Positions 1 to 64,000 of a stretch of 64,000 nt of DNA are shown piece after piece. Origin of the DNA: Pedobacter cryoconitis (lineage in GTDB: Bacteria; Bacteroidota; Bacteroidia; Sphingobacteriales; Sphingobacteriaceae); the NCBI RefSeq assembly GCF_014200605.1, contig NZ_JACHCE010000006.1, positions 248,001 through 312,000 of the forward strand. Direction: 5' to 3'. Made by a program: the position numbers and the translations under genes. Under the pieces are notes generated by a model. That model was not told where the DNA came from, searched no databases, and saw only the letters and a program-made list of their open reading frames with translations. The first letter of the stretch is position 1. Each line of letters begins with the position of its first letter.

Positions 1-139
1 CCTCTATTGTTAAAAGAATCCAATATTATATATTTTTTTTAGATTTCTTCCCCTGTTTATGCATATATTAAATGAAGGACAAGATAAATGTCTAGTATTT
101 TAATAGTTCTTTTATTTCAATAAAAACTATATTAGCCCC

Positions 140-1360
140 ATGGACAGCTTCTACAAAAATTATAAAGGGATAATCTGGCTGATAGCTGGCATCATAGCAG
201 GAAGTATAGCTGGTTTAATATTTGGCGAGCGTGTCAAAGTGCTTAAACCAATAGGAGAAATCTTCCTTAATCTTTTGTTCACAGCTGTTATCCCCCTAGT
301 ATTTTTCTCTATTTCTTCAGCAATCGGAAGCCTGAAAGAAACGAATAAACTAAGTAAAATGATGGCTGTCATGGTTTTGGTATTTCTCTCTACTATACTA
401 ATCTCTGCATCGCTGACAATCCTTGCCGTTAAAATATTCCCTGTTCACGAACATATGACCAACACTCCGTTAACAGAAACCATAGTTAAGAAGCCATTTG
501 GAGACCAGATTACACAACTGCTTACAACCAGTGAATTCTTTGAGCTTCTTTCCAGAAAAAGTATGCTGGCTATGATTATATTTTCCGTACTTACCGGTTT
601 CGCAACACTCCGTTCAGGTGAATATGGAGCAGCATTTTCAAATTTTCTGAATGCTGGCAATGAAGTTTTCAAAAATGTATTTATCATTATCATGAAACTG
701 GCACCTGTAGGATTAGGCGCTTATTTTGCCTATCAGGTGGGCGTTTTTGGTCCGCAGCTATTTGGCAATTACGCCAGATCTCTGGGATTGTATTATGGAA
801 CAGGAGCTTTCTATTTCGTTTTTATTTTTACCTTTTACGCTTTTATAGCAGGTGGTGTGAAAGGCATAAAAAAATACTGGAACAACAATATTATTCCATC
901 AGCCACTGCAATAGGTACCTGTAGCAGCATTGCGAATATACCTGCTAATTTAGATGCCGCGGAAAAAATTGGTATTCCTGGTTATATAGCTAATGTAACA
1001 ATTCCATTGGGTGCAACTCTGCATAAAGACGGATCAAGTATTTCATCCATCATTAAAATGGCCGTTGTATTTGCCATGTTCGGCAAAGGCTTTGATAATA
1101 TGGAAACGATAATGATTGCTCTGGGTATGACTGTATTGGTCAGTATTGTCGAAGGGGGTATTCCTAATGGGGGTTATGTAGGTGAATTACTTTTTATTTC
1201 CGCTTATGGTTTTCCTCCCGAAGCTTTGCCACCGGCGATGATCATCGGAACATTAGTAGATCCGATGGCCACCTTATTAAATTCAACCGGCGATACCGTA
1301 GCTGCAATGTTAGTTGCAAGATTTACGGAAGGTAAAAAATGGCTTTCTACAAAGGCATAA
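140..1360 (+). CDS. DAACS-family dicarboxylate/amino acid:cation symporter
   Basis: Inner-membrane secondary transporter of the SDF/DAACS family (PF00375), 406 aa, which is the usual length. The hallmarks are in order: a serine-rich hairpin 1 (GTCSSIANIP, about 259-268), the TM7 region (GATLHKDGSS, about 291-300), hairpin 2 (EGGIPNGG, about 338-345) and TM8 (DPMATLLNSTGD, 374-385). The TM8 acidic residues and N381 match the substrate and sodium sites known from GltPh. The Arg that in GltPh (R397) binds the side-chain carboxylate of aspartate is Ala377 here, so glutamate or aspartate is not a safe substrate call. The gene stands alone. Its 3' end overlaps the convergent downstream gene by 14 bp. 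The family is certain; the substrate is unknown. Confidence 0.93.
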   Translation: MDSFYKNYKGIIWLIAGIIAGSIAGLIFGERVKVLKPIGEIFLNLLFTAVIPLVFFSISSAIGSLKETNKLSKMMAVMVLVFLSTILISASLTILAVKIFPVHEHMTNTPLTETIVKKPFGDQITQLLTTSEFFELLSRKSMLAMIIFSVLTGFATLRSGEYGAAFSNFLNAGNEVFKNVFIIIMKLAPVGLGAYFAYQVGVFGPQLFGNYARSLGLYYGTGAFYFVFIFTFYAFIAGGVKGIKKYWNNNIIPSATAIGTCSSIANIPANLDAAEKIGIPGYIANVTIPLGATLHKDGSSISSIIKMAVVFAMFGKGFDNMETIMIALGMTVLVSIVEGGIPNGGYVGELLFISAYGFPPEALPPAMIIGTLVDPMATLLNSTGDTVAAMLVARFTEGKKWLSTKA

Positions 1361-2159
1361 AACCATTTTCGATATTATCATCATGTAATCCGATTACAGA
1401 ATAGTGTCTTGGCAGATACCATGTAACCGTTTGCATCATATTTCTATAGTGAGTTTCTGTTTCAAAACGATCCGGAGTAATATTAAAAGCCAGATCCTGC
1501 TTCAATTCCTCTCCAATCTTGCGTGCCATCAACAGGACTTTAGGCCCTTCTATACCATTCAGTTCAAAGAAGTCCTTTAATAATTTTCTGGTTTCAGATG
1601 GAAGTATAGTTTCTGCAGGTTGTCCGACCATAATTTCTTCACCCTCAGCAACTACTTCTTCGGTACTGCTGCTAATGCTGAACTGACTGTCTTCTGCTGT
1701 GAAGAAACTACCATTCAAATGATAGTTTAAGAGATCTCCATAAGATAATACCCAGTCTGGCTGCCCTTCTCCAGGATTAATTACCACACCGTATCCTCTT
1801 TCCAGCAGGAAATCACTAATCATTCTTTCAATATAAAAAGATTGGTACTCTTCACCTGGTTCAGGAACAAATAATTGAAAATAAGGGAAACCATCTGGCC
1901 CGGCTATAATCTGTGGTGTACCGCATCGCAGACTCGCAAGAGGCAAATCAGCCAGAAAGCGGCTTACCCAGTCTTCGTCCCTTTGCTCCATTGGTACAGC
2001 TAAAAGTACAGAAAGCATCTGTGTTTTTTCTAAATCTCCAAGATACTCTTCAGGCACCTTTTGTTTTTCTGATTTAACAACAGACTCTGTTCCAACAACT
2101 TTCCCAGTTTCCGTTTCCTTTGCTGCATCAGTCTTTTTGAAAATATCGAATAATCCCAT
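1347..2159 (-). CDS. Conserved hypothetical cytosolic protein
   Basis: I do not recognise a family. The start was set at the ATG that gives MGLFDIFKK; a longer frame to 2204 would need TTG and adds unlikely sequence. The 270-residue product has no signal peptide or membrane segment. It begins with a short amphipathic, Lys-rich stretch, has a low-complexity charged linker (about residues 10-35), then a mixed alpha/beta body rich in acidic residues. The C-terminal part contains TPDRFETETHYRNMM and ends in GFMPL. It is convergent with the symporter gene, and no functional link between the two is visible. Confidence 0.7.
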   Translation of the reverse strand: MGLFDIFKKTDAAKETETGKVVGTESVVKSEKQKVPEEYLGDLEKTQMLSVLLAVPMEQRDEDWVSRFLADLPLASLRCGTPQIIAGPDGFPYFQLFVPEPGEEYQSFYIERMISDFLLERGYGVVINPGEGQPDWVLSYGDLLNYHLNGSFFTAEDSQFSISSSTEEVVAEGEEIMVGQPAETILPSETRKLLKDFFELNGIEGPKVLLMARKIGEELKQDLAFNITPDRFETETHYRNMMQTVTWYLPRHYSVIGLHDDNIENGFMPL

Positions 2160-2525
2160 GTAATATAAAATTGCTAACCCGTCAGGTGTATCCTTTAAGC
2201 GCAACCCAAATTTAACAAAATATAGATAAATAGGGCGCTAATTGTACATATTGTATCAATATCCTGGTTCTCTTCAGAATAAAATTCTTTAAAAGTGCCA
2301 TTCAGATCTTCATTAGATTTTGGAAAGCCGATTGAGTATTAGCGTATAAGCAGGAGATAAATCCGTATCAGCAAAGAAATAGCAGCTTGTTTATGATCTG
2401 AATGGCATAACTAATTTACAGGTAAATCCGCTTCTAAAACAGGGCCAGCTGACTCAAAATCAATCAGGCAGGATTATAGCAATTTTTCAGGAAAGCCGTA
2501 TGTGTTTATTTATTAACTTTGGATT
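2160..2525. other. Gene-free stretch between divergent genes
   Basis: This 366-bp spacer separates two divergently transcribed genes and should hold both promoters. I found no paired TTTG and TAnnTTTG elements, no riboswitch-like fold and no strong inverted repeat. On the minus strand, short open frames (up to about 40 codons) can be read but they resemble nothing I know and lack a start codon. Confidence 0.5.
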
Positions 2526-3341
2526 ATGAGTAAATTCTTTTTATCAGAGCTCCATATTTATCCCATAAAATCTCTTGCAGGTATTAGTCTGACAGAATCA
2601 CTTATCGAAGAAAAGGGTCTGAAATATGACCGGAGATGGATGCTGATTGACAATGAAGGCACGTTTATCAGTCAGCGTAAATATCCAGGATTAGCTTTAC
2701 TCCAAATCAGTTTGGGAGAAGAAGAAATGACAATTACCCATAAAAACAATCCTCTGCAAACCATTTCTTTTTCTTACGGGACCAATACAGGTCAGCACAT
2801 TGCCGTCAGCGTCTGGGGTACAGCATGCACTGGCATCGAAGTCAGTATAGCTGTCAGCAAATGGTTTTCGGAATTTCTAAAGACAGATGCCCGTTTAGTG
2901 CAGATGCCAGAATCCGAAAGAAGGCTTGTTGATCCCCGGTATGCAACAAATAATGAAATAGTAAGTTTTGCAGATGGCTATCCCTGCCTGATTATTAGCC
3001 AGGCCTCATTAGATGGACTAAACGACCGTCTTAACGATAGGGTGCCAATGGATCGTTTCCGGCCTAATTTTGTCTTTACCGGAGGAGAACCTCATATAGA
3101 AGATAACTTTGACACCTTTTCTATTGGGGACTTATCTTTTAAAGCAGTAAAACCATGTTCCAGATGTGTGATGATTACTGTAGATCAGCAGAAAGCCACC
3201 AAAAGTGCCGAGCCTCTGAAAACTCTTGCAGGCTACCGCACTATAAACAAGAAAATAATGTTTGGCCAAAACCTTGTCCATAAAGGCTCCGGTACTATCC
3301 GTGTTGGTGATCAGCTTGAGGTGAAGGAATGGAAAGTTTAA
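2526..3341 (+). CDS. MOSC domain-containing protein (YcbX/mARC-like)
   Basis: Predicted cytosolic molybdenum-cofactor-binding oxidoreductase domain protein, 271 aa. Residues 1-120 resemble the MOSC N-terminal beta-barrel domain (IYPIKSLAGIS near the start, then YDRRWMLID), and about 125-270 the MOSC domain. The conserved Cys motif KPCSRCVMITVD lies near residues 208-219; in YcbX and mARC this Cys-containing motif holds the sulfurated Mo cofactor. E. coli YcbX has an extra C-terminal 2Fe-2S ferredoxin domain; this protein ends before it, so it would need a separate electron donor. The 3' end overlaps the convergent cobC gene by 47 bp. The physiological substrate is unknown. Confidence 0.85.
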   Translation: MSKFFLSELHIYPIKSLAGISLTESLIEEKGLKYDRRWMLIDNEGTFISQRKYPGLALLQISLGEEEMTITHKNNPLQTISFSYGTNTGQHIAVSVWGTACTGIEVSIAVSKWFSEFLKTDARLVQMPESERRLVDPRYATNNEIVSFADGYPCLIISQASLDGLNDRLNDRVPMDRFRPNFVFTGGEPHIEDNFDTFSIGDLSFKAVKPCSRCVMITVDQQKATKSAEPLKTLAGYRTINKKIMFGQNLVHKGSGTIRVGDQLEVKEWKV

Positions 3342-3846
3342 AAACTTCTGCCATACCAATCTTCAATGCAAAAGAATCCTTTAACGTTATCTGATTATAA
3401 TGTGCCAGAATTATGCGTATGACACCGCCATGGGTTACGATCCCCACATTTTTGTAAGGCTGCTTTAAAAGCTCTTCTAAAAACAATAAAACTCTTTTTT
3501 GCATCTCCAGCATAGTCTCCCCGTTAGGCGGAGCCCCATTCACAAAATCTTTCATCCAGAGCTCACATTCATCCCGGTCTACGGTATCCCAGGTATCACC
3601 TTCCCAATCTCCAAAATTCAATTCATATAATGCTTCACTTTCCTGGTAAACAGGAGAAATTTCAGCAGCCAGCACTTTACACCTGAAAGAAGGACTTGAA
3701 TATACAATAACCAGATCTGAAGGGATCTGTTCCATAATATGATCTTTCTCTTTCGTAAAACTATCAGCAAGCGGGACATCCAATCTGCCATAGATCAACC
3801 CTTTTTTAATTAAAGGGGTAGTATGCCTGATCAGATAAATTTCCAT
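3295..3846 (-). CDS. cobC: Alpha-ribazole phosphatase (histidine phosphatase family)
   Basis: Last gene of the cobalamin operon. It is predicted to dephosphorylate alpha-ribazole 5'-phosphate or adenosylcobalamin 5'-phosphate in nucleotide loop assembly. The 183-aa protein has the phosphoglycerate-mutase-like signature RHTTP at residues 7-11 (catalytic His8), the acidic motif ELNFGDWEGD, and the second His in VTHGGVIR. The start overlaps the end of cobS by 16 bp, a sign of translational coupling. Family membership is clear from the motifs; the exact substrate is inferred from position beside cobS and cobT. Confidence 0.87.
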   Translation of the reverse strand: MEIYLIRHTTPLIKKGLIYGRLDVPLADSFTKEKDHIMEQIPSDLVIVYSSPSFRCKVLAAEISPVYQESEALYELNFGDWEGDTWDTVDRDECELWMKDFVNGAPPNGETMLEMQKRVLLFLEELLKQPYKNVGIVTHGGVIRIILAHYNQITLKDSFALKIGMAEVFKLSIPSPQADHQHG

Positions 3847-4628
3847 ATCAGAATATAAGATAAATAAATTATCACCTCAGTAAGCTGCTGTACGGCTCCC
3901 AGACAATCTCCCGTATATCCACCTATCCATTTCTTAAAATAGGCGCCCAGATATAAACTAAAAAGTAATACAGGAACAATAATCATTAATAAAACTGGTT
4001 GTGCCAGATAGACTGTCAAAGCGACCAGGGGTATTAAAGTAAAAATACCCGCTGCAATAAGGTTTACCTGCCTGCCCTTTTCTACTGCCCCGCTGGCTTT
4101 ACTTTCTTCAATACGTGCATAGCTATGGTTAAAAACTACCGTTATTGCTGCAAAGCGGCTTAGTGAATGCGCTACAATAAACAAACCAATGGTTGTTATC
4201 GTATTGGCATAAATGAATGTTTCTGTAAATAACTGCAGTAATGCTGCAAACTTAAGTCCCATCAGCAAAAGAAGCCCGACTACACCATAGGTACCAAGAC
4301 GGCTGTCTTTCATAATCAGCAGGATCTTTTCTTTTGCCCATCCGCCTCCAAAACCATCACAGACATCAGCAAAACCATCCTCGTGAAAAGCACCGGTTAA
4401 TAATACCGAAGCCACCATCGCTAACAGCACAGCAATAGTTTCACCAAATAAATAAGCAGTACCCATAAAAACAATGGCAGTAATCATCCCAACAATCCAG
4501 CCTACTACAGGCAAATACCGAATTGAATCAGGCAAACTATGTGCATTATTCTGATGTATAGAAGCAGGTGCAGGTAATCTTGAATAAAATGATAATGCTG
4601 TAAAGAAAAGCTTTAATTCTTTGTTCAT
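3831..4628 (-). CDS. cobS: Adenosylcobinamide-GDP ribazoletransferase
   Basis: Integral membrane enzyme (265 aa) that joins adenosylcobinamide-GDP with alpha-ribazole (phosphate) to give adenosylcobalamin (phosphate). The N-terminal FFTALSFYSRLPAP motif and the Asp-rich FHEDGFADVCDGFGGG loop (about 80-96) are family hallmarks, and at least five hydrophobic segments follow. A second Asp-containing motif (GGYTGDCLGAVQQ) near the C-terminus is also typical. The start codon overlaps the cobT stop by one base (TGATG). Confidence 0.95.
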   Translation of the reverse strand: MNKELKLFFTALSFYSRLPAPASIHQNNAHSLPDSIRYLPVVGWIVGMITAIVFMGTAYLFGETIAVLLAMVASVLLTGAFHEDGFADVCDGFGGGWAKEKILLIMKDSRLGTYGVVGLLLLMGLKFAALLQLFTETFIYANTITTIGLFIVAHSLSRFAAITVVFNHSYARIEESKASGAVEKGRQVNLIAAGIFTLIPLVALTVYLAQPVLLMIIVPVLLFSLYLGAYFKKWIGGYTGDCLGAVQQLTEVIIYLSYILIWKFI

Positions 4629-5632
4629 CAGGATTTATTAGTTATTTCGGCACTTTGAAAACTTGCCATCTCATTCAGAAAGTTTACCGCACTTTTTAAC
4701 AAAGGGTAAGCTAATGCACAACCTGTCCCTTCCCCCAGCCTGAGATGAAGTCCCAGCAATGGTTTTGCATCCAGGTATGACAACAAATAACGATGCCCTT
4801 TTTCTTCCGACTCATGGCAGAATACAGCGTTATTTTTTATACGCTGATCAATACCATAAGCACATAGATAAGCTACTGTTGCAATGAACCCATCTACCAT
4901 AATTATCATTTTTCTTTTTGCCGCAGCCAGCATGGCACCAGTCATTTCAAGCAACTCAAATCCACCAAAGTGTGCCATTAATTCATAAATATCACTGTCC
5001 CCTTTATAATTCGCAATTGCCTGTTCCAGTATTTGTTGCTTTTTAAGCAGCTGTATATCATTCAAACCTGTTCCTCTGCCTATACAATCAGCAATTGGCA
5101 AATCACAAAGTAAACTCATTAATACCGCAGCACTTGAAGTGTTACCTATCCCCATCTCTCCAAAACCAATTACATTACAGCCCTTTGCAGCAATTTCTAC
5201 TACAACTTCTTCGCCTTTTAACAAACAGAGCTTTGCCTGTGCTATAGTCATTGCCGGCCCATCCAGAAATGAAGCCGTGCCTTTAGCAATTTTTCCATCG
5301 CCTAATGGCAAGCCATCTTCAAAATCATAATTTACTCCCGCATCCACAACTTGAAGATTGATTGCATGCTGTCTGCAAAAAACATTAATAGCAGCCCCGC
5401 CGTTGAGGAAATTCAAAACCATTTGCCGGGTTACTTCCTGAGGAAAAGCACTCACCCCTTCGCGGGCAATTCCATGATCTGCTGCAAAAACTACCAGATG
5501 AGGATTGATTAATTGCGGATTTGTTGTTTCCAGTATTTCTCCTATCTGCAAAGCAAGATCTTCCAGCATACCTAAAGATCCGGGCGGTTTAGTTTTATTA
5601 TCAATTAATACTTTTAAATCTTCAGTGATCAT
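4628..5632 (-). CDS. cobT: Nicotinate-nucleotide--dimethylbenzimidazole phosphoribosyltransferase
   Basis: Makes alpha-ribazole 5'-phosphate from nicotinate mononucleotide and a lower-ligand base. The 334-aa length is typical. Visible signatures are KPPGSLGMLEDLA near the N-terminus, FAADHGIAREGVSAFP, GEMGIGNTSSAAVL, and the catalytic-Glu region LRLGEGTGCALAYPLL close to the C-terminus. It lies 35 bp after cobU and overlaps cobS by one base. No bluB is present in the window, so the base may be imported or made elsewhere. Confidence 0.96.
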   Translation of the reverse strand: MITEDLKVLIDNKTKPPGSLGMLEDLALQIGEILETTNPQLINPHLVVFAADHGIAREGVSAFPQEVTRQMVLNFLNGGAAINVFCRQHAINLQVVDAGVNYDFEDGLPLGDGKIAKGTASFLDGPAMTIAQAKLCLLKGEEVVVEIAAKGCNVIGFGEMGIGNTSSAAVLMSLLCDLPIADCIGRGTGLNDIQLLKKQQILEQAIANYKGDSDIYELMAHFGGFELLEMTGAMLAAAKRKMIIMVDGFIATVAYLCAYGIDQRIKNNAVFCHESEEKGHRYLLSYLDAKPLLGLHLRLGEGTGCALAYPLLKSAVNFLNEMASFQSAEITNKS

Positions 5633-5667
5633 ATCCTGCTATCAAATTAATACGCTATAATAAATTA

Positions 5668-6174
5668 TCATTTCTTCAGAAACAAAGGAAGTCCAGAGAC
5701 CATAAATATTGCTTCATCTGCTTTAGAAGCAGTATATTGATTGGCCCAGCCTTGCAAATCAACAAATTTCCTTCCTACAGGTGTATCTGCATGCAGCCCC
5801 ATTCCCAGCTCATTGGAAATAATGATAAAAGTACCTGGAATTTTGATAAGCTGATCTATCTCTTCTTTAAAATCAGCTAAAGCCAGTTCTATATCATTAT
5901 CCCTGTCCATAAAGAGATTTGTTAACCACAAGGTTACACAATCAATTACTACATAACGCCCCTGTATGGGTAAAAGATGAAGATGACGATAAGCCTCAAA
6001 ATTTGTCCACTCCGCCCCACGATCATGCTGATGTCTGATTACTCTTTCCTTGAAATCTTCGTCCCATATTTTGGCCGTAGCCACATAAACCGGATCATTA
6101 CAAAGCTCTTTCGCACGTTGCTGTGCATAACCACTTTTACCGCTTCTTACTCCCCCTGTGATAAAAATCAGCAT
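5668..6174 (-). CDS. cobU: Bifunctional adenosylcobinamide kinase / adenosylcobinamide-phosphate guanylyltransferase
   Basis: Phosphorylates adenosylcobinamide and transfers GMP to give adenosylcobinamide-GDP, the substrate of CobS. At 168 aa it is near the family norm of about 170-180. It has the P-loop GGVRSGKS (7-14), the HDRGAEW segment that contains the histidine used for guanylylation in this family, and the C-terminal signature GMGLHADTPVGRKFVDLQG followed by NQ. It starts 2 bp after the pduO stop. Confidence 0.95.
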   Translation of the reverse strand: MLIFITGGVRSGKSGYAQQRAKELCNDPVYVATAKIWDEDFKERVIRHQHDRGAEWTNFEAYRHLHLLPIQGRYVVIDCVTLWLTNLFMDRDNDIELALADFKEEIDQLIKIPGTFIIISNELGMGLHADTPVGRKFVDLQGWANQYTASKADEAIFMVSGLPLFLKK

Positions 6175-6176
6175 AT

Positions 6177-6770
6177 TTATGGCTTTACTACCGGATCTGC
6201 ATTTTTAAACCTTTTATAAAGAAACAACTGCCATTTCTCTTCTGCAACACCTGCTTTATCCATTTCTGCCCTTGAAAGGGTAAAAAATAAATCAGATAAA
6301 CGATTAATATATGCTGGTATGGTCTCATCCACTTCATCTGCCTTAATTAAACTGACCAATCTTCTTTCACCTCTGCGCATTTGTGTTCTTACCATATGGC
6401 AAAGTGCAGAAATTTCATTTCCGCCTGGCAGAATAAAGTAGTCAGAAGGATGGGTCATTGCATTTTCAAGTTCATCAATCCAGCTTTCGCAAAATACAGG
6501 GCCATCAACAGGCATCGGATTAGTATTAATCTTCACTGTATCAGAAGGACGTGCCAGGTGTGACATCATATCCATCAGATCTTTCTGAATTTTATGCAGG
6601 TTACTTTGCCATTCATGTGTATGTCCTAACTTCACCCTCAGCATCCCTATGGTAGAATTCACTTCATCGAGCGTACCGATACATTCTACCCGCACATCAT
6701 CCTTAGACACGCGTTTACCCCCAAAAAGACCTGTAGTTCCTTTATCTCCTTTTTTAGTATATATCTTCAT
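6177..6770 (-). CDS. pduO: PduO-type cob(I)alamin/cob(I)yrinic acid a,c-diamide adenosyltransferase
   Basis: Transfers the adenosyl group of ATP to the cobalt of a reduced corrinoid. The 197-aa protein begins with the ATP-binding motif MKIYTKKGDKGTTGLFGG and carries ECIGTLDEVNSTIG and the later MRRGERRL and YINRLSDLFF motifs of PF01923. An upstream frame to 6839 would add 23 residues unlike the family, so the ATG that gives MKIYT is chosen. It is 193 bp downstream of the TonB receptor gene. A strong hairpin lies in that gap, so the salvage genes may be expressed less than the transport genes. Confidence 0.93.
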   Translation of the reverse strand: MKIYTKKGDKGTTGLFGGKRVSKDDVRVECIGTLDEVNSTIGMLRVKLGHTHEWQSNLHKIQKDLMDMMSHLARPSDTVKINTNPMPVDGPVFCESWIDELENAMTHPSDYFILPGGNEISALCHMVRTQMRRGERRLVSLIKADEVDETIPAYINRLSDLFFTLSRAEMDKAGVAEEKWQLFLYKRFKNADPVVKP

Positions 6771-6902
6771 TTGAATAATTTTAAATAAGGCTTTACAGCC
6801 GATATTTTGGTTTGACCGGCAACAACACAATTTTAACAAATAAATTTAAAGGATGTTTAAATAGCAAGCTTAATATTCTCCGGTATAAACTGAACAAACG
6901 TA

Positions 6903-6940
6903 TATTGCCCCTCAAATACGCCTGAATTTGAGGGGCAATA
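6903..6940 (-). terminator. Intra-operon hairpin between btuB-like gene and pduO
   Basis: Two perfect 15-base arms (TATTGCCCCTCAAAT and its complement) enclose an 8-base loop. The position, just after the receptor stop codon, suggests a partial terminator or an RNA-stabilising 3' end. In the minus direction no clean U-run follows. Instead a TACGTTTG element (minus strand, 6902-6895) resembles a Bacteroidetes -7 box, but without a well-spaced -33 box. Confidence 0.6.
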
Positions 6941-6963
6941 CAACTAATATCCTTTCACATTTT

Positions 6964-9153
6964 TTAGAAACTAATATTATATCTCAGAGAGAAATTTCTT
7001 CCTGCAAGATTAAAACCACGTTTCTCATAGTAATTTTCGTCCGTGATGTTATTCATCAGGAAAGTAACTGTATGTCTTTTTTTATAAGTATAACTTGCTG
7101 CAAAATCAGCTACCATAAAATCAGGATAAACAATCTCAGGATATTTAGGATCATTAAAATCCGTATCCTTACGTTTACCTGCATACCTGGCACTTAATCT
7201 TAAGTCAAGCCCTTTCAGGTTATTAAATTCAAAACCATAACTGGAAGTAAAGTCTGGCACATTATAAATGTCCTTAACAGATTCACTACCGTCTGCTAAA
7301 ATAGTAACTTCTTTAGCTTTGGCCGATTTAGTCGCATTACCAAAAACTTTTAAAGAATAATTTTTTGCAGCTAATGTTCCGAAATCCCAGGCAAGCTCAG
7401 CTTCAAAACCATCAATATTTGCTTTATTAGCATTCACATATGTCATACGGGTGCCGATAGGAAAACCGCCCGGCGTAGTTTCTGTTGGAACAGGTACACT
7501 CGTTTTAGTCGTAATCCTATCTTTCACATAGGTATTATAATAAGTAAAATCGGCAGTCAGTCCCCATTCAGGTTTGCTGAATCTTAAGCCTGCATCCCAC
7601 GAGATACTGTTCTCATTTTTCAAATCCGGATTTCCCTGGATAACACTTGCTTTGCCATTAGTGATTTTTTCAGAGTAACCAGCTACATTATAAGCATCGG
7701 GTGTTACAAAGGCACGACCTGTGGTTGCATGTACAGTAAATAGCTTACTAATGGCATATTGAGCAGCTAAACTCGGACTAAAAAAAGGATTAGTCTTTTT
7801 ACCGCCAGTATAAGTAGTCAACAAAGGAGTCTGCATTACATTGTAAGTAATCAGATCTAAACGTACACCTGGATTAACAACCAGTTTATTATCCAGAAAG
7901 TTAAGTTGTCCCTGGATATACCCCGCAGCAGAAGAAAGGCTGTAATTAGGAGAATATGGAGCTGATTCAGAACCATCAGGATTAAACGATTGTGAACGTG
8001 TAGATGCGTAACTGTAATCTACACCGAAAATCAAGGTATGTTTACCCAGCTGGTAAGCATCTTTTGCCTGTATTCCCTTCCAGCTTGTAGAACTTTTATA
8101 AGAAGCATAAGGCGCAAGCAGACCATTCACAGAAAGCAGGGTATTGTTTAAATTGTTCTCTTGTGAGGTATATCCCTTTAAAGTTAAATGATGCTGATCT
8201 ACATCACCTGAAAGTGTAGCTTCTTCATTATGACGCTCAATATCTTTTGTACTTGGCTGTCCGTTTCCGTAAAATATATCGCTTGGCGATTCTACATTTT
8301 TTGCAGCAAAACGTTCGCCTCTTACATCAAGCCTCCAGTTTGCATCGAACTGGTAGCCCAATCTCAAACTTCCTGTATTGTAGTTAAGCTTTGTATAATC
8401 TCGTCTTAAGCCATCAGAACGCTTATCGTCCATTTCAACTGGTCCGTCAGTATAGTTATAAAGCGCAGTGTTGGCACCAAGCATTTTTCTAAACAGATTG
8501 CCCTTACCTAACTTCATATTTTTAGCCCTGTCGAAATTCAGGAAAGACAAATCGAAGTCTAGTTTTTTACTAATATTCCCACCAGCAGAAGCGCCCAGCT
8601 GTGTTGTTTCATAAGATCCATATTCTGCAAACACATTTCCATGAATGTCACCTGAGGATTTTTTAGTGATAATATTTACAACCCCACCCATTGCTGATGC
8701 ACCATATAAGGCAGAAGCAGGTCCTTTAAGCACTTCAATACGCTCAATATCAGAAGGATTAATCGTTGAAATACTTACCGTACCAGCCGGACGGCCATCA
8801 ACCAGTAAAAGCGACCGTTGGTTTAACCCGCTTGCCTGTGGCCTAAAGCCACGAATGCCAATACCAGAAGACAAGCCCGGGTATTGGATAATACTTACAG
8901 ATGAGTTTTTCTTTAAAAGATCAGTCACTTCCAGAGAGGGGGTCATATCTATTACCGCTTTAGTAATTACTGTCATACTCTGCGGTACATTACTTCTTTT
9001 AACTTCAGTTCTTGAAGAAGTGATAACCACTTCGTCCAGTGCATTAGTTCTAATAGAATCAGCTTTTTTTTCCTGTGCTATAGCCGGACAGCTGAGTAAA
9101 ACCGTACCTATGAGCAGGTTTTTAAATGATAATAAAGGTAAATTTTTATGCAT
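6964..9153 (-). CDS. btuB: TonB-dependent outer membrane receptor, BtuB-like
   Basis: Predicted outer-membrane channel for cobalamin or other corrinoids. The 729-aa protein has a signal peptide (cleavage after about residue 26, ending PAIAQ), a TonB-box-like DEVVITSS segment, a plug domain with SLLLVDGRPAGTVS and VLKGPASALYGASAMGG, and a beta-barrel ending in a C-terminal Phe (NISF). It lacks the N-terminal CarboxypepD_reg-like domain of SusC-type receptors. The corrinoid assignment rests on its place in the riboswitch operon, 42 bp behind the ABC ATPase gene. The receptor family is certain. Confidence 0.88.
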   Translation of the reverse strand: MHKNLPLLSFKNLLIGTVLLSCPAIAQEKKADSIRTNALDEVVITSSRTEVKRSNVPQSMTVITKAVIDMTPSLEVTDLLKKNSSVSIIQYPGLSSGIGIRGFRPQASGLNQRSLLLVDGRPAGTVSISTINPSDIERIEVLKGPASALYGASAMGGVVNIITKKSSGDIHGNVFAEYGSYETTQLGASAGGNISKKLDFDLSFLNFDRAKNMKLGKGNLFRKMLGANTALYNYTDGPVEMDDKRSDGLRRDYTKLNYNTGSLRLGYQFDANWRLDVRGERFAAKNVESPSDIFYGNGQPSTKDIERHNEEATLSGDVDQHHLTLKGYTSQENNLNNTLLSVNGLLAPYASYKSSTSWKGIQAKDAYQLGKHTLIFGVDYSYASTRSQSFNPDGSESAPYSPNYSLSSAAGYIQGQLNFLDNKLVVNPGVRLDLITYNVMQTPLLTTYTGGKKTNPFFSPSLAAQYAISKLFTVHATTGRAFVTPDAYNVAGYSEKITNGKASVIQGNPDLKNENSISWDAGLRFSKPEWGLTADFTYYNTYVKDRITTKTSVPVPTETTPGGFPIGTRMTYVNANKANIDGFEAELAWDFGTLAAKNYSLKVFGNATKSAKAKEVTILADGSESVKDIYNVPDFTSSYGFEFNNLKGLDLRLSARYAGKRKDTDFNDPKYPEIVYPDFMVADFAASYTYKKRHTVTFLMNNITDENYYEKRGFNLAGRNFSLRYNISF

Positions 9154-9195
9154 ATAATTTAATATTGGTGTGCAATCGGATAGTGGATCGGAATA

Positions 9196-10203
9196 TTAAA
9201 GTGTATCGAGAAATTCTCGCAAAGAAGTATAGATAGTCGTTTTGTTATTTTGTTGTATTGTCCAAAGAGAATCAGGTCCTTCACCGGAAACTGAAACTGA
9301 AAGCTCATTTTCATCTGATAAGGATATATTAAAGCCATTTCTGACTAATGCTTTTTTAGTCCAGAAAGCGGCAATGCCCTCCCCTGTGACTTTGATATTT
9401 CGTTTTCCGGTATAATGAATATTGAAAGTCCCGCTGGCAGCATCAAATGCTATCCCATCTTTATCAAAAGCCTGTTGAAATGAACCATTTAAAACCAGCT
9501 CCTCTGGCAATCCGGCATCCAGATGCCCGCCATTACTCATTAACCAGATCTGGTCAGCTACCTGCAAAGCTAAATCAAGTTCATGCGTAGAAAGTAAAAT
9601 GGCTTTGTTTGTTTCCTTAGCCAGCTGATGCAGTAAACGCATCAGTTGAATACGGCTTGGTAAATCAAGGTGAGCGGTGGGTTCATCCAGAATAATTAAA
9701 GGGGTATCCTGCGCCATTGCTCTTGCAAGCATTACTTTCTGACATTCCCCATCACTCAGGCTATCCATTTTCCTGCCTAAAAATGCCGCGGTATGCGTCG
9801 CTCTTATTGCCTGCTCAATAATCAGTTTATCCTGCTCAGTCAGGATACCCAGCCATCCTGAATAAGGATAGCGGCCAAGGGAAATCAGCGAGTAGACGTC
9901 CAGGTTACCTGACCTTACATTGTCTGTCAATACTAAACTTATTTTTCTGGCTACCTGTGCAGGTTTTAGTTTTTTAAGCGCTGCACCATCCAGTATAATT
10001 TCACCATTCAGCGGATGCTGTAATCCAGCTATAGTTCTGAGCAAAGTAGATTTACCACAACCATTCGGGCCCAGTAAACAAATAAGCTGTCCTGCATGAA
10101 GTTCTAAATCCAAAGGTCCTGCAATAACTTTCGTTTTGCCCTTCCCGGCCTGATAGCCAATCGTTAATCCTGAGGTATGAAGTAATGAAGTTTGTGCAGC
10201 CAT
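9196..10203 (-). CDS. btuD: ABC transporter ATP-binding protein (corrinoid/siderophore type) with C-terminal extension
   Basis: ATPase of the FecCD/BtuCD-type importer. It has Walker A GPNGCGKSTLL, signature LSDGECQKVMLARAMA, Walker B LIILDEPTAHLDL and the switch His in LLSTHELD. Typical BtuD or FecE proteins have about 250-260 residues; this one has 335. The extra C-terminal part (about 245-335, from FNIHYTGKRNIKVTGEG to REFLDTL) is not ABC sequence and looks like a small alpha/beta domain of unknown role. Its start overlaps the permease stop by one base (TAATG). Confidence 0.9.
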   Translation of the reverse strand: MAAQTSLLHTSGLTIGYQAGKGKTKVIAGPLDLELHAGQLICLLGPNGCGKSTLLRTIAGLQHPLNGEIILDGAALKKLKPAQVARKISLVLTDNVRSGNLDVYSLISLGRYPYSGWLGILTEQDKLIIEQAIRATHTAAFLGRKMDSLSDGECQKVMLARAMAQDTPLIILDEPTAHLDLPSRIQLMRLLHQLAKETNKAILLSTHELDLALQVADQIWLMSNGGHLDAGLPEELVLNGSFQQAFDKDGIAFDAASGTFNIHYTGKRNIKVTGEGIAAFWTKKALVRNGFNISLSDENELSVSVSGEGPDSLWTIQQNNKTTIYTSLREFLDTL

Positions 10204-11231
10204 TAGAATCCTCTTAATTTAGTTGGCCCTGCAATGATCCAGATAACCACAGGTGAGCCAACCAGCGCAGTGATTACGTTAATAGGCAAAACTGTTTGAC
10301 TGCCAGGTAATTGCGCAACAATATCGCAGATCAGCATCAACACCGTACCAATCAGGCAGCATGCCGGGATAAGGATACGATGATTTGAGGTATTAAATAA
10401 AGCTCTTGCCAGATGTGGTACAGCTATCCCGATAAAACCTATCGGACCACAGAAGGCAGTAATCCCTCCGGCTAAAATACTTGTACTGCCAATAATCAGT
10501 ATCCTTGCACGTTTTACGGTCAGTCCCATACTGCGTGCATAGTTATCACCCAATAATAAAGCATCAAGTAATTTTGAAGATAAGAATGAAATTAATAATC
10601 CGGCAAAAACAACAATCGCCAGGATACCGAGCTGTCCGCCTGTCACCCCTCCCAAAGAACCAAAGGTCCAGAGCAGATAATCTTTAATCAGTTCAGGAGA
10701 ACTGAAATACTGCCAGATACTAATTACTGAAAGTGTGATATTACCAATCATAACACCCACAATCAGTACAATCACATTGTCTTTTAAGGACGAGGAAATA
10801 GATACAATAAGAATCATAATCAAAGCTGCACCGAGTGATGAAGCCACAATGATTAACCAGCTTCCTGAAATCCCAAGCTCCTTAATGGTATATAAACTGG
10901 TAATACTACCGGCTGATAACATCACAAGCGCCACTCCCAGGCTTGCCCCGGCTGTAATCCCTAAAACTGAAGGTCCGGCAAGCGGATTGCGGAAAAGTGT
11001 TTGCATTTGCAGACCGCTCACTGATAAGCCGCAGCCTACAATTATTGCTGTAAGTGCTTTTGGTAATCTGATTTTTTCGATGATATATACCCAGGTATCG
11101 TTCCCGGAATCAGAGGTAAATAACACTTTAATCACCTCCTTTAAAGGAATATGGACAGAACCCAGCGCTACATCAAGCAGAAAAGCCACCAATAATATGG
11201 AGAGCAATACTGAAACTTTTATTTTGTTCAA
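10203..11231 (-). CDS. btuC: FecCD-family ABC transporter permease (corrinoid uptake)
   Basis: Inner-membrane permease, 342 aa, with about ten hydrophobic segments. Family motifs are visible: RLPKALTAIIVGCGLSVSG, NPLAGPSVLGITAGASLGV, and GPIGFIGIAVPHLAR in the region that touches the ATPase. It sits between the binding-protein gene (12 bp away) and the ATPase gene (1-base overlap). The substrate is inferred from the riboswitch and the surrounding cobalamin genes. Confidence 0.92.
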   Translation of the reverse strand: MNKIKVSVLLSILLVAFLLDVALGSVHIPLKEVIKVLFTSDSGNDTWVYIIEKIRLPKALTAIIVGCGLSVSGLQMQTLFRNPLAGPSVLGITAGASLGVALVMLSAGSITSLYTIKELGISGSWLIIVASSLGAALIMILIVSISSSLKDNVIVLIVGVMIGNITLSVISIWQYFSSPELIKDYLLWTFGSLGGVTGGQLGILAIVVFAGLLISFLSSKLLDALLLGDNYARSMGLTVKRARILIIGSTSILAGGITAFCGPIGFIGIAVPHLARALFNTSNHRILIPACCLIGTVLMLICDIVAQLPGSQTVLPINVITALVGSPVVIWIIAGPTKLRGF

Positions 11232-11243
11232 TTTCTTAAAAAA

Positions 11244-12413
11244 TTAGTTCAATTGCTTGTAATAAACGAGCTGATGATCCGGTAATAATTCTGGATGGAA
11301 GATTTTGATTAAATCCCCTAATACAGTTTGGGGGTTTACAGCACCCGATTCCCAATAATCATTGGAACCTATATCATTTACTTTTTTATTGAAATTAAAG
11401 ATCTTTCCATCTTTGAAAGGCTTGAATGCTGTATAACGGGTGTCTATAGCCTTAATGTCATTTTTGCTGTCCACTGTTCCTACATTAATCCAGAAATCTG
11501 CCTGAAGCGCCACCGGTGCAACTGTTTCAAAATTTAGTGGTAAACTTCCTTTTCCGTGTACATTGGCCCACTTATAGTTTGTCCCTGCATCTTTCAGAAA
11601 ATGAACCATATAGCTATCTCCATCTGGTACATACCAGGTTCCTTTATAAGGCATCCCACAAATCAGGGAAGGCTTAACAACCGCTTTTTTACCTATTTCT
11701 GCTAAACGGTGATATTCTTTTTCTACAACATCAAATTTAGCATTGACCAATGCCTCTTTGTCCATCAGTGCAGCCATCAGTTTAACCCATTCGGCACGGC
11801 CAAGCGGTGTAGTTTCCAGCCATTCTGAATTCAGCATTACAGGTACACCTGCACCAGTAAGTGTTTCATATTTACTAAATTTGGCATCCGGACTTCCCAT
11901 TACCATCACCAGACCCGGTTTCATGCTGATGAGCATTTCATCATTCATCGTTCCATCAATCCCTACTTCTTTAACTTTCCCGGCAGCAATATTCTTTCTT
12001 ACTGTTTCTGAACTTACATACTTCAGACTTCCCAATCCAGTTATTGCATTTGCAGATCCCGCAAAATCGGCCAGTGCGATATGCATAGATGACATGGCCA
12101 CTAAACTTTTAACGGGGATTTCTATGAGCTGTGCCTTTTTATAACCTTCGGGGGCTTTTGCACCTCTGGCCAGTAAAACATACTGTACCGTGTCCGCGTG
12201 ATTACCCATACCCGAGTAAATGCTGACTAGCTTATAATGCTCATAATAATCAATATTAAAGCCTTTAGCATACTTAATTTCTGCACTTCCGGTCTTTGCT
12301 GAAGTATGTTTTTGGCCAGACCGGTTCTGCTTGCATGAGGTAATCAGCAACAGGGAAACTATCAAACAGGGAAATATTCCGCCGAATGACAAATAATTTA
12401 TTTTTCTCATCAT
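11244..12413 (-). CDS. btuF: ABC transporter substrate-binding lipoprotein (BtuF-like)
   Basis: Periplasmic binding lipoprotein, about 389 aa. The start is set at the ATG giving MMRKINYLSFGG; ATG at 12410 is equally possible and a longer frame lacks a signal. The lipobox LLLITSC precedes CKQNRSGQ. The body shows the class III binding-protein pattern (PF01497), with VAMSSMHIALADFAGSANAITGL (residues split here: VAMSSMHIALADF, then GSANAITGL) and later EWVKLMAAL. It is the first gene behind the cobalamin riboswitch. A purine-rich GGAAGAAAGG ahead of the start can fold into a small hairpin, which fits control of translation. Confidence 0.87.
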   Translation of the reverse strand: MMRKINYLSFGGIFPCLIVSLLLITSCKQNRSGQKHTSAKTGSAEIKYAKGFNIDYYEHYKLVSIYSGMGNHADTVQYVLLARGAKAPEGYKKAQLIEIPVKSLVAMSSMHIALADFAGSANAITGLGSLKYVSSETVRKNIAAGKVKEVGIDGTMNDEMLISMKPGLVMVMGSPDAKFSKYETLTGAGVPVMLNSEWLETTPLGRAEWVKLMAALMDKEALVNAKFDVVEKEYHRLAEIGKKAVVKPSLICGMPYKGTWYVPDGDSYMVHFLKDAGTNYKWANVHGKGSLPLNFETVAPVALQADFWINVGTVDSKNDIKAIDTRYTAFKPFKDGKIFNFNKKVNDIGSNDYWESGAVNPQTVLGDLIKIFHPELLPDHQLVYYKQLN

Positions 12414-12454
12414 AAAGTTTAGCCTTTCTTCCGAAAGCATTTAATAACTATTGA

Positions 12455-12592
12455 TAAGGCAGGTCTTCTGACTTCCTCAAACTACTACCTTCCCTTCTTG
12501 ATGAAAGTGGTTTTCACAGCAGTTCCCAAACGAGGTTTACAGCAGCGGAGACTGTTCCGGAATTACACCGGTATTCCCTTAAAGCATTTTAT
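12455..12592 (-). promoter_or_regulatory. Cobalamin riboswitch
   Basis: Read on the minus strand, the region starts with AAGGGAATACCGGTGTAATT, continues with CCGGAACAG and CTGCTGTAA, and ends with the B12 box AGTCAGAAGACCTGCC. The order and spacing match the adenosylcobalamin riboswitch consensus. It ends about 40 nt before the BtuF-like start codon. It should reduce expression of the uptake and late-assembly genes (12413 down to 3295) when cobalamin is plentiful. The boundaries are approximate. Confidence 0.95.
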
Positions 12593-12645
12593 TTCTGTTC
12601 AATATTTTAAAAAATTCTCTTCAATAAAATGCAGCCTTAAGTGTG

Positions 12646-12676
12646 CAAACCTAGATAAAATCGAGGATAAATGCAA
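12646..12676 (-). promoter_or_regulatory. Probable promoter of the riboswitch operon
   Basis: On the minus strand, TTG (12676-12674), a 20-nt spacer and TAGGTTTG (12653-12646) match the Bacteroidetes consensus TTG/TTTG, spacer, TAnnTTTG. The -7 box contains the TAG stop codon of the NTPase gene. Transcription would begin near 12640, upstream of the whole riboswitch aptamer. Confidence 0.6.
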
Positions 12677-13187
12677 TGCGCTCAGTAACTGAGTATTTTG
12701 GCACATCTATCAGTTCAAATCCGCATGCTTTATAAGTGTTCCGAATAGCCTCATTAATTAAAGTGGCTTCTTCGAAAGTTTGCCAGCGCTCACTATCATG
12801 AACATAAATTGCCTCCCACGGCGGAAGAATAAAAACCTGCTTATGATAAGGATGAAGCTCTAAGGCACTATAATACATATCTGGAACAGGAACTTCAGTG
12901 ACATCCATATAAGCAATAATATCAGGAATACCACGATCAAAAAAAACAGGTTGATCCAGTGGTACATTTGTCCAGGAAACGATCATCTCTTCCAGTACTT
13001 TTGCAGAAAAGCAAGTGAGATCTATCCATGGTAAACAGAATGATCCCTTTGCTGTCTCCTGAATAATCATTTTTCTTGATACCTCTTCAGAACACCAGTA
13101 TCCCTGCTGCTGCAAACCATGGATCAATGTTGATTTTCCAGAACCAGGACCTCCGCTAATAATATATTTTTTGGATGTATTCAGCAT
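12651..13187 (-). CDS. AAA family (AAA_28-like) P-loop NTPase in cobalamin cluster
   Basis: Small cytosolic NTPase, 178 aa. The P-loop GGPGSGKST is at residues 12-20, and a DRGIPDIIAYM motif in mid-protein resembles nucleotide-kinase-like members of AAA_28. It carries no fused domain. It is the fourth gene of the group cobQ, cobD-type, cbiB, NTPase, 37 bp after cbiB, and just upstream of the riboswitch. No step of the known pathway requires it. A kinase or chaperone role in corrinoid metabolism is possible but is only inferred from position. Confidence 0.75.
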   Translation of the reverse strand: MLNTSKKYIISGGPGSGKSTLIHGLQQQGYWCSEEVSRKMIIQETAKGSFCLPWIDLTCFSAKVLEEMIVSWTNVPLDQPVFFDRGIPDIIAYMDVTEVPVPDMYYSALELHPYHKQVFILPPWEAIYVHDSERWQTFEEATLINEAIRNTYKACGFELIDVPKYSVTERIAFILDFI

Positions 13188-13224
13188 TGCAGAATAAGTT
13201 TGATTGATTTAAGAAGATATAATT

Positions 13225-14160
13225 TTATAACTGAAAGAAGTAAATGGTAATTGATAAAACCATAATCAGACATACCCCCTGGTTAATACTGCTTACCATT
13301 TTAAATTCTTCATGTTTGATTTCCCTGCTGTTACTCCCAATCAGTGGTTTATCAACCAGGATGCCATGGTAAACATTGGGGCCGCCAAACTGAACATCTA
13401 AAATCCCGGCCAATGCTGCCTCAGGATAACCTGCATTGGGACTTTTATGCTGATGGCCATATTTCATCACAAACTGCCACCCTTTCATACTAAAGGTAAC
13501 CATGAGCATCAAAATGGTTGTAATACGGGCCGGAATAAAATTGACAACGTCATCCATACGGGCTGCAAATTTACCAAAATACTCATACTTATCGTTGTGG
13601 TAACCAACCATAGAATCCATCGTATTGATCATTTTGTAAGTAAGCATTCCTGGTACCCCTGCTACAAAATAGAAAAATAAAGGTGCGATCACACCATCAC
13701 TCAGGTTTTCTGACATGGTTTCAAATACAGCCACACGAATCTGCTGTGCATCCAGATTTGAAGTATCACGCCCTACAATTCTGGATAAACGTACCCTGCC
13801 TGCTTCCAATCCTTTATACTTCAAAGCATCAAACACTTGTTTTCCTTCTGTAATCAGACTTTTATTGGCTAATGCATAATAAACAAATGCTGTTGCAAAA
13901 AGAAAATATACCGGTACGCTATGGCTTAGCATAAAGTGTATAGCACTGTAAAAGAACAAAAATGTTCCGGAACATAAGATTAGCGCCATAAACATGCCCT
14001 TAATAAATCTGAACCTGCCTTTGTTAAGATGCTTTTCAGCAAAAGAAATAAGATGGCCAAAAAATCTTACAGGATGCGGCAAACCTTCGGGATCACCAAA
14101 TATCAGATCCAGCAAATAACCTGCAAGTAGAGGAATAACGATAATTATATAGGTTTCCAT
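13225..14160 (-). CDS. cbiB: Adenosylcobinamide-phosphate synthase
   Basis: Membrane enzyme that attaches the (R)-1-aminopropan-2-ol (phosphate) arm to adenosylcobyric acid. The 311-aa protein has the N-terminal hallmark LLDLIFGDPEGLPHPVR, then RIVGRDTSNLD, ENLSDGVIAPLFF, and the NTMDSMVGY motif. Several hydrophobic segments span the protein. Its start overlaps the upstream aminotransferase gene by 16 bp. The name CobD is used for this protein in Pseudomonas nomenclature. Confidence 0.95.
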   Translation of the reverse strand: METYIIIVIPLLAGYLLDLIFGDPEGLPHPVRFFGHLISFAEKHLNKGRFRFIKGMFMALILCSGTFLFFYSAIHFMLSHSVPVYFLFATAFVYYALANKSLITEGKQVFDALKYKGLEAGRVRLSRIVGRDTSNLDAQQIRVAVFETMSENLSDGVIAPLFFYFVAGVPGMLTYKMINTMDSMVGYHNDKYEYFGKFAARMDDVVNFIPARITTILMLMVTFSMKGWQFVMKYGHQHKSPNAGYPEAALAGILDVQFGGPNVYHGILVDKPLIGSNSREIKHEEFKMVSSINQGVCLIMVLSITIYFFQL

Positions 14161-15158
14161 TTGGTTAAAGCATTGATCAGTAATTGATTTTTATTCTTAC
14201 TCAAAGTCGCTATACGGATATGTTTGTCAGTAAGCCCTCTAAAATTATCCGCATTACGGATCAATATATTAAATTCTTTTAGTAAAAACTGTTTTAATGC
14301 TGCCGCAGTTTGCCAATTCGTCCTGGCCAGAAAAAAATGGGTATGGCTTGGATAAACAATAAGCCCGGAAGCCGAAAGTTTTTTGCTGAAATCGGCCTGA
14401 TCAGCTAATAACTGCTGAAGAGGGATTTCTATAGTTTTCGCATGGTCAAAAATAAAATGTCCTGCTGCAATAGCCATTGTATTGACCGACCAGGGTAATT
14501 TAAAGGACCTTAACCGCTCAATTAAAACCGGGTTTGCAGCTAGGTAACCTAATCTCAAACCAGGAATCGCATAAGCTTTCGTCATAGAGCGTAAAACAAT
14601 CAGGTTAGTATATTTTTCAATCAGGGCAATCACTGAAATTACAGAAAAAGTGAATTCAATAAAAGCTTCGTCCACAACAAATAAAATATTGGAATGTTTT
14701 TGGATTAATTGCTCCAGATCCGGGTATACTGCTCCTGTTGGATTATTAGGATTGCAGATAAACAGCAGCTCGGTACCGGGTGTTATTCCTGTTTGCAGTG
14801 CGGACCAATCCAGAAAACTAATTTCATGGCCGAACATTTTGCAGGCGTCTTCGTATTCTGCAAAGGCTGGAATAATAAGTGTTGTTTTTCTTTGCTGATA
14901 AGCCTGGGCAATCAGGTAAATACTTTCTGTACTTCCATTAGTGACCAGTATATTTTCAGCTTTAAAATTGCAGGATAAGGCTATTTTCTCTGTAAGACTT
15001 TCTGCAAGCACTTCAGGATAGCGCTGTACATTTTCCCATTGTGAAAAAAGATGTTCCTTCAAACCTTTCGGGGGCCCGCCATGCCATACATTTGTACTAA
15101 AATCGGCTGCTAATGTTTGCCCGTATAAATATCCATCATCTCCGTGTCCCTGAAACAT
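14145..15158 (-). CDS. cobD: CobD-type threonine-phosphate decarboxylase (class I/II PLP aminotransferase fold)
   Basis: Predicted to make (R)-1-aminopropan-2-ol phosphate from L-threonine phosphate for CbiB. The 337-aa PLP enzyme starts at the ATG giving MFQGHGDDGY; the GHGDDGY motif is typical of CobD proteins. Other landmarks are FSTNVWHGGPP, NPNNPTGAVYP, VDEAFIEF, and the PLP-lysine region LRSMTKAYAIPGLRLGYL. The start is 4 bp after the cobQ stop. Histidinol-phosphate aminotransferase is the closest alternative, but the context supports CobD. Confidence 0.88.
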   Translation of the reverse strand: MFQGHGDDGYLYGQTLAADFSTNVWHGGPPKGLKEHLFSQWENVQRYPEVLAESLTEKIALSCNFKAENILVTNGSTESIYLIAQAYQQRKTTLIIPAFAEYEDACKMFGHEISFLDWSALQTGITPGTELLFICNPNNPTGAVYPDLEQLIQKHSNILFVVDEAFIEFTFSVISVIALIEKYTNLIVLRSMTKAYAIPGLRLGYLAANPVLIERLRSFKLPWSVNTMAIAAGHFIFDHAKTIEIPLQQLLADQADFSKKLSASGLIVYPSHTHFFLARTNWQTAAALKQFLLKEFNILIRNADNFRGLTDKHIRIATLSKNKNQLLINALTKWKPI

Positions 15159-15162
15159 TTGA

Positions 15163-16641
15163 TTAGTCTTTAATATTCTGATATACCTGGTCAATATCCA
15201 GATTTTCTCTCAACAATACAGCTAATTTATCATATTGTGCACTGCGGAATTGAAGATAATCTACATATTCTATTTTCAGATCTGTGTATGGAGCGATCAA
15301 ATCATTGATGACTACCTGATTATCTAAAATACCGTGTAAATAGGAGCCCCAGCATTTTTCTGACAATAAGTAACCATCAGTATGTTTTTCATCCAGAAAT
15401 GCCACAGGTTGCACTGCTCCTCTGATCCGTGTTTCTCCCATATGTATTTCATATCCTATACAGTTTTCGGGAAAGTTTCTGTAGGTAAAATGGCATTGCC
15501 TGGTCGTTTTTTCACTTAACAGTGTAGTTTCAACCGGTAAAATACCAAGTCCGGCAACTTCTCCTTCAGCAGATTCTATCTGCAGCGGATCTTTGATAGT
15601 TTCCCCCATCATTTGATATCCCCCGCAAATACCGATTACGGTTTTACCACTTTGATGAGCTTTAGTAATTGCATCAGCAAGTCCATTATTTCTGATTTCA
15701 ATCAGATCTTCTATTGTATTTTTACTGCCTGGCAGGATCACAATATCTGCCTGGGCGATACCTTGTTTTGTATGTGTATAATAAAGATTAACTCTGCTAT
15801 CCTTATCCAGACAGTCAAAATCTGTAAAGTTAGACATCCTGCTCAGTAATACGACTGCAATATTGACTTTACCATTTACAGGCTGGTTACGTTTTAAACG
15901 GAGTGAAACAGCATCCTCTTCTTCAATAAAAATATCTTTGAAATAAGGGATTATTCCAATGACAGGCACTCCGCATAACCCCTCTATGATTTTTTTACCT
16001 TCTTGAAAAAGAGCTGAATCGCCACGAAATTTATTAATGATAATACCTTTGATACAAGCTTTTTCTTCAGGTTCCAGCAAGGCCATTGTCCCATAAAGAC
16101 TGGCAAAAATCCCACCTTTATCAATATCTGTAATGAGATAAGTTGCAGCTCCGGCCGCTATTGCCATTCTCATATTGGTAATGTCACGCTTTTTAAGATT
16201 AAGCTCAGAGATACTCCCTGCCCCTTCCATCACAATCGGAGAATAACGGGAAGCTAACCTCTTCCAGGCGCGTTTAACTTCTTCAAAAAGTTCGGTACGG
16301 TCATTTGATAAAAAATATTCTTTCGCACTTTGATTTCCTATAGATTTCCCATTCAGGATAACTTGTGAAGTCTGATCATTTGTAGGTTTAAGCAATACAG
16401 GGTTCATATCTGTATGGCATGGGATACCGGCCGCTTCTGCCTGTACGGCCTGTGCACGGCCAATTTCCAGCCCTTCGGGTGTTGCATAACTATTTAACGA
16501 CATATTCTGTGCTTTAAAAGGCGCTGGTGAATAGCCATCCTGTTTAAAGATCCGGCAGAATCCGGCAGTAATCACACTTTTACCGACATCAGATGAGGTT
16601 CCAACGAACATAACGGGCCTGAGTTTCTTTTGAATTTCCAT
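15163..16641 (-). CDS. cobQ: Cobyric acid synthase
   Basis: Glutamine-dependent amidase that amidates adenosylcobyrinic a,c-diamide at positions b, d, e and g. The 492-aa protein has the N-terminal ATPase part (MFVGTSSDVGKSVITAGFCR, then FKAQNMSLNSY) and a C-terminal class I glutamine amidotransferase domain with the Cys in GICGGYQMMGE and the His in YEIHMGET. The ATG at 16641 is preferred over TTG at 16650. It is the first gene of its transcription unit. I see no riboswitch in the 177 bp ahead of it. Confidence 0.95.
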   Translation of the reverse strand: MEIQKKLRPVMFVGTSSDVGKSVITAGFCRIFKQDGYSPAPFKAQNMSLNSYATPEGLEIGRAQAVQAEAAGIPCHTDMNPVLLKPTNDQTSQVILNGKSIGNQSAKEYFLSNDRTELFEEVKRAWKRLASRYSPIVMEGAGSISELNLKKRDITNMRMAIAAGAATYLITDIDKGGIFASLYGTMALLEPEEKACIKGIIINKFRGDSALFQEGKKIIEGLCGVPVIGIIPYFKDIFIEEEDAVSLRLKRNQPVNGKVNIAVVLLSRMSNFTDFDCLDKDSRVNLYYTHTKQGIAQADIVILPGSKNTIEDLIEIRNNGLADAITKAHQSGKTVIGICGGYQMMGETIKDPLQIESAEGEVAGLGILPVETTLLSEKTTRQCHFTYRNFPENCIGYEIHMGETRIRGAVQPVAFLDEKHTDGYLLSEKCWGSYLHGILDNQVVINDLIAPYTDLKIEYVDYLQFRSAQYDKLAVLLRENLDIDQVYQNIKD

Positions 16642-16818
16642 GGAATACAAGCTTACATAATTTATCAGAGCTTAACAATTTCATGAACTATTTCTTAAGG
16701 AATAGTTATATCCCGATCAGATTAAATCCGATTCCTTTCTATTATCTTAATATTCAATTAACAGAAAGCGCTGATACTTGATAAATAATTATTTAACCAT
16801 AAAACCAAATATATTCCA

Positions 16819-18309
16819 ATGAAAAAATCAGCTTTATTTCTGATAATGCCTGCGTTAATGGTATTATCCTGTAAAAAGGAAAATGTTCCGCTTCAGCAAA
16901 AACTCAGCAATGTAAAAAGTGATGCAGTAGAAATTGCAAAGGATACAGCAAACATTACACTCTCCTGGAACAAAACTTATCAGAAAATTGAAGGTTTTGG
17001 CGCTTTTGGAGGCCGGATTACTCCTTTCTTTGAATCTCCTAAGAGAGATAGTATTATGAATTATCTCTGGGGAGAAACGGGTTTACAAATGACCATTATC
17101 CGCGGAAAAATTATCCGCAGTTATCCTTTTGATAAACAGAGTGGTGTGGTAACCATTAAACCTGCCGGTTCGGACATTGATATGGATGTAAATGGGGCCG
17201 GCTATAAAAAGCTGACTGATGATCAAAAAGAACAGATCGGGCAGCTCTGGATCTTAAAAAAAGCCAAAGAACGTTATCAGTTGCCCATTATGTTTGCCAG
17301 CGCATGGACACCTCCCCTTTATATGAAAACAAACCCCGACAGTGAAAGCGGTAAAAACTTTAACGGACTTAATTTCAAATGCTGTTCAACTGATTTTGCC
17401 CGTTATATTTCCGGGTTCACTAAAGCTTATCAAAACGAAGGAGTCAATTTTTATGCAGTTTCACCAACCAATGAACCAGAAAATATCTTCTCTGACTGGG
17501 ATGCCTCTTACTGGGATTCCAAACATCTTGGTGAGTTTGTTACCAGTAATTTACGCCCGGCTTTAAATGCTGCCGGATTAACGTCTACAAAAATCATCTC
17601 CTCTGAGAATGCTGCCTGGGGAACTGCCAATTCTTTCTTATCAGGAATGGATAAGAGTAATGTCGATATTTTAGCAGGACATGGTTATGTAGAAATCGGC
17701 GACCTGATTTTTGGAAAACGCGGGCTAAATCAGGACCCAAAACCATGGACTTTCAGCACAGGGAATAAATCTGTCTGGTTAACTGAAACATCAGATGATG
17801 GTGGTACTTATGATGGAACAATTACTGGCGGCCTGAAACTGGCTACGAGTATGCATAAATTTCTGGCAGAATGTAATGTCAATGCCTTTGTTTACTGGCT
17901 TGGTATGCTGGCGATCAAAAATAATGAATCTTTAATCGGGACTAATAGCAATGGAAACCTGGAATTCCCTAAAACGTATGATATCATGGGACAGTTTTCA
18001 AGGGCTATTCGTCCGGGTTACATTCGTTTTGATTCAAAACTGCAAAACAATTCGACATTGAAAGTATCGGCTTATAAAGATCCGGTAACAGGCAAATTCA
18101 GTTTAATCGCCATCAATCCGGGTCAGAAAACTGTGGTTTGTAAAATCAACTTAGATGGATTCAGTGCAGGTATACTTAATTCTTACCAGACAACAGAAAG
18201 CAGTGCAAGATGGCAGAATAGTGCACCTGTAACTCCAAAAGTAAATGGGGTCTTTGAAGTACTGGTTCCTGCTTCGGGTGTAATCACTTTTACCGGTACT
18301 AAAGGATAG
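16819..18309 (+). CDS. GH30-family glycoside hydrolase lipoprotein
   Basis: Secreted or surface-bound glycosidase, 496 aa. A lipobox LMVLSC ends the signal peptide near residue 18. The fold signature is IEGFGAFGGRITPFF near the N-terminus of the barrel. The likely acid/base Glu is in AVSPTNEPENIF and the nucleophile Glu in VWLTETSDDGG, with a C-terminal beta domain that ends in ASGVITFTG. Activities known for GH30 include glucosylceramidase, endo-1,6-beta-glucanase and xylanases; the sequence alone does not decide. It is not part of a SusCD locus. Confidence 0.9.
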   Translation: MKKSALFLIMPALMVLSCKKENVPLQQKLSNVKSDAVEIAKDTANITLSWNKTYQKIEGFGAFGGRITPFFESPKRDSIMNYLWGETGLQMTIIRGKIIRSYPFDKQSGVVTIKPAGSDIDMDVNGAGYKKLTDDQKEQIGQLWILKKAKERYQLPIMFASAWTPPLYMKTNPDSESGKNFNGLNFKCCSTDFARYISGFTKAYQNEGVNFYAVSPTNEPENIFSDWDASYWDSKHLGEFVTSNLRPALNAAGLTSTKIISSENAAWGTANSFLSGMDKSNVDILAGHGYVEIGDLIFGKRGLNQDPKPWTFSTGNKSVWLTETSDDGGTYDGTITGGLKLATSMHKFLAECNVNAFVYWLGMLAIKNNESLIGTNSNGNLEFPKTYDIMGQFSRAIRPGYIRFDSKLQNNSTLKVSAYKDPVTGKFSLIAINPGQKTVVCKINLDGFSAGILNSYQTTESSARWQNSAPVTPKVNGVFEVLVPASGVITFTGTKG

Positions 18310-18316
18310 ATTTAAC

Positions 18317-18348
18317 AGCTTTATGCGTGGATTATCACGCATAAAGCT
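18317..18348. terminator. Bidirectional hairpin terminator
   Basis: Perfect 13-bp arms (AGCTTTATGCGTG and its complement) with a 6-base loop lie between two convergent genes. The right arm contains part of the stop codon of the minus-strand antitoxin gene, so the hairpin can form on transcripts from either side. Confidence 0.75.
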
Positions 18349-18709
18349 AATATGTTTTGGGTAAAAATATGTCAGCAGGTATTCCCAGAAAAACCCGAAG
18401 TGCCTTAGCCATTTTCAGGGTTACTTCTCTTTTTCCTGACAGCACAAGGGATACATGTCCCTTGGATCCAATTATAGGCTCCAGATCTTTCGCTTTCAAC
18501 CCTTTTTCTTCCATTTTTAATTTAATTACTTCAATAGGGTCTAATGCGGGGATCAGAACATGTCTTTCTTCATAATCTCTGACCAGCAGCAACAGTAACT
18601 CAAGTTCATCAAAATCAGGAGTACCTGGTGCTGAATGAAAAATATGAATAGTCCTGTCAAGTGCTGTATTGTATTCTTCTTCGGTTTTTAAAACTTTGTA
18701 ATGGCTCAT
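18347..18709 (-). CDS. higA: HigA-like antitoxin, XRE/HTH domain
   Basis: Helix-turn-helix antitoxin of the COG5499 HigA type, 120 aa. The N-terminal half (MSHYKVLKTEEEYN onward) is the acidic toxin-contact region, and the C-terminal half carries the HTH (GLKAKDLEPIIGSKGHVSLV, then LSGKREVTLKMAKAL). The start is set at the ATG at 18709 because it matches the family start. In this family the toxin gene higB normally precedes higA. Here only a fragment of higB remains, 22 bp upstream, so the antitoxin may now be an orphan regulator. Confidence 0.85.
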   Translation of the reverse strand: MSHYKVLKTEEEYNTALDRTIHIFHSAPGTPDFDELELLLLLVRDYEERHVLIPALDPIEVIKLKMEEKGLKAKDLEPIIGSKGHVSLVLSGKREVTLKMAKALRVFLGIPADIFLPKTY

Positions 18710-18731
18710 AATTGACGTTTTAATAAAATAT

Positions 18732-18842
18732 TTATAGCTCAATATGTTTTATTTCGGTTGCATTTATCTTATCATATTCCTGATGCGGTCCGAACCAGAT
18801 ATTTACAAATACAGCAAGAATGTTTGCAATTTGAAAACTCAT
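18732..18842 (-). pseudogene. Remnant of HigB-type mRNA interferase toxin gene (C-terminal stub)
   Basis: An ATG-initiated frame of 36 codons encodes a peptide containing VNIWFGPHQEYDKIN and ending KHIEL. The WFG-H-EYDKI pattern is the C-terminal hallmark of HigB_toxin (PF09907) proteins, which have about 95-100 residues. An in-frame stop lies directly upstream, and I find no N-terminal toxin sequence in the 170 bp before it. It sits 22 bp ahead of the higA-like gene, where higB is expected. The fragment is too short to hold the ribonuclease fold. Confidence 0.7.
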
Positions 18843-19013
18843 CTCTTAATATCAGGTGATAAAAAATATGTTTTATCCAATATTTGAAATTAAAGAGCTT
18901 TATTTGTGTGCCAGACATCATCCTGTTTTTTTTATTCAAAACAAAATTAATTCTTCTTTAAAGAACATTGGTAAAATAAAATCACTATTTTACTGGCACA
19001 GCTTATAACATTT

Positions 19014-19532
19014 ATGCAAATCAAGAAGATAGACACCAAAAGACTTTATTTAATCCCATTTACAATTTGCATTTGCCAGGAATTACTCCATCATAATTTT
19101 ACGATTTTAAAACGTATGGACATTAATCCGGGTGAGCATTGGCCGGATGAAGATATGCTGGAAACCCTGCCCAGAATAATTGACAAACTTAAACTGGTAG
19201 ACTCACCTTCTGGTTTTGAATCCTGGATAATTATTGAAAAGAAAACAAATCTGATTATTGGAGATACCGGATTTAAAGGATTACCGGATATAAATGGCTG
19301 CGCAGATATTGGCTATGGAATTATAGCCCGTGCCAGACGTCAGGGTTATGCCACTGAAGCTGTGAACGCTTTAATAGACCGGGCATTCCAAAAACCTGAA
19401 TTGAACTTAATAACGGCAAGTTGTGAGCGCACAAATACAGGGTCTGCAAAGGTTTTACAAGGACTTGGTTTTAGCTTTAAAGGTACAAATGAAGGAATGT
19501 TTCAATGGGAGCTACCCCGTATGGCCTTATAA
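19014..19532 (+). CDS. GNAT family N-acetyltransferase
   Basis: Cytosolic acetyltransferase, 172 aa, of the RimJ/RimL-like Acetyltransf_3 group. It opens with the typical TKRLYLIPF strand and has the acetyl-CoA site around IGYGIIARARRQGYATEAV (about 102-120) and the later CERTNTGSAKVLQGLGF motif. The acceptor substrate cannot be read from the sequence. It stands alone. Confidence 0.9.
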   Translation: MQIKKIDTKRLYLIPFTICICQELLHHNFTILKRMDINPGEHWPDEDMLETLPRIIDKLKLVDSPSGFESWIIIEKKTNLIIGDTGFKGLPDINGCADIGYGIIARARRQGYATEAVNALIDRAFQKPELNLITASCERTNTGSAKVLQGLGFSFKGTNEGMFQWELPRMAL

Positions 19533-19629
19533 TTTGACGATCTTGTTACTCTACAAAATCAGTAGAATTTAATTACATATAGTATATTCGCATCATTATT
19601 ACAAATAACCGTTCAAAATTGATAAGCAT

Positions 19630-20862
19630 ATGTATAAAAAAACTCTTGGTATAGGTTTGTTAGCACTTTTATCTGTTGGCGCAACAGCACAGACTTCTCT
19701 TCAGCAGGGAGCCTGGCGTGCTGCACTTCAAAGAAATGATGGAAATAGTATTATTTTCAACCTGGATATTCAGCAGCAGAAAGGAAAAACAGTATTCTAT
19801 ATCGTGAATCATCCTGAAAAAATGCGCGCTGATGATGTAACTATCGTTAAAGATTCAGTATTTATTAATATGCCTTTTTTTGAATCTGCATTCAGATTGA
19901 AGATTATATCAAAAGATAGTCTTTCGGGAACCTGGATCAGAAAAACTACATCAAAAGATATTGTTATGCCTTTTACCGCAACCACCAAACAGGCTTATCG
20001 TTTTCCGGCTGTAAATGGTGACGCTGCAGCAAGTGCAGATGGCAAATGGAAAATTGACTTTACAAAAGGAACTGGTTCTGAACGCGAAGCTATCGGTCAG
20101 TTCTCACAAAAAGGAAACCAGGTTACAGGCTCCATACTTACCCCTTCTGGTGACTACCGTTACCTTTCTGGCATAGTTACCGGCGATTCATTGCAATTAT
20201 CTACTTTCGATGGCATTCATGCTATTGTATTTACCGGAAAGATCAATAAAGGGAATATCACTGATGGGAACGTATACAGTGGGCCGGTTTCCAAAGAAAA
20301 ATGGACAGCCGTAAAAGATGACAATGCTGCGCTATCAACAGAACAGTTCACAAAACTTAAAGATGGTGAAGATGGCACCCTGAATTTCAGTTTCCCTGAC
20401 ATTGATGGAAAACAGGTTTCGATTAAAGATAAGCGATTTAAAAACAAAGTCGTGATCATACAGTTAATGGGCTCATGGTGCCCTAATTGCATGGACGAAA
20501 CAGCTTTTCTAAGCGAATATTACAACAAGAACAAACAAAAGGGCATAGAAATAGTTGGGCTTGCTTACGAGTACTCTACAGACGTTAAACGTTCAGCTGC
20601 CAGTATACGTAAGTTTCAAAAGAGATTTGATGTAAAATATCCTTTACTGATTACTCCTGCTACAGTTTCTGATCCTTCACGTACAGAAAAGACTCTTCCG
20701 CAGCTAACAGCAATTAAAGTATTCCCAACTACACTGATTCTTGATAAAAGTGGAAAAGTAACAGAAATTACAACTGATTTTTACGGACCGGGTACAGGTG
20801 ATTATTATACCAGGTACAAAGCAGCTTTTGAAAAGAAAATTGATGAATTACTGGCAAAATAA
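19630..20862 (+). CDS. TlpA-like thioredoxin-fold protein, periplasmic
   Basis: Exported 410-aa protein with a signal peptide that ends at about residue 20 (VGATAQ). Residues 21-245 form an unassigned beta-rich N-terminal part. Residues 250-405 are a TlpA/AhpC-TSA-type thioredoxin domain with the redox motif WCPNC (C284 and C287) and the cis-Pro loop VFPTTLILDK. In Bacteroidetes such proteins act as periplasmic thiol-disulfide oxidoreductases. A strong terminator follows. Confidence 0.9.
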   Translation: MYKKTLGIGLLALLSVGATAQTSLQQGAWRAALQRNDGNSIIFNLDIQQQKGKTVFYIVNHPEKMRADDVTIVKDSVFINMPFFESAFRLKIISKDSLSGTWIRKTTSKDIVMPFTATTKQAYRFPAVNGDAAASADGKWKIDFTKGTGSEREAIGQFSQKGNQVTGSILTPSGDYRYLSGIVTGDSLQLSTFDGIHAIVFTGKINKGNITDGNVYSGPVSKEKWTAVKDDNAALSTEQFTKLKDGEDGTLNFSFPDIDGKQVSIKDKRFKNKVVIIQLMGSWCPNCMDETAFLSEYYNKNKQKGIEIVGLAYEYSTDVKRSAASIRKFQKRFDVKYPLLITPATVSDPSRTEKTLPQLTAIKVFPTTLILDKSGKVTEITTDFYGPGTGDYYTRYKAAFEKKIDELLAK

Positions 20863-20880
20863 TTCAGCCAGCATATAATT

Positions 20881-20925
20881 GCATAAAAAAACGCCCGGGT
20901 CATATGGCCCGGGCGTTTTTTATGC
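20881..20925. terminator. Bidirectional rho-independent terminator
   Basis: A GC-rich stem (CGCCCGGG and its complement) flanked by A-run and T-run, continuing into GCAT/ATGC, gives arms of about 18 bp with one unpaired A. It lies between the convergent TlpA-like gene and the inositol-phosphate synthase gene and has a U-tract in both directions. Confidence 0.93.
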
Positions 20926-20975
20926 AGTTATAACTGAATATATTCATAATTATCAGTGCTGCTAAGCGCTGGTAA

Positions 20976-22169
20976 TTATTTTTTCAATTGTTTTTTTGTA
21001 GTTGCTGTCAATTCACGTTTCGCTAATGCATGACATTCATAGATGGCATCACTGAACATCATCTGCTCTGGCGGAGTTTTCTGAGTAGAAGCTGAAGGTC
21101 CTCTAAGGGCACCTACAAGTCCTAATTCTCTCGCTACGTAAACATATCTGATAGCATCAATAACTACACCAGCAGAGTTAGGTGAATCCTGAACTGAAAG
21201 CTGCGCATCAAAGATTACCGGAGCACCCATAAATCCTTCTAATTCAAGACGGAAGTTAGCTACTTTGTTATCTCCATAGTAAGCGATATATTCTGAAGGG
21301 CCTGCATGAAGGAAACTATCTTCAGTGGAGATACCTCTGATATCATTTTGTGCACGGATTACATTTTCTTTAGAGATCTTTTTAGATTTCAGACGATTTT
21401 TGTCTTCCATGTTAAGGAAATCTGTGTTTCCGCCAACATTTCTCTGAATATGCGCTTTTACATGATGACCTCTTTCAAAAGCTAATTCCTGAAGCATCTG
21501 AGAAACGATACTTGCGCCAAACTGGCTACGCATATCATCTCCGATAATCGGGATACCAGCATCTATAAATCTTTGCTCCCATGCAGGGTCTGAAGCAATA
21601 AATACAGGAATACAGTTAACTAAAGAAATACCTAATTCGATGCAGATTTCTGCATAAAATTCTGTAGCCAGCTGTGAGCCTACAGGAAGGTAGTTGATTA
21701 ATACTTCAACTTCGTGTTTACGCAATTGCGCAACGATTTCGGCACGAAGTGTATCTACCTGAGCCTTATCATAAGTAACGCTGTCAATCAGAATATCTGT
21801 ATTTTTTAATTCATCTTTGATTACGAACCTGTTAGCTTCAGGATAAGCAGCCATTTGCGGAGATACACCATCAATAACAGGTGATCTGTATATTGGAGCC
21901 TCTGACTCTATATCTGCATTAAGTACAATTGTACAATTTGGTTTGGCAAAAATAGCGTCCTTTAAAGGATGACCGATTTTTCTTTCGTCAATATCGAATC
22001 CACAAACGAATTCAATATTTGCCGCTTTATATCCACCAATATCATTAGCCATCAATCCTGATGTCTTTTCAGCATGTTTAGTGTAAAATTCCACGCCTTG
22101 TACTAATGAGCTGGCGCAATTACCTACGCCTAAAATTGCAACTCTGATTTTCTTTCCTTGGTTATGCAT
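20976..22169 (-). CDS. ino1: Inositol-3-phosphate synthase
   Basis: NAD-dependent cyclase that turns glucose 6-phosphate into myo-inositol 3-phosphate, 397 aa. The Rossmann motif VAILGVGNCASSLVQG is near the N-terminus. The synthase signatures follow: VCGFDIDERKIG, NYLPVGSQLATEFYAE, NCIPVFIASDPAWEQRF and NVGGNTDFLNM. The product feeds inositol phospholipids or inositol-containing sphingolipids in Bacteroidetes. No downstream lipid synthase gene is in this window. Confidence 0.94.
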   Translation of the reverse strand: MHNQGKKIRVAILGVGNCASSLVQGVEFYTKHAEKTSGLMANDIGGYKAANIEFVCGFDIDERKIGHPLKDAIFAKPNCTIVLNADIESEAPIYRSPVIDGVSPQMAAYPEANRFVIKDELKNTDILIDSVTYDKAQVDTLRAEIVAQLRKHEVEVLINYLPVGSQLATEFYAEICIELGISLVNCIPVFIASDPAWEQRFIDAGIPIIGDDMRSQFGASIVSQMLQELAFERGHHVKAHIQRNVGGNTDFLNMEDKNRLKSKKISKENVIRAQNDIRGISTEDSFLHAGPSEYIAYYGDNKVANFRLELEGFMGAPVIFDAQLSVQDSPNSAGVVIDAIRYVYVARELGLVGALRGPSASTQKTPPEQMMFSDAIYECHALAKRELTATTKKQLKK

Positions 22170-22550
22170 TGTTTGAACTTGGGTTATTCTATATTTATCA
22201 GACGGAGAGCTTAAAGGCAGAATTCATCCATCTAAATCTCCGCAAAAATAGAAATCCGATTATTATTTCTAGTATAGTTTTGGGCAATATAGAGATTATT
22301 ATCATAAGATGATTAAATTTTACATTCTGACAACTTTAAGAACATAGTCAGTTTTTTATAAAATTACCATATCAGGGATTCTTATATGTTATCACAATTA
22401 TTCGTTCTATCATTAAATTAATCTTTTTTAGCTGTATATTAACCCCTGAAAAATGTCCCCGCAACTAAGAAATGTTATAAAAACTTCTTGCTAAATTATT
22501 TGTTAAGAATCTCGTGCTGGTCAATAACAAGCCGATATAACAAAAACATT
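22170..22550. other. Gene-free stretch between divergent genes
   Basis: 381 bp of AT-rich spacer between the inositol-phosphate synthase and VOC genes. A TATTTTTG element on the minus strand (22250-22243) fits a Bacteroidetes -7 box, about 75 bp ahead of the synthase start, but no -33 box is at the right distance. I see no RNA gene or strong repeat. Confidence 0.45.
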
Positions 22551-22931
22551 ATGTCCATGAATAACTATAAGGATCAACACACGATACTTCCCTATCTGAT
22601 GCTTGAAAATGCAGTAGAATTTATTGAATTCGTTAAAACAGTTTTCAATGCTGAAACCTGTTTATTAAGTATAGCTGCAGATAACAGAACCGTTTTATCA
22701 GCGGAGATCAAAATTGGGCATAGCACTTTATTATTGTCTGAGGCAGCTGATAAACATGGAAAGGCTGTTGGCAATCTTTTTATCTATGTAGGTAATGCTG
22801 AAGAAACATTTCAAAGAGCCATATTTCATGGCTCTTCTGTTATAAAAGAAGTATCTGATATGGATTATGGAAGATGCGGTGGTATACAGGATCCATTTGG
22901 CAATACCTGGTGGTTAACCACTGCTGAATAA
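22551..22931 (+). CDS. VOC-superfamily (PhnB/glyoxalase-like) protein
   Basis: Small cytosolic protein of about 126 aa. The start is set at the ATG giving MSMNNYKDQHT; the longer frame to 22488 has no usable family sequence. It has the betaalphabetabetabeta pattern of a VOC module (ILPYLMLENAVEFIEFVKTV at the start) and the family ending GGIQDPFGNTWWL. Members include metal-dependent enzymes and binding proteins; the ligand is not predictable. Confidence 0.85.
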   Translation: MSMNNYKDQHTILPYLMLENAVEFIEFVKTVFNAETCLLSIAADNRTVLSAEIKIGHSTLLLSEAADKHGKAVGNLFIYVGNAEETFQRAIFHGSSVIKEVSDMDYGRCGGIQDPFGNTWWLTTAE

Positions 22932-22966
22932 AAATTCATATTAAATCATTTGTTTCTGAGATCCCT

Positions 22967-23548
22967 TTAAGGCAGTTTTTTAAAAATGTTAGCAATTACC
23001 TGAGGGATTTCGTTAATTGCTTTTTCTGGATTACCGACTTCTCCTTCTGCCCAGCCTCTCCAGATTACTTTCGATGTTTTACGATCGATAATATCAATCA
23101 TAATACTGTTTGCTTTAACCCTTATACTTCTTTCTCTTTCTCCTACGTAAACCGGAAGAGGATTATAATAGGAATAGTAATAAACCCTTCTTCCACCATA
23201 ATAGGAAACACGAGGAAGTATTCTTGACGGAGGGTTATAATAAACAGGGTCTGAATAATCCTTAATCTCTTTATTTACCACAGCTGTATATCTGAGCAAT
23301 AAATCAGGATTATCGCTTTGAAGATTAAAACCTCTTTTGCCCATTTCCTGGCTCGCTGACTCTACAATTTTGTCAGTAGCTATATCATTATCATAAATAG
23401 AGGTTGATTTTGATTTACCTTCAGGTATCCAGGCGAAGGTTTTATATTTTGAAGGATCCAATGGTTTATGAGCCACTGAATAATAGTTGTATGAAGAGCA
23501 TCCTGAAAGTGCAGCAACAACAAACAGTAATAAAATCAGCTTTTTCAT
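22967..23548 (-). CDS. DUF4136 lipoprotein
   Basis: Predicted envelope lipoprotein, 193 aa, with lipobox ALSGC (Cys17). The body matches the DUF4136 pattern: YKTFAWIPEG near the start, NPDLLLRYTAVVNKE in the middle, and a C-terminal MIDIIDRKTSKVIWRGWAEG. A Tyr-rich, Pro-rich stretch (YYNPPSRILPRVSYYGGRR) interrupts the middle. The function of the family is not known. Confidence 0.87.
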   Translation of the reverse strand: MKKLILLLFVVAALSGCSSYNYYSVAHKPLDPSKYKTFAWIPEGKSKSTSIYDNDIATDKIVESASQEMGKRGFNLQSDNPDLLLRYTAVVNKEIKDYSDPVYYNPPSRILPRVSYYGGRRVYYYSYYNPLPVYVGERERSIRVKANSIMIDIIDRKTSKVIWRGWAEGEVGNPEKAINEIPQVIANIFKKLP

Positions 23549-23909
23549 TTTCGTTTATTTTTTGATTAAACTCAAATACCAATAATTGTATTCAGAATAA
23601 TAGACAGGAAATAAATAGAAAAGTTTAATATAAAGCCTTGCCAATTCCTTTTGCAGAGACCTGAAGATTCATCATCTCTCTTTGAACAGACACGCTAAAA
23701 TCGTATAGTATACTATACACTATTTTACTTAAGCTATAAGACAGCTACTCTGTACATTCTATTTCTCTTAAATACCATAATAAACTGATTTACTGTTAAA
23801 TAAATTTCAAATACATCCATCACAGCATTCAAAGTCAGCTAACGGATTAGTTATTGCAAAGCATCAATAGTAACAAGAATGTTATAAATCTAACACATTA
23901 TTTATCATT
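23549..23909. other. Gene-free stretch between divergent lipoprotein genes
   Basis: 361 bp between the DUF4136 and DUF4397 genes. Apart from the 16-bp palindrome at 23703-23718 nothing stands out; no paired promoter boxes or RNA fold was recognised. Confidence 0.5.
23703..23718. promoter_or_regulatory. Perfect 16-bp palindrome, possible operator
   Basis: GTATAGTATACTATAC reads the same on both strands with no spacer. It lies 155 bp upstream of the DUF4136 start and 192 bp upstream of the DUF4397 start, in their shared divergent region. Such a site could bind a dimeric regulator; which one is unknown. Confidence 0.4.
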
Positions 23910-24596
23910 ATGAAAACAAAATCATTTTTAAAAAACTTAGTTAAGGGGGCAGCCATTCTATCTGTGGCTGTATTTGTATCTTCCTGCAAAAAGAACGATG
24001 TTGACAGTTCCGGATCTGCAAATGTTAAAGTTGTAAATGCATCACAAACTTCACCTAACCAGGGATTTTATTTAGCCAACAAAACTGTTGTAAACGGAGG
24101 TTTGTCTTTTGCTAATTCATCAGCTTATATTACCACGAATTCAGGTAATAATCTTGTAGCAGAATTCAGAAGCGACGGATCTTCTACACCTTATGCAACA
24201 GGTAAATCAGACATTAAAAATGGTTCAAGCTACACTGTATTTTTAGCAGGTGACGGACAAGCTTCAAGAGTGAAAATTTATGAGGATGACAGAAGTGCAC
24301 CTGCCAGTGGACAAGCTAAAGTAAGATTTATTCATTTAAGCGATGCTGCTCCCGTTAATATTGATATCAGACGTGCATCAGGTGAAAATCTGGCTGCAAA
24401 TTTAGGGCGTGATGTTGCAACTAACTTTATGACTGTTGCTCCTGGAGTTCTTTCACTTAACGTTTATGCCGCAGGACAGTCTACAAGTCTGGGCAGCTTT
24501 AATTTATCAGCATTTGCAGCTGATAAAACTTATACCGTATATATCACAGGTTCTACTGCAAATTCAATTTCAGTACGCCAGATCACACAAGAATAA
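23910..24596 (+). CDS. DUF4397 domain-containing lipoprotein
   Basis: Predicted envelope lipoprotein, 228 aa. The signal peptide ends in VFVSSC, followed by KKNDVDSSG. Two repeated beta-sandwich-like segments carry the DUF4397 motifs: ANVKVVNASQTSPNQGFYL and, later, AKVRFIHLSDAAPVNIDI, each followed by a conserved YTVF/YTVYI strand. The function is unknown. A strong terminator follows. Confidence 0.88.
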   Translation: MKTKSFLKNLVKGAAILSVAVFVSSCKKNDVDSSGSANVKVVNASQTSPNQGFYLANKTVVNGGLSFANSSAYITTNSGNNLVAEFRSDGSSTPYATGKSDIKNGSSYTVFLAGDGQASRVKIYEDDRSAPASGQAKVRFIHLSDAAPVNIDIRRASGENLAANLGRDVATNFMTVAPGVLSLNVYAAGQSTSLGSFNLSAFAADKTYTVYITGSTANSISVRQITQE

Positions 24597-24613
24597 TTTT
24601 TCTTTTGATTAAC

Positions 24614-24646
24614 AAAAAGCCGGTTTCTTTAAAGAACCGGCTTTTT
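24614..24646. terminator. Bidirectional rho-independent terminator
   Basis: AAAAAGCCGGTTTCTTT pairs with AAAGAACCGGCTTTTT, giving a GC-rich stem with A and T tracts on both sides. It separates the convergent DUF4397 and TonB-receptor genes. Confidence 0.92.
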
Positions 24647-24685
24647 ATGTTTAAACTGATATTCCAGACTATCAGTAAAGAATCT

Positions 24686-26992
24686 TTAGAAAAAGTATTT
24701 TACTGATAATCCTGCAAATCCATTTCTCTTAGGCGAAGGATTAAAATACGCAGGCTGGGCACCACCATATCCAACTGCATTTAAAGATAAAATCGAGCTG
24801 TAGGATTCATTGAAAAGATTGTCAATTCCACCATAAACGTTGACTTCGAAAGCTTTTCCCAATCTCTTTTTATACCCTGTTTTAATACTGACAACCTGAT
24901 ATGATGCATTATAATCAGTGTTTTTATCATTTAACGGCATTTTATCATTATAGTAGTAATTCAGATAACTATACAAACCAAATCTCGTTTCTAAGTCCAG
25001 TCCCGCACTAACTACCCAAGGTGAAATGCCTGTCAGTGCATTTCCATTATAAGAAGCCGTGACTGCATTATTTGCATCCAGAATCTGATAATCTTTGAAT
25101 TTAAAAGCAGAATAAGTCAATGCAACAAATGGTCTCAGACTAGTTATTGCCTGATTGTCATCTGGTTTTAAGGCTTGCCATGACAACGCCAGTTCAGCAC
25201 CATTATGTGTAGTTTTTCCTGCATTATTATAAATAGTTATACTTTGTTGTACAGATTGGGCGATCAACTCCCCTTTCATATCCATTTTGAATAAAGAAAG
25301 ATCATAGCTCAGGCGCGAATTCAGCAAATTACCTTTTGCATTGATTTCATAATTGATAGCTTTCTCTGCCTGTAAAGACGGATTGATCGATCCATCTACA
25401 TTTTTAACCTCTGAACTTGACGGCGGAGAGAAACCTGTACTTACACTCGCATGCAAACTCAAAGCATCCGAGAAGTTATGACTTATGGCGATACGGGGAG
25501 TCGCCTGTGGTTTAAAATCCTTTATTCCACTTTGTGAAGGAATAAGGTAATTAGAAACATCATATTTCAAACTGTTATAACTCACTCCCAAAGTCAATAA
25601 AGTACGTGCCCCCAATTGTGTCTCTGATTGATAAAACAAAGAGTAAAGTGTATTCCTGTAATCTATATTGCCATTTAATGCGCCTTCTGTACCCTTGTTG
25701 TTTACATATTGTGTCCCTTTAGTGAGTCCTTCGTTAAATTCAGCACCAACAATAAATTTAGTTGGCAATTCAGAAAACGCCGGATTATACGTAAAACTTG
25801 TTCTTCCACCATAACTCTGATAATAATTTCTTATATAAGCATAAGGTAACGGGTGGTTTAAATCATAGGAGTAGGTGAATACGCTGGTACTATTAGACAA
25901 TTGATCATTAATTTGATATTGTTGTCCCAATCCTACCCTTGTCCAGGTCTGATAACGGCCAGCCTGTTTATCCAGGTTACTTGCGTTAGCCTGTAAAGGG
26001 TTAGCAGCGACCTGATCAGCAGTCAGCGATCCTGGAATCAGAGAATATTGTGTCGTGCGGTTAAGTAAAAGGGTAATAATACGCTTGTTACTTGGAAACA
26101 GCTGGAAGTTACCGGAAAGAAATCTGCGCATATCATCGCTATGTTCTCTATAGCCATCATACTCCTGCCAGCCATAAGAAACATAACTATTTATTTTATC
26201 TCCGCCACTGCGATAAGTAGCCGCCAACCGGTGTAAACCATAACTGCCTGCTAAAGCAGATGCTTCCAGACTTTGTTCCTGATAAGGGGAACGCTGCAGT
26301 TGAAAATTAATTACACCACCTGTTCCGGCTCCGTATATACTGGATGCAGGTCCCTTGATCACTTCGGCTCTACCGATACTATTCACATCCAAAGCTTCAA
26401 TCCGGGTAGTTCCATCAGCTTCAGTAACCGGAATATCATTTAAATAAACTTTAATATCCCTTAATCCATAAGAAGACCTGACGCCGTTTCCACGAATAGA
26501 AATTCTGGCTTCAGACAAAGTGCTCTGGTCCATTCTTACCCCTGGTATAGAATTCAGCGCCGACTGAAAAGAAAGTCCGCTGCCACGATTGATATCATTA
26601 CTGGTAATCATTCCGATAGATCCTGCAGTTTCTTTCTTGGTCCGGTTACCGGCAAAACCAGTTACACGCACTTCATTCAAACTGGATTCATCTGCATCCA
26701 GTTGAATATTTAGTGTTCCTTCTTTTTTACTGTAATCAACTTCCTGAGGTTTAAAACCAACAAGAATAAATTTATAATGCTGATTGGGGGTTGTATTTTC
26801 AATTTTAAAGTATCCATTTTTATCTGATACTGTAAGTAGTTTATTATCGGATGTTTTGATACTTACACCTGCAAGTGCCTGTTTAGTTTGAGAGTCATAA
26901 ATATTACCTGTAACAGGTTGATTTTGCGCCTGGACGTTCTGCTGAAAAAAGGCAAGACCGGCAAGCAGCATCATAAATCTTAAAAGCTTCAT
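24686..26992 (-). CDS. TonB-dependent receptor with CarboxypepD_reg-like domain
   Basis: Outer-membrane receptor, 768 aa. Signal peptide to about residue 22 (NVQAQ), a CarboxypepD_reg-like domain (about 25-110), a plug domain with EVRVTGFAGN, ARISIRGNGVRSSYGLRD and VIKGPASSIYGAGTGG, then a barrel that ends in the aromatic VKYFF. The pattern is that of FecA-like metal or siderophore receptors rather than SusC. No sigma/anti-sigma pair is adjacent. A small Cys-motif protein is encoded 156 bp upstream on the same strand. The substrate is not predictable. Confidence 0.9.
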   Translation of the reverse strand: MKLLRFMMLLAGLAFFQQNVQAQNQPVTGNIYDSQTKQALAGVSIKTSDNKLLTVSDKNGYFKIENTTPNQHYKFILVGFKPQEVDYSKKEGTLNIQLDADESSLNEVRVTGFAGNRTKKETAGSIGMITSNDINRGSGLSFQSALNSIPGVRMDQSTLSEARISIRGNGVRSSYGLRDIKVYLNDIPVTEADGTTRIEALDVNSIGRAEVIKGPASSIYGAGTGGVINFQLQRSPYQEQSLEASALAGSYGLHRLAATYRSGGDKINSYVSYGWQEYDGYREHSDDMRRFLSGNFQLFPSNKRIITLLLNRTTQYSLIPGSLTADQVAANPLQANASNLDKQAGRYQTWTRVGLGQQYQINDQLSNSTSVFTYSYDLNHPLPYAYIRNYYQSYGGRTSFTYNPAFSELPTKFIVGAEFNEGLTKGTQYVNNKGTEGALNGNIDYRNTLYSLFYQSETQLGARTLLTLGVSYNSLKYDVSNYLIPSQSGIKDFKPQATPRIAISHNFSDALSLHASVSTGFSPPSSSEVKNVDGSINPSLQAEKAINYEINAKGNLLNSRLSYDLSLFKMDMKGELIAQSVQQSITIYNNAGKTTHNGAELALSWQALKPDDNQAITSLRPFVALTYSAFKFKDYQILDANNAVTASYNGNALTGISPWVVSAGLDLETRFGLYSYLNYYYNDKMPLNDKNTDYNASYQVVSIKTGYKKRLGKAFEVNVYGGIDNLFNESYSSILSLNAVGYGGAQPAYFNPSPKRNGFAGLSVKYFF

Positions 26993-27148
26993 TGTAAATT
27001 TTGAAATTATAATCCATATAAATATTGAATCAATTCCTCCCGGTCATGCTTAAACAGACCAAAAGAATTAATTCAGAGTTATACCGGGCATTAACAATGC
27101 CGGTTCAATAAGTGACTGTTTAGAATTTAAACAGATTTTAAGAATGGA

Positions 27149-27517
27149 TTATACGCGGGGCGGCTGAAAGATATCAGCAGCATATGCCGGCAGAAGAAAA
27201 GGTAACTCAGGCTTATATATCCGTTCAACACGGACCATATAAGGATTAAATGATAGTTTCTCAACTACAACACCTAACTGGTACATGCTTCTTTGATTTT
27301 CATGTGCCCTGTTTCTTTCCTTTTGCTCTGCCTGTTTTAGTTTGCGCATCAGGTAACATTTACCATTGCAATGCATTTGCGGCTTGTCACGATTAATGCA
27401 GAGTTTGGAGACGATATAGCTCTCGTTCAGCTCAAACCCTGCACGCACAAAGACCTGGCTGAAATTAGCCGCCATTGTGAAGAAGATTAGGATATGTGCA
27501 AGAATGCTTCTGAACAT
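27149..27517 (-). CDS. Small protein with CX9CX3C motif, upstream of TonB receptor
   Basis: 122 aa with an N-terminal hydrophobic segment (about 5-25) that could be a signal anchor. The motif C40-x9-C50-x3-C54 (LCINRDKPQMHCNGKCYL) is followed by a Lys/Glu-rich helix and a Pro-rich tail ending QPPRV. I recall similar proteins next to outer-membrane metal receptors in Bacteroidetes, but know of no assigned function. It starts 18 bp after the SDR gene and so may be cotranscribed with the sugar operon. Metal binding through the three Cys and nearby His is only an inference. Confidence 0.7.
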   Translation of the reverse strand: MFRSILAHILIFFTMAANFSQVFVRAGFELNESYIVSKLCINRDKPQMHCNGKCYLMRKLKQAEQKERNRAHENQRSMYQLGVVVEKLSFNPYMVRVERIYKPELPFLLPAYAADIFQPPRV

Positions 27518-27535
27518 TTTGCAAATATAGAAAAT

Positions 27536-28321
27536 CTAAGTACTTATAGAACGGTCAAGATGAACATAACCACCATCTACATATAATAACTGTCCGGTGG
27601 TATGGCCTGACCTGGGAGACAACAGGAAAACCGTTGTATTTGCAATCTCTGCAGCAGTCGTCATGCGTTGTTCAAAAGGGATTTTTGCAGTAATATCTTT
27701 CAGCTTTTTTTCTGGTTCTGGCAGTGAGCTGATCCAGGTTTGATACAAAGGGGTATAACATTCTGCTACAATTACCGCATTTACACGAATGCTGTAAGGC
27801 AGCAATTCAACAGCCCATTCCCTGGTGAGCGCATTCCTGGCGCCATTTGAAGCAGCATAGGCCGAAGTACCTCCCTGCCCGGTATCAGCTACTTTTGAAC
27901 CAATATTCACAATAGCCCCCCTGCTCTTTTTCAAATACGGCAAGGCATGATGAGCCATTAAATAATAATGAATCACATTTTTATGCAGGCTGTCTACAAA
28001 AGACTGGTAATTACCGTTCTCCAGCCCCACCCCATCATTTACCCCTGCATTATTTACCAGTCCGTCTATCCTGCCGAATATCCCGATAATAGTATTTATA
28101 GTTTGCGCTGCACTTTTTGGATCTGTCAGTTCGGCTACGACCTGAAAGGCTTGTTTACCTTCAAGGGTAATTTCGTTGACGAGTTTAAGGTTATCGGCTT
28201 CTTTCCTGCCTACAATAACAGGAATGGCACCTTCATCTGCCAGCTGGCGGACAATTCCTTCGCCAATTCCTTTTGCTCCGCCTGTCACAATAACTATTTT
28301 ATCTTTTAATTGCAGATCCAT
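27536..28321 (-). CDS. SDR family oxidoreductase, probable L-fucose dehydrogenase
   Basis: NAD(P)-dependent short-chain dehydrogenase, 261 aa. It has the cofactor motif TGGAKGIGEG, the NNAG motif (GLVNNAGVND), the catalytic Ser in VNIGSKVAD and the YAASNGARNA catalytic segment, where Tyr is followed at the +4 position by Asn instead of the usual Lys. It is the last sugar gene of a five-gene operon that fits non-phosphorylating L-fucose breakdown, where the first step is oxidation of L-fucose to the lactone. The substrate is inferred from the context. Confidence 0.8.
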   Translation of the reverse strand: MDLQLKDKIVIVTGGAKGIGEGIVRQLADEGAIPVIVGRKEADNLKLVNEITLEGKQAFQVVAELTDPKSAAQTINTIIGIFGRIDGLVNNAGVNDGVGLENGNYQSFVDSLHKNVIHYYLMAHHALPYLKKSRGAIVNIGSKVADTGQGGTSAYAASNGARNALTREWAVELLPYSIRVNAVIVAECYTPLYQTWISSLPEPEKKLKDITAKIPFEQRMTTAAEIANTTVFLLSPRSGHTTGQLLYVDGGYVHLDRSIST

Positions 28322-28346
28322 TATCGAGTTTTAAATAATATTAACT

Positions 28347-29198
28347 TTAAACATAAGCTTTAACTTCCTGTCTGGAAACCCCAAGACCATCAATACCTAA
28401 TTCTACCACATCCCCTGCTTTCAGATAAATTGGTGGTTTAAAACCAAGTCCTACCCCTGCCGGAGTTCCTGTAGAAATCACATCCCCTGGTAAGAGTGTC
28501 ATAAACTGACTTACATAGGAAATTACAAAAGGTATATTGAAAATAAAGTTCGAAGTATTACCATCCTGCATCGTTTTACCATTTACTTTAAGCCAAAGAC
28601 GTAATTTATTCAGGTCACCTAATTCATCAGGAGTAGCTAAAAATGGACCTAAAGGAGCAAAAGTATCACAACCTTTTCCTTTGTCCCAGGTTCCGCCTCT
28701 TTCGATTTGAAACTCACGCTCTGAAACATCATTGTGAAGCGCATAACCAGCGACATACTCCAATGCTGCTGACTCTTCAACATAAGATGCTCTTTTACCA
28801 ATCACCACTGCTAACTCTACTTCCCAATCCGTTTTCTCAGAGTTCTTCGGGGTAATAATATTGTCATTCGGACCCACTAAGGCAGTGGTCGATTTCATAA
28901 AGATAATGGGTTCAGCCGGTAGTGGTGCATTCGTTTCTTTAGCATGGTCTGCATAATTTAAACCAATACATATAATTTTAGATGGACGTGCAATTGGTGA
29001 GCCCAAACGTTCAGTGTCCGGTATTAAGGTCAGTTTACCTGCATTTGCATGTACAAATTCAGCTAATGCTGCCAAACCATTATTCTCAAAAAAATCTTCA
29101 TTATAATCTCTGCCAAAAGCAGACGTATCGTACTTAATATCATTGATAATCACACCGGTTTTTTCACGGCCAGCTGCGCCCCATCTTATTAATTTCAT
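28347..29198 (-). CDS. Fumarylacetoacetate hydrolase family protein, probable 2,4-diketo-3-deoxy-L-fuconate hydrolase
   Basis: 283-aa FAH-fold enzyme. Family landmarks are ICIGLNYADHAKET, the metal-binding pair in DWEVELAVVIGK, and PGDVISTGTPAGVGLG near the C-terminus. In the non-phosphorylating L-fucose pathway an enzyme of this family splits the diketo acid to pyruvate and L-lactate. It lies 25 bp ahead of the last SDR and 8 bp after another SDR gene. Other keto-acid lyases or hydrolases of the same fold cannot be excluded from sequence. Confidence 0.85.
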   Translation of the reverse strand: MKLIRWGAAGREKTGVIINDIKYDTSAFGRDYNEDFFENNGLAALAEFVHANAGKLTLIPDTERLGSPIARPSKIICIGLNYADHAKETNAPLPAEPIIFMKSTTALVGPNDNIITPKNSEKTDWEVELAVVIGKRASYVEESAALEYVAGYALHNDVSEREFQIERGGTWDKGKGCDTFAPLGPFLATPDELGDLNKLRLWLKVNGKTMQDGNTSNFIFNIPFVISYVSQFMTLLPGDVISTGTPAGVGLGFKPPIYLKAGDVVELGIDGLGVSRQEVKAYV

Positions 29199-29206
29199 AA
29201 ATATCT

Positions 29207-29971
29207 TTAGTTGTTAAGTTTAATAAATCCTCCGTCAATCGGATAATCATTTCCAGTAATAAACCCTGATTCTTCTGCACAGAGATACAAGGCCAGTGCA
29301 GCCACTTCTTCAGGTTTACCCATTCGTCCTATAGGCTGACTTTGCGAGAGCCTGGCAAATACTTCTTCTTCTTGTCCAGCGTAGTTTTTAGCAATAAAAC
29401 CATCTACAAAAGGGGTATGAACCCTGGCAGGAGAAATACTGTTACAACGGATACCATCTTCCAGATAATCACGCGCTACAGACATCGTCATGGCATAAAT
29501 AGCACCTTTACTCATGGAATAAGCAAACCTGTCTGCTATCCCTACAACAGCTGCTATAGATGCCATATTCAAAATCACCGGACTTTCACTTTTCTTTAAA
29601 AATGGAATAGCAGCAAATAAGGTATTATAAGCCCCCTTTACATTCACTGCAAATACTTTATCAAAATCCTCTTCACTGGTGGTATCAGCCTTACCAATGT
29701 GCGCAATACCAGCATTGTTAACCAGAATATCAGCAGCTCCAATCTGATAAAAAATATCCAGCACCTGATTTTGATTACTCACATCACAACCATGAGCATA
29801 GGCTTTACCATTATTTTTTTGAATTTCTATAACTGTTTCCTCAGCTGCATCAGCATTGAGTTCTATAATATGTACATCCGCACCCTGTCTGGCAAATAGT
29901 ATAGAAATAGCTTTTCCTATACCACTTCCTCCGCCAGTAACAATGGCTATTTTTCCTTCTAAACTAAACAT
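29207..29971 (-). CDS. SDR family oxidoreductase, probable 2-keto-3-deoxy-L-fuconate dehydrogenase
   Basis: 254-aa short-chain dehydrogenase with TGGGSGIGKA cofactor motif, NNAGIAHIG, the catalytic Ser in LNMASIAAV and YSMSKGAIYA (Tyr and Lys of the active site). The C-terminal GNDYPIDGGF is typical. In the L-fucose pathway an SDR of this kind oxidises 2-keto-3-deoxy-L-fuconate at C4 to give the substrate of the FAH-type hydrolase encoded 8 bp further on. The role is inferred from the operon. Confidence 0.85.
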   Translation of the reverse strand: MFSLEGKIAIVTGGGSGIGKAISILFARQGADVHIIELNADAAEETVIEIQKNNGKAYAHGCDVSNQNQVLDIFYQIGAADILVNNAGIAHIGKADTTSEEDFDKVFAVNVKGAYNTLFAAIPFLKKSESPVILNMASIAAVVGIADRFAYSMSKGAIYAMTMSVARDYLEDGIRCNSISPARVHTPFVDGFIAKNYAGQEEEVFARLSQSQPIGRMGKPEEVAALALYLCAEESGFITGNDYPIDGGFIKLNN

Positions 29972-29979
29972 ATATTAAA

Positions 29980-31644
29980 TTATAATGAAACACCTCTTTT
30001 CCATGGAATAAAATCATCCTGCCCTAATTCTACAGCTTTAGGCTTAATTATACCACTGGCTACGTCAATCACATAATTAAGGATTCTTTCACCAGCTTGC
30101 TGAATACTTTCTGTTCCTTCAATGATAGTTCCGCAGTTAATATCGATAATATCAGGCATCTTATTGAATAAGGCAGTATTTGTAGAGATTTTAATTACTG
30201 GCGCCACCGGATTTCCGGTTGGCGTTCCCAAACCCGTTGTAAAAAGAACAATGTTCGCACCTGAACCTACTTCGGCAGTTGTACTTTCTACATCACTGCC
30301 CGGAGTGCATAACAGGTTCAGACCAGGTTTTGTAACTTTCTGCGGATAATCAAGTACGGCAGTAACAGGTGAATTTCCTCCTTTTTTTGCCGCACCCGCA
30401 GACTTTATAGCATCCGTAATTAAACCATCTTTAATATTCCCTGGAGATGGATTTGCATAAAACCCCGAACCTGTCGCTTCTGCAAGGGCATTGTAAGTGC
30501 TCATCAAACTCATGAAACGGTTAGCAGTCTCTGTGTCTATACAGCGGTCACTCAATTCTTGTTCAACACCACATAACTCCGGAAACTCTGCTAAGATAAC
30601 ACTCCCTCCCAGGGTAACCAGCAGATCTGAAAGATGCCCCAATGCAGGATTAGCTGAAATCCCTGAAAATCCATCAGAGCCACCACATTCTAAACCTATA
30701 CAGAGTTTTGATAAAGGTGCTGGTGCTCTTTCTTTTTGATTAGCAGTCATCAGGCCGGTAAAGGTCTGTTTTAATGCTTCCTGCAATAGTTTACTTTCGG
30801 TGCCCAGTTTTTGCTGTTCCAGAACGACTAATGGTTTGCTAAATTCCGGATCTCTTTTTTTAATTTCAGTTTCAAGAATACTGATCTGTGCATGCTGACA
30901 GCCCAAACTCAGGACTGTTGCTCCAGCTACATTTGGATGTGTAATATATCCGGCTAATAAACCACATAAGGCATCAGAATCCATTCTCGTTCCTCCACAG
31001 CCCATATCATGGTTCAGGAATTTAATACCGTCTATATTTGGAAATAATTTATTAGTGGGAGCTATGGAAGCAGAATGCTGTAAATCTGCCTGTAAAATAT
31101 CTTCTACACTTTTACCTGTTTGATATAAGGCTATTAAACCATCCACTTCGTTTTCATAGCTTTTAGCTTTTTTAAAGCCCAGCTTTCCGGTTAATGCTTC
31201 TTTAAGGACTTCTACATTCCGGTTTTCACAAAATACCAGCGGAATAACAATCCAGTAATTGGCAGTTCCGACAGCACCATCTGCTCTATGGAACCCCATA
31301 AAAGTCCGATCTCTGAAAGATCTGGTATCGGGCTTTTGCCAGGCTGTTTTTCTTTCTCCTAACTGATAACCTTCAGCAGCATGTTTTACATTATTGACTG
31401 TTATTGCATGTCCCGCAGGAATCGCTTCACTCGCTTTACCCACCAGCACGCCATACATGAAAATGCTGTTCCCTTCAGACAGGTCATGTATGGTAAATTT
31501 GTGCTTGGCGGCTATCGGTGTGATTATATCAAACGTTTGTTCGTTAAACTTCACTTTAAATCCCGCCGGCAAGTCGACCAGAGCTACCAATACATTATCC
31601 ATCTGATGAATTTGTATAAAGTAAGTTGTTTCTGATTGCGGCAT
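29980..31644 (-). CDS. UxaA/altronate dehydratase family enzyme, probable L-fuconate dehydratase
   Basis: 554-aa sugar-acid dehydratase with an N-terminal SAF domain (about 1-95, with KASEAIPAGHAITVNN) and the UxaA catalytic part, which includes FLNHDMGCGG, LGCQHAQI and ECGGSDGFSGISANPALG. These Cys-containing motifs bind the catalytic metal centre in altronate and galactarate dehydratases. Members acting on L-fuconate are known. The ATG at 31644 is chosen over a TTG at 31659 because it follows the mutarotase stop by one base. Confidence 0.87.
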   Translation of the reverse strand: MPQSETTYFIQIHQMDNVLVALVDLPAGFKVKFNEQTFDIITPIAAKHKFTIHDLSEGNSIFMYGVLVGKASEAIPAGHAITVNNVKHAAEGYQLGERKTAWQKPDTRSFRDRTFMGFHRADGAVGTANYWIVIPLVFCENRNVEVLKEALTGKLGFKKAKSYENEVDGLIALYQTGKSVEDILQADLQHSASIAPTNKLFPNIDGIKFLNHDMGCGGTRMDSDALCGLLAGYITHPNVAGATVLSLGCQHAQISILETEIKKRDPEFSKPLVVLEQQKLGTESKLLQEALKQTFTGLMTANQKERAPAPLSKLCIGLECGGSDGFSGISANPALGHLSDLLVTLGGSVILAEFPELCGVEQELSDRCIDTETANRFMSLMSTYNALAEATGSGFYANPSPGNIKDGLITDAIKSAGAAKKGGNSPVTAVLDYPQKVTKPGLNLLCTPGSDVESTTAEVGSGANIVLFTTGLGTPTGNPVAPVIKISTNTALFNKMPDIIDINCGTIIEGTESIQQAGERILNYVIDVASGIIKPKAVELGQDDFIPWKRGVSL

Positions 31645-31645
31645 A

Positions 31646-31978
31646 TTATTCAAGTTCAAAAATCTGATTCATTAACATCCATTTTTCTCCGGGTTTAGCT
31701 CCAGGTAGGGCCTGTTGGTATTTCCACATCAGCTTTTCCCATTCCTGTACCCTTTCATCAGCAGCATCCATTGCTGCCTTATATTCGAAACTGAAAGTAT
31801 CGTTTACTTCCATTCTCATCACCAGGCGGTTTGAAAAACGATAAATCTGCATCTTTTCAATACCAGATTTTTTGATACTGGCATAGATTTCAGGCCATAT
31901 TTTTTGATGACATTTTTCGTATTCCCTGATGAGTTCAGGATCATTAATCAGATCAAGCGTTAAACAATACGTTCTCAT
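31646..31978 (-). CDS. L-rhamnose/L-fucose mutarotase family protein
   Basis: 110-aa member of the RhaM (DUF718) family of aldose mutarotases that interconvert the anomers of deoxy-hexoses. Landmarks are the N-terminal RTYCLTLDL, HQKIWPEIYASIKKSGI with the catalytic His, and the terminal KWMLMNQIFELE. It is the first gene of the operon and starts opposite the AraC gene. With the fuconate-type enzymes behind it, L-fucose is the more likely substrate than L-rhamnose. Confidence 0.9.
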   Translation of the reverse strand: MRTYCLTLDLINDPELIREYEKCHQKIWPEIYASIKKSGIEKMQIYRFSNRLVMRMEVNDTFSFEYKAAMDAADERVQEWEKLMWKYQQALPGAKPGEKWMLMNQIFELE

Positions 31979-32125
31979 TTATCTCTTTTCTATTTTTAGA
32001 TAGTGCTGTGTTTTTGTATATTCAAAGGAAAGTAATTTTGATTTTATTTATTTTATCATTTGAACGAAAGATTAAATGATTTTGGCATATTTACCTTTTA
32101 TCAGCCATCATTTGTAACAAAAAAA

Positions 32126-33022
32126 ATGAAACCTCAACTTTTAAAAGCATCACCAAACCCAATTCATTCATTTAATGCAAGACAGGACAATGTACCTTAT
32201 ATCAATAACCGCTGGCACTATCACTCTGAAGTAGAATTGATACATTTCAAAAAAGGTAACGGCACACAATTTATCGGTGACAGCATTAAGCGTTTCCGTT
32301 CTGGTGATGTCATACTAATCGGTGCACATCTGCCGCATTACTGGAGATTTGATGATGTTTATTTTGATGAAAAGGAAAATACCAGTGCAGATGTACGTGT
32401 TATACACTTCAATGAAAATTTCTGGGGAGATGTTTTTCTCAATCTGCCGGAAAACAAACTGATTAAAACCACATTGGAAAAAGCAAGACGGGGAATTCAG
32501 ATTGGCGGGCAAATTAAAAATAATATAGGAGAATTGCTGGAACAGCTTTTACAAGCCGAAGGTTCCAGAAAAATTATGTTGCTGATGGAGGCATTAACAA
32601 GTATTGGCAATTGTACAAAAACCAGGCTCCTTTCTTCGATCGGCTTTAAACATAACTTTGAAGATTCAGAAAATGACAGGATTCATGCGATCTATGAATT
32701 TTCACTTGCTAATTTTAAGCGCAAGATACAGACTCAGGAAGTAGCAGATATTGCACATGTAAGTGTAAACTATTTTTGCAGATATTTTAAGTCAAGAACA
32801 AGAAAGACCTATTCTCAGTTCATTAATGAAATAAGAATAGGTCATGCTTGTAAATTACTGATCGAAAATAAGATCAATGTGAAACAGATCTGTTATGAAA
32901 GTGGCTTTTATAATTTCGCCAGTTTTCATAAATATTTTAAATCAATTACGGGCAAAAGTCCGCTCAGCTATCAGCGTGAGTTTTTTAATGACCGGAAAGA
33001 AACGATTATTTCTCCTGCATAG
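32126..33022 (+). CDS. AraC family transcriptional regulator
   Basis: 298-aa regulator with an N-terminal cupin-type sensor domain (HYHSEVELIHFKKGNGTQFI, then GDVILIGAHLPHYW) and a C-terminal double HTH (QEVADIAHVSVNYFCRYFKS and later YESGFYNFASFHKYFKSITG). The ATG giving MKPQLLKASP is used; the longer frame begins with TTG. It is divergent from the five-gene sugar operon, which it probably controls in response to L-fucose or an intermediate. The end overlaps the convergent SYLF gene by 17 bp. Confidence 0.9.
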   Translation: MKPQLLKASPNPIHSFNARQDNVPYINNRWHYHSEVELIHFKKGNGTQFIGDSIKRFRSGDVILIGAHLPHYWRFDDVYFDEKENTSADVRVIHFNENFWGDVFLNLPENKLIKTTLEKARRGIQIGGQIKNNIGELLEQLLQAEGSRKIMLLMEALTSIGNCTKTRLLSSIGFKHNFEDSENDRIHAIYEFSLANFKRKIQTQEVADIAHVSVNYFCRYFKSRTRKTYSQFINEIRIGHACKLLIENKINVKQICYESGFYNFASFHKYFKSITGKSPLSYQREFFNDRKETIISPA

Positions 33023-33695
33023 TTGTCAAAGTAGATTTCAATGTTTTTACTATAGCTGAAGAATTGTCAGGTGCAGCAAAGATTTTATGTGCAGACGCTG
33101 CTTTTCCATAAAACTCAGTATTAGCCTCGGCATCTATAGCCAGAGAAGCTCCATTTAAAGAAATCCCTGCAAACAGTCCTTTGCTACGGGAATAAGAATA
33201 GACCTCAGCTTCAAGCTTATAGTCCGTATTAGCAGTTGAATTCCTGCCTACAGGGCCTGCAGCGACAGAAAGATCACCACCAAGCGTAAAACTGCTCTTT
33301 TTAATATCAGTTAAACTGGTACTATGTTTAAAAACAAGAACAAGATCAACTGACTGTACTCCTATTTGTGCCCCAATGCTACCTCCGGTAATGGTTACAA
33401 AGACAGGATTACTCCATGTTCCGTCTGCTCTTTTTACCATAGCAACCCCCTTTCCTCTCTTAGCACCGATCACAAAACCTGCATTGATTAATTTGGGAAC
33501 GACAATAATCCCTTGTGTAACAGCGAGTAATTCTGATGGAATAGACTCCTTCATTTTACTAAAGTCTGTAAGTACAGTTGTTGCAGCTTCGACTTTTTTT
33601 TCTTCCTTTTCCTGTGCATTAACCGAAGCGCTTAAAAATAAACCTGCACATAATAGAAGTGCAATTTTGAATTTCGGTAATTTTATCCTTTTCAT
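33006..33695 (-). CDS. SYLF (Ysc84) domain lipid-binding protein, exported
   Basis: 229 aa from the ATG giving MKRIKLPKFK. A signal peptide ends near ASVNAQ, then a Glu/Lys-rich linker. The rest is an Ysc84/SYLF domain: GIIVVPKLINAGFVIGAKRG, GTWSNPVFVTITGGSIGAQI, the segment VDLVLVF, and SFTLGGDLSVAAGPVGRN. SYLF domains bind phosphoinositides in eukaryotes; the role of the bacterial exported forms is unclear. It is separate from the peptide gene behind it. Confidence 0.88.
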   Translation of the reverse strand: MKRIKLPKFKIALLLCAGLFLSASVNAQEKEEKKVEAATTVLTDFSKMKESIPSELLAVTQGIIVVPKLINAGFVIGAKRGKGVAMVKRADGTWSNPVFVTITGGSIGAQIGVQSVDLVLVFKHSTSLTDIKKSSFTLGGDLSVAAGPVGRNSTANTDYKLEAEVYSYSRSKGLFAGISLNGASLAIDAEANTEFYGKAASAHKIFAAPDNSSAIVKTLKSTLTTMQEK

Positions 33696-33775
33696 AATAG
33701 TCCTGGTTTTATTTGAATCCATAATTAACTATAAATAGTTAATCAAATTCGAAGCCAAGATTGTTAAAAAATAAA

Positions 33776-33806
33776 GAGCATCACTAATTCTGGATTAATG
33801 ATGCTC
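33776..33806 (-). terminator. Terminator behind the small peptide gene
   Basis: GAGCATCA and its complement enclose a further weak TAAT/ATTA pairing. In the minus direction the hairpin is followed by CTTTATTTTTTAAC, a U-rich tail. It lies 61 bp beyond the peptide stop codon, which supports real transcription of that small gene. Confidence 0.65.
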
Positions 33807-33867
33807 CTTTTTTAAGGATAATCTTATTAAAAGTAAAGGATAAGAATTAAATTCCTGTCAAATACGT

Positions 33868-34008
33868 CTAATTGAAGAAAGGAATAATTACAATAGTCTC
33901 AGGAGATATAGTAGCTTCAGGAAAGTCTAATACACTCTTTTTCACTGTTGGTATTTGATATAATGGAGTTAATTCTAACTTCAAAAGATTTTGTTTGATT
34001 TTTTTCAT
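33868..34008 (-). CDS. Small Cys-free leader-like peptide, candidate RiPP precursor for the LanB-type enzyme
   Basis: 46 residues, starting MKKIKQNLLKLEL and ending TIVIIPFFN. The start (Met, Lys-rich, then NL-x-KLEL) resembles the leaders of Bacteroidetes class I lanthipeptide precursors, and six Ser/Thr lie behind it (T14, T21, S25, T33, S35, T38). There is no Cys, so no lanthionine ring can form, and there is no GG cleavage site. It is divergent from the sensor kinase gene and has its own terminator. It could be a linear dehydropeptide precursor, or a signal peptide for the adjacent kinase. No homologue is known to me. Coding status rests on the leader-like start, the context and the terminator. 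Confidence 0.55.
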   Translation of the reverse strand: MKKIKQNLLKLELTPLYQIPTVKKSVLDFPEATISPETIVIIPFFN

Positions 34009-34126
34009 AACACTGCTGGGTTGATTTTCATCAATAGTAAGAGTATCTTCTCATAATGAAAAAGTTATTACACGAACTAACATAATATCGAGGTAAATAC
34101 ACATATAATCTCTTATATTTGAAATA

Positions 34127-35194
34127 ATGATTAACGCATTAAACTCAAAAAAGTTCAAATTTTACCGTGCCCATGTCTTTGTGTGGACACTATTTATAGC
34201 TTATGAGCTTCTTCTTATATTTTTGCTGCACCTGCATTCTTCTTCAATAATAGAGTATATTTATTACTATGCTCTTTACATCATTCTTTTTTATACAAAT
34301 TCATATGTAGTATGGCCACAAATATATAAAAAGCCAATATACATTGGGGCAATATTAATCTTGCTGGAGCTAATTGGTTATATGCTGCTTAGATATTTTT
34401 TTACCGGATTTTCTCTTGCTTTTAATGTTCCAACACTTTTGTCGTCTACAATCAATTTAGATTCAATTGCCAGAACTGTTTATCGGTTTCTTTACCTTTT
34501 CGGACTAAGTTCTGCTTATTGGTTCGCTTTAAACATTATTACTCAGAGAAAAGAGATCACTGATTTAGAAAAAAGCAAATTACTCTCCCAACTCCATCAC
34601 CAACAATTAGAGAAACAGCTTATAGATTCTGAAGTAGCCTATTTAAAATCACAGATCAATCCGCATTTCTTATTTAACACTTTAAATTTCCTGCATAATA
34701 CAGCTATTACAACAGCTCCGCAATTAACCAGGCCAATACTTTTATTATCTGATATTATGCGTTATGCATTAACTGAAATACCTCAAAATGGCAAAGTTGA
34801 ACTCTCAGATGAAATAGAACAGATCGCCTCTTTTATTGATTTAAATCAATTTAGGTTTGATCATAATTTACAGCTATCTTTCACCATTACAGGCAATACC
34901 GGTAATTTAAGAATACTTCCTTTAATCCTGCTAACACCTGTAGAAAATATTTTTAAATATGCTGATCTTAAAAATGTTGAACATCCAGTAAAAATTAATC
35001 TCGATATTAATGAAAACAAACTGCAATTTACTATCTACAATAGAAAAATAAGAACTAGAAAACCTATTCCAAGTCACGGTATAGGCCTTAAAAATTTAAA
35101 ACTGAGGCTTGATTCATATTATTCAGATGCCCATGAGATTCAAATAATAGAAACAGCAGATGATTATACGTTCAAGCTTCATATAACTTTATAA
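34127..35194 (+). CDS. LytS/YehU-type sensor histidine kinase
   Basis: 355 aa. The first 140 residues hold four membrane segments without a large extracytoplasmic domain. A coiled-coil linker (about 142-170) leads to a His_kinase domain (PF06580) with the phospho-accepting H180 in QINPHFLFNTLNFL and an ATPase part with LLTPVENIFKYA and HGIGLKNLKLRL. It is 5 bp ahead of the LytTR regulator gene. In the same neighbourhood are a small peptide gene and a LanB gene, so it may sense a peptide. Confidence 0.9.
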   Translation: MINALNSKKFKFYRAHVFVWTLFIAYELLLIFLLHLHSSSIIEYIYYYALYIILFYTNSYVVWPQIYKKPIYIGAILILLELIGYMLLRYFFTGFSLAFNVPTLLSSTINLDSIARTVYRFLYLFGLSSAYWFALNIITQRKEITDLEKSKLLSQLHHQQLEKQLIDSEVAYLKSQINPHFLFNTLNFLHNTAITTAPQLTRPILLLSDIMRYALTEIPQNGKVELSDEIEQIASFIDLNQFRFDHNLQLSFTITGNTGNLRILPLILLTPVENIFKYADLKNVEHPVKINLDINENKLQFTIYNRKIRTRKPIPSHGIGLKNLKLRLDSYYSDAHEIQIIETADDYTFKLHITL

Positions 35195-35199
35195 CCTTT

Positions 35200-35922
35200 A
35201 TGTATAAATGTTTTATAATAGATGATGAGTCACATGCCATCGAAACTTTAAAAAAATATGCAGCAGACAGTGCACATTTAGAGGTTATTTCCTCTTCGCA
35301 AAATCCACTTGAAGCCATTAAATATATTAATGAAAATAAAGATATAGATATTACCTTTCTTGATATTGATATGCCTGAAATGTCTGGCCTGGATGTAGCT
35401 GATTTAATTTACAAAAACACAGCCATTATCTTTACAACCGGTCATGCAGGTTATGCTGTACAGGGTTTCGAAAAAAATATTTCGGATTTCCTGCTAAAAC
35501 CTATTTCCTTTGAGAAATTTTTAAAATCAGTAACAAAGGTTATTGATAAAATAGAAGGGCAGAAACCACAAACCTTACCTAAAAATGAAAGTTATTTTTT
35601 CGTAAATCCAGGTATAAAGGGTAAAATGCTTAAAGTTAATTATGATGATGTAGAGTATATTGAAGGGTTAAACAACTATATTGTTATCCATACCCCTCAA
35701 AACAATCACATTATATACCTGACAATGAAGGAGATTGAGGCTGGATTGCCAACTATTAATTTTATCAGAATACATAAGTCCTATATCATCAATATTGATA
35801 AAGTAACGATGATGGAAGGGAACAAAATAATGATTGATAAAATGATTTTACCGATAGGTTCATCATTTAAAGACCAGCTTTTGAAAAAAGTAAATAGTAA
35901 TATAATTAAAACTCATCGTTAG
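35200..35922 (+). CDS. LytTR-family response regulator
   Basis: 240 aa. A receiver domain (about 1-115) has the acidic pair DDE at 8-10, the phospho-acceptor D55 in TFLDIDMPEMSG, and the Lys in LLKPISF. The C-terminal LytTR DNA-binding domain (about 135-235) includes DVEYIEGLNNYIVIHT and FIRIHKSYIINIDKV. It forms a two-gene operon with the LytS-type kinase, and its 3' end overlaps the convergent LanB gene by 17 bp. Likely targets are the peptide gene and the LanB gene on either side. Confidence 0.92.
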   Translation: MYKCFIIDDESHAIETLKKYAADSAHLEVISSSQNPLEAIKYINENKDIDITFLDIDMPEMSGLDVADLIYKNTAIIFTTGHAGYAVQGFEKNISDFLLKPISFEKFLKSVTKVIDKIEGQKPQTLPKNESYFFVNPGIKGKMLKVNYDDVEYIEGLNNYIVIHTPQNNHIIYLTMKEIEAGLPTINFIRIHKSYIINIDKVTMMEGNKIMIDKMILPIGSSFKDQLLKKVNSNIIKTHR

Positions 35923-38899
35923 TTGTATAATTAAGATAAGCCTGATGTTTTTTCATAAAGTGATAGGCAAGATATTCATAAGATCTTGGATCAGTTTCAA
36001 ATATTCTATTTATATGCATATGTATCAAACTTGAAATCAAATTATATTTATCAATAAGTTTCCAATTTGATATTTTTTCATGAAGTAAAATAAGTAATTG
36101 ATTAAAATAAGGATAAGCTTTATTCTTTCTCTGAACAGAAAATTGTTCATTTTCAATTAGTTCAGACTGAAAATTCCTGTATCTAAAATCCATCTTACGA
36201 ATAATCTCTTTATCACTATCATTAAATTCCGCTGAAAAACCGGCAAGGATAGAACCAAGAAATTCAATTCTTTCCTTTTTATCCTTAATTAAACACTTTA
36301 CCATGAACAGTGTAGAATGCACGGCAAAATTTAATTTGAATCTCACTTCCGACCCACCTGTCTGAATAGCATCAAGGATAAAATCACTATCCAAATAAAA
36401 CAATGATTCTATATCATCTATTAATTCTGCCGAATATCTTTCAAGTTCTCTTTGATATGTATCCATTAAAATCGCCTGTATTTTCCCGGATTGATGTAAT
36501 GGCTTTAACTTTGCACTTAGTTCAGTAAATAAATTTTGAGCTGATTCTTTCGCTGTAAAAAATCTTAACCTGATATGATGATCTGGATCATTATATCTAA
36601 TGAAAAACCATTTAAATTCTGGGTTGTTCTCTTTATATTTACGGATAATCGGTAAAATATGATGAATCAGGATACTATCCATGAATGAATTATGTGCATA
36701 TAGCTTAAAGTACAGCCACTCATCTCCCAAAAAAAATGAGCGCTTGACTTTTAACTTTTTAGTATTCCCTATTATACCTGATATAGAGTCAGGCAGAGCA
36801 TATGATTTAGATTTATTTACCACACATGCTATGAATTGGCTTGCGTAAGGTCTTTTCTCAAAATCATGCAAGTCTGCATACTTAGGAAAAACATATTCCC
36901 TTAGCGTTATTGATTTCTTATTTCTGATACATCTCTTAAACATATCGATATCATCTGTACTGGCTGTGTTAAAAACAAGAAAATTATCCCTTTCATACCA
37001 GCTAAAATAAACAGGCAATAGTAGCTCTTGTTGCACATCCTTAAAATTCCCTTCTACTATTCTCTTAATTTTAGTCTCATCAAGAATCCATCTCGCAGCA
37101 GACAAGACAGCTTTGTCAAGTTGTACACGTGGATAATAATCCAAACCTGGAAAAAATTGTTCCAAAGAAAAGCCCAAATTGGTTTTAATTCCCTGGTGCT
37201 GTAAATCGCAGAGAAACCTAAAAGCAGGAATAGTTGTCAGTTGAACATTATAAACTGAGGAAAGTCTTGGTATCACGTATTTATTGAGTTTAACTGACCT
37301 CAACATAATAGTATTCCCATTCATAGAAATCATTAGATCATTTAATTTGATCGTACTTTCTTCAGAACGGGCTGAATGTGTCAGTATAGGTATTTCATAA
37401 GGATAAAAATGCCCTCTTTGTTTTATATTTGAAGCTTTATTAGGGGGTGAAAAAGAAATTTCAGCAAAAATAAAATCATTATTTACAGCCATTTCCTGTT
37501 CACAGATATTCTTAAGCTGTTTTTCAATTAACCCATTAGGAGCACCAAATCTCGCTCCTAATTCTATACCTGATGCACCACTAATCTGATCTATCCACAA
37601 TTCCTGATCAACATTTTTATATAAAATAGACATCCCGGGCGGTAACATAGATTTACTTTCAGGTAGTGAATTAATATCTTCAGGGGTAAGTATAATTTTG
37701 TCTGATCCTGATTTAGAAAGATTAGTCCATTTCTTAAAAATCATCTTTTCTGCCTCTCCCCATTTCATTCTGCTTTCTGGCTCCTGAGGTTTTCTCAAAT
37801 CATCTATAAATCCATTATTCTGATTATCAAAAGCAGCTGTTAAATTATCATATCCAATGCCAATTCCCGGATCCATTACCTCCATTAATGGAACTTCACG
37901 TCTTTCATATTTCTTTTTAAAGGCTATCTTAAATTCTTTCATTACCTCCCCGCTCCTATCAACTGTCAATTTATCCAGACTTTTGATCAATGAAATAAAT
38001 TCAGGATGCACTTCACTATTTAATCCTCCTGTAACTTCACGCTGGTACAAACTATAAGGGGGCCTGTACTCATTCCTTCCACTAATTTCTTCAATGTGTG
38101 CAAGAATTGAAGACAATGCATCACTTTGATCATTAATCGGGGCAGAAAATGTTTTTAAGGCATCAAGATTAAGATTAGGGTATTCTTTCAATACAGTCAG
38201 GCATCGTTCATTATATAATACGCCAGTAACATTAGGCATCAGTTCCGAAACAATTACTTGCCCTTTTACCAAATGATTAAAATAATCTTCCGCACCAGCA
38301 TCCTCTCCATATTGTTTGACCAGGTAATTAAGGATAGCACCTTTTGTTTGTCCCTGATCAATAAACCTCAATAGTTTCTTTAAACCAGGAATTACTTTTA
38401 AATGTACAATAACATGTTTATCCTGCTCAGAATATGCCTGACTGACAAAATACAACTCTCCTGCCGTAGTGTACATAGAGTTATTCGTATAATATCGGAC
38501 ATTCGACAATTCTTCTAATTTTAATGTATCAATATAGTTAAGAATTGATACAAAATCAGGAATTGCAGTCAGCTGTCCTTTACCATTTAAACGTAGTGGA
38601 TTTTCTTGCTGGAAGGTCCATCCTGCAAGAGAAAACGATGAAAAGAGACCATATGGCAATGGCCGGAAGCACATTCGGTTCAGATACTTCCACAGCGTTA
38701 TTTTAGCATGCTCATCCAATTGATCATAATCAAAACACTTTTTTTTAAGCTCCAGATATAATGTCTGACTTGCAAAAAACAAACTCGCTTTGAAGAAGTC
38801 TGTTTTTAATACTTTTTGTAAAAACAATAAACTAAAATTCTGGTAACTATAAGCAGGTGATCGGACAAGTAAAAATGAGTCAACAGCAAAATCTGGCAT
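35906..38899 (-). CDS. LanB-type lantibiotic dehydratase, full length
   Basis: 997 aa from the ATG giving MPDFAVDSF. An N-terminal glutamylation domain (Lant_dehydr_N, about 40-690) shows RPLPYGLFSSFSLAGW and YYPRVQLDKAVL. A C-terminal glutamate-elimination domain (SpaB_C type, about 725-990) shows DEWLYFKLYAHN and IRYNDPDHHIRLRF. Such enzymes dehydrate Ser and Thr in a leader-guided peptide by using glutamyl-tRNA. Both domains are in one chain, as in class I lanthipeptide LanB rather than the split thiopeptide type. No LanC cyclase, LanT exporter or protease gene is adjacent. The nearest candidate substrate is the 46-residue peptide, about 1.9 kb downstream of this gene beyond the two-component pair. 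Confidence 0.9.
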   Translation of the reverse strand: MPDFAVDSFLLVRSPAYSYQNFSLLFLQKVLKTDFFKASLFFASQTLYLELKKKCFDYDQLDEHAKITLWKYLNRMCFRPLPYGLFSSFSLAGWTFQQENPLRLNGKGQLTAIPDFVSILNYIDTLKLEELSNVRYYTNNSMYTTAGELYFVSQAYSEQDKHVIVHLKVIPGLKKLLRFIDQGQTKGAILNYLVKQYGEDAGAEDYFNHLVKGQVIVSELMPNVTGVLYNERCLTVLKEYPNLNLDALKTFSAPINDQSDALSSILAHIEEISGRNEYRPPYSLYQREVTGGLNSEVHPEFISLIKSLDKLTVDRSGEVMKEFKIAFKKKYERREVPLMEVMDPGIGIGYDNLTAAFDNQNNGFIDDLRKPQEPESRMKWGEAEKMIFKKWTNLSKSGSDKIILTPEDINSLPESKSMLPPGMSILYKNVDQELWIDQISGASGIELGARFGAPNGLIEKQLKNICEQEMAVNNDFIFAEISFSPPNKASNIKQRGHFYPYEIPILTHSARSEESTIKLNDLMISMNGNTIMLRSVKLNKYVIPRLSSVYNVQLTTIPAFRFLCDLQHQGIKTNLGFSLEQFFPGLDYYPRVQLDKAVLSAARWILDETKIKRIVEGNFKDVQQELLLPVYFSWYERDNFLVFNTASTDDIDMFKRCIRNKKSITLREYVFPKYADLHDFEKRPYASQFIACVVNKSKSYALPDSISGIIGNTKKLKVKRSFFLGDEWLYFKLYAHNSFMDSILIHHILPIIRKYKENNPEFKWFFIRYNDPDHHIRLRFFTAKESAQNLFTELSAKLKPLHQSGKIQAILMDTYQRELERYSAELIDDIESLFYLDSDFILDAIQTGGSEVRFKLNFAVHSTLFMVKCLIKDKKERIEFLGSILAGFSAEFNDSDKEIIRKMDFRYRNFQSELIENEQFSVQRKNKAYPYFNQLLILLHEKISNWKLIDKYNLISSLIHMHINRIFETDPRSYEYLAYHFMKKHQAYLNYTTNDEF

Positions 38900-39009
38900 T
38901 TTGAGCAATAAATATATTTGGTATAAAACAATTCCCCTAACGGTGAAATTTATAAAAAAAAATCAACCTCATCGCAGGTCTATATGCAACTTTGTCCGAA
39001 AACGAATAA

Positions 39010-39038
39010 CAAAAATAGCTAACACACTGATAAACAAA
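39010..39038 (-). promoter_or_regulatory. Probable promoter of the LanB gene
   Basis: Minus-strand TTTG (39038-39035), a 17-nt spacer and TATTTTTG (39017-39010) fit the Bacteroidetes promoter consensus. It lies about 111 bp upstream of the LanB start and gives a leader RNA of about 100 nt. Confidence 0.55.
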
Positions 39039-39085
39039 TCAATAATATTATTAATAAATATTATAGAATACAATTATTAAAAAGA

Positions 39086-39721
39086 TTATAATTTAACAGC
39101 AGAGATGCGGTAAGCACATCTTCTGCCTCCGTCAACGATATACTCTATACGTTTGATAGGTATGTTTTCACCAATAACAGTTTGCAGTGTTTTGAATTCT
39201 GCATTGCAGATCGCCGGATTAGCATGAGCAGCAGCACCTATCGGGCAATGATTTTCTATAAAAATAAACCCTTCATCATCTTTGATGACCTGGGCCATGT
39301 ATCCTTCTTTTGTGCGGATAGAAACAAAATCGTTGATCCTCTTTTCAAGATCAACCACTCCTTCCAGTTCTTTCAGATATTTATCAGTTCCTTTCTCACC
39401 ATTAGCAGTAATCAATTGTGAGACTGCACCTTCGCCCAGAAGCTCTTTCATGACTTCCATCAGCTTCACAGTAAGTGCAGCATGTGTATCAGGGAAGCGG
39501 GATTGTCCCATACTGGTGAGGGACCATAACTGCTGTGGCCGGCCTCTCCCTGTTACAGTTTTGCTGGAAGTTACCAGGCCTTCTTTTTCTAAACGGAGCA
39601 TTTGGAAACGTGCACCCTCAACTGTCACCTTAAATTCACGGGCAAGCGACAACAGAGACTGTGGCCCGCTGGTTTTCAGCAGATTCACAGCACCTTCCCT
39701 AAATGGCGTTTTATTTTCCAT
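39086..39721 (-). CDS. sufR: SufR-like iron-sulfur transcriptional regulator
   Basis: 211 aa. The N-terminal winged HTH (about 8-70) reads SLLSLAREFKVTVEGARFQM then GRGRPQQLWSLT. The C-terminal part carries C159-x12-C172 (HCPIGAAAHANPAIC) and C202 (GGRRCAYRI). The CX12C spacing equals that of cyanobacterial SufR, which binds a 4Fe-4S cluster; the third of the four cyanobacterial Cys is missing, as in actinobacterial forms. It is the last gene of the suf operon, and overlaps the DUF59 gene by one base. It probably represses its own operon when cluster-bound. Confidence 0.88.
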   Translation of the reverse strand: MENKTPFREGAVNLLKTSGPQSLLSLAREFKVTVEGARFQMLRLEKEGLVTSSKTVTGRGRPQQLWSLTSMGQSRFPDTHAALTVKLMEVMKELLGEGAVSQLITANGEKGTDKYLKELEGVVDLEKRINDFVSIRTKEGYMAQVIKDDEGFIFIENHCPIGAAAHANPAICNAEFKTLQTVIGENIPIKRIEYIVDGGRRCAYRISAVKL

Positions 39722-40032
39722 TACAACCAGCCCAATTCTAATTTAGCTTCATCACTCATCATATCTCTATCCCATGGCGGATCGAAAGTAAGACGTACTT
39801 CTACCTCATTAACACCCTCAACAGCTTTCACCTTAGTCTCTACTTCACCCAGAATTTCACCTGCAGCCGGGCAGGCAGGTGCAGTAAGTGTCATATAGAT
39901 ATGTACATTATTATCTTCCATCATATCAATCTTATAGATCAGGCCCAGTTCATAAATATTAACTGGTATCTCCGGATCATAGATCGTATGTAATGCCTCC
40001 TCTATTTTATCTCTTAACAATGGTTCATTCAT
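39721..40032 (-). CDS. DUF59/MIP18-family Fe-S assembly protein (SufT-like)
   Basis: 103 aa, with YDPEIPVNIYELGLIYKI and the conserved Cys in TLTAPACPAAGEI, both hallmarks of DUF59 proteins. In suf operons of Gram-positive bacteria and Bacteroidetes such a protein helps in maturation of Fe-S proteins. It lies between sufE (11 bp) and the regulator gene (1-base overlap). Confidence 0.92.
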   Translation of the reverse strand: MNEPLLRDKIEEALHTIYDPEIPVNIYELGLIYKIDMMEDNNVHIYMTLTAPACPAAGEILGEVETKVKAVEGVNEVEVRLTFDPPWDRDMMSDEAKLELGWL

Positions 40033-40043
40033 AACAACTCGTT

Positions 40044-40463
40044 TTAGTCCTGTGTCTTAAAGGCCAGGGCGTACATTTTCATTTGTTTTAACATGGACAG
40101 CAACCCATTGGAACGGTTAGGTGACAAGTGGTTCTGTAGCCCTATCGTATTGATAAAGTATAAATCAGCATCAATTATTTCCTGCGGGGTATGCCCCGAT
40201 AAGACCCTGATCATCATGCTGATTAATCCTTTTGTAATAATTGCATCACTATCGGCAGTAAACCAGATCTTACCGTCTTTATATTCAGGCTGAAGCCATA
40301 CACTTGACTGGCAGCCCTTGATCAGGTTTTCAGGCACTTTATATTGCGCATCAATCAGCGGAAGTTCTTTCCCCATATCAATGATATTCTCATATTTATC
40401 CATCCAGTCTGAAAAAAGCTCAAACTCTTCGATAATTTCGTCCTGTTGTTCGTTAATCGTCAT
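40044..40463 (-). CDS. sufE: SufE sulfur acceptor protein
   Basis: 139 aa. It takes sulfane sulfur from SufS and passes it to SufBCD. The acceptor Cys is in LIKGCQSSVWL, and the TADSDAIITKGLISMMI and IGLQNHLSPNRSNGLLSML segments are typical. It is 8 bp downstream of sufS. Confidence 0.95.
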   Translation of the reverse strand: MTINEQQDEIIEEFELFSDWMDKYENIIDMGKELPLIDAQYKVPENLIKGCQSSVWLQPEYKDGKIWFTADSDAIITKGLISMMIRVLSGHTPQEIIDADLYFINTIGLQNHLSPNRSNGLLSMLKQMKMYALAFKTQD

Positions 40464-40471
40464 CTGTAAAA

Positions 40472-41695
40472 TTAAATAAGTATCGCAGCAGCTCTTTTTA
40501 TACCTGCTACCAGTAAATCCACTTCCGAACGGGTATTGTAAAAAGCAAAAGAAGCACGGCAGGTTCCTGGAATACCAAAAAAGTCCATAACCGGTTCAGT
40601 ACAATGATGACCGGTACGAATAGCAATCCCTTGTTTATCAAGAAGTTCACCTAAATCATAAGGATGTACGCCATCAATTAAAAATGAAATTACACTTGCA
40701 CGTTGTTCTGCCTTACCGATAAACCTCAGATTAGGTATTCCGGCAAATAGTTCCAATGCATAATTTAGTAAATCATGTTCTTTTTCCTGTATAGCATCCA
40801 GGCCAATGGAATTTACATAATCTATTGCTGCCCCCAGTCCGATAGCACCACTTATATCCGGCGTACCTGCTTCAAATTTATAAGGTAATTCATTGTATAT
40901 GGTCTTTTCAAAAGTGACCGTTTTAATCATATCACCTCCACCCTGATAAGGGGGAATCATATTCAACCACTTTTCTTTACCATAAAGCACACCAATTCCG
41001 GTAGGTCCATAAATTTTATGTCCCGAAAAGGCAAGGAAATCAATATCAAGTTCCTGTACATCCAGTGGTAAATGCTGTATTGCCTGCGCAGCATCAATCA
41101 TCACAGGGATATTTTTTGCATGGGCCTGTCTGATAATTTCTCTGACCGGATTAACTGTTCCCAAAGAGTTTGACACGTAAGTAACCGAGATCAGTTTTAC
41201 GCTTTCATCCAAAAGACCAGGTAAGGCATCCATTTGCAGCACTCCATTTTCATCCATAGGAATGACCTTTAGTGTTGCTCCCCTCTCTTCACAAATCATT
41301 TGCCAGGGTACAATATTTGAATGGTGCTCCATAGCAGAAATCAGAATACTATCTCCTGTATTCAGAAATTTCCTTCCAAATGAAGAGGCAACCAGGTTAA
41401 TCCCATCAGTTGTCCCTTTAGTAAAAATAACCTCATGGCTAAATGCAGCATTGATAAACTGACCAACCTTATGACGGGCTTCTTCGTAAGCTGCTGTCGC
41501 CTGCTGGCTTAACAGATGTACACCACGGTGGACATTGCTGTTGCAGGTTTTATAATAATCCTCTACAGCAGCTAAAACTGCTGTAGGTTTTTGTGTGGTT
41601 GCTGCATTATCAAGGTATACTAAATCTTTACCATATACTTTTGTATCCAGTATAGGAAAGTCTGCTCTGATATTTTCTGCTATCGATCTGCCCAT
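40472..41695 (-). CDS. sufS: SufS-type cysteine desulfurase
   Basis: 407-aa PLP enzyme that mobilises sulfur from L-cysteine. Landmarks are YLDNAATTQKP, the PLP-binding Lys in FSGHKIYGPTGIGVLYG, and the active-site Cys in TGHHCTEPVM, followed by RASFAFYNT. The type II (SufS) features and the sufE neighbour fix the assignment. Confidence 0.96.
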   Translation of the reverse strand: MGRSIAENIRADFPILDTKVYGKDLVYLDNAATTQKPTAVLAAVEDYYKTCNSNVHRGVHLLSQQATAAYEEARHKVGQFINAAFSHEVIFTKGTTDGINLVASSFGRKFLNTGDSILISAMEHHSNIVPWQMICEERGATLKVIPMDENGVLQMDALPGLLDESVKLISVTYVSNSLGTVNPVREIIRQAHAKNIPVMIDAAQAIQHLPLDVQELDIDFLAFSGHKIYGPTGIGVLYGKEKWLNMIPPYQGGGDMIKTVTFEKTIYNELPYKFEAGTPDISGAIGLGAAIDYVNSIGLDAIQEKEHDLLNYALELFAGIPNLRFIGKAEQRASVISFLIDGVHPYDLGELLDKQGIAIRTGHHCTEPVMDFFGIPGTCRASFAFYNTRSEVDLLVAGIKRAAAILI

Positions 41696-41706
41696 TTCTA
41701 TTCCTT

Positions 41707-43038
41707 TTAAATGATTGTTGATAATGAGTTTTCCATCTTTTTATAAATTAAAGACTGGACAAAATCTTTCACTGCCTCATTTTCAATTTTCTGAGTCACG
41801 TCAAACATGAATGCTTCTACCAGAAGTTTACGGGCAGATTCTTCAGAAATCCCTCTCGACTGCAGGTAAAACAAGGATTCAGGATCAAACTGACCTACTG
41901 TACAACCATGGCTGCATTTGACATCATCCGCAAATATTTCTAATTGAGGTTTCGCAAAAACCTGCGCCTTATCACTCAATAAAAGATTATTATTTTGCTG
42001 AAAAGCATTGGTTTTCTGAGCCGGGCGTTCTACAAATACTTTTCCGTTAAACACCGCCTTACCTTTATCCAATAACACCCCTTTATAAATTTCATTGCTG
42101 TCACAATGTGGAAATCTATGATGAATTGCTGTATGGTTATCTGTTAACTGATGACCCGCTACCAGATATAAACCTAATAAATGAGTTTCAGTTGCAGTAC
42201 CATTCAAAACAATTTCCAGATTATTACGGATCAGTTCTGCACCAGGTAAATTAAACATAAAGTTATCATAACGGCTATTGCGTTCCTGTGTGACATGGTT
42301 GTAATTGATTAACCTGTCTTCCGCAGCATTATCCTGAATTACGTATTGAATCAGATTTGCATTTTCTTTAACCGTAATCTGGGATACGCTATTCATCAAT
42401 ACACGTTTTGCGTGTCCAAGAGAAACTGCACTATCAATTAATTCAGCTTTTGCATGCTCATTGACGATGATTAAATGACGCGGCTGATAAAGCATATTTT
42501 CATCAGCGGTATAAAGATGTATGATCTGTACTGGTTTATCCAATACTACATTCTTTGGTACCTCAATAAAATATCCATCAGTAAAAAAAGCTGCATTCAA
42601 AGCATACATTCTGTTACCTTCTGCTTCTTTACAGGTAATATAATTTTTATAACTTTCTGTATTGATAATACTTTCCAATGGAAGTACACTCAATTGATCA
42701 GCTTCTGGCAAAACAGATAAGTCAAATTGGATCTTACCATTCAATAAAACCAGTAACCAGGCATCAAGACCAGGAATAATTGCATTATTTATTGCAGTCT
42801 TAGCTTCCTGCTGATCTACTTCACCATTAGTCAGGGAAAAAGTATCAGTCAGAAACGGAGCCAGATTAGTGAATTTCCAATCCTCATCTTTTGAAGTAGG
42901 AAATCCTTTAGCTTTAAACAGTTCAAAAGCATCTTCTCTTGATTTTGATAAATCAACATTAGAATTCCCAGCTTTTGGCGTGTTCTCAAACTCAGCGACC
43001 AGTTGATTATAAAATGGAGTTGTAAGCTGATTTACCAT
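41707..43038 (-). CDS. sufD: SufD, Fe-S scaffold complex subunit
   Basis: 443-aa partner of SufB in the SufBC2D scaffold. It has a helical N-terminal part (GFPTSKDEDWKFTNL) and a C-terminal beta-helix with the family signature IFADDVKCSHGCTVGQFD and LFYLQSRGISEESAR. It is one base after the sufC stop and 11 bp ahead of sufS. Confidence 0.95.
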   Translation of the reverse strand: MVNQLTTPFYNQLVAEFENTPKAGNSNVDLSKSREDAFELFKAKGFPTSKDEDWKFTNLAPFLTDTFSLTNGEVDQQEAKTAINNAIIPGLDAWLLVLLNGKIQFDLSVLPEADQLSVLPLESIINTESYKNYITCKEAEGNRMYALNAAFFTDGYFIEVPKNVVLDKPVQIIHLYTADENMLYQPRHLIIVNEHAKAELIDSAVSLGHAKRVLMNSVSQITVKENANLIQYVIQDNAAEDRLINYNHVTQERNSRYDNFMFNLPGAELIRNNLEIVLNGTATETHLLGLYLVAGHQLTDNHTAIHHRFPHCDSNEIYKGVLLDKGKAVFNGKVFVERPAQKTNAFQQNNNLLLSDKAQVFAKPQLEIFADDVKCSHGCTVGQFDPESLFYLQSRGISEESARKLLVEAFMFDVTQKIENEAVKDFVQSLIYKKMENSLSTII

Positions 43039-43039
43039 C

Positions 43040-43813
43040 TTAAATTTTGTTTATTGATTCATTGCCATGGAACTCTTCTTTCAACCAGTCATATCCTTTT
43101 TCTTCCAGTTCCAATGCCAGTTCTTTTGTTCCTGAACGTACAATCTGGCCATTGTACAGTACATGTACAAAGTCAGGTACGATATATTCCAGTAATCGCT
43201 GATAGTGGGTAATTAAAACAAAAGCATTATCTGCTGAACGTAATTTATTAATACCGTTAGATACAATACGCAAAGCATCAATATCAAGTCCTGAATCTGT
43301 TTCATCCAAAATGGACAACTTTGGCTCAAGCATAGCTAACTGAAACACTTCATTTCTTTTCTTCTCTCCGCCAGAAAAACCCTGATTCAGAGAACGGTTA
43401 GCCAATTTTGCTTCAAATTCAACCAAAGCTTGTTTTTCTTTAGTCATTTTCAGAAACTCTTTAGCCGAAAGCTGAGGAAGCTCACGGTGCGTTCTGATTT
43501 CACTTAATGCTGTTCTTAAGAAATTAATATTCGATACTCCAGGAATTTCTACAGGATATTGAAAAGCAAGAAAAACACCTTCACGTGCACGTACTTCAGG
43601 CTTCATGTCCAACAGATTTTTACCATCCAGCCAAACTTCACCTTCAGTAATTTCGTAATTTTCACGACCTGCAAGCACAGAAGCCAGTGAGCTTTTACCA
43701 GATCCGTTAGGCCCCATAATCGCGTGTACTTCACCAGCTTTCACTTCGAGGTTAATTCCCTTTAATATTTCTTTTCCTTCAATATTCGCATGAAGATTTT
43801 TTATTGATAACAT
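43040..43813 (-). CDS. sufC: SufC, Fe-S assembly ATPase
   Basis: 257-aa ABC-type ATPase of the SufBC2D complex; it is soluble, not a transporter. Walker A GPNGSGKSSL, signature SGGEKKRNEVFQ, and Walker B region LSILDETDSGLD are clear. Confidence 0.97.
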   Translation of the reverse strand: MLSIKNLHANIEGKEILKGINLEVKAGEVHAIMGPNGSGKSSLASVLAGRENYEITEGEVWLDGKNLLDMKPEVRAREGVFLAFQYPVEIPGVSNINFLRTALSEIRTHRELPQLSAKEFLKMTKEKQALVEFEAKLANRSLNQGFSGGEKKRNEVFQLAMLEPKLSILDETDSGLDIDALRIVSNGINKLRSADNAFVLITHYQRLLEYIVPDFVHVLYNGQIVRSGTKELALELEEKGYDWLKEEFHGNESINKI

Positions 43814-43837
43814 ATGAGTTCTATATTTTTTTATGAT

Positions 43838-45286
43838 CTACCCTACGCTGCCTTCGAGTGTAAGAGAAAGTAATTTTTGAGCTTCTACTGCAAATTCCAT
43901 TGGTAATTGATTCAGTACATCCTTTGCATATCCGTTAACAATTAACGCAATAGCCTGTTCTGCATCAATTCCACGCTGATTCAGATAAAATACCTGATCT
44001 TCTCCTATTTTGGAGGTTGTAGCTTCGTGCTCTATGGTTGCTGTATTATTTTTAGATTCGATATACGGGAAAGTATGCGCACCACAACGGTCACCTATCA
44101 ACAGAGAATCACATTGCGTAAAGTTACGTGCATAAGCAGCCTTAGCCCCCATTTGCACTAAACCGCGATAACTGTTCTGTCCCTGGCCTGCCGAGATCCC
44201 TTTAGAGATAATCCGGCTTTTAGTATGGGCACCAAGATGATATATTTTTGTACCAGTATCTGCAATTTGCATGTTATTGGTTACTGCAACAGAATAAAAC
44301 TCTCCTGATGAGTAATCACCCTGCAATAAGATACTTGGATATTTCCAGGTAATTGCAGAACCAGTTTCTACTTGTGTCCATGAAATTTTAGCACGCTCAC
44401 CACGACAGGCACCGCGTTTGGTCACAAAATTAAAGATCCCTCCTTTTCCTTCTTTATCACCAGGGTACCAATTCTGTACTGTAGAATATTTAATCTCCGC
44501 ACCTTTCATAGCAATGAGCTCCACTACAGCAGCATGTAACTGATTTTCATCACGCATAGGTGCTGTACATCCTTCCAGATAACTTACATAGCTATCTTCA
44601 TCAGCAATAATCAGTGTACGTTCAAACTGACCAGTATTTTCAGCATTAATCCTGAAATACGTGGAAAGTTCCATAGGGCACCTTACACCTTTAGGGATAT
44701 ATACAAAAGATCCGTCAGAGAATACAGCTGTATTTAAAGAAGCAAAAACGTTATCCGTATGCGGAACTACTGACCCCAGGTATTTCTGTATCAGTTCAGG
44801 ATGATCCTTAACAGCATCACTGATAGAACAAAATATAATTCCAAGTTCGTTTAAATGTTTTTTATAAGTGGTAGTTACCGACACACTATCAAATACAACA
44901 TCCACAGCAACTCCCGCCAGCTGCTTCTGTTCTGACATCGGGATACCCAATTTTTCAAAAGTACGCAGCAACTCAGGATCAACTTCATCTAATGATGCAT
45001 ATTTGGCCTGTTGTTTAGGTGCAGCATAGTATGAAATAGACTGAAAGTCAATTTCAGGCATTTTGAAGTTTTGCCATTGCGGCATTTCTTGCTTCTGGAA
45101 AGCCTTGAAACCCTTCATACGCCAATCGAGTAGCCACTGAGGTTCATTCTTTTTTGCAGAAATAAACTTCACAGTATCTTCGTTGAGTCCGATTTCAGAA
45201 ATATCCATATCAATTGCTGTAACAAAGCCAAATTCGTATTCACGGTTTGCCAGTTGTTCGAGCATCAAATCATCTTTTTCCATCAT
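43838..45286 (-). CDS. sufB: SufB, Fe-S scaffold complex subunit
   Basis: First gene of the suf operon, 482 aa. Signatures are [39 protein letters not shown], and [20 protein letters not shown]; the first Cys of the last motif corresponds to the E. coli Cys405 needed for cluster assembly. A second Met (residue 2) could also serve as start. No sufA gene is in the cluster. Confidence 0.97.
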
Positions 45287-45344
45287 TATTCAGTTTAAAA
45301 ACTTTATCAGCAGCGTTCGGATAGCTGGTGGACAAAGCAGGAAA

Positions 45345-45374
45345 CAAAGATAAGTAATGGGCTTAATAAACAAA
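45345..45374 (-). promoter_or_regulatory. Probable suf operon promoter
   Basis: Minus-strand TTTG (45374-45371), an 18-nt spacer and TATCTTTG (45352-45345) are a full match to the Bacteroidetes consensus. The -7 box is 59 bp upstream of the sufB start. Confidence 0.7.
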
Positions 45375-45393
45375 GGAATTACTTTGTTTATTA
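45364..45393. promoter_or_regulatory. Inverted repeat over the suf promoter, candidate SufR operator
   Basis: Perfect 12-bp arms TAATAAACAAAG and CTTTGTTTATTA are separated by 6 bases. The left arm contains the -33 TTTG of the suf promoter, so a bound protein would block RNA polymerase. Cyanobacterial SufR sites have the form CAAC-N6-GTTG, and the CAAAG-N6-CTTTG core here has the same geometry. A SufR-like gene closes the operon. Confidence 0.7.
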
Positions 45394-45496
45394 CAATACA
45401 ATGAGTTTAAAAGACACAATTACTCTGTATCAAAAACATTATTTGCACTTTATGATTTTCCACTTAGATTTACAGCCGTATTTTAAAGATCTTAAA

Positions 45497-48004
45497 ATGA
45501 TAATAAAACCAAGAATTTATAAGCGTGCTGTCTTGCAGACGATGTTTTTTATTGCCACTGCTGTTGCGCTTCCTGCCTTTGCCCAACAAAAAACTGAAGA
45601 CCCTTTATTGAAGATCTACAGGGGAAGTGCAGAAAAGATCAACGATCTGATCCACACCAAACTGGATGTCAGATTTGATTATAAAAAACGTTATTTATAT
45701 GGGAAAGAATGGGTAACCATTAAACCACATGTTTATGCCACAGATAGTTTAAGGCTGGATGCAAAAGGCATGGATATCAAGACTGTTGCCATTGTAAAAA
45801 ACGGAAAAAACATCCCGCTTAAGTATACGTACGATAATCTTTCCCTGGCAATAACACTGGATAAAAAATATCAGAGTACAGAGAATTATACAATATATAT
45901 AGATTATACGGCAAAGCCGGATGAATTAAAACTGGAGGCCGGTGCAGCTATAACAGATGCTAAAGGGCTCTATTTCATTAATCCGGATAGTACCGAAAAA
46001 GGTAAACCGGTACAAATCTGGACACAGGGTGAACTGGAGAGTTCTTCGGCATGGTTCCCTACCATTGACAGAACCAATCAGAAAACTACGGATGAAATCA
46101 GTATGACTGTACCGGGCAAATATGTGACTTTGTCAAATGGCAGACTGGCTTCTCAGAAAAAAAATGCCGATGGAACCAGAACAGATACCTGGAAAATGGA
46201 ATTACCGCATTCCCCTTATTTGTTTATGATGGCTGTTGGTGATTTTAAAATTTATCGTGATAAATGGCGCGACAAAGAGGTGAGCTATTATCTGGAACCA
46301 GCTTACGCACCTTATGCAAAGGATATATTTGGCTTCACACCCGAGGTGATAGAATTCTATTCAAAAATATTAGGAGTAGACTATCCATGGAACAAATATT
46401 CGCAGATCGTAGTGCGTGATTATGTAAGCGGGGCAATGGAAAACACGACAGCTACACTACATGGTTCTTATGTACAGGGTACCGCACGTGAACTGGCAGA
46501 CAGATATTATGATAAAGGAAGAAGCACTATTGTTCATGAGCTGTTTCATCAATGGTTTGGTGATTATGTTACTGCCGAGAGCTGGAGTAATTTAACTGTG
46601 AATGAGTCTTTTGCCGATTTTAGTGAAACCTTATGGGCAGAACATAAATACGGACAGGATACTGGTGATGACCATAACAATGAAGCCCTGCAAACTTATC
46701 TTGAAAATCCTGCAAATGCAACTAAAGACCTTGTGCGTTTTCATTACCATGCTGCCCAGGATATGTTTGATGAGGTATCCTACAAAAAGGGAGGCCGTAT
46801 TTTAAATATGCTGCGTAATTTCCTGACTCCTGATGTCTTTTTCAAAGGGTTAAACATTTACCTGAAAACAAATGCATTTAAAAATGGCGAAGGGCAGCAA
46901 TTGCGTTTAGCGATGGAAGAGGCCAGTGGAAAAGATTTAAACTGGTTTTTCAATCAATGGTATTATGGCGCCGGTCATCCTCTGCTGGACATCAAATACA
47001 AATGGGATGAAGCAACTAAAACACAGACTGTTTATTTGACCCAAACACAGGAAGGAAAAGCATTTCAGTTGCCAATGGCAGTAGATATTTACAATGGTAC
47101 TCAAAAAGAGCGTCATCAGATCTGGATGCGAAGTAAATCAGATACCCTGACGTATAAATTACCTGCACAGCCCAAACTGGTGAATGTAGATGCTGATAAG
47201 ATTACATTGAGTAAAAAAACAGATCACAAAACAATCAATGAGTTTTTATTCCAGTATCAGCATGCCCCATTATATATGGACAGACTGGAAGCAATCGAAG
47301 CAGCAACAGCACAACAAAAAGACCCTGCTGCACAACAAATTTTATTGGCTGCTTTACAGGATAAATATTACGGGCTGCGCATTAAAACAATGAACAGTAT
47401 AGATCCACAGAATATTGCTTTAACTACCCCTGCTATACCATTGATCCTTAAAATTGCAAAAACAGATGATAACAATCTTGCAAAAGCAGAGGCTATAAAA
47501 ATCATTAGCGTAACCCCGGATGCTGCCCGGCAGTTACCAATTTTCACCGAAGGTTTAAAAAGCTCTTCATATGCAGTACAAGGTGCCTCCTTATTTGCAA
47601 TGTCAATTTTAAAGCCTGCCGAATCATTAGCTATTGCCAAATCTTTCGAAAAAGATAACAAAGGTGAATTAACAAAAGCGCTGACTACTGTTTATGCACA
47701 AAATGGAGATGATACAGAATGGCCTTTTGTTTACAAAAATTATCAGGAAAGTGATCCTCAGGCACAATTTGAAATGCTTAAAGATTTTGCGATGATGACC
47801 GCCCGTGTTAAAAGTCCTGAGTATTCCGCGCAGGGTATTAACGCCTTAAAAGCAATCGGAATAAAATACAAATCTCAGGGAGCCGGCCCCGTAATTACCG
47901 GTGTACTTGATCAGATTAAAAAAGTACGTCAGCAACAGAATGATAGTTCTTCTGTGAAACTAATCGGAGAAGCCCAGCAACAAATTAAAGATAAAAAAGA
48001 TTAA
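45497..48004 (+). CDS. M1-family metallo-aminopeptidase, exported
   Basis: 835 aa from the ATG giving MIIKPRIYKR; that start provides a signal peptide ending PAFAQQ, while the longer frame to 45401 would bury it. The substrate-recognition motif GAMEN and the zinc site HELFHQWFGDY with the downstream Glu in NESFADFSE are intact. A C-terminal HEAT-like helical region (from about residue 600) follows. It should trim N-terminal residues from peptides in the periplasm. It is divergent from the suf operon, with no functional link seen. Confidence 0.93.
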   Translation: MIIKPRIYKRAVLQTMFFIATAVALPAFAQQKTEDPLLKIYRGSAEKINDLIHTKLDVRFDYKKRYLYGKEWVTIKPHVYATDSLRLDAKGMDIKTVAIVKNGKNIPLKYTYDNLSLAITLDKKYQSTENYTIYIDYTAKPDELKLEAGAAITDAKGLYFINPDSTEKGKPVQIWTQGELESSSAWFPTIDRTNQKTTDEISMTVPGKYVTLSNGRLASQKKNADGTRTDTWKMELPHSPYLFMMAVGDFKIYRDKWRDKEVSYYLEPAYAPYAKDIFGFTPEVIEFYSKILGVDYPWNKYSQIVVRDYVSGAMENTTATLHGSYVQGTARELADRYYDKGRSTIVHELFHQWFGDYVTAESWSNLTVNESFADFSETLWAEHKYGQDTGDDHNNEALQTYLENPANATKDLVRFHYHAAQDMFDEVSYKKGGRILNMLRNFLTPDVFFKGLNIYLKTNAFKNGEGQQLRLAMEEASGKDLNWFFNQWYYGAGHPLLDIKYKWDEATKTQTVYLTQTQEGKAFQLPMAVDIYNGTQKERHQIWMRSKSDTLTYKLPAQPKLVNVDADKITLSKKTDHKTINEFLFQYQHAPLYMDRLEAIEAATAQQKDPAAQQILLAALQDKYYGLRIKTMNSIDPQNIALTTPAIPLILKIAKTDDNNLAKAEAIKIISVTPDAARQLPIFTEGLKSSSYAVQGASLFAMSILKPAESLAIAKSFEKDNKGELTKALTTVYAQNGDDTEWPFVYKNYQESDPQAQFEMLKDFAMMTARVKSPEYSAQGINALKAIGIKYKSQGAGPVITGVLDQIKKVRQQQNDSSSVKLIGEAQQQIKDKKD

Positions 48005-48023
48005 ATAGCTGAGCAGAAATATC

Positions 48024-48066
48024 AAGGCCCCTTTCAGGATATCAATCTCTGAAAGGGGCCTTTTTT
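48024..48066 (+). terminator. Rho-independent terminator of the aminopeptidase gene
   Basis: AAGGCCCCTTTCAG pairs perfectly with CTGAAAGGGGCCTT and is followed by a T-run. It sits 20 bp behind the stop codon and 36 bp ahead of the convergent DUF3037 gene end. Confidence 0.92.
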
Positions 48067-48101
48067 ATTAGCCGATTTAGGTTCATGACAAATCCCGTTC
48101 C

Positions 48102-48485
48102 TTAAAGAACCTGTTCTTCAAGCAGAAACTTTAATTTTTCGTCTGCATCTTTACAAAATCCCGGATGCACCCTTGAGGTCTGCAGAACTGTACTCCGCAT
48201 AGCCGTAAGCCAGCGAAACCTGGAAGCAAGATCAAGCTGACCGATTGGCCCGCTTTCTTTTCCGCCATTACAAATTCTTTTTAAAGCCTCCAGATTATTT
48301 TCAATAGCCACAATATCTGCCGTCCCTGAAAAGACACTGAGTTTTTCCTTATTTAAAACAATATCAGCTTGCAGGAATTTCTGTTTAGCGCAATAAAGAA
48401 TGACACCGACATTTATAAACTCTTCACGTTCTACCCTGGGTACAACGCGGATTACCGCATACTCAAATAAGTGACTGTCTTGCAT
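48102..48485 (-). CDS. DUF3037 protein, partner of the HipA-like kinase
   Basis: 127 aa, cytosolic. The N-terminal pattern YAVIRVVPRVEREEFINVGV is the DUF3037 hallmark; the rest is helical and ends KLKFLLEEQVL. The start lies 23 bp inside the end of the HipA-like kinase gene, so the two are translated together. The pairing of DUF3037 with a small HipA-like kinase recurs in many bacteria, but the role is not known to me. Confidence 0.88.
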   Translation of the reverse strand: MQDSHLFEYAVIRVVPRVEREEFINVGVILYCAKQKFLQADIVLNKEKLSVFSGTADIVAIENNLEALKRICNGGKESGPIGQLDLASRFRWLTAMRSTVLQTSRVHPGFCKDADEKLKFLLEEQVL

Positions 48486-49263
48486 CTTGTGCTGCTTTTA
48501 CAAAAATTTCTGAATTGGTAATTCTCAGTTCCAGGAACCGTGCATAGGCATTACGGTGTTCTTCGGCAGAATCAAAGGTACGTTCTTCACATAACCACGC
48601 TGTGGGAATCAAACCTACTATGGCATGAATCAGTTCTTTAGTCAGAACCGGTCTGAATTCTGCGTCTACAGCTTCCAGTTCGGAAGCCCAGGGCAACAAT
48701 ACATGATCTTTGATCAATGTAAATGGCCGCTCTGCCTGTTCTTCCCAGTTCTGCCACGAATGATGAAAATAGAGGGAAGCCCCATGATCAATCAGCCATA
48801 GTTCTTTATGCCAGATCAGCATATTGGTATTCCTTGCAGTACGGTCCATATTGGTCAGCAGACAATCCAGCCAGACAATTTGTGAGGCAAGTTTCGCATC
48901 TATGGTGGTAACTGTCGGGTCAAATGTAATCGCACCTGAAAGATAATGTAAAGCAAGATTAAGCCCTACACTGGCTTTGAGCAGATCTTGTATTTCTTCA
49001 TCCGGTTCTGTTCGTCCAAAAGCTTCATCAAGGTTAGCCAGTACAATTTCAGGTATTTTAAATCCAAGGGCACGGGCAATTTCCCCGCCGATAATCTCTG
49101 CAATCAGTGCTTTTACACCTTGTCCCGCACCGCGGAACTTGAGTACATATAGAAAATCATCATCGGCCTCTGCAATAGCAGGCATGGACCCTCCTTCGCG
49201 CAATGGCGTAACATAACGCGTTACGCTGACGGTTCTGAGTTGAAGTTCATTAATATTTATCAT
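48463..49263 (-). CDS. Compact HipA-like Ser/Thr kinase
   Basis: 266 aa, much shorter than classical HipA (about 440), lacking the N-terminal HipA subdomain. The kinase core is recognisable: K42 in VLKFRG, the catalytic loop LTNMDRTARNTN (D140, N145, N147), and LIDHGASLYF (D159) as the metal-binding Asp. No HipB-type HTH antitoxin is adjacent; the partner is a DUF3037 protein. Classical HipA phosphorylates a tRNA synthetase; the target here is unknown. Confidence 0.85.
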   Translation of the reverse strand: MININELQLRTVSVTRYVTPLREGGSMPAIAEADDDFLYVLKFRGAGQGVKALIAEIIGGEIARALGFKIPEIVLANLDEAFGRTEPDEEIQDLLKASVGLNLALHYLSGAITFDPTVTTIDAKLASQIVWLDCLLTNMDRTARNTNMLIWHKELWLIDHGASLYFHHSWQNWEEQAERPFTLIKDHVLLPWASELEAVDAEFRPVLTKELIHAIVGLIPTAWLCEERTFDSAEEHRNAYARFLELRITNSEIFVKAAQDARQSLI

Positions 49264-49320
49264 AAAAAGACGCTCTTGGTAGAGACGGCTTGAAATTTAG
49301 GCAAAATTATTTCAAAGACC

Positions 49321-49437
49321 TCATTTAAAAACCCGGAATGTTTTTACAGGTTCATCATAATGTTTGCCGGCACTTACATTTTGTGGGATTAAAAGAAGTA
49401 AAATAAGCAGCAAACGAAGAGATGTTTCCAGGTCCAT
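49321..49437 (-). CDS. Possible small exported peptide
   Basis: A 38-codon frame (MDLETSLRLL at the start) with a hydrophobic core and a signal-peptidase-like NVSAG, leaving a mature tail of about 14 residues. It starts 14 bp after the stop of the upstream hypothetical gene. I know no homologue, and the hydrophobic stretch may be a coincidence. Confidence 0.25.
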   Translation of the reverse strand: MDLETSLRLLLILLLLIPQNVSAGKHYDEPVKTFRVFK

Positions 49438-49450
49438 AACAGGTAGATTT

Positions 49451-50197
49451 TTATAAAGCATGAAGTAAAAGAGGTAAAGGAGCGGAAAAAGGGCTGGCGG
49501 CAGAAGTACCGATATAAATTTTGGATCTCCAGACAATAAATGTACAGCTGCTAATCAACTTACTATAATCAAGATTCCCGGATTTATCCAGCCCCTGTCC
49601 AAAAATCAAGGTATAGGTTTCAAAACGGCCCAATCCTTTTGGTATATTTTTCATAATAATACTTCCGGAGTATTGATAAGGGGCAGCTTTACTTGTAGCA
49701 ATCATATTTGTTCCATCATAAATACCGGGGCTGAATTCCCCATGGAACAATGCAATCCATTTTTTGTTTGACTTAATTTGATTGCAGCATGGACTTGTAA
49801 AGTGTGCAATCAGAAAATCGGTACCAATATTATCTGCATTTACACTTATATTACTGTAAACAGCAGGAAGAAGCTGATTAAATACAGCAGAAATTGTTAA
49901 AGAAAGAGTAGCTATAATAGTTTCCGTTTCTCTCCCCTTATCAATACCTAATCCAATGATGTAATTCTTCTTCCCAATGAAAAGCTGATCAAACGTATGT
50001 TCACCAAAAAGTTCACCACTGCCTATTTTTCTCGCCTGTAATGCTTCTGATGTTGAAAGAACAGCAGTTCCCTCCCATATAGCCAGAAAACACCCCATAG
50101 CCACAGGATCAGAACCAGGTAATAAACTAAATGAAACTGCTGCCTGCTCTTCATTTATCGGCTTTCCAATAAGTTGAATAACGCCTTGCTTACACAT
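49451..50197 (-). CDS. Hypothetical protein
   Basis: 248 aa from the ATG giving MCKQGVIQLI. I do not recognise a family. It has no signal peptide. It is beta-rich with a central segment that contains two Cys in a row (TSPCCNQIKSN) and an ending rich in Ser, Pro and Leu. Phrases such as SGSIIMKNIPKGLGRFETYT suggest a jelly-roll or immunoglobulin-like fold, but this is a guess. It is divergent from the lipoprotein gene to the right. Confidence 0.6.
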   Translation of the reverse strand: MCKQGVIQLIGKPINEEQAAVSFSLLPGSDPVAMGCFLAIWEGTAVLSTSEALQARKIGSGELFGEHTFDQLFIGKKNYIIGLGIDKGRETETIIATLSLTISAVFNQLLPAVYSNISVNADNIGTDFLIAHFTSPCCNQIKSNKKWIALFHGEFSPGIYDGTNMIATSKAAPYQYSGSIIMKNIPKGLGRFETYTLIFGQGLDKSGNLDYSKLISSCTFIVWRSKIYIGTSAASPFSAPLPLLLHAL

Positions 50198-50374
50198 ATA
50201 AATTAATGATTTTTTTAAGAACAAAATGTATCCTTCAAATATCAATCTGCCTGATTTGAAATGACAGGGTGAAAACAGCTTTTCGCCTTCAGCATTTTAG
50301 CTTTATTAAAAGGCAAAATGAAGTTTGCCGAAAGAAATAATTTACCTAGGTTAGCTCAAAAAAACACCCGTATT

Positions 50375-51028
50375 ATGAAATTAAAATTTCCCATTTTATT
50401 TAGCGCATTAGTTGCTTTAAGTGTAACCGCATGCAAGCAAAAAGAAACTGCAGCTGTAGAAACAACCAGTAAAGGTGTAACTATACCAGATTCAGTTTTA
50501 GTTGATGTAACCACCGCGAGAGAATACGTTAAAAATTACGCTTCGCATGCAGGTTATGTTGATCAGACAGAAGAAGAAATCAGGGCACGTGTACCTAAAA
50601 AACCGGATACCCGCTGTGTTTGGTTTAGCAAAGACAGATTAAAACAAATGCTTAACCAGCTGGAAAAAGAAGACGGGGACGGTGTACGTTTTTATATGAT
50701 CACTTACAATAATAAATATGATACTACGACAACGGATAAAAAAAGACCTGCGCCACCAAAAAAATATTGGGGATACAATACATTATTAATGGTTTCTACC
50801 AGACCTGTTGACACTAAAGAAGGAATTCTGCATTTCGATTATTATAAAGATATTGTTAAACAGGAAAGCTCTGCCAGCAAAACAGTAAACAAAGATAACC
50901 CTGGTTTTATCGTGACCTTCGTTCCTGAAAACAGAGGTGAATTATGTCCGCCGCCATCAAACTGTGTATCCATCGGAGCAACTTTATTACTAGACACTTT
51001 ACCTAAAATTGTTTCGTTACCTAAATAA
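50375..51028 (+). CDS. Hypothetical lipoprotein
   Basis: 217 aa from the ATG giving MKLKFPILFS; an earlier ATG at 50318 would place 19 residues before the signal peptide. The lipobox is LSVTAC. The mature part is polar, with RCVWFSKDRLKQMLNQLEKE in the middle and a Cys/Pro-rich ELCPPPSNC near the C-terminus. No family recognised. It is followed after one base by a 7TM protein gene, so it may be cotranscribed with the signalling genes behind it. Confidence 0.7.
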   Translation: MKLKFPILFSALVALSVTACKQKETAAVETTSKGVTIPDSVLVDVTTAREYVKNYASHAGYVDQTEEEIRARVPKKPDTRCVWFSKDRLKQMLNQLEKEDGDGVRFYMITYNNKYDTTTTDKKRPAPPKKYWGYNTLLMVSTRPVDTKEGILHFDYYKDIVKQESSASKTVNKDNPGFIVTFVPENRGELCPPPSNCVSIGATLLLDTLPKIVSLPK

Positions 51029-51029
51029 T

Positions 51030-51677
51030 ATGCAGGATTTTTTTACGGTCAACACGATTACGGAACTCATTTGCCTGTTTATAAGTATATTATGCTTATA
51101 CAAAGATAAAAACATATACTGGAGGTCCTTTATTATTTATCTTTTACTGGTATGTACCGTAGAAATGGCTGGCATCAGTTTACGTCTGCAACACAAACCA
51201 AATTACGCTCTCTATACCTGTTTTCTGGTGGTTGAATGTACAATGATAAGTTGCTTTTTTTATTATTTGTACAAAAAATATCATCATAAACCTGGCCAGC
51301 TTTACAGCTGGTTAGGTTTATTCATTTTAGTATTTGCTCTTGAATTGTTCAGCAATCATTTTAGTAATTTTGCCTATAAAACCGCAGCTTTCATGTCAGT
51401 CGTTTTTGTCATTGCAAGCTTATATTATTATATGCTCATTCTACAAGATGAGCATTTCAGAAAACTTGAATCTTACCCTCCATTCTGGATAGTCAATGGA
51501 GTCCTGTTTTTCTATTTTGGAAGCACTGCATGTAATATATTTTTCGATTATCTTTTGCAGGAGAAAGCGCATTCGATAACTTTATCGACAAGGTATGTTA
51601 CCTTTAATATTCTAAATGTACTTTTATATAGTTGCTGGTCATACGCTTTCATATGCAGATATCGTCAAAGGAATTAA
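51030..51677 (+). CDS. Seven-transmembrane hypothetical protein
   Basis: 215 aa with seven evenly spaced hydrophobic segments and short loops. The ATG at 51030 is used; a TTG further upstream overlaps the lipoprotein gene. No catalytic motif is visible. It overlaps the histidine-kinase gene by 25 bp. As the kinase itself has only one membrane segment and no sensor domain, this protein may serve as its sensor; this is inferred from the coupling. Confidence 0.75.
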   Translation: MQDFFTVNTITELICLFISILCLYKDKNIYWRSFIIYLLLVCTVEMAGISLRLQHKPNYALYTCFLVVECTMISCFFYYLYKKYHHKPGQLYSWLGLFILVFALELFSNHFSNFAYKTAAFMSVVFVIASLYYYMLILQDEHFRKLESYPPFWIVNGVLFFYFGSTACNIFFDYLLQEKAHSITLSTRYVTFNILNVLLYSCWSYAFICRYRQRN

Positions 51678-52438
51678 TCTTACTCATCGCCATCATCACA
51701 TTCATTTTTCTGATAGCCCCTCTTTTTCTGATTATCTATATTTTTTTATACAATAAAAAAAAGGCTAAGCACCTGGAAGAAAAAGAGATACTAAGAAAAA
51801 CATTCGAATTAGAGTTACTGAAAACCCAGATAGAAGTGCAGGAACATATCCTGCAAACTATCGCCAGTGACCTGCATGATAACATCGGTCAGCTACTCAG
51901 CCTGACCAGTATGACATTAAGTTCTATTAAAACTGATCATTTAAGAGAAGAAAAGATTAATACCGCATCAGAATTAACGCAGCGTGCGATTAAAGAACTG
52001 CGCCAGCTTTCAAAAAAGATGAACGGGCAGGAACTGATCAAAAAAAGTCTTGGACATGCTATTGCATATGAGCTGGACTGGCTGAAAAAGGGTTTGGCCT
52101 ATGAAATTCAGTTTAATGATCATACTACCCACCCCATTCCTGCACATGCTGATAAAGAACTGATTATGTTCAGGTTATTTCAGGAAATATTAAGTAACAT
52201 CCTCAAGCATGCACAAGCCAGCCTGATTCAAATTACAATAGACCAGACTAAAGACCATTTAAGTCTCTTTGTAAAGGATAACGGAAAAGGGTTTATTCCG
52301 GAAGAAAAGATAAAAGACGGCGATGGCTTAGGCTTATTCAACCTTCAGAAAAGGACATTGATGATGGATGGAAACTTTACAATTAATTCTAATCCTGGTA
52401 TCGGTACTGAAATCCATGTTTCCATACCTTACAGCTAA
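51653..52438 (+). CDS. NarX/LiaS-type sensor histidine kinase
   Basis: 261 aa. One N-terminal membrane segment (about 9-33), a coiled coil, a HisKA_3 domain with the phospho-His in SDLHDNIGQLLSL, and an HATPase domain with DNGKGFIPEE and DGLGLFNLQKR. There is no periplasmic or PAS sensor domain. It is translationally coupled with the 7TM gene and lies 150 bp ahead of the matching LuxR-type regulator gene. Confidence 0.92.
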   Translation: MQISSKELILLIAIITFIFLIAPLFLIIYIFLYNKKKAKHLEEKEILRKTFELELLKTQIEVQEHILQTIASDLHDNIGQLLSLTSMTLSSIKTDHLREEKINTASELTQRAIKELRQLSKKMNGQELIKKSLGHAIAYELDWLKKGLAYEIQFNDHTTHPIPAHADKELIMFRLFQEILSNILKHAQASLIQITIDQTKDHLSLFVKDNGKGFIPEEKIKDGDGLGLFNLQKRTLMMDGNFTINSNPGIGTEIHVSIPYS

Positions 52439-52588
52439 AATATTTTTATATTTTTTTCCATTTAATTGCCTCTGTCTTACAGCAGATTTCAAGCAGCAGG
52501 AACAAAAACAGACGAAGTAATTTATATTGTTTCGCCAAAAAACCAGCAATAAACATTTTTAATTTATAAATTTAAGCCGCGCTCTTAT

Positions 52589-53242
52589 ATGGAAGAAAAA
52601 AAAATAGTTATTGCAATTGTTGATGATCATACTTTATTTAGAAAAGGGATGATCAGTCTGTTAGAAGAATCGGATGAAATTGATATTCTTTTTGATGCTT
52701 CCAATGGAAAGGAAATGATCTTAAAGCTAAATAAAGATAATCTGCCTCAGGTTATACTGATGGACATCAACATGCCACAAATGGATGGCTATGAATCAAC
52801 CAGATGGATTACCGACAATTACCCGCAAATCAGAGTGCTTGCTTTAAGCATGTATGATGAGGACAAACCTATTATCGAAATGCTTAAAAGTGGTGCCGGG
52901 GGATATTTACTAAAAGAATCCGGAACTTCTGATTTAATTACTGCAATCAAAACCCTCGCAACTCATGGTTATTTCATGAACAACCTGGTTTCAGGCAAAC
53001 TAATCAGGTCGCTGCAGGAAAATAGCTCTTCCAGAAACCTTCTTCAGGAAATTTCAGCTAATGAACGTAAATTTCTGGAGCACTGCTGCTCGGAGTTTAC
53101 TTACAAAGAAATTGCAGATAAAATGAATCTCAGTCCACATACGATAGACAATTACAGGGAATCCTTATTTCAGAAATTTGAGATAAAATCCCGTACAGGC
53201 TTAGTGTTGTTTGCGCTCAGAAATGAATTAATTAAATTATAA
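52589..53242 (+). CDS. NarL/FixJ-type response regulator
   Basis: 217 aa. The receiver has VDDHTLFRKG near the start, the phospho-acceptor Asp in ILMDINMPQMDG, and a C-terminal LuxR-type HTH with ISANERKFLEHCCSEFTYKE and LSPHTIDNYRESL. It is the expected partner of the upstream HisKA_3 kinase. Confidence 0.93.
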   Translation: MEEKKIVIAIVDDHTLFRKGMISLLEESDEIDILFDASNGKEMILKLNKDNLPQVILMDINMPQMDGYESTRWITDNYPQIRVLALSMYDEDKPIIEMLKSGAGGYLLKESGTSDLITAIKTLATHGYFMNNLVSGKLIRSLQENSSSRNLLQEISANERKFLEHCCSEFTYKEIADKMNLSPHTIDNYRESLFQKFEIKSRTGLVLFALRNELIKL

Positions 53243-53280
53243 AAAGAGCACTGATTTTCATCATCAGGCGGAAAGGCAGA

Positions 53281-53991
53281 CTAATCATTATCATCTGACA
53301 ATGTACTGTTTCCCCTATCAATAGTTACGTATAAGTCAGGAGTATTCCCTTTAATTGATTTGATCTTACCCATTCTTGCAGAAGGCCCAAAATTATCATA
53401 ATAATCAATTTTCACCTGCCCTATAACGCTTACCTTTCCTTTTTTACCTGTACTGGAAAAGCTATCATAATAATCGATCCTGATACTGCCAAATGATTTG
53501 ATCTTTCCCTTTTTATCTCCATCAAAAACATCATAATAACCAATAATATTACCGCCTACTGATTTAATCCGACCTTTTTTCTCTCCATCAAAAACATCAT
53601 AGTAATCAATTTTAACAGCTCCGATCGATTTAATTTTGCCCTTTTTCTCCCCATCGAAAACATCATAATAATCAATTTTAACACCTCCGGTCGATTTAAT
53701 TTTACCTTTTTTATCTCCGTCAGTAATCCCGTCATAATACTCCTCGTCCATATAATCACTCCATTCCGGAACTCTTTTATAGCCCCGGTTTATCATATAT
53801 AACTTACCGCCCTTCTGATCGAATTGCAGATTCAGTTCACCGATCGTAAAAACAATTGAATTTATTGCAGCTGTTTGAGATGAGATTCTAAAGTTTACTT
53901 TTGATAATTCCTGTGCTTCAGAACACAAACAAAAACACACGAACAATACTGTTAATATGATATTGCGGGGATATTTTAAATAGACGCTCAT
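53281..53991 (-). CDS. Exported 22-residue tandem-repeat protein
   Basis: 236 aa. A signal peptide ends near residue 27 (CSEAQ). After about 60 residues of unique sequence come six copies of a 22-23 residue unit, at 91-112, 113-134, 135-156, 157-178, 179-201 and 202-224. Typical units read DGEKKGKIKSIGAVKIDYYD plus VF. The Gly-Lys turns alternate with strands, which suggests a beta-hairpin solenoid. The last two copies are diverged and the tail is acidic (LSDDND). The function is not known. It is convergent with the response-regulator gene. Confidence 0.8.
   Translation of the reverse strand: MSVYLKYPRNIILTVLFVCFCLCSEAQELSKVNFRISSQTAAINSIVFTIGELNLQFDQKGGKLYMINRGYKRVPEWSDYMDEEYYDGITDGDKKGKIKSTGGVKIDYYDVFDGEKKGKIKSIGAVKIDYYDVFDGEKKGRIKSVGGNIIGYYDVFDGDKKGKIKSFGSIRIDYYDSFSSTGKKGKVSVIGQVKIDYYDNFGPSARMGKIKSIKGNTPDLYVTIDRGNSTLSDDND
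53320..53721 (-). repeat. Six in-frame 66-69 bp coding repeats
   Basis: The DNA that encodes repeat units 91-224 of the exported repeat protein. Copies 1 to 4 are close enough at the base level to have arisen by recent tandem duplication; copies 5 and 6 are diverged. Confidence 0.85.
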
Positions 53992-54053
53992 TTCAAAAGA
54001 TTATTTCAGCCCAAAACCAGTTAACTAAAAGTATATTAAATTATAGTCAGGTC

Positions 54054-56087
54054 CTAATTTCTTTGATATGTTTTTTTCTCTGTTCCAACGCCCGTTATTT
54101 TTAATGATTTCCACTGCGCAGGTATCTTACTCCCTATCTGAACAATTCCCGAAGGCGTAATATCCAGTCCGCCAAAACCCATTAAAACACTTTGCAAAAT
54201 CCCTCCTGCCCCAGTTGCAAAATATGGATTTGTTCCTCCTTTGGTTTCTGCAATAACTCTGAATGGAGGAAGTAAATTAGGTTCAAAAGCATCCTTAAAA
54301 AAGTGATAGGCTTTCTCTGTATTGCCCAGTCTTGCATAGAGTAAAGCAAAAACCGCCTGTGTCATTGCAGGTGTACCTTCATCCGGAACTCTTCCTTCAT
54401 AATACTCCAGATCTTTTTTGATCTGTACCGGATCAGTAATTACCTTCAGCGGATAAGCCAGTAAATTTACATCTGCCTGCTTAATCCCTTCGCCTTTATA
54501 ACCAGCATGCTCTTTAGTAACCCCGTTCTCCATTTTCAGAACCGGAATATTCTGCGCGACCAGACTCCAGTCCGGATTTGGTTTAATGCCCAATAGTTTT
54601 GCTGCCGCTGCCGCATGCTGCAGGTTTACTTTTGCCGCTGCATTGGTAAAAGCATTATTATCTATATTTTCTGCCCATTCATCGGCCGCTACCACATTTT
54701 TAATCTCATATAACCCTGCCCCATTCCTTTCCACTCTGCTCGCCCAGAAATCAGCTGTCTGTGATAAAATTGGCCATCCTTTTTCTTTTAACCATTCTTT
54801 ATCCTGTGTAACTGCATAATAATTCCATGCAGCAAGCGCAACACATGCTGTAATGTGATGTTCAAAAGCACCACTTAATGCCCATACAGGTGTTTCCTCT
54901 ACACCTGTATCTGCACTTTCCCAAGGAAACATAGCCCCTTTATATCCATGAGAAAAAGCATTACGCCTGGCTGCATCTAACCTGTCAAAACGATAATCAA
55001 TTAGTGATTTTGCTATCTCAGGATGTAAAACAAGTAATGCAGGGAACATCCAGATATCAGTATCCCAGAAAACATGGCCATTGTAGCCCAAACCAGATAA
55101 ACCCATGGGTGACAAAGAAAAAGGACTGCCAGCACGGGTAAAAGAATATAAATGATACAACATACTATGAATATCCTGCTGAGACTGCGGATCACCTCCC
55201 AGCTGAATATCACTTTTCCATAATTCATCCCATGCCTGATTATGAAAAGCAAGTAATCTGTCACTCCCCTGCAATTTTGCAAATACAGTCATTCTTTCTG
55301 CTTCATTTAACGGATCACTATGATGTGCAGAAGTAATAGAACTTCCCGTAACCGCGTAATTATAAGTTTCCCCCTGATCAAGTTTTTTACTGAATTTCAT
55401 CAGGTGCATATTATTATCCCACATTTCGTGGATTACCCTGGGCTCCTGTCCATGAGCCTCTTTAAAAATAAAACTTGTGGAGGCGCAAAGCTGCAATTTG
55501 CCGGTAGGGCTTTTTGCTGTTGAGGTCAGCAAAGAAATAGTTACATGCGGACGATCTATTTCGTTATAATAGTTTTGCACCTCTTTTAAAGCATCAGGAG
55601 CTTCCATTACACTTGCGGCATTGATTGTTACCGCTTTTTTAGCTTTTATACTGACATTAGCCAATACTGTAAAAGGAAGTTGTCTGAGTGAATAATAAGT
55701 ATAGGTAATTGTCGCTTTGTCACCATAATCAAAAGTAGTTTTGAAAGAAGCATGACGCATATCCAGCTCTTGCCTGAAATTACTGACATCGGCAGCTGTT
55801 AAACGTTTTCCATCAATCTCCAGATACATATTTAACAGGTTAAAACTATTCAGGAAATTACTTACCCTCCCTCTTCCATACTGATCATAAGCCCCTGCAA
55901 GCACGATATTTTTAACCTTAAAAGGCTCAGCAGAAGAAACAATACCGATCATACCATTAGCAATGGTTACCCCATAATAATTAGCAGGATTAGGTTTATC
56001 AGCAGTGATTTTCCAGGGGTCCTGCGCTTTCAGTGTAAAACAGGCTACCAACAGGGCTATAAACAGCAATACATTGATTCTTTTCAT
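54054..56087 (-). CDS. GH65-family glycoside hydrolase, periplasmic
   Basis: 677 aa from the ATG giving MKRINVLLFI. A signal peptide ends near LKAQ. The N-terminal beta-sandwich (to about residue 260) is followed by an (alpha/alpha)6 barrel with GHVFWDTDIWMFP, GAMFPWESA and the proposed general acid Glu in AADEWAENIDNNAF. GH65 contains phosphorylases, which act inside cells on alpha-glucosides with phosphate, and hydrolases. Export of this one favours a hydrolase of an alpha-glucobiose or an alpha-glucan fragment. It is the third gene behind susC and susD. Confidence 0.88.
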   Translation of the reverse strand: MKRINVLLFIALLVACFTLKAQDPWKITADKPNPANYYGVTIANGMIGIVSSAEPFKVKNIVLAGAYDQYGRGRVSNFLNSFNLLNMYLEIDGKRLTAADVSNFRQELDMRHASFKTTFDYGDKATITYTYYSLRQLPFTVLANVSIKAKKAVTINAASVMEAPDALKEVQNYYNEIDRPHVTISLLTSTAKSPTGKLQLCASTSFIFKEAHGQEPRVIHEMWDNNMHLMKFSKKLDQGETYNYAVTGSSITSAHHSDPLNEAERMTVFAKLQGSDRLLAFHNQAWDELWKSDIQLGGDPQSQQDIHSMLYHLYSFTRAGSPFSLSPMGLSGLGYNGHVFWDTDIWMFPALLVLHPEIAKSLIDYRFDRLDAARRNAFSHGYKGAMFPWESADTGVEETPVWALSGAFEHHITACVALAAWNYYAVTQDKEWLKEKGWPILSQTADFWASRVERNGAGLYEIKNVVAADEWAENIDNNAFTNAAAKVNLQHAAAAAKLLGIKPNPDWSLVAQNIPVLKMENGVTKEHAGYKGEGIKQADVNLLAYPLKVITDPVQIKKDLEYYEGRVPDEGTPAMTQAVFALLYARLGNTEKAYHFFKDAFEPNLLPPFRVIAETKGGTNPYFATGAGGILQSVLMGFGGLDITPSGIVQIGSKIPAQWKSLKITGVGTEKKTYQRN

Positions 56088-56117
56088 AAAATGAATTAAA
56101 AGAATAGACAAATACAA

Positions 56118-56156
56118 AAAAGGTTAACCTGCACTGTACGTACAGATTAACCTTTT
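56118..56156 (-). terminator. Terminator-like hairpin between susD and the GH65 gene
   Basis: Outer arms AAAAGGTTAA/TTAACCTTTT enclose a 12-bp palindrome CTGTACGTACAG. On the minus strand six T follow. It lies 21 bp after the susD stop, so it may end part of the susCD transcripts and lower GH65 expression. Confidence 0.75.
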
Positions 56157-56177
56157 CCATTGAATTTAGATTTTTAA

Positions 56178-57689
56178 TTAATAACCAGGGTTTTGAGTAT
56201 AATTGGTATTGCCCAACTGATTGTCAGGTATAGGAAATACCAGGTTCCTTGGATTATCTGATGGTTTTTCCTGCCATGGGGTTAGGAATTTACCAAAACG
56301 GATCAAATCCTGTCTTCTTACACCTTCCCAGAAAAATTCACGTCCGCGTTCATCCAGTAAATTATCAAGTGTTAAACTACCAAAAGCACTGGCTCCCCTA
56401 ACAGCTCTGAGCGAATTAACCAATGTTAATGCATTACCAGTTAAACCAGTTCTTAACTGAGCTTCAGCTTTCATCAGCAATACATCTGAATACCGGTAAT
56501 ATACCCAATCGTTTTCTGCCTTACCAGTGGAAGCATTTACATAATCAATCGGATATTTAATCACTCTGATACCTGCAACTTCCAAATGGTTTGCATCCGT
56601 TTCAATATTACTTACTTCAGGAGTAAAAATCAGGTTGTTATTACGCCTGTCTTTAATTAAAGCACCAGTCTGATCATACTGCTGGCCAATTAAAAACCCA
56701 ACTTTAACACCAGAAACGTTTGTCATTCCTGCATATGCACCACCTATACGCTGGTCAGAAGCTTCAAATTTTTTATAAAAATCTGATAAAGTAGAAAAAC
56801 CATTATAACCACTTGGATTTTGGTTATAATGCAAAGGAGGTACCCACATGTCCTTTACAGCACCTGCATCAGAACCACCAATATTTCTGGAAGTGAATAT
56901 ATTCTCTGTCGATAATTTATCGTTTGTTGGTGCAAAATTATCAAAATAGTTTGGCGTCAGTTTATACTTTCCTGAATTAATAATTTCATCAGCAAGGGTA
57001 ATTACTCTGGCCATATCCGCAGCATCAAAAGTAGGTGCTGTACGGTTTAAAAAGGCCCCCTTATTCAGGTAACATTTCATGAGCAGCATTTTTGCAGCAT
57101 CTTTATTTGCAAAATAATTAGGCCCATCTATTAGAATTGGAATAATAGCAGTTAATTCTGAAATCAGATAATCAATTTCTTCCGGAGCCTTTCTGACTCT
57201 CGAATTTTTCACAGCTAATTCTCCCGGATCACGGAAAGCAACCTGCCCCCAGCCATCAAGAATAGAAAATTGGGCAAATGCACGAACAAACCTGGCCTCA
57301 GCGGCCTGTATAGGAGTTGGGTTAAACGCCAATACATTGGTTGCCGCATAATTTACCCCATGTAAGTCTTTATAGGTATCAGAAATACGCGAATGATCTG
57401 CCTCCCATCTGTGTAAGTGCAATGCGCGCCATGCACCGTTATCATCCCAGTCACCAGCTCTTGTAGGTACAATAGCTTCATCAGAAGGAAATTCCTGCAA
57501 TGACCACCAGCCCCATGGTCCCTGGTAAGGATTACGCATAGCTGTATAACTTCCATTTAATAAGTCGGCAACGTTCCCGGAGTTAACACCTTCATTACCA
57601 ATTTGTCCACTTATATTCTCATTCAGTTTTGTACATCCTGAGATAGCCATGGCTACAGCGACAAAAGCGATTATATATTTATTTTTCAT
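56178..57689 (-). CDS. susD: SusD/RagB-family nutrient-binding lipoprotein
   Basis: 503 aa from the ATG giving MKNKYIIAFV; two further ATGs lie 9 and 12 bases upstream. Lipobox MAISGC. It shows the SusD/RagB TPR-like N-terminal region and the family C-terminal pattern EFFWEGVRRQDLIRFGKF and FPIPDNQLGNTNYTQNPGY. It binds the glycan at the cell surface and caps the SusC channel encoded just upstream. Confidence 0.95.
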   Translation of the reverse strand: MKNKYIIAFVAVAMAISGCTKLNENISGQIGNEGVNSGNVADLLNGSYTAMRNPYQGPWGWWSLQEFPSDEAIVPTRAGDWDDNGAWRALHLHRWEADHSRISDTYKDLHGVNYAATNVLAFNPTPIQAAEARFVRAFAQFSILDGWGQVAFRDPGELAVKNSRVRKAPEEIDYLISELTAIIPILIDGPNYFANKDAAKMLLMKCYLNKGAFLNRTAPTFDAADMARVITLADEIINSGKYKLTPNYFDNFAPTNDKLSTENIFTSRNIGGSDAGAVKDMWVPPLHYNQNPSGYNGFSTLSDFYKKFEASDQRIGGAYAGMTNVSGVKVGFLIGQQYDQTGALIKDRRNNNLIFTPEVSNIETDANHLEVAGIRVIKYPIDYVNASTGKAENDWVYYRYSDVLLMKAEAQLRTGLTGNALTLVNSLRAVRGASAFGSLTLDNLLDERGREFFWEGVRRQDLIRFGKFLTPWQEKPSDNPRNLVFPIPDNQLGNTNYTQNPGY

Positions 57690-57704
57690 GTTGATCATCA
57701 TTAG

Positions 57705-60700
57705 TTAAAGAGAAAAGTTAACACCGAAATTGAATGTTCTCGAACTAGGGTAAGGAATATATTCAATTCCTGCAGAAGGGACACCATTTACACTTTTGTC
57801 CACATTTACTTCCGGATCAAAACCAGTGTATTTAGTAATTACAAATAAGTTTTGCCCATTTACAAACAGGTTCATCCCTTTGATAATCTTACCCACATTA
57901 CCAATCGAATAACCAATTGTAGCATTAGCGAGCTTTACATAACTGCCATTTTCGATATATCTTGAAGAAGCAGCAATCGGGTTTGCCAGAGATTCCTGAA
58001 TAGGAGAATTCAACAGGTTAGACGCGATATTTTTACCAATTCCAAGATTAGAGATTGGTAATACTGAGTTTGCCGTATTATTATAAATTTTCTGACCTAA
58101 TGAACCATTAAAGTTCGCACCGAAGGTCACTTTTTTATACCTGAAATTAGCACTGAACCCAAGGATAACATTAGGATTTGGATTTCCAAGGTAATAAGAT
58201 TTATAACCATCTTCAGTATACTGAGATTGTCCGGCAGCATTCAAACCTGTAAACTCTCTGGTAACCATTGCAAATAAAGGTAATCCCTGTTGAAGAACCT
58301 CTAATGTAACACCACTTAAACCCTGTCCGCTCAATGAACCGGTTTTAATAATATCACTAAGTTTTTTTACTCTGTTTTTAATAAAAGTAGCATTACCTCC
58401 TAAAGAGAAAGTCATATCTGGCTTATCAATAATATTAGCATTTAAAGTCAGTTCAATTCCCTTATTACTAATAGTACCAGGTAAATTAATCCATGTTGTT
58501 GCTACACCCGGATTTGCAGGTTGTATGGGTATCAGCGGAAATAAAAGACCAGTGGTTTCCTTATTAAAATAATCGATTGATCCGGTAATTTTATTACCAA
58601 ACAGACCAAAATCAACACCTAAATTGGTTTGCTTATCTTCTTGCCATTTCAAATCCGGATTCTTATTATTTACAGCAACAAGCGTTCTTCCGCTTCCTAC
58701 ATAAACATAATCATAACGTTGCTGTGCCGCTCCTGCAGGAAATTCCTGATTACCGGTTTTTCCATATCCGGCTCTCAGTTTCAACTGATTCAGCCAGGCA
58801 ACATCGGTCATAAAGCTTTCATTTTTAATATTCCAGGCTGCAGCAAACGAAGGGAAGTAACCATAACGATTATTTGAACCAAATTTCGTAGAACCGTCCG
58901 CTCTGAACGTTGCAGTCAGTAAATACTTATTATCATAATTAAAGATTGCCCTGGCAAAATAAGACTGCAATTGAGAAGCAGGATCATTATAAGAATTTGC
59001 AGTACGATTTGCAGGTGCAACAGCATGAAATATATCTGTATAATCGACTGCTGCATCACCAAATCCCCTGCCTGTCATATTCTGACCTCTGTTGATATAA
59101 TTGGTATATTCATAGCCAATAATTGCATTCAGATTAAGTTTACTGGCAATTTCCTTGTTAAAATTCAAGGTATTGGTAAATTGCTGGGTAATTAGCTCCG
59201 TATTAGAATAACTTGCTACCCCACCCAGGAAATCATCTTTAGCCTCTACCCCTGTAAGATTAAGAAAACTACGTGTGGAAGCTCTTCTGATACCGGTACT
59301 ATAGTTTATACTGGCTAACATTCTAAATTCTAACCAGGGAGTAATTTTATAATAAGGCGATACACTACCCAAAATAGTTGATACTGTTGACTTATCACTA
59401 GATGCTTCTAACATCGCCATTGGATTAATCGTAGTAGAGTTTTTTTCAACAAACACAGATCCATCTGCATTATACATTGACCGCGTAGGGTTCCATGATA
59501 AAGCCTGACCAATTAAACTTCCTGTAAAACCTGCATCAGTAGAAATCGGCGCAAGATTTTCTATATACTGACTGCTGATCATATTGACATCCAATCCCAG
59601 TTTCTTACTTTCCAGAAATTTAAAATTCCCGTTAAACGCACCACTATACTTCTTAAAATCAGTCTTTTTGATAATCCCCTGTTGATTCTGATAACCTAAA
59701 GAGACACGAAAAACGTTTCCATCATTTCCTCCGCTAACAGCAACAGAATAATTCTGATTATAGCCTGTCCGCATAATAGATTTCATCGCATCCACATTAT
59801 CACCAAAATCATTGGTTGTCAGTCCATATTGTTTCAAAGCATTACGAAAGCCGTTACCGTCTAGTGTTTTAAGTGTACGCGCAAGCGTACTCACTCCGGC
59901 AGAAGCACCTACATCAACTTTAATTTCACCGCTCTTTCCTCTTTTTGTTGTGATTAAAACCACTCCATAAGCCGCTCTTGAACCGTAAATCGCAGTAGCC
60001 GATGCATCCTTTAGAATTTCCATGGATTCAATATCAGCCGGATTAATAAAATTCAGTGGATTTCCCTGGGCCGAAGTACCGGATGCCGTCAGGTTATTAG
60101 TTCCGGGAGCAGTAGCAGTACCACCATTACCAGTAGGCCTGGCCGATCTGCCATCAAGTGCAACACCATCAACCACATACAAAGGTTGTCCGGTACCTGT
60201 TACTGCAGTATTTCCCCTGATTCTGACCGTCGATGCCCCACCAGGCTGTCCACTGTTATTAATCATCTGTACACCAGCAACTTTTCCCTGGATAAGCTGA
60301 TCAGGTGCAATCAGTGGCCCTTTATTGAAATCCTTGGCAGAAATTGTCGTTGCCGCACCCGTCATGTCACTCTTTTTTACAGCTCCATAACCCACAATCG
60401 TTACCGCTTCCAGGTCAGTACCTGAAGACAACGTAATGTTAACCGTAGTTCTGCTATTGATATCTATGGTTTGTGATTGTAAGCCAACATAACTGAAAGT
60501 TAGTGACTTTCCATTTGCAGGTACATTAATGGCATATTTACCATTGGCGTCAGTCATTGCCCTTACATTTGTTCCTGTAACTGAGATAGTAACACCGATT
60601 AAAGTGTTTTTTTCATTATCAGATACCACACCTTTTACTACAGATTGTGCATATACTGATAAATTAATACTGAGCAAAGCAAGACAACACACGATTGTTT

Positions 60701-60770
60701 TTTGCAGCAGCTGAGATTTAGGCTTATCTAAAAAGACAAACCACTTTTTTTTTGGTAAAGACTCGTTCAT
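57705..60770 (-). CDS. susC: SusC/RagA-family TonB-linked outer membrane protein
   Basis: 1021 aa. Signal peptide (after a charged start, ending SVYAQ), a CarboxypepD_reg-like domain (about 45-125), a TonB box region AVTIVGYGAVKKSDM, a plug with RIRGNTAVTGTGQPLYVVDG and ILKDASATAIYGSRAAYG, and a barrel ending FNFGVNFSL. It imports an oligosaccharide together with SusD. The first gene of the locus, divergent from the hybrid regulator. Confidence 0.96.
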   Translation of the reverse strand: MNESLPKKKWFVFLDKPKSQLLQKTIVCCLALLSINLSVYAQSVVKGVVSDNEKNTLIGVTISVTGTNVRAMTDANGKYAINVPANGKSLTFSYVGLQSQTIDINSRTTVNITLSSGTDLEAVTIVGYGAVKKSDMTGAATTISAKDFNKGPLIAPDQLIQGKVAGVQMINNSGQPGGASTVRIRGNTAVTGTGQPLYVVDGVALDGRSARPTGNGGTATAPGTNNLTASGTSAQGNPLNFINPADIESMEILKDASATAIYGSRAAYGVVLITTKRGKSGEIKVDVGASAGVSTLARTLKTLDGNGFRNALKQYGLTTNDFGDNVDAMKSIMRTGYNQNYSVAVSGGNDGNVFRVSLGYQNQQGIIKKTDFKKYSGAFNGNFKFLESKKLGLDVNMISSQYIENLAPISTDAGFTGSLIGQALSWNPTRSMYNADGSVFVEKNSTTINPMAMLEASSDKSTVSTILGSVSPYYKITPWLEFRMLASINYSTGIRRASTRSFLNLTGVEAKDDFLGGVASYSNTELITQQFTNTLNFNKEIASKLNLNAIIGYEYTNYINRGQNMTGRGFGDAAVDYTDIFHAVAPANRTANSYNDPASQLQSYFARAIFNYDNKYLLTATFRADGSTKFGSNNRYGYFPSFAAAWNIKNESFMTDVAWLNQLKLRAGYGKTGNQEFPAGAAQQRYDYVYVGSGRTLVAVNNKNPDLKWQEDKQTNLGVDFGLFGNKITGSIDYFNKETTGLLFPLIPIQPANPGVATTWINLPGTISNKGIELTLNANIIDKPDMTFSLGGNATFIKNRVKKLSDIIKTGSLSGQGLSGVTLEVLQQGLPLFAMVTREFTGLNAAGQSQYTEDGYKSYYLGNPNPNVILGFSANFRYKKVTFGANFNGSLGQKIYNNTANSVLPISNLGIGKNIASNLLNSPIQESLANPIAASSRYIENGSYVKLANATIGYSIGNVGKIIKGMNLFVNGQNLFVITKYTGFDPEVNVDKSVNGVPSAGIEYIPYPSSRTFNFGVNFSL

Positions 60771-61188
60771 AATTATTTGGTTTAGTTGATTTGAGTTGAG
60801 AAGGCTTTCTGTTTTTTAATTTGTGTTTTGGAGGAGACAATGGACAATTTGAATTCACAAGATCACAAGCCGGTTTAAGCCTGTAACTCAAAGCAATATA
60901 TGCGTAAATAATTTCCCTTGTTATTGATTATGTATCAATTCAAACTAAAATCAATTTATCACGAAATAAAACACAAACAACTATAAAACAACACATTAAA
61001 CTTGAAAATGAAATTTAAATAAGCTAAAATGTTTGAGCTTTTGAAGATTTATTTAGAAATTGTAACATGATAGAGACAAATACAATAATGATAAATTCAT
61101 TAATTATTCCAAGACATAGTGTATTGAATACAGTATGACAAAAAAATTATATATATTGTTCCTGGCTTATTACTACCTATCTTAACCT
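60771..61188. other. Divergent regulatory region between susC and the hybrid regulator
   Basis: 418 bp, AT-rich, with no gene. I found no full TTTG/TAnnTTTG pair and no strong operator-like repeat. A short frame at 61135-61185 (16 codons, MTKKLYILFL at the start) is in phase with the regulator gene and ends in TAA just 3 bp ahead of its ATG. Confidence 0.5.
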
Positions 61189-63081
61189 ATGCTTGCAGAC
61201 CAAAAGAGAGCCATGCTTTTCATCTATCAGTCCCTCATGATGACAAGCGTTTTTGTCTCCGGGTGTTCACCGGAAAAAAGAACAAATTCCAATTCCATTT
61301 TAGAAAAACCCATGCGTATCATACAACAGGATAGTTTAAATTTTCTGGTGACCGCTTTAATATTAGCCCTTATATTTGCCTTCATCGCTTGTTATCTGCT
61401 CTATCAAAACTATCAGAAAAGCAAAGAGCTGGAGATAAAAAACAATGAGACCCTCAGACAGCAGGAAGAATTAATTGCATTATCGACAGCAAACCAGGCT
61501 ACCGCAGAAGCAAAATTCAGTTTCTTTACACATATATCAAATGCATTCAGGGTTCCGCTAACGCTGATTCTTCTCCCATTGGATGAGATGCTTGATAGCA
61601 AAAACTCTTCAAATCCGACCAGGCATCAACTCAATCTGATTCATAGAAATGTACAGCGGTTATTATTGATGGTTAACCAACTGACAGATTTTAGAAAAAT
61701 AGAATATGATCAAATGAAAATCGACCTGGCCCTTCAGGACTTTGTTGCCTTTTCAAAAGATATTATATCCTCATTCAAAGCAATGGCGCTGAGAAAAAAC
61801 ATAGAATTAAAACTATCAAGCTCCGACAAAGATATCATGGTATGGTTTGATAAAAACATGTTCGATAAAGTGTTATTTAATTTATTATCCAATGCTATTA
61901 AATTCAGTCCTGAACATGGAAAAGTTCTAATTGGGCTTAAAAGCAATTCAGCAGATCAGACATTGGATATCACCGTATCAGACAGTGGCAATGGAATGAC
62001 AGAAGAAGAAGCTAAGCATGTATTTGATTTATTTCACCAGACCGGCAATGGTAGTTTCTTCGGTTCAGGACTTGGTCTTTCTCTTTCCAAAGAGATCACT
62101 GAATTGCACCAGGGGACAATAAGTATTCAGAGTAAAAAAGGAAAAGGAACTACTTTTCATATTATACTCCCATTGAATCAGGAGCATTCTATACCCGCAG
62201 AGCAAAAAGCAAATCCTAATTTTGCTGTAAGCGCTGGTCACTTCAATCCATATACCGCAGAAACCCTGCAAGACGACATAGTTGAGGCCTCAGATGAACA
62301 GGACGGATATGTCAATGAAGAATCTTTACTAATTATCGAAGAAAATGAAGAACTGCTCGAATATTTAAGAAACAGTTTTAAAGAAGATTACGAAGTTTTT
62401 ACTGCCAGCAGTTATACTCAGGGGCTAAAAGTAGCTTATGAAATGATACCAGATCTGATTATTACCGACATCACTTCAGCAGAAAATTCAACTGTTCAGA
62501 TCACCCCTGCCCTTAAAAATGATATCCGAACTTCTCATATCCCTGTTATCATACTAGCAGCAGATGGCAATGAAGAACATAAAATCAATGAAATTAAACA
62601 GATGGCAGATCTTTACCTCACTAAGCCATTCAATTATATACTCCTTAAAGAAAGTGTAAAAAACCTGATTTGGAATAGAAAATTACTCAAAAGAAAGTTT
62701 AGAAATGAAACCGCAACAGAAGCTAACACCGCCATACTAAGCCGATCTGACAAGAAATTCTTAAACGACTTTACCAGTGTAATTGAACAAAACATTGCAA
62801 ATGACAAATTTAATGTTGACGATATCGCGATTGCATTAGGAATATCCAGAATTCAACTATACCGGAAAACAAAAGTACTGCTTGATTGTACAATCAATGA
62901 TTACATTTTAAACAAAAGACTAAAAAAAGCCAAATATCTTTTAATTAATGAAGACCTTTCCATTTCCGAAATTACTTACAAAGTAGGTTTTTCTTCTCCT
63001 ACTTATTTTTCCACTGTCTTTAAATCAAAATACAATTGCACACCATCCTCTTATAAAAAAAAATTAGCCGTAAATACCTAA
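61189..63081 (+). CDS. Hybrid two-component regulator (HTCS-like) without sensor domain and without phospho-accepting His
   Basis: 630 aa. A short N-terminal part with a lipobox-like SVFVSGC, a membrane segment (about 51-73) and a coiled coil lead to a HisKA region, HATPase domain (N235, DSGNG at 265-269, GSGLGLS at 292-298), receiver (D427, K479) and AraC-type HTH (about 540-628). In HTCS proteins the kinase motif reads ISHEFRTPL; here it is ISNAFRVPL, so Asn118 replaces the His. The large periplasmic Reg_prop sensor of normal HTCS proteins is absent. The ATP site and the HTH look intact. It probably controls susC, susD and the GH65 gene by a non-standard route. Confidence 0.87.
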   Translation: MLADQKRAMLFIYQSLMMTSVFVSGCSPEKRTNSNSILEKPMRIIQQDSLNFLVTALILALIFAFIACYLLYQNYQKSKELEIKNNETLRQQEELIALSTANQATAEAKFSFFTHISNAFRVPLTLILLPLDEMLDSKNSSNPTRHQLNLIHRNVQRLLLMVNQLTDFRKIEYDQMKIDLALQDFVAFSKDIISSFKAMALRKNIELKLSSSDKDIMVWFDKNMFDKVLFNLLSNAIKFSPEHGKVLIGLKSNSADQTLDITVSDSGNGMTEEEAKHVFDLFHQTGNGSFFGSGLGLSLSKEITELHQGTISIQSKKGKGTTFHIILPLNQEHSIPAEQKANPNFAVSAGHFNPYTAETLQDDIVEASDEQDGYVNEESLLIIEENEELLEYLRNSFKEDYEVFTASSYTQGLKVAYEMIPDLIITDITSAENSTVQITPALKNDIRTSHIPVIILAADGNEEHKINEIKQMADLYLTKPFNYILLKESVKNLIWNRKLLKRKFRNETATEANTAILSRSDKKFLNDFTSVIEQNIANDKFNVDDIAIALGISRIQLYRKTKVLLDCTINDYILNKRLKKAKYLLINEDLSISEITYKVGFSSPTYFSTVFKSKYNCTPSSYKKKLAVNT

Positions 63082-63093
63082 TCATCAAACAAA

Positions 63094-64000
63094 ATGTCTG
63101 CTGAAAACAAAAAACCTGTAATTATTTGCTACGGAGAAATCCTTTGGGATAATCTTCCTGCAGGCCGGATGGCCGGTGGTGCCCCTGTGAATGTTGCTTA
63201 TCATCTTAACCATATTGGTGCAGAGAGTAAATTGATCAGCCGTACCGGCGAAGATAAAGCCGGGGCCGAACTAGTTTGTTTCTGCAGTAAAATAGGTTTA
63301 CCTACCGAACTGATCCAGTTTGATGAGTTGCACGATACCGGCGAAGTTATTGGGAAAATCACAGATGACCATGAAATGGTCTATGACATTTTACCCCATG
63401 TAGCATGGGATTTTATTGAATTTAATCCTAAATATAGCTTAATGGCCAGCACTGCTGATGCTTTCGTTTTTGGAAGTCTGGCTGAACGCAACAACGAATC
63501 CAGAGAAACTCTTCTTAAGATCCTTGATTCGGCCAAATACAAGGTATTCGATGTAAACCTCAGACCTCCGCATTATACTAAAGAGACCCTCCAGCTATTA
63601 CTTTCTAAAACAGACCTTTTAAAACTAAATATTAATGAACTAAACGTACTGACAGACTGGTTCTGCAAACCTGGAACAACAGAGGCCGGCAGTATCAGCT
63701 ATTTACAGCAAAATTTTAGTATCGATGAAATCCTTCTGACTAAAGGAAGCCAGGGCGCCGTCTATTATAACAGGGAAAAGGCAACCCATGGTAATGCCTG
63801 CCGGGTTAATGTTGCCGATACTGTAGGTGCCGGAGATGCTTTCCTCGCTGCATTTCTTTATAAAAAGCTAACAGGAACTTCTATACCTGATGCACTTGAT
63901 TATGCATTAGCTTTAGGTGCATTCGTTGCTGGTCAGACAGGAGCCTGTCCTGCTTATACAACACCAGATCTGGATAAATTTATCAGGCAACATCTTCGTG
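63094..64000 (+). CDS. PfkB-family carbohydrate kinase, probable fructokinase (cut by window end)
   Basis: The first 302 codons are seen, starting MSAENKKPVIICYGEILWD; the frame is open to the last base. The motif GGAPVNVAYHL near the start and the ATP-site signature VADTVGAGDAFLAAFLY (with the catalytic Asp) define a ribokinase/PfkB enzyme, and the overall pattern fits fructokinase. It starts 12 bp after the hybrid regulator stop. The pairing suggests that the locus handles a fructose-containing sugar. Confidence 0.88.
   Translation, partial: MSAENKKPVIICYGEILWDNLPAGRMAGGAPVNVAYHLNHIGAESKLISRTGEDKAGAELVCFCSKIGLPTELIQFDELHDTGEVIGKITDDHEMVYDILPHVAWDFIEFNPKYSLMASTADAFVFGSLAERNNESRETLLKILDSAKYKVFDVNLRPPHYTKETLQLLLSKTDLLKLNINELNVLTDWFCKPGTTEAGSISYLQQNFSIDEILLTKGSQGAVYYNREKATHGNACRVNVADTVGAGDAFLAAFLYKKLTGTSIPDALDYALALGAFVAGQTGACPAYTTPDLDKFIRQHLR

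Follow-up and report, generated by a model that had tools for sequence, protein, structure and literature searches.

The window analyzed here, a stretch of 64,000 nucleotides (C6:248001-312000) from the 6.2-Mb genome of the soil bacterium Pedobacter, contains a block of four genes encoding a small peptide devoid of Cys, a LytS-type membrane histidine kinase, a LytTR-family response regulator, and a full-length LanB dehydratase. Judging from sequence and gene context, these four genes are likely to constitute one RiPP-like module, in which a leader would guide the dehydration of Ser and Thr residues without formation of lanthionine, the whole being under the control of the sensor pair. The product of this module would probably be a dehydrated, ring-free peptide with a function in signaling or defense.

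Gene content and genomic context

The features of the block and its surroundings are:

33868..34008, minus strand: Cys-free precursor peptide of 46 amino acids, with a conserved leader (MKK...LKLELTPxYQ) and a variable C-terminal core containing 4 Ser/Thr
34127..35194, plus strand: membrane histidine kinase of the LytS type (PF06580), its sensor domain evolving fast
35200..35922, plus strand: LytTR-family response regulator (PF00072 + PF04397), whose 3' end overlaps the 3' end of the LanB gene
35906..38899, minus strand: full-length LanB dehydratase of 997 amino acids, with glutamylation and elimination domains and intact catalytic residues
34060..34077, minus strand: conserved element GTTCGTGTAATAACTTTT, situated about 50 bp upstream of the ATG of the peptide gene, a candidate regulator site
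34114..34121, plus strand: Bacteroidota -7-like box TATATTTG, 5 bp before the ATG of the kinase gene, kept in 12 of 12 relatives
33773..33809, minus strand: strong intrinsic terminator 3' of the peptide gene, with a 16-bp stem and a U-rich tail

Kinase and regulator genes lie tail-to-tail with the LanB gene, and the peptide gene diverges from the kinase gene, with which it has a common upstream region. The block consists of the peptide, the kinase, the regulator, and one fused LanB, and nothing else; it comprises no gene for LanC, a C39 transporter, a protease, or any exporter, and neither a split LanB nor a separate [4+2] cyclase. The original prediction of a full-length LanB of 997 residues lacking LanC, transporter, and protease neighbors, accompanied by a 46-residue peptide with six Ser/Thr and no Cys, is thus borne out by Pfam and NCBIfam matches as well as by the open reading frame and its translation. 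The LytS-type kinase and the LytTR regulator situated between peptide and LanB had not been mentioned there.

The flanks of the block are of the housekeeping type: it is bordered at one end by a suf operon with a SufR-like regulator and at the other by a gene for a SYLF-domain (Ysc84) protein. A C39 flag among the neighbors in clade A (12 Pedobacter genomes that encode an ortholog of this LanB) was judged to stem from SufC of this operon, matched through the ABC domain present in the reference LanT (LanT label at 25%), and was discarded. In genome G095 (locus L053, LanB at 4976-8002), a gene for a 733-residue ABC-permease-like protein is located between the LanB gene and the SufR-like gene.

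The small peptide is encoded by a conserved gene

The window peptide, MKKIKQNLLKLELTPLYQIPTVKKSVLDFPEATISPETIVIIPFFN, comprises 46 residues, six of them Ser/Thr and none Cys, and gives no match to Pfam or NCBIfam. A Cys-free 46-mer alone is unremarkable, because at the local Cys frequency the chance of finding no Cys in 48 residues is about 0.63. A peptide of 46-57 residues is encoded at the same position in each of the 12 Pedobacter genomes whose LanB is an ortholog (at least 51% identity), and of all intergenic small ORFs near LanB it is the only one common to all 12; the other shared ORFs lie for the most part antisense inside suf genes or are found in fewer than 12 loci, and no Cys-containing precursor is conserved near LanB as an alternative partner. 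In the 12 clade-A peptides, M1, K2, L9, K10, and P15 are invariant, so that the leader (LKLELTPVYQ), with the leader-like start noticed originally, is conserved, and the core is variable; that of the window peptide has the fewest Ser/Thr (4) of its family. Among four relatives without gaps, those pairs for which dS is computable give dN/dS values of about 0.13-0.25, and substitutions in the core, too, fall mainly at third codon positions. The terminator with its 16-bp stem behind the gene has a z score of -5.6. Conservation in 12 species, purifying selection, and a terminator of its own therefore identify the peptide gene as real. Cys is lacking in 11 of the 12 clade-A peptides and occurs once in the remaining one, and alignments contain no conserved Cys position.

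Inheritance of the four genes as one unit

A profile of the peptide identifies exactly 12 of 145 genomes at E <= 3.3e-16; the next best match has an E value of 5.5e-4, and matches at 5e-4 and above in other genomes were taken as noise. These are the 12 genomes with the clade-A LanB, encoded about 2 kb from the peptide, and both LanB and peptide family are absent from the other 133. Peptide homologs without LanB, which would have spoken against the suspected link between peptide and enzyme, were not encountered among the 145 genomes, and the link has gained support. The order peptide-kinase-regulator-LanB is preserved in all 12, and kinase orthologs (at least 53% identity) are restricted to the same genomes, the next best kinase reaching 38%. 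At loci L163 and L164, from two Pedobacter outside the clade, the SufR-like gene is found directly beside the SYLF gene and all four block genes are missing; from this exact empty site in close relatives we conclude that the four genes are gained and lost together as a block. As the 12 genomes form one lineage, co-occurrence within clade A counts as few independent events. Pairwise divergences of peptide and LanB are correlated no more strongly than is the case for flanking genes, and for this reason no peptide-LanB co-evolution is claimed from divergence.

The LanB enzyme

LanB comprises 997 residues when read from its ATG, or 1000 from an upstream TTG, and matches Lant_dehydr_N (E 5.6e-73) and Lant_dehydr_C (E 3e-53) of Pfam as well as TIGR03891 (E 2.3e-46) of NCBIfam. 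Residues equivalent to those on which NisB and MadB depend for both glutamylation and elimination (PMC4341554, PMC12241602), i.e., R13, Y72, R75, R79, R450, R768, H775, R777, R779, E818, H960, N964, and R965, are invariant in 30 aligned LanBs. An AlphaFold2 model (mean pLDDT 83) has MadB and NisB as its best structural matches over the whole length. With the residues for both half-reactions kept, the window LanB should be functional as a dehydratase.

All clade-A LanBs carry Leu at the position of the active-site Thr of NisB and MadB (NisB T89); the NisB variant T89A retains most activity and still dehydrates 5-7 times (PMC4341554). The loss of this Thr, together with the fact that the known LanC-less LanB relatives with Cys-free precursors are short, ligating LanBs (PMC11002830), might indicate that the enzyme goes no further than glutamylation or, like a PEARL, attaches an amino acid to the peptide, an explanation that we regard as highly improbable given a complete elimination domain and invariant catalytic residues. 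Dehydration of the peptide by LanB is the reading that we prefer.

Might rings nevertheless be closed in trans, by an unclustered LanC or with the Cys of another molecule, to give a class I lanthipeptide? Four LanC genes do exist elsewhere in the own genome, all on other contigs, as a search proposed earlier now reveals; a few family peptides have a Cys; and, according to the title of a paper cited by PMC11002830, LanC-like proteins are able to add outside thiols. However, of the 114 Pedobacter genomes that encode a LanB, 63 are devoid of LanC, a count obtained by intersecting two lists by hand, and these include one with a clade-A block (G139) and eight with clade-B LanBs. The peptides have no Cys at any conserved position, and in the phylogenetic tree LanBs associated with LanC are separate from clades A, B, and C, with L052 forming a long branch of its own. 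Ring closure in trans is accordingly very unlikely, and a ring-free product is favored because the peptide has no Cys and the block no LanC. Loci L084 and L078 possess LanB and kinase/regulator genes, and no LanC was found there, yet they fall inside an otherwise LanC-associated clade; the peptide of L078 contains a single, C-terminal Cys.

Related loci in other clades and genera

The set of four genes, with Thr-rich peptides that are mostly Cys-free, is found again in two further LanB clades (B and C), in other genera of the family, and on Hymenobacter plasmids. Clade B LanBs have about 1005 residues and are about 28% identical to the window LanB. Gene order matches that of clade A in 13 of 14 loci, and a peptide is present in all 14, Cys-free in 13; the shared core approximates D(T/S)DTTTxxTTIxSSTHIF. 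Clade C LanBs are of about 932 residues, and one is also encoded on contig C12 of the own genome; here, one or several tandem Cys-free peptides are encoded between regulator and kinase. In the tandem arrays of 5-7 copies (L133, L134, L140, L142, and L144), leaders differ and cores are identical or nearly so within an array, for example in L133 and L134. The locus on C12 (L051:5805-5939) represents a second Cys-free module in the own genome, consisting of a regulator, the peptide MSLIKKKLTLTKKTLFLYQKKSSGPPTVVSGDPTMTTGGSSNWP, a kinase, and a LanB of 935 residues.

In other genera of the Sphingobacteriaceae, a candidate peptide occurs in 15 of 20 loci, with cores such as GDPTNTTITVLTTVSG. The filter by which candidates from clade C and the other genera were picked asked for a Lys-rich start and a Ser/Thr-rich end and ignored Cys content; L113-L115, L117, L131, and L151 yielded none under it. 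Two Hymenobacter plasmids (L158 and L159) encode LanB, a LytTR regulator, and a kinase together with an unannotated Cys-free candidate ORF, L159 also having a LanC-family gene downstream, and a Spirosoma plasmid locus (L160) had no clear candidate peptide. Among 63 representative peptides, from which L148 (two Cys) and L146 were excluded, 56 are Cys-free and seven have Cys. In the C-terminal halves of the peptides, 27-41% of the residues are Ser/Thr, vs 12% in background proteins, a measure that is biased for the filtered candidates because the filter chose Ser/Thr-rich ends. Precursors beside the LanC-associated LanBs L048, L083, L085, and L086 contain 3-7 Cys and a GG site.

Contig C1 of the own genome encodes at L050 (6929-7087 and 12458-12619) two Cys-free peptides ending in ...ETLMTSSSS.VSNII, despite a LanC-like gene at this locus, which also has kinase, regulator, and LanB genes. 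Four tandem, near-identical peptides of 49 residues (L050:54-805; ...NQLEGG...YVVVSW) resemble RiPP precursors.

The recurrence of these loci bears on the idea that the peptide serves solely as a signal or regulatory peptide for LytS/LytTR, LanB modifying a substrate encoded elsewhere. Divergence from the kinase gene across a common upstream region and the poverty of the window core in Ser/Thr would be in line with this. In contrast, LanB belongs to the same inserted block, the LanBs of clades A, B, and C each adjoin their own peptide family, no other conserved small ORF is nearby, and in the clade-B locus L076, which lacks both kinase and regulator, LanB is immediately followed by two copies of the peptide gene. 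We thus consider a role in signaling alone unlikely, although less so than the two alternatives discussed for the enzyme, and retain the peptide as probable substrate of LanB.

Upstream elements and the sensor pair

In the relatives, an 18-bp element precedes the ATG of the peptide gene by about 50 bp, and similar elements precede the peptide genes of clades B and C. Elsewhere in the genome, a search for the element gave no excess over the reversed control, so that no wider regulon can be read from it. The sequence TATATTTG, presumably a Bacteroidota -7-like box, is in the relatives separated from the start codon of the kinase gene by only 5 bp (34114-34127 in the window), which suggests a leaderless kinase mRNA.

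Identity is 0.50 for the sensor half of the kinase vs 0.77 for its kinase half and 0.87 for the regulator. Low conservation of the sensor fits the tracking of a changing ligand, but is common in membrane sensors generally. Plausibly, the kinase detects the product of the module or its effect.

Proposed pathway and significance

In the proposed pathway, the LytS/LytTR pair would control transcription of the peptide gene. LanB would bind the conserved leader LKLELTPxYQ, glutamylate Ser and Thr of the core at the expense of glutamyl-tRNA, and eliminate glutamate to generate Dha and Dhb. The predicted product is a linear peptide with electrophilic dehydro-residues and free of lanthionine rings. 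Maturation and export might be carried out by unclustered functions, leader removal and export being either encoded outside the block or absent, and the fast-evolving sensor of the kinase may perceive the product or its effect. More tentatively, and in our estimation with less than even chances, a ring-free, dehydrobutyrine-bearing peptide signal sensed by its own LytS kinase could represent a widespread mode of signaling in Bacteroidota and a class of RiPPs separate from the lanthipeptides.

LanC-anchored mining has uncovered class I lanthipeptides with Cys in Bacteroidota. To a large survey anchored on LanC (PMC7268733) the present loci are invisible, and for the peptides no Pfam or NCBIfam model exists. 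Literature on LanB/LytTR in Bacteroidetes or Pedobacter, on Cys-free LanB substrates, and on dehydropeptides contained no description of this quartet and, as far as it was searched, none of a cell-to-cell signaling route of this kind for Bacteroidota. If LanB dehydrates these peptides, full-length LanBs gain a second role beyond ring formation, the peptides would be natural substrates for a cyclase-independent dehydratase, and a family of linear, Dha/Dhb-bearing peptides would extend across the Sphingobacteriaceae and beyond. The linked LytS/LytTR pair makes peptide signaling in Bacteroidota directly testable.

Comparison with known systems

LytTR-dependent peptide pheromone systems (Agr, Com) combine a small variable peptide, a membrane kinase with a divergent sensor, and a LytTR regulator, and at the present locus a membrane kinase and a LytTR regulator are likewise linked to a small peptide gene. 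The module differs in having LanB instead of a processing/export protein, and its export and kinase activation are putative. Short-LanB systems without LanC or Cys have been described as pearlins and pyritides (PMC11002830). With pearlins and their PEARLs, the module shares a LanB homolog, a Cys-free precursor, and the lack of LanC; in contrast, its LanB is full-length with an elimination domain (Lant_dehydr_C), and no tailoring enzymes are encoded in the block. LanB-type dehydration is shared with pyritides and thiopeptides, and pyritides do not need Cys either, but both employ split LanBs and a [4+2] cyclase, neither of which is present in the block. Class I lanthipeptides, such as nisin, the pinensins, or PedA15 of Pedobacter lusitanus, have in common with the module a full-length two-domain LanB and a small precursor with an N-terminal leader, which is of the LxLxK type as in LanAs of Bacteroidota. 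Unlike them, the module is devoid of core Cys, LanC, GG site, and C39 transporter, and has a dedicated LytS/LytTR pair.
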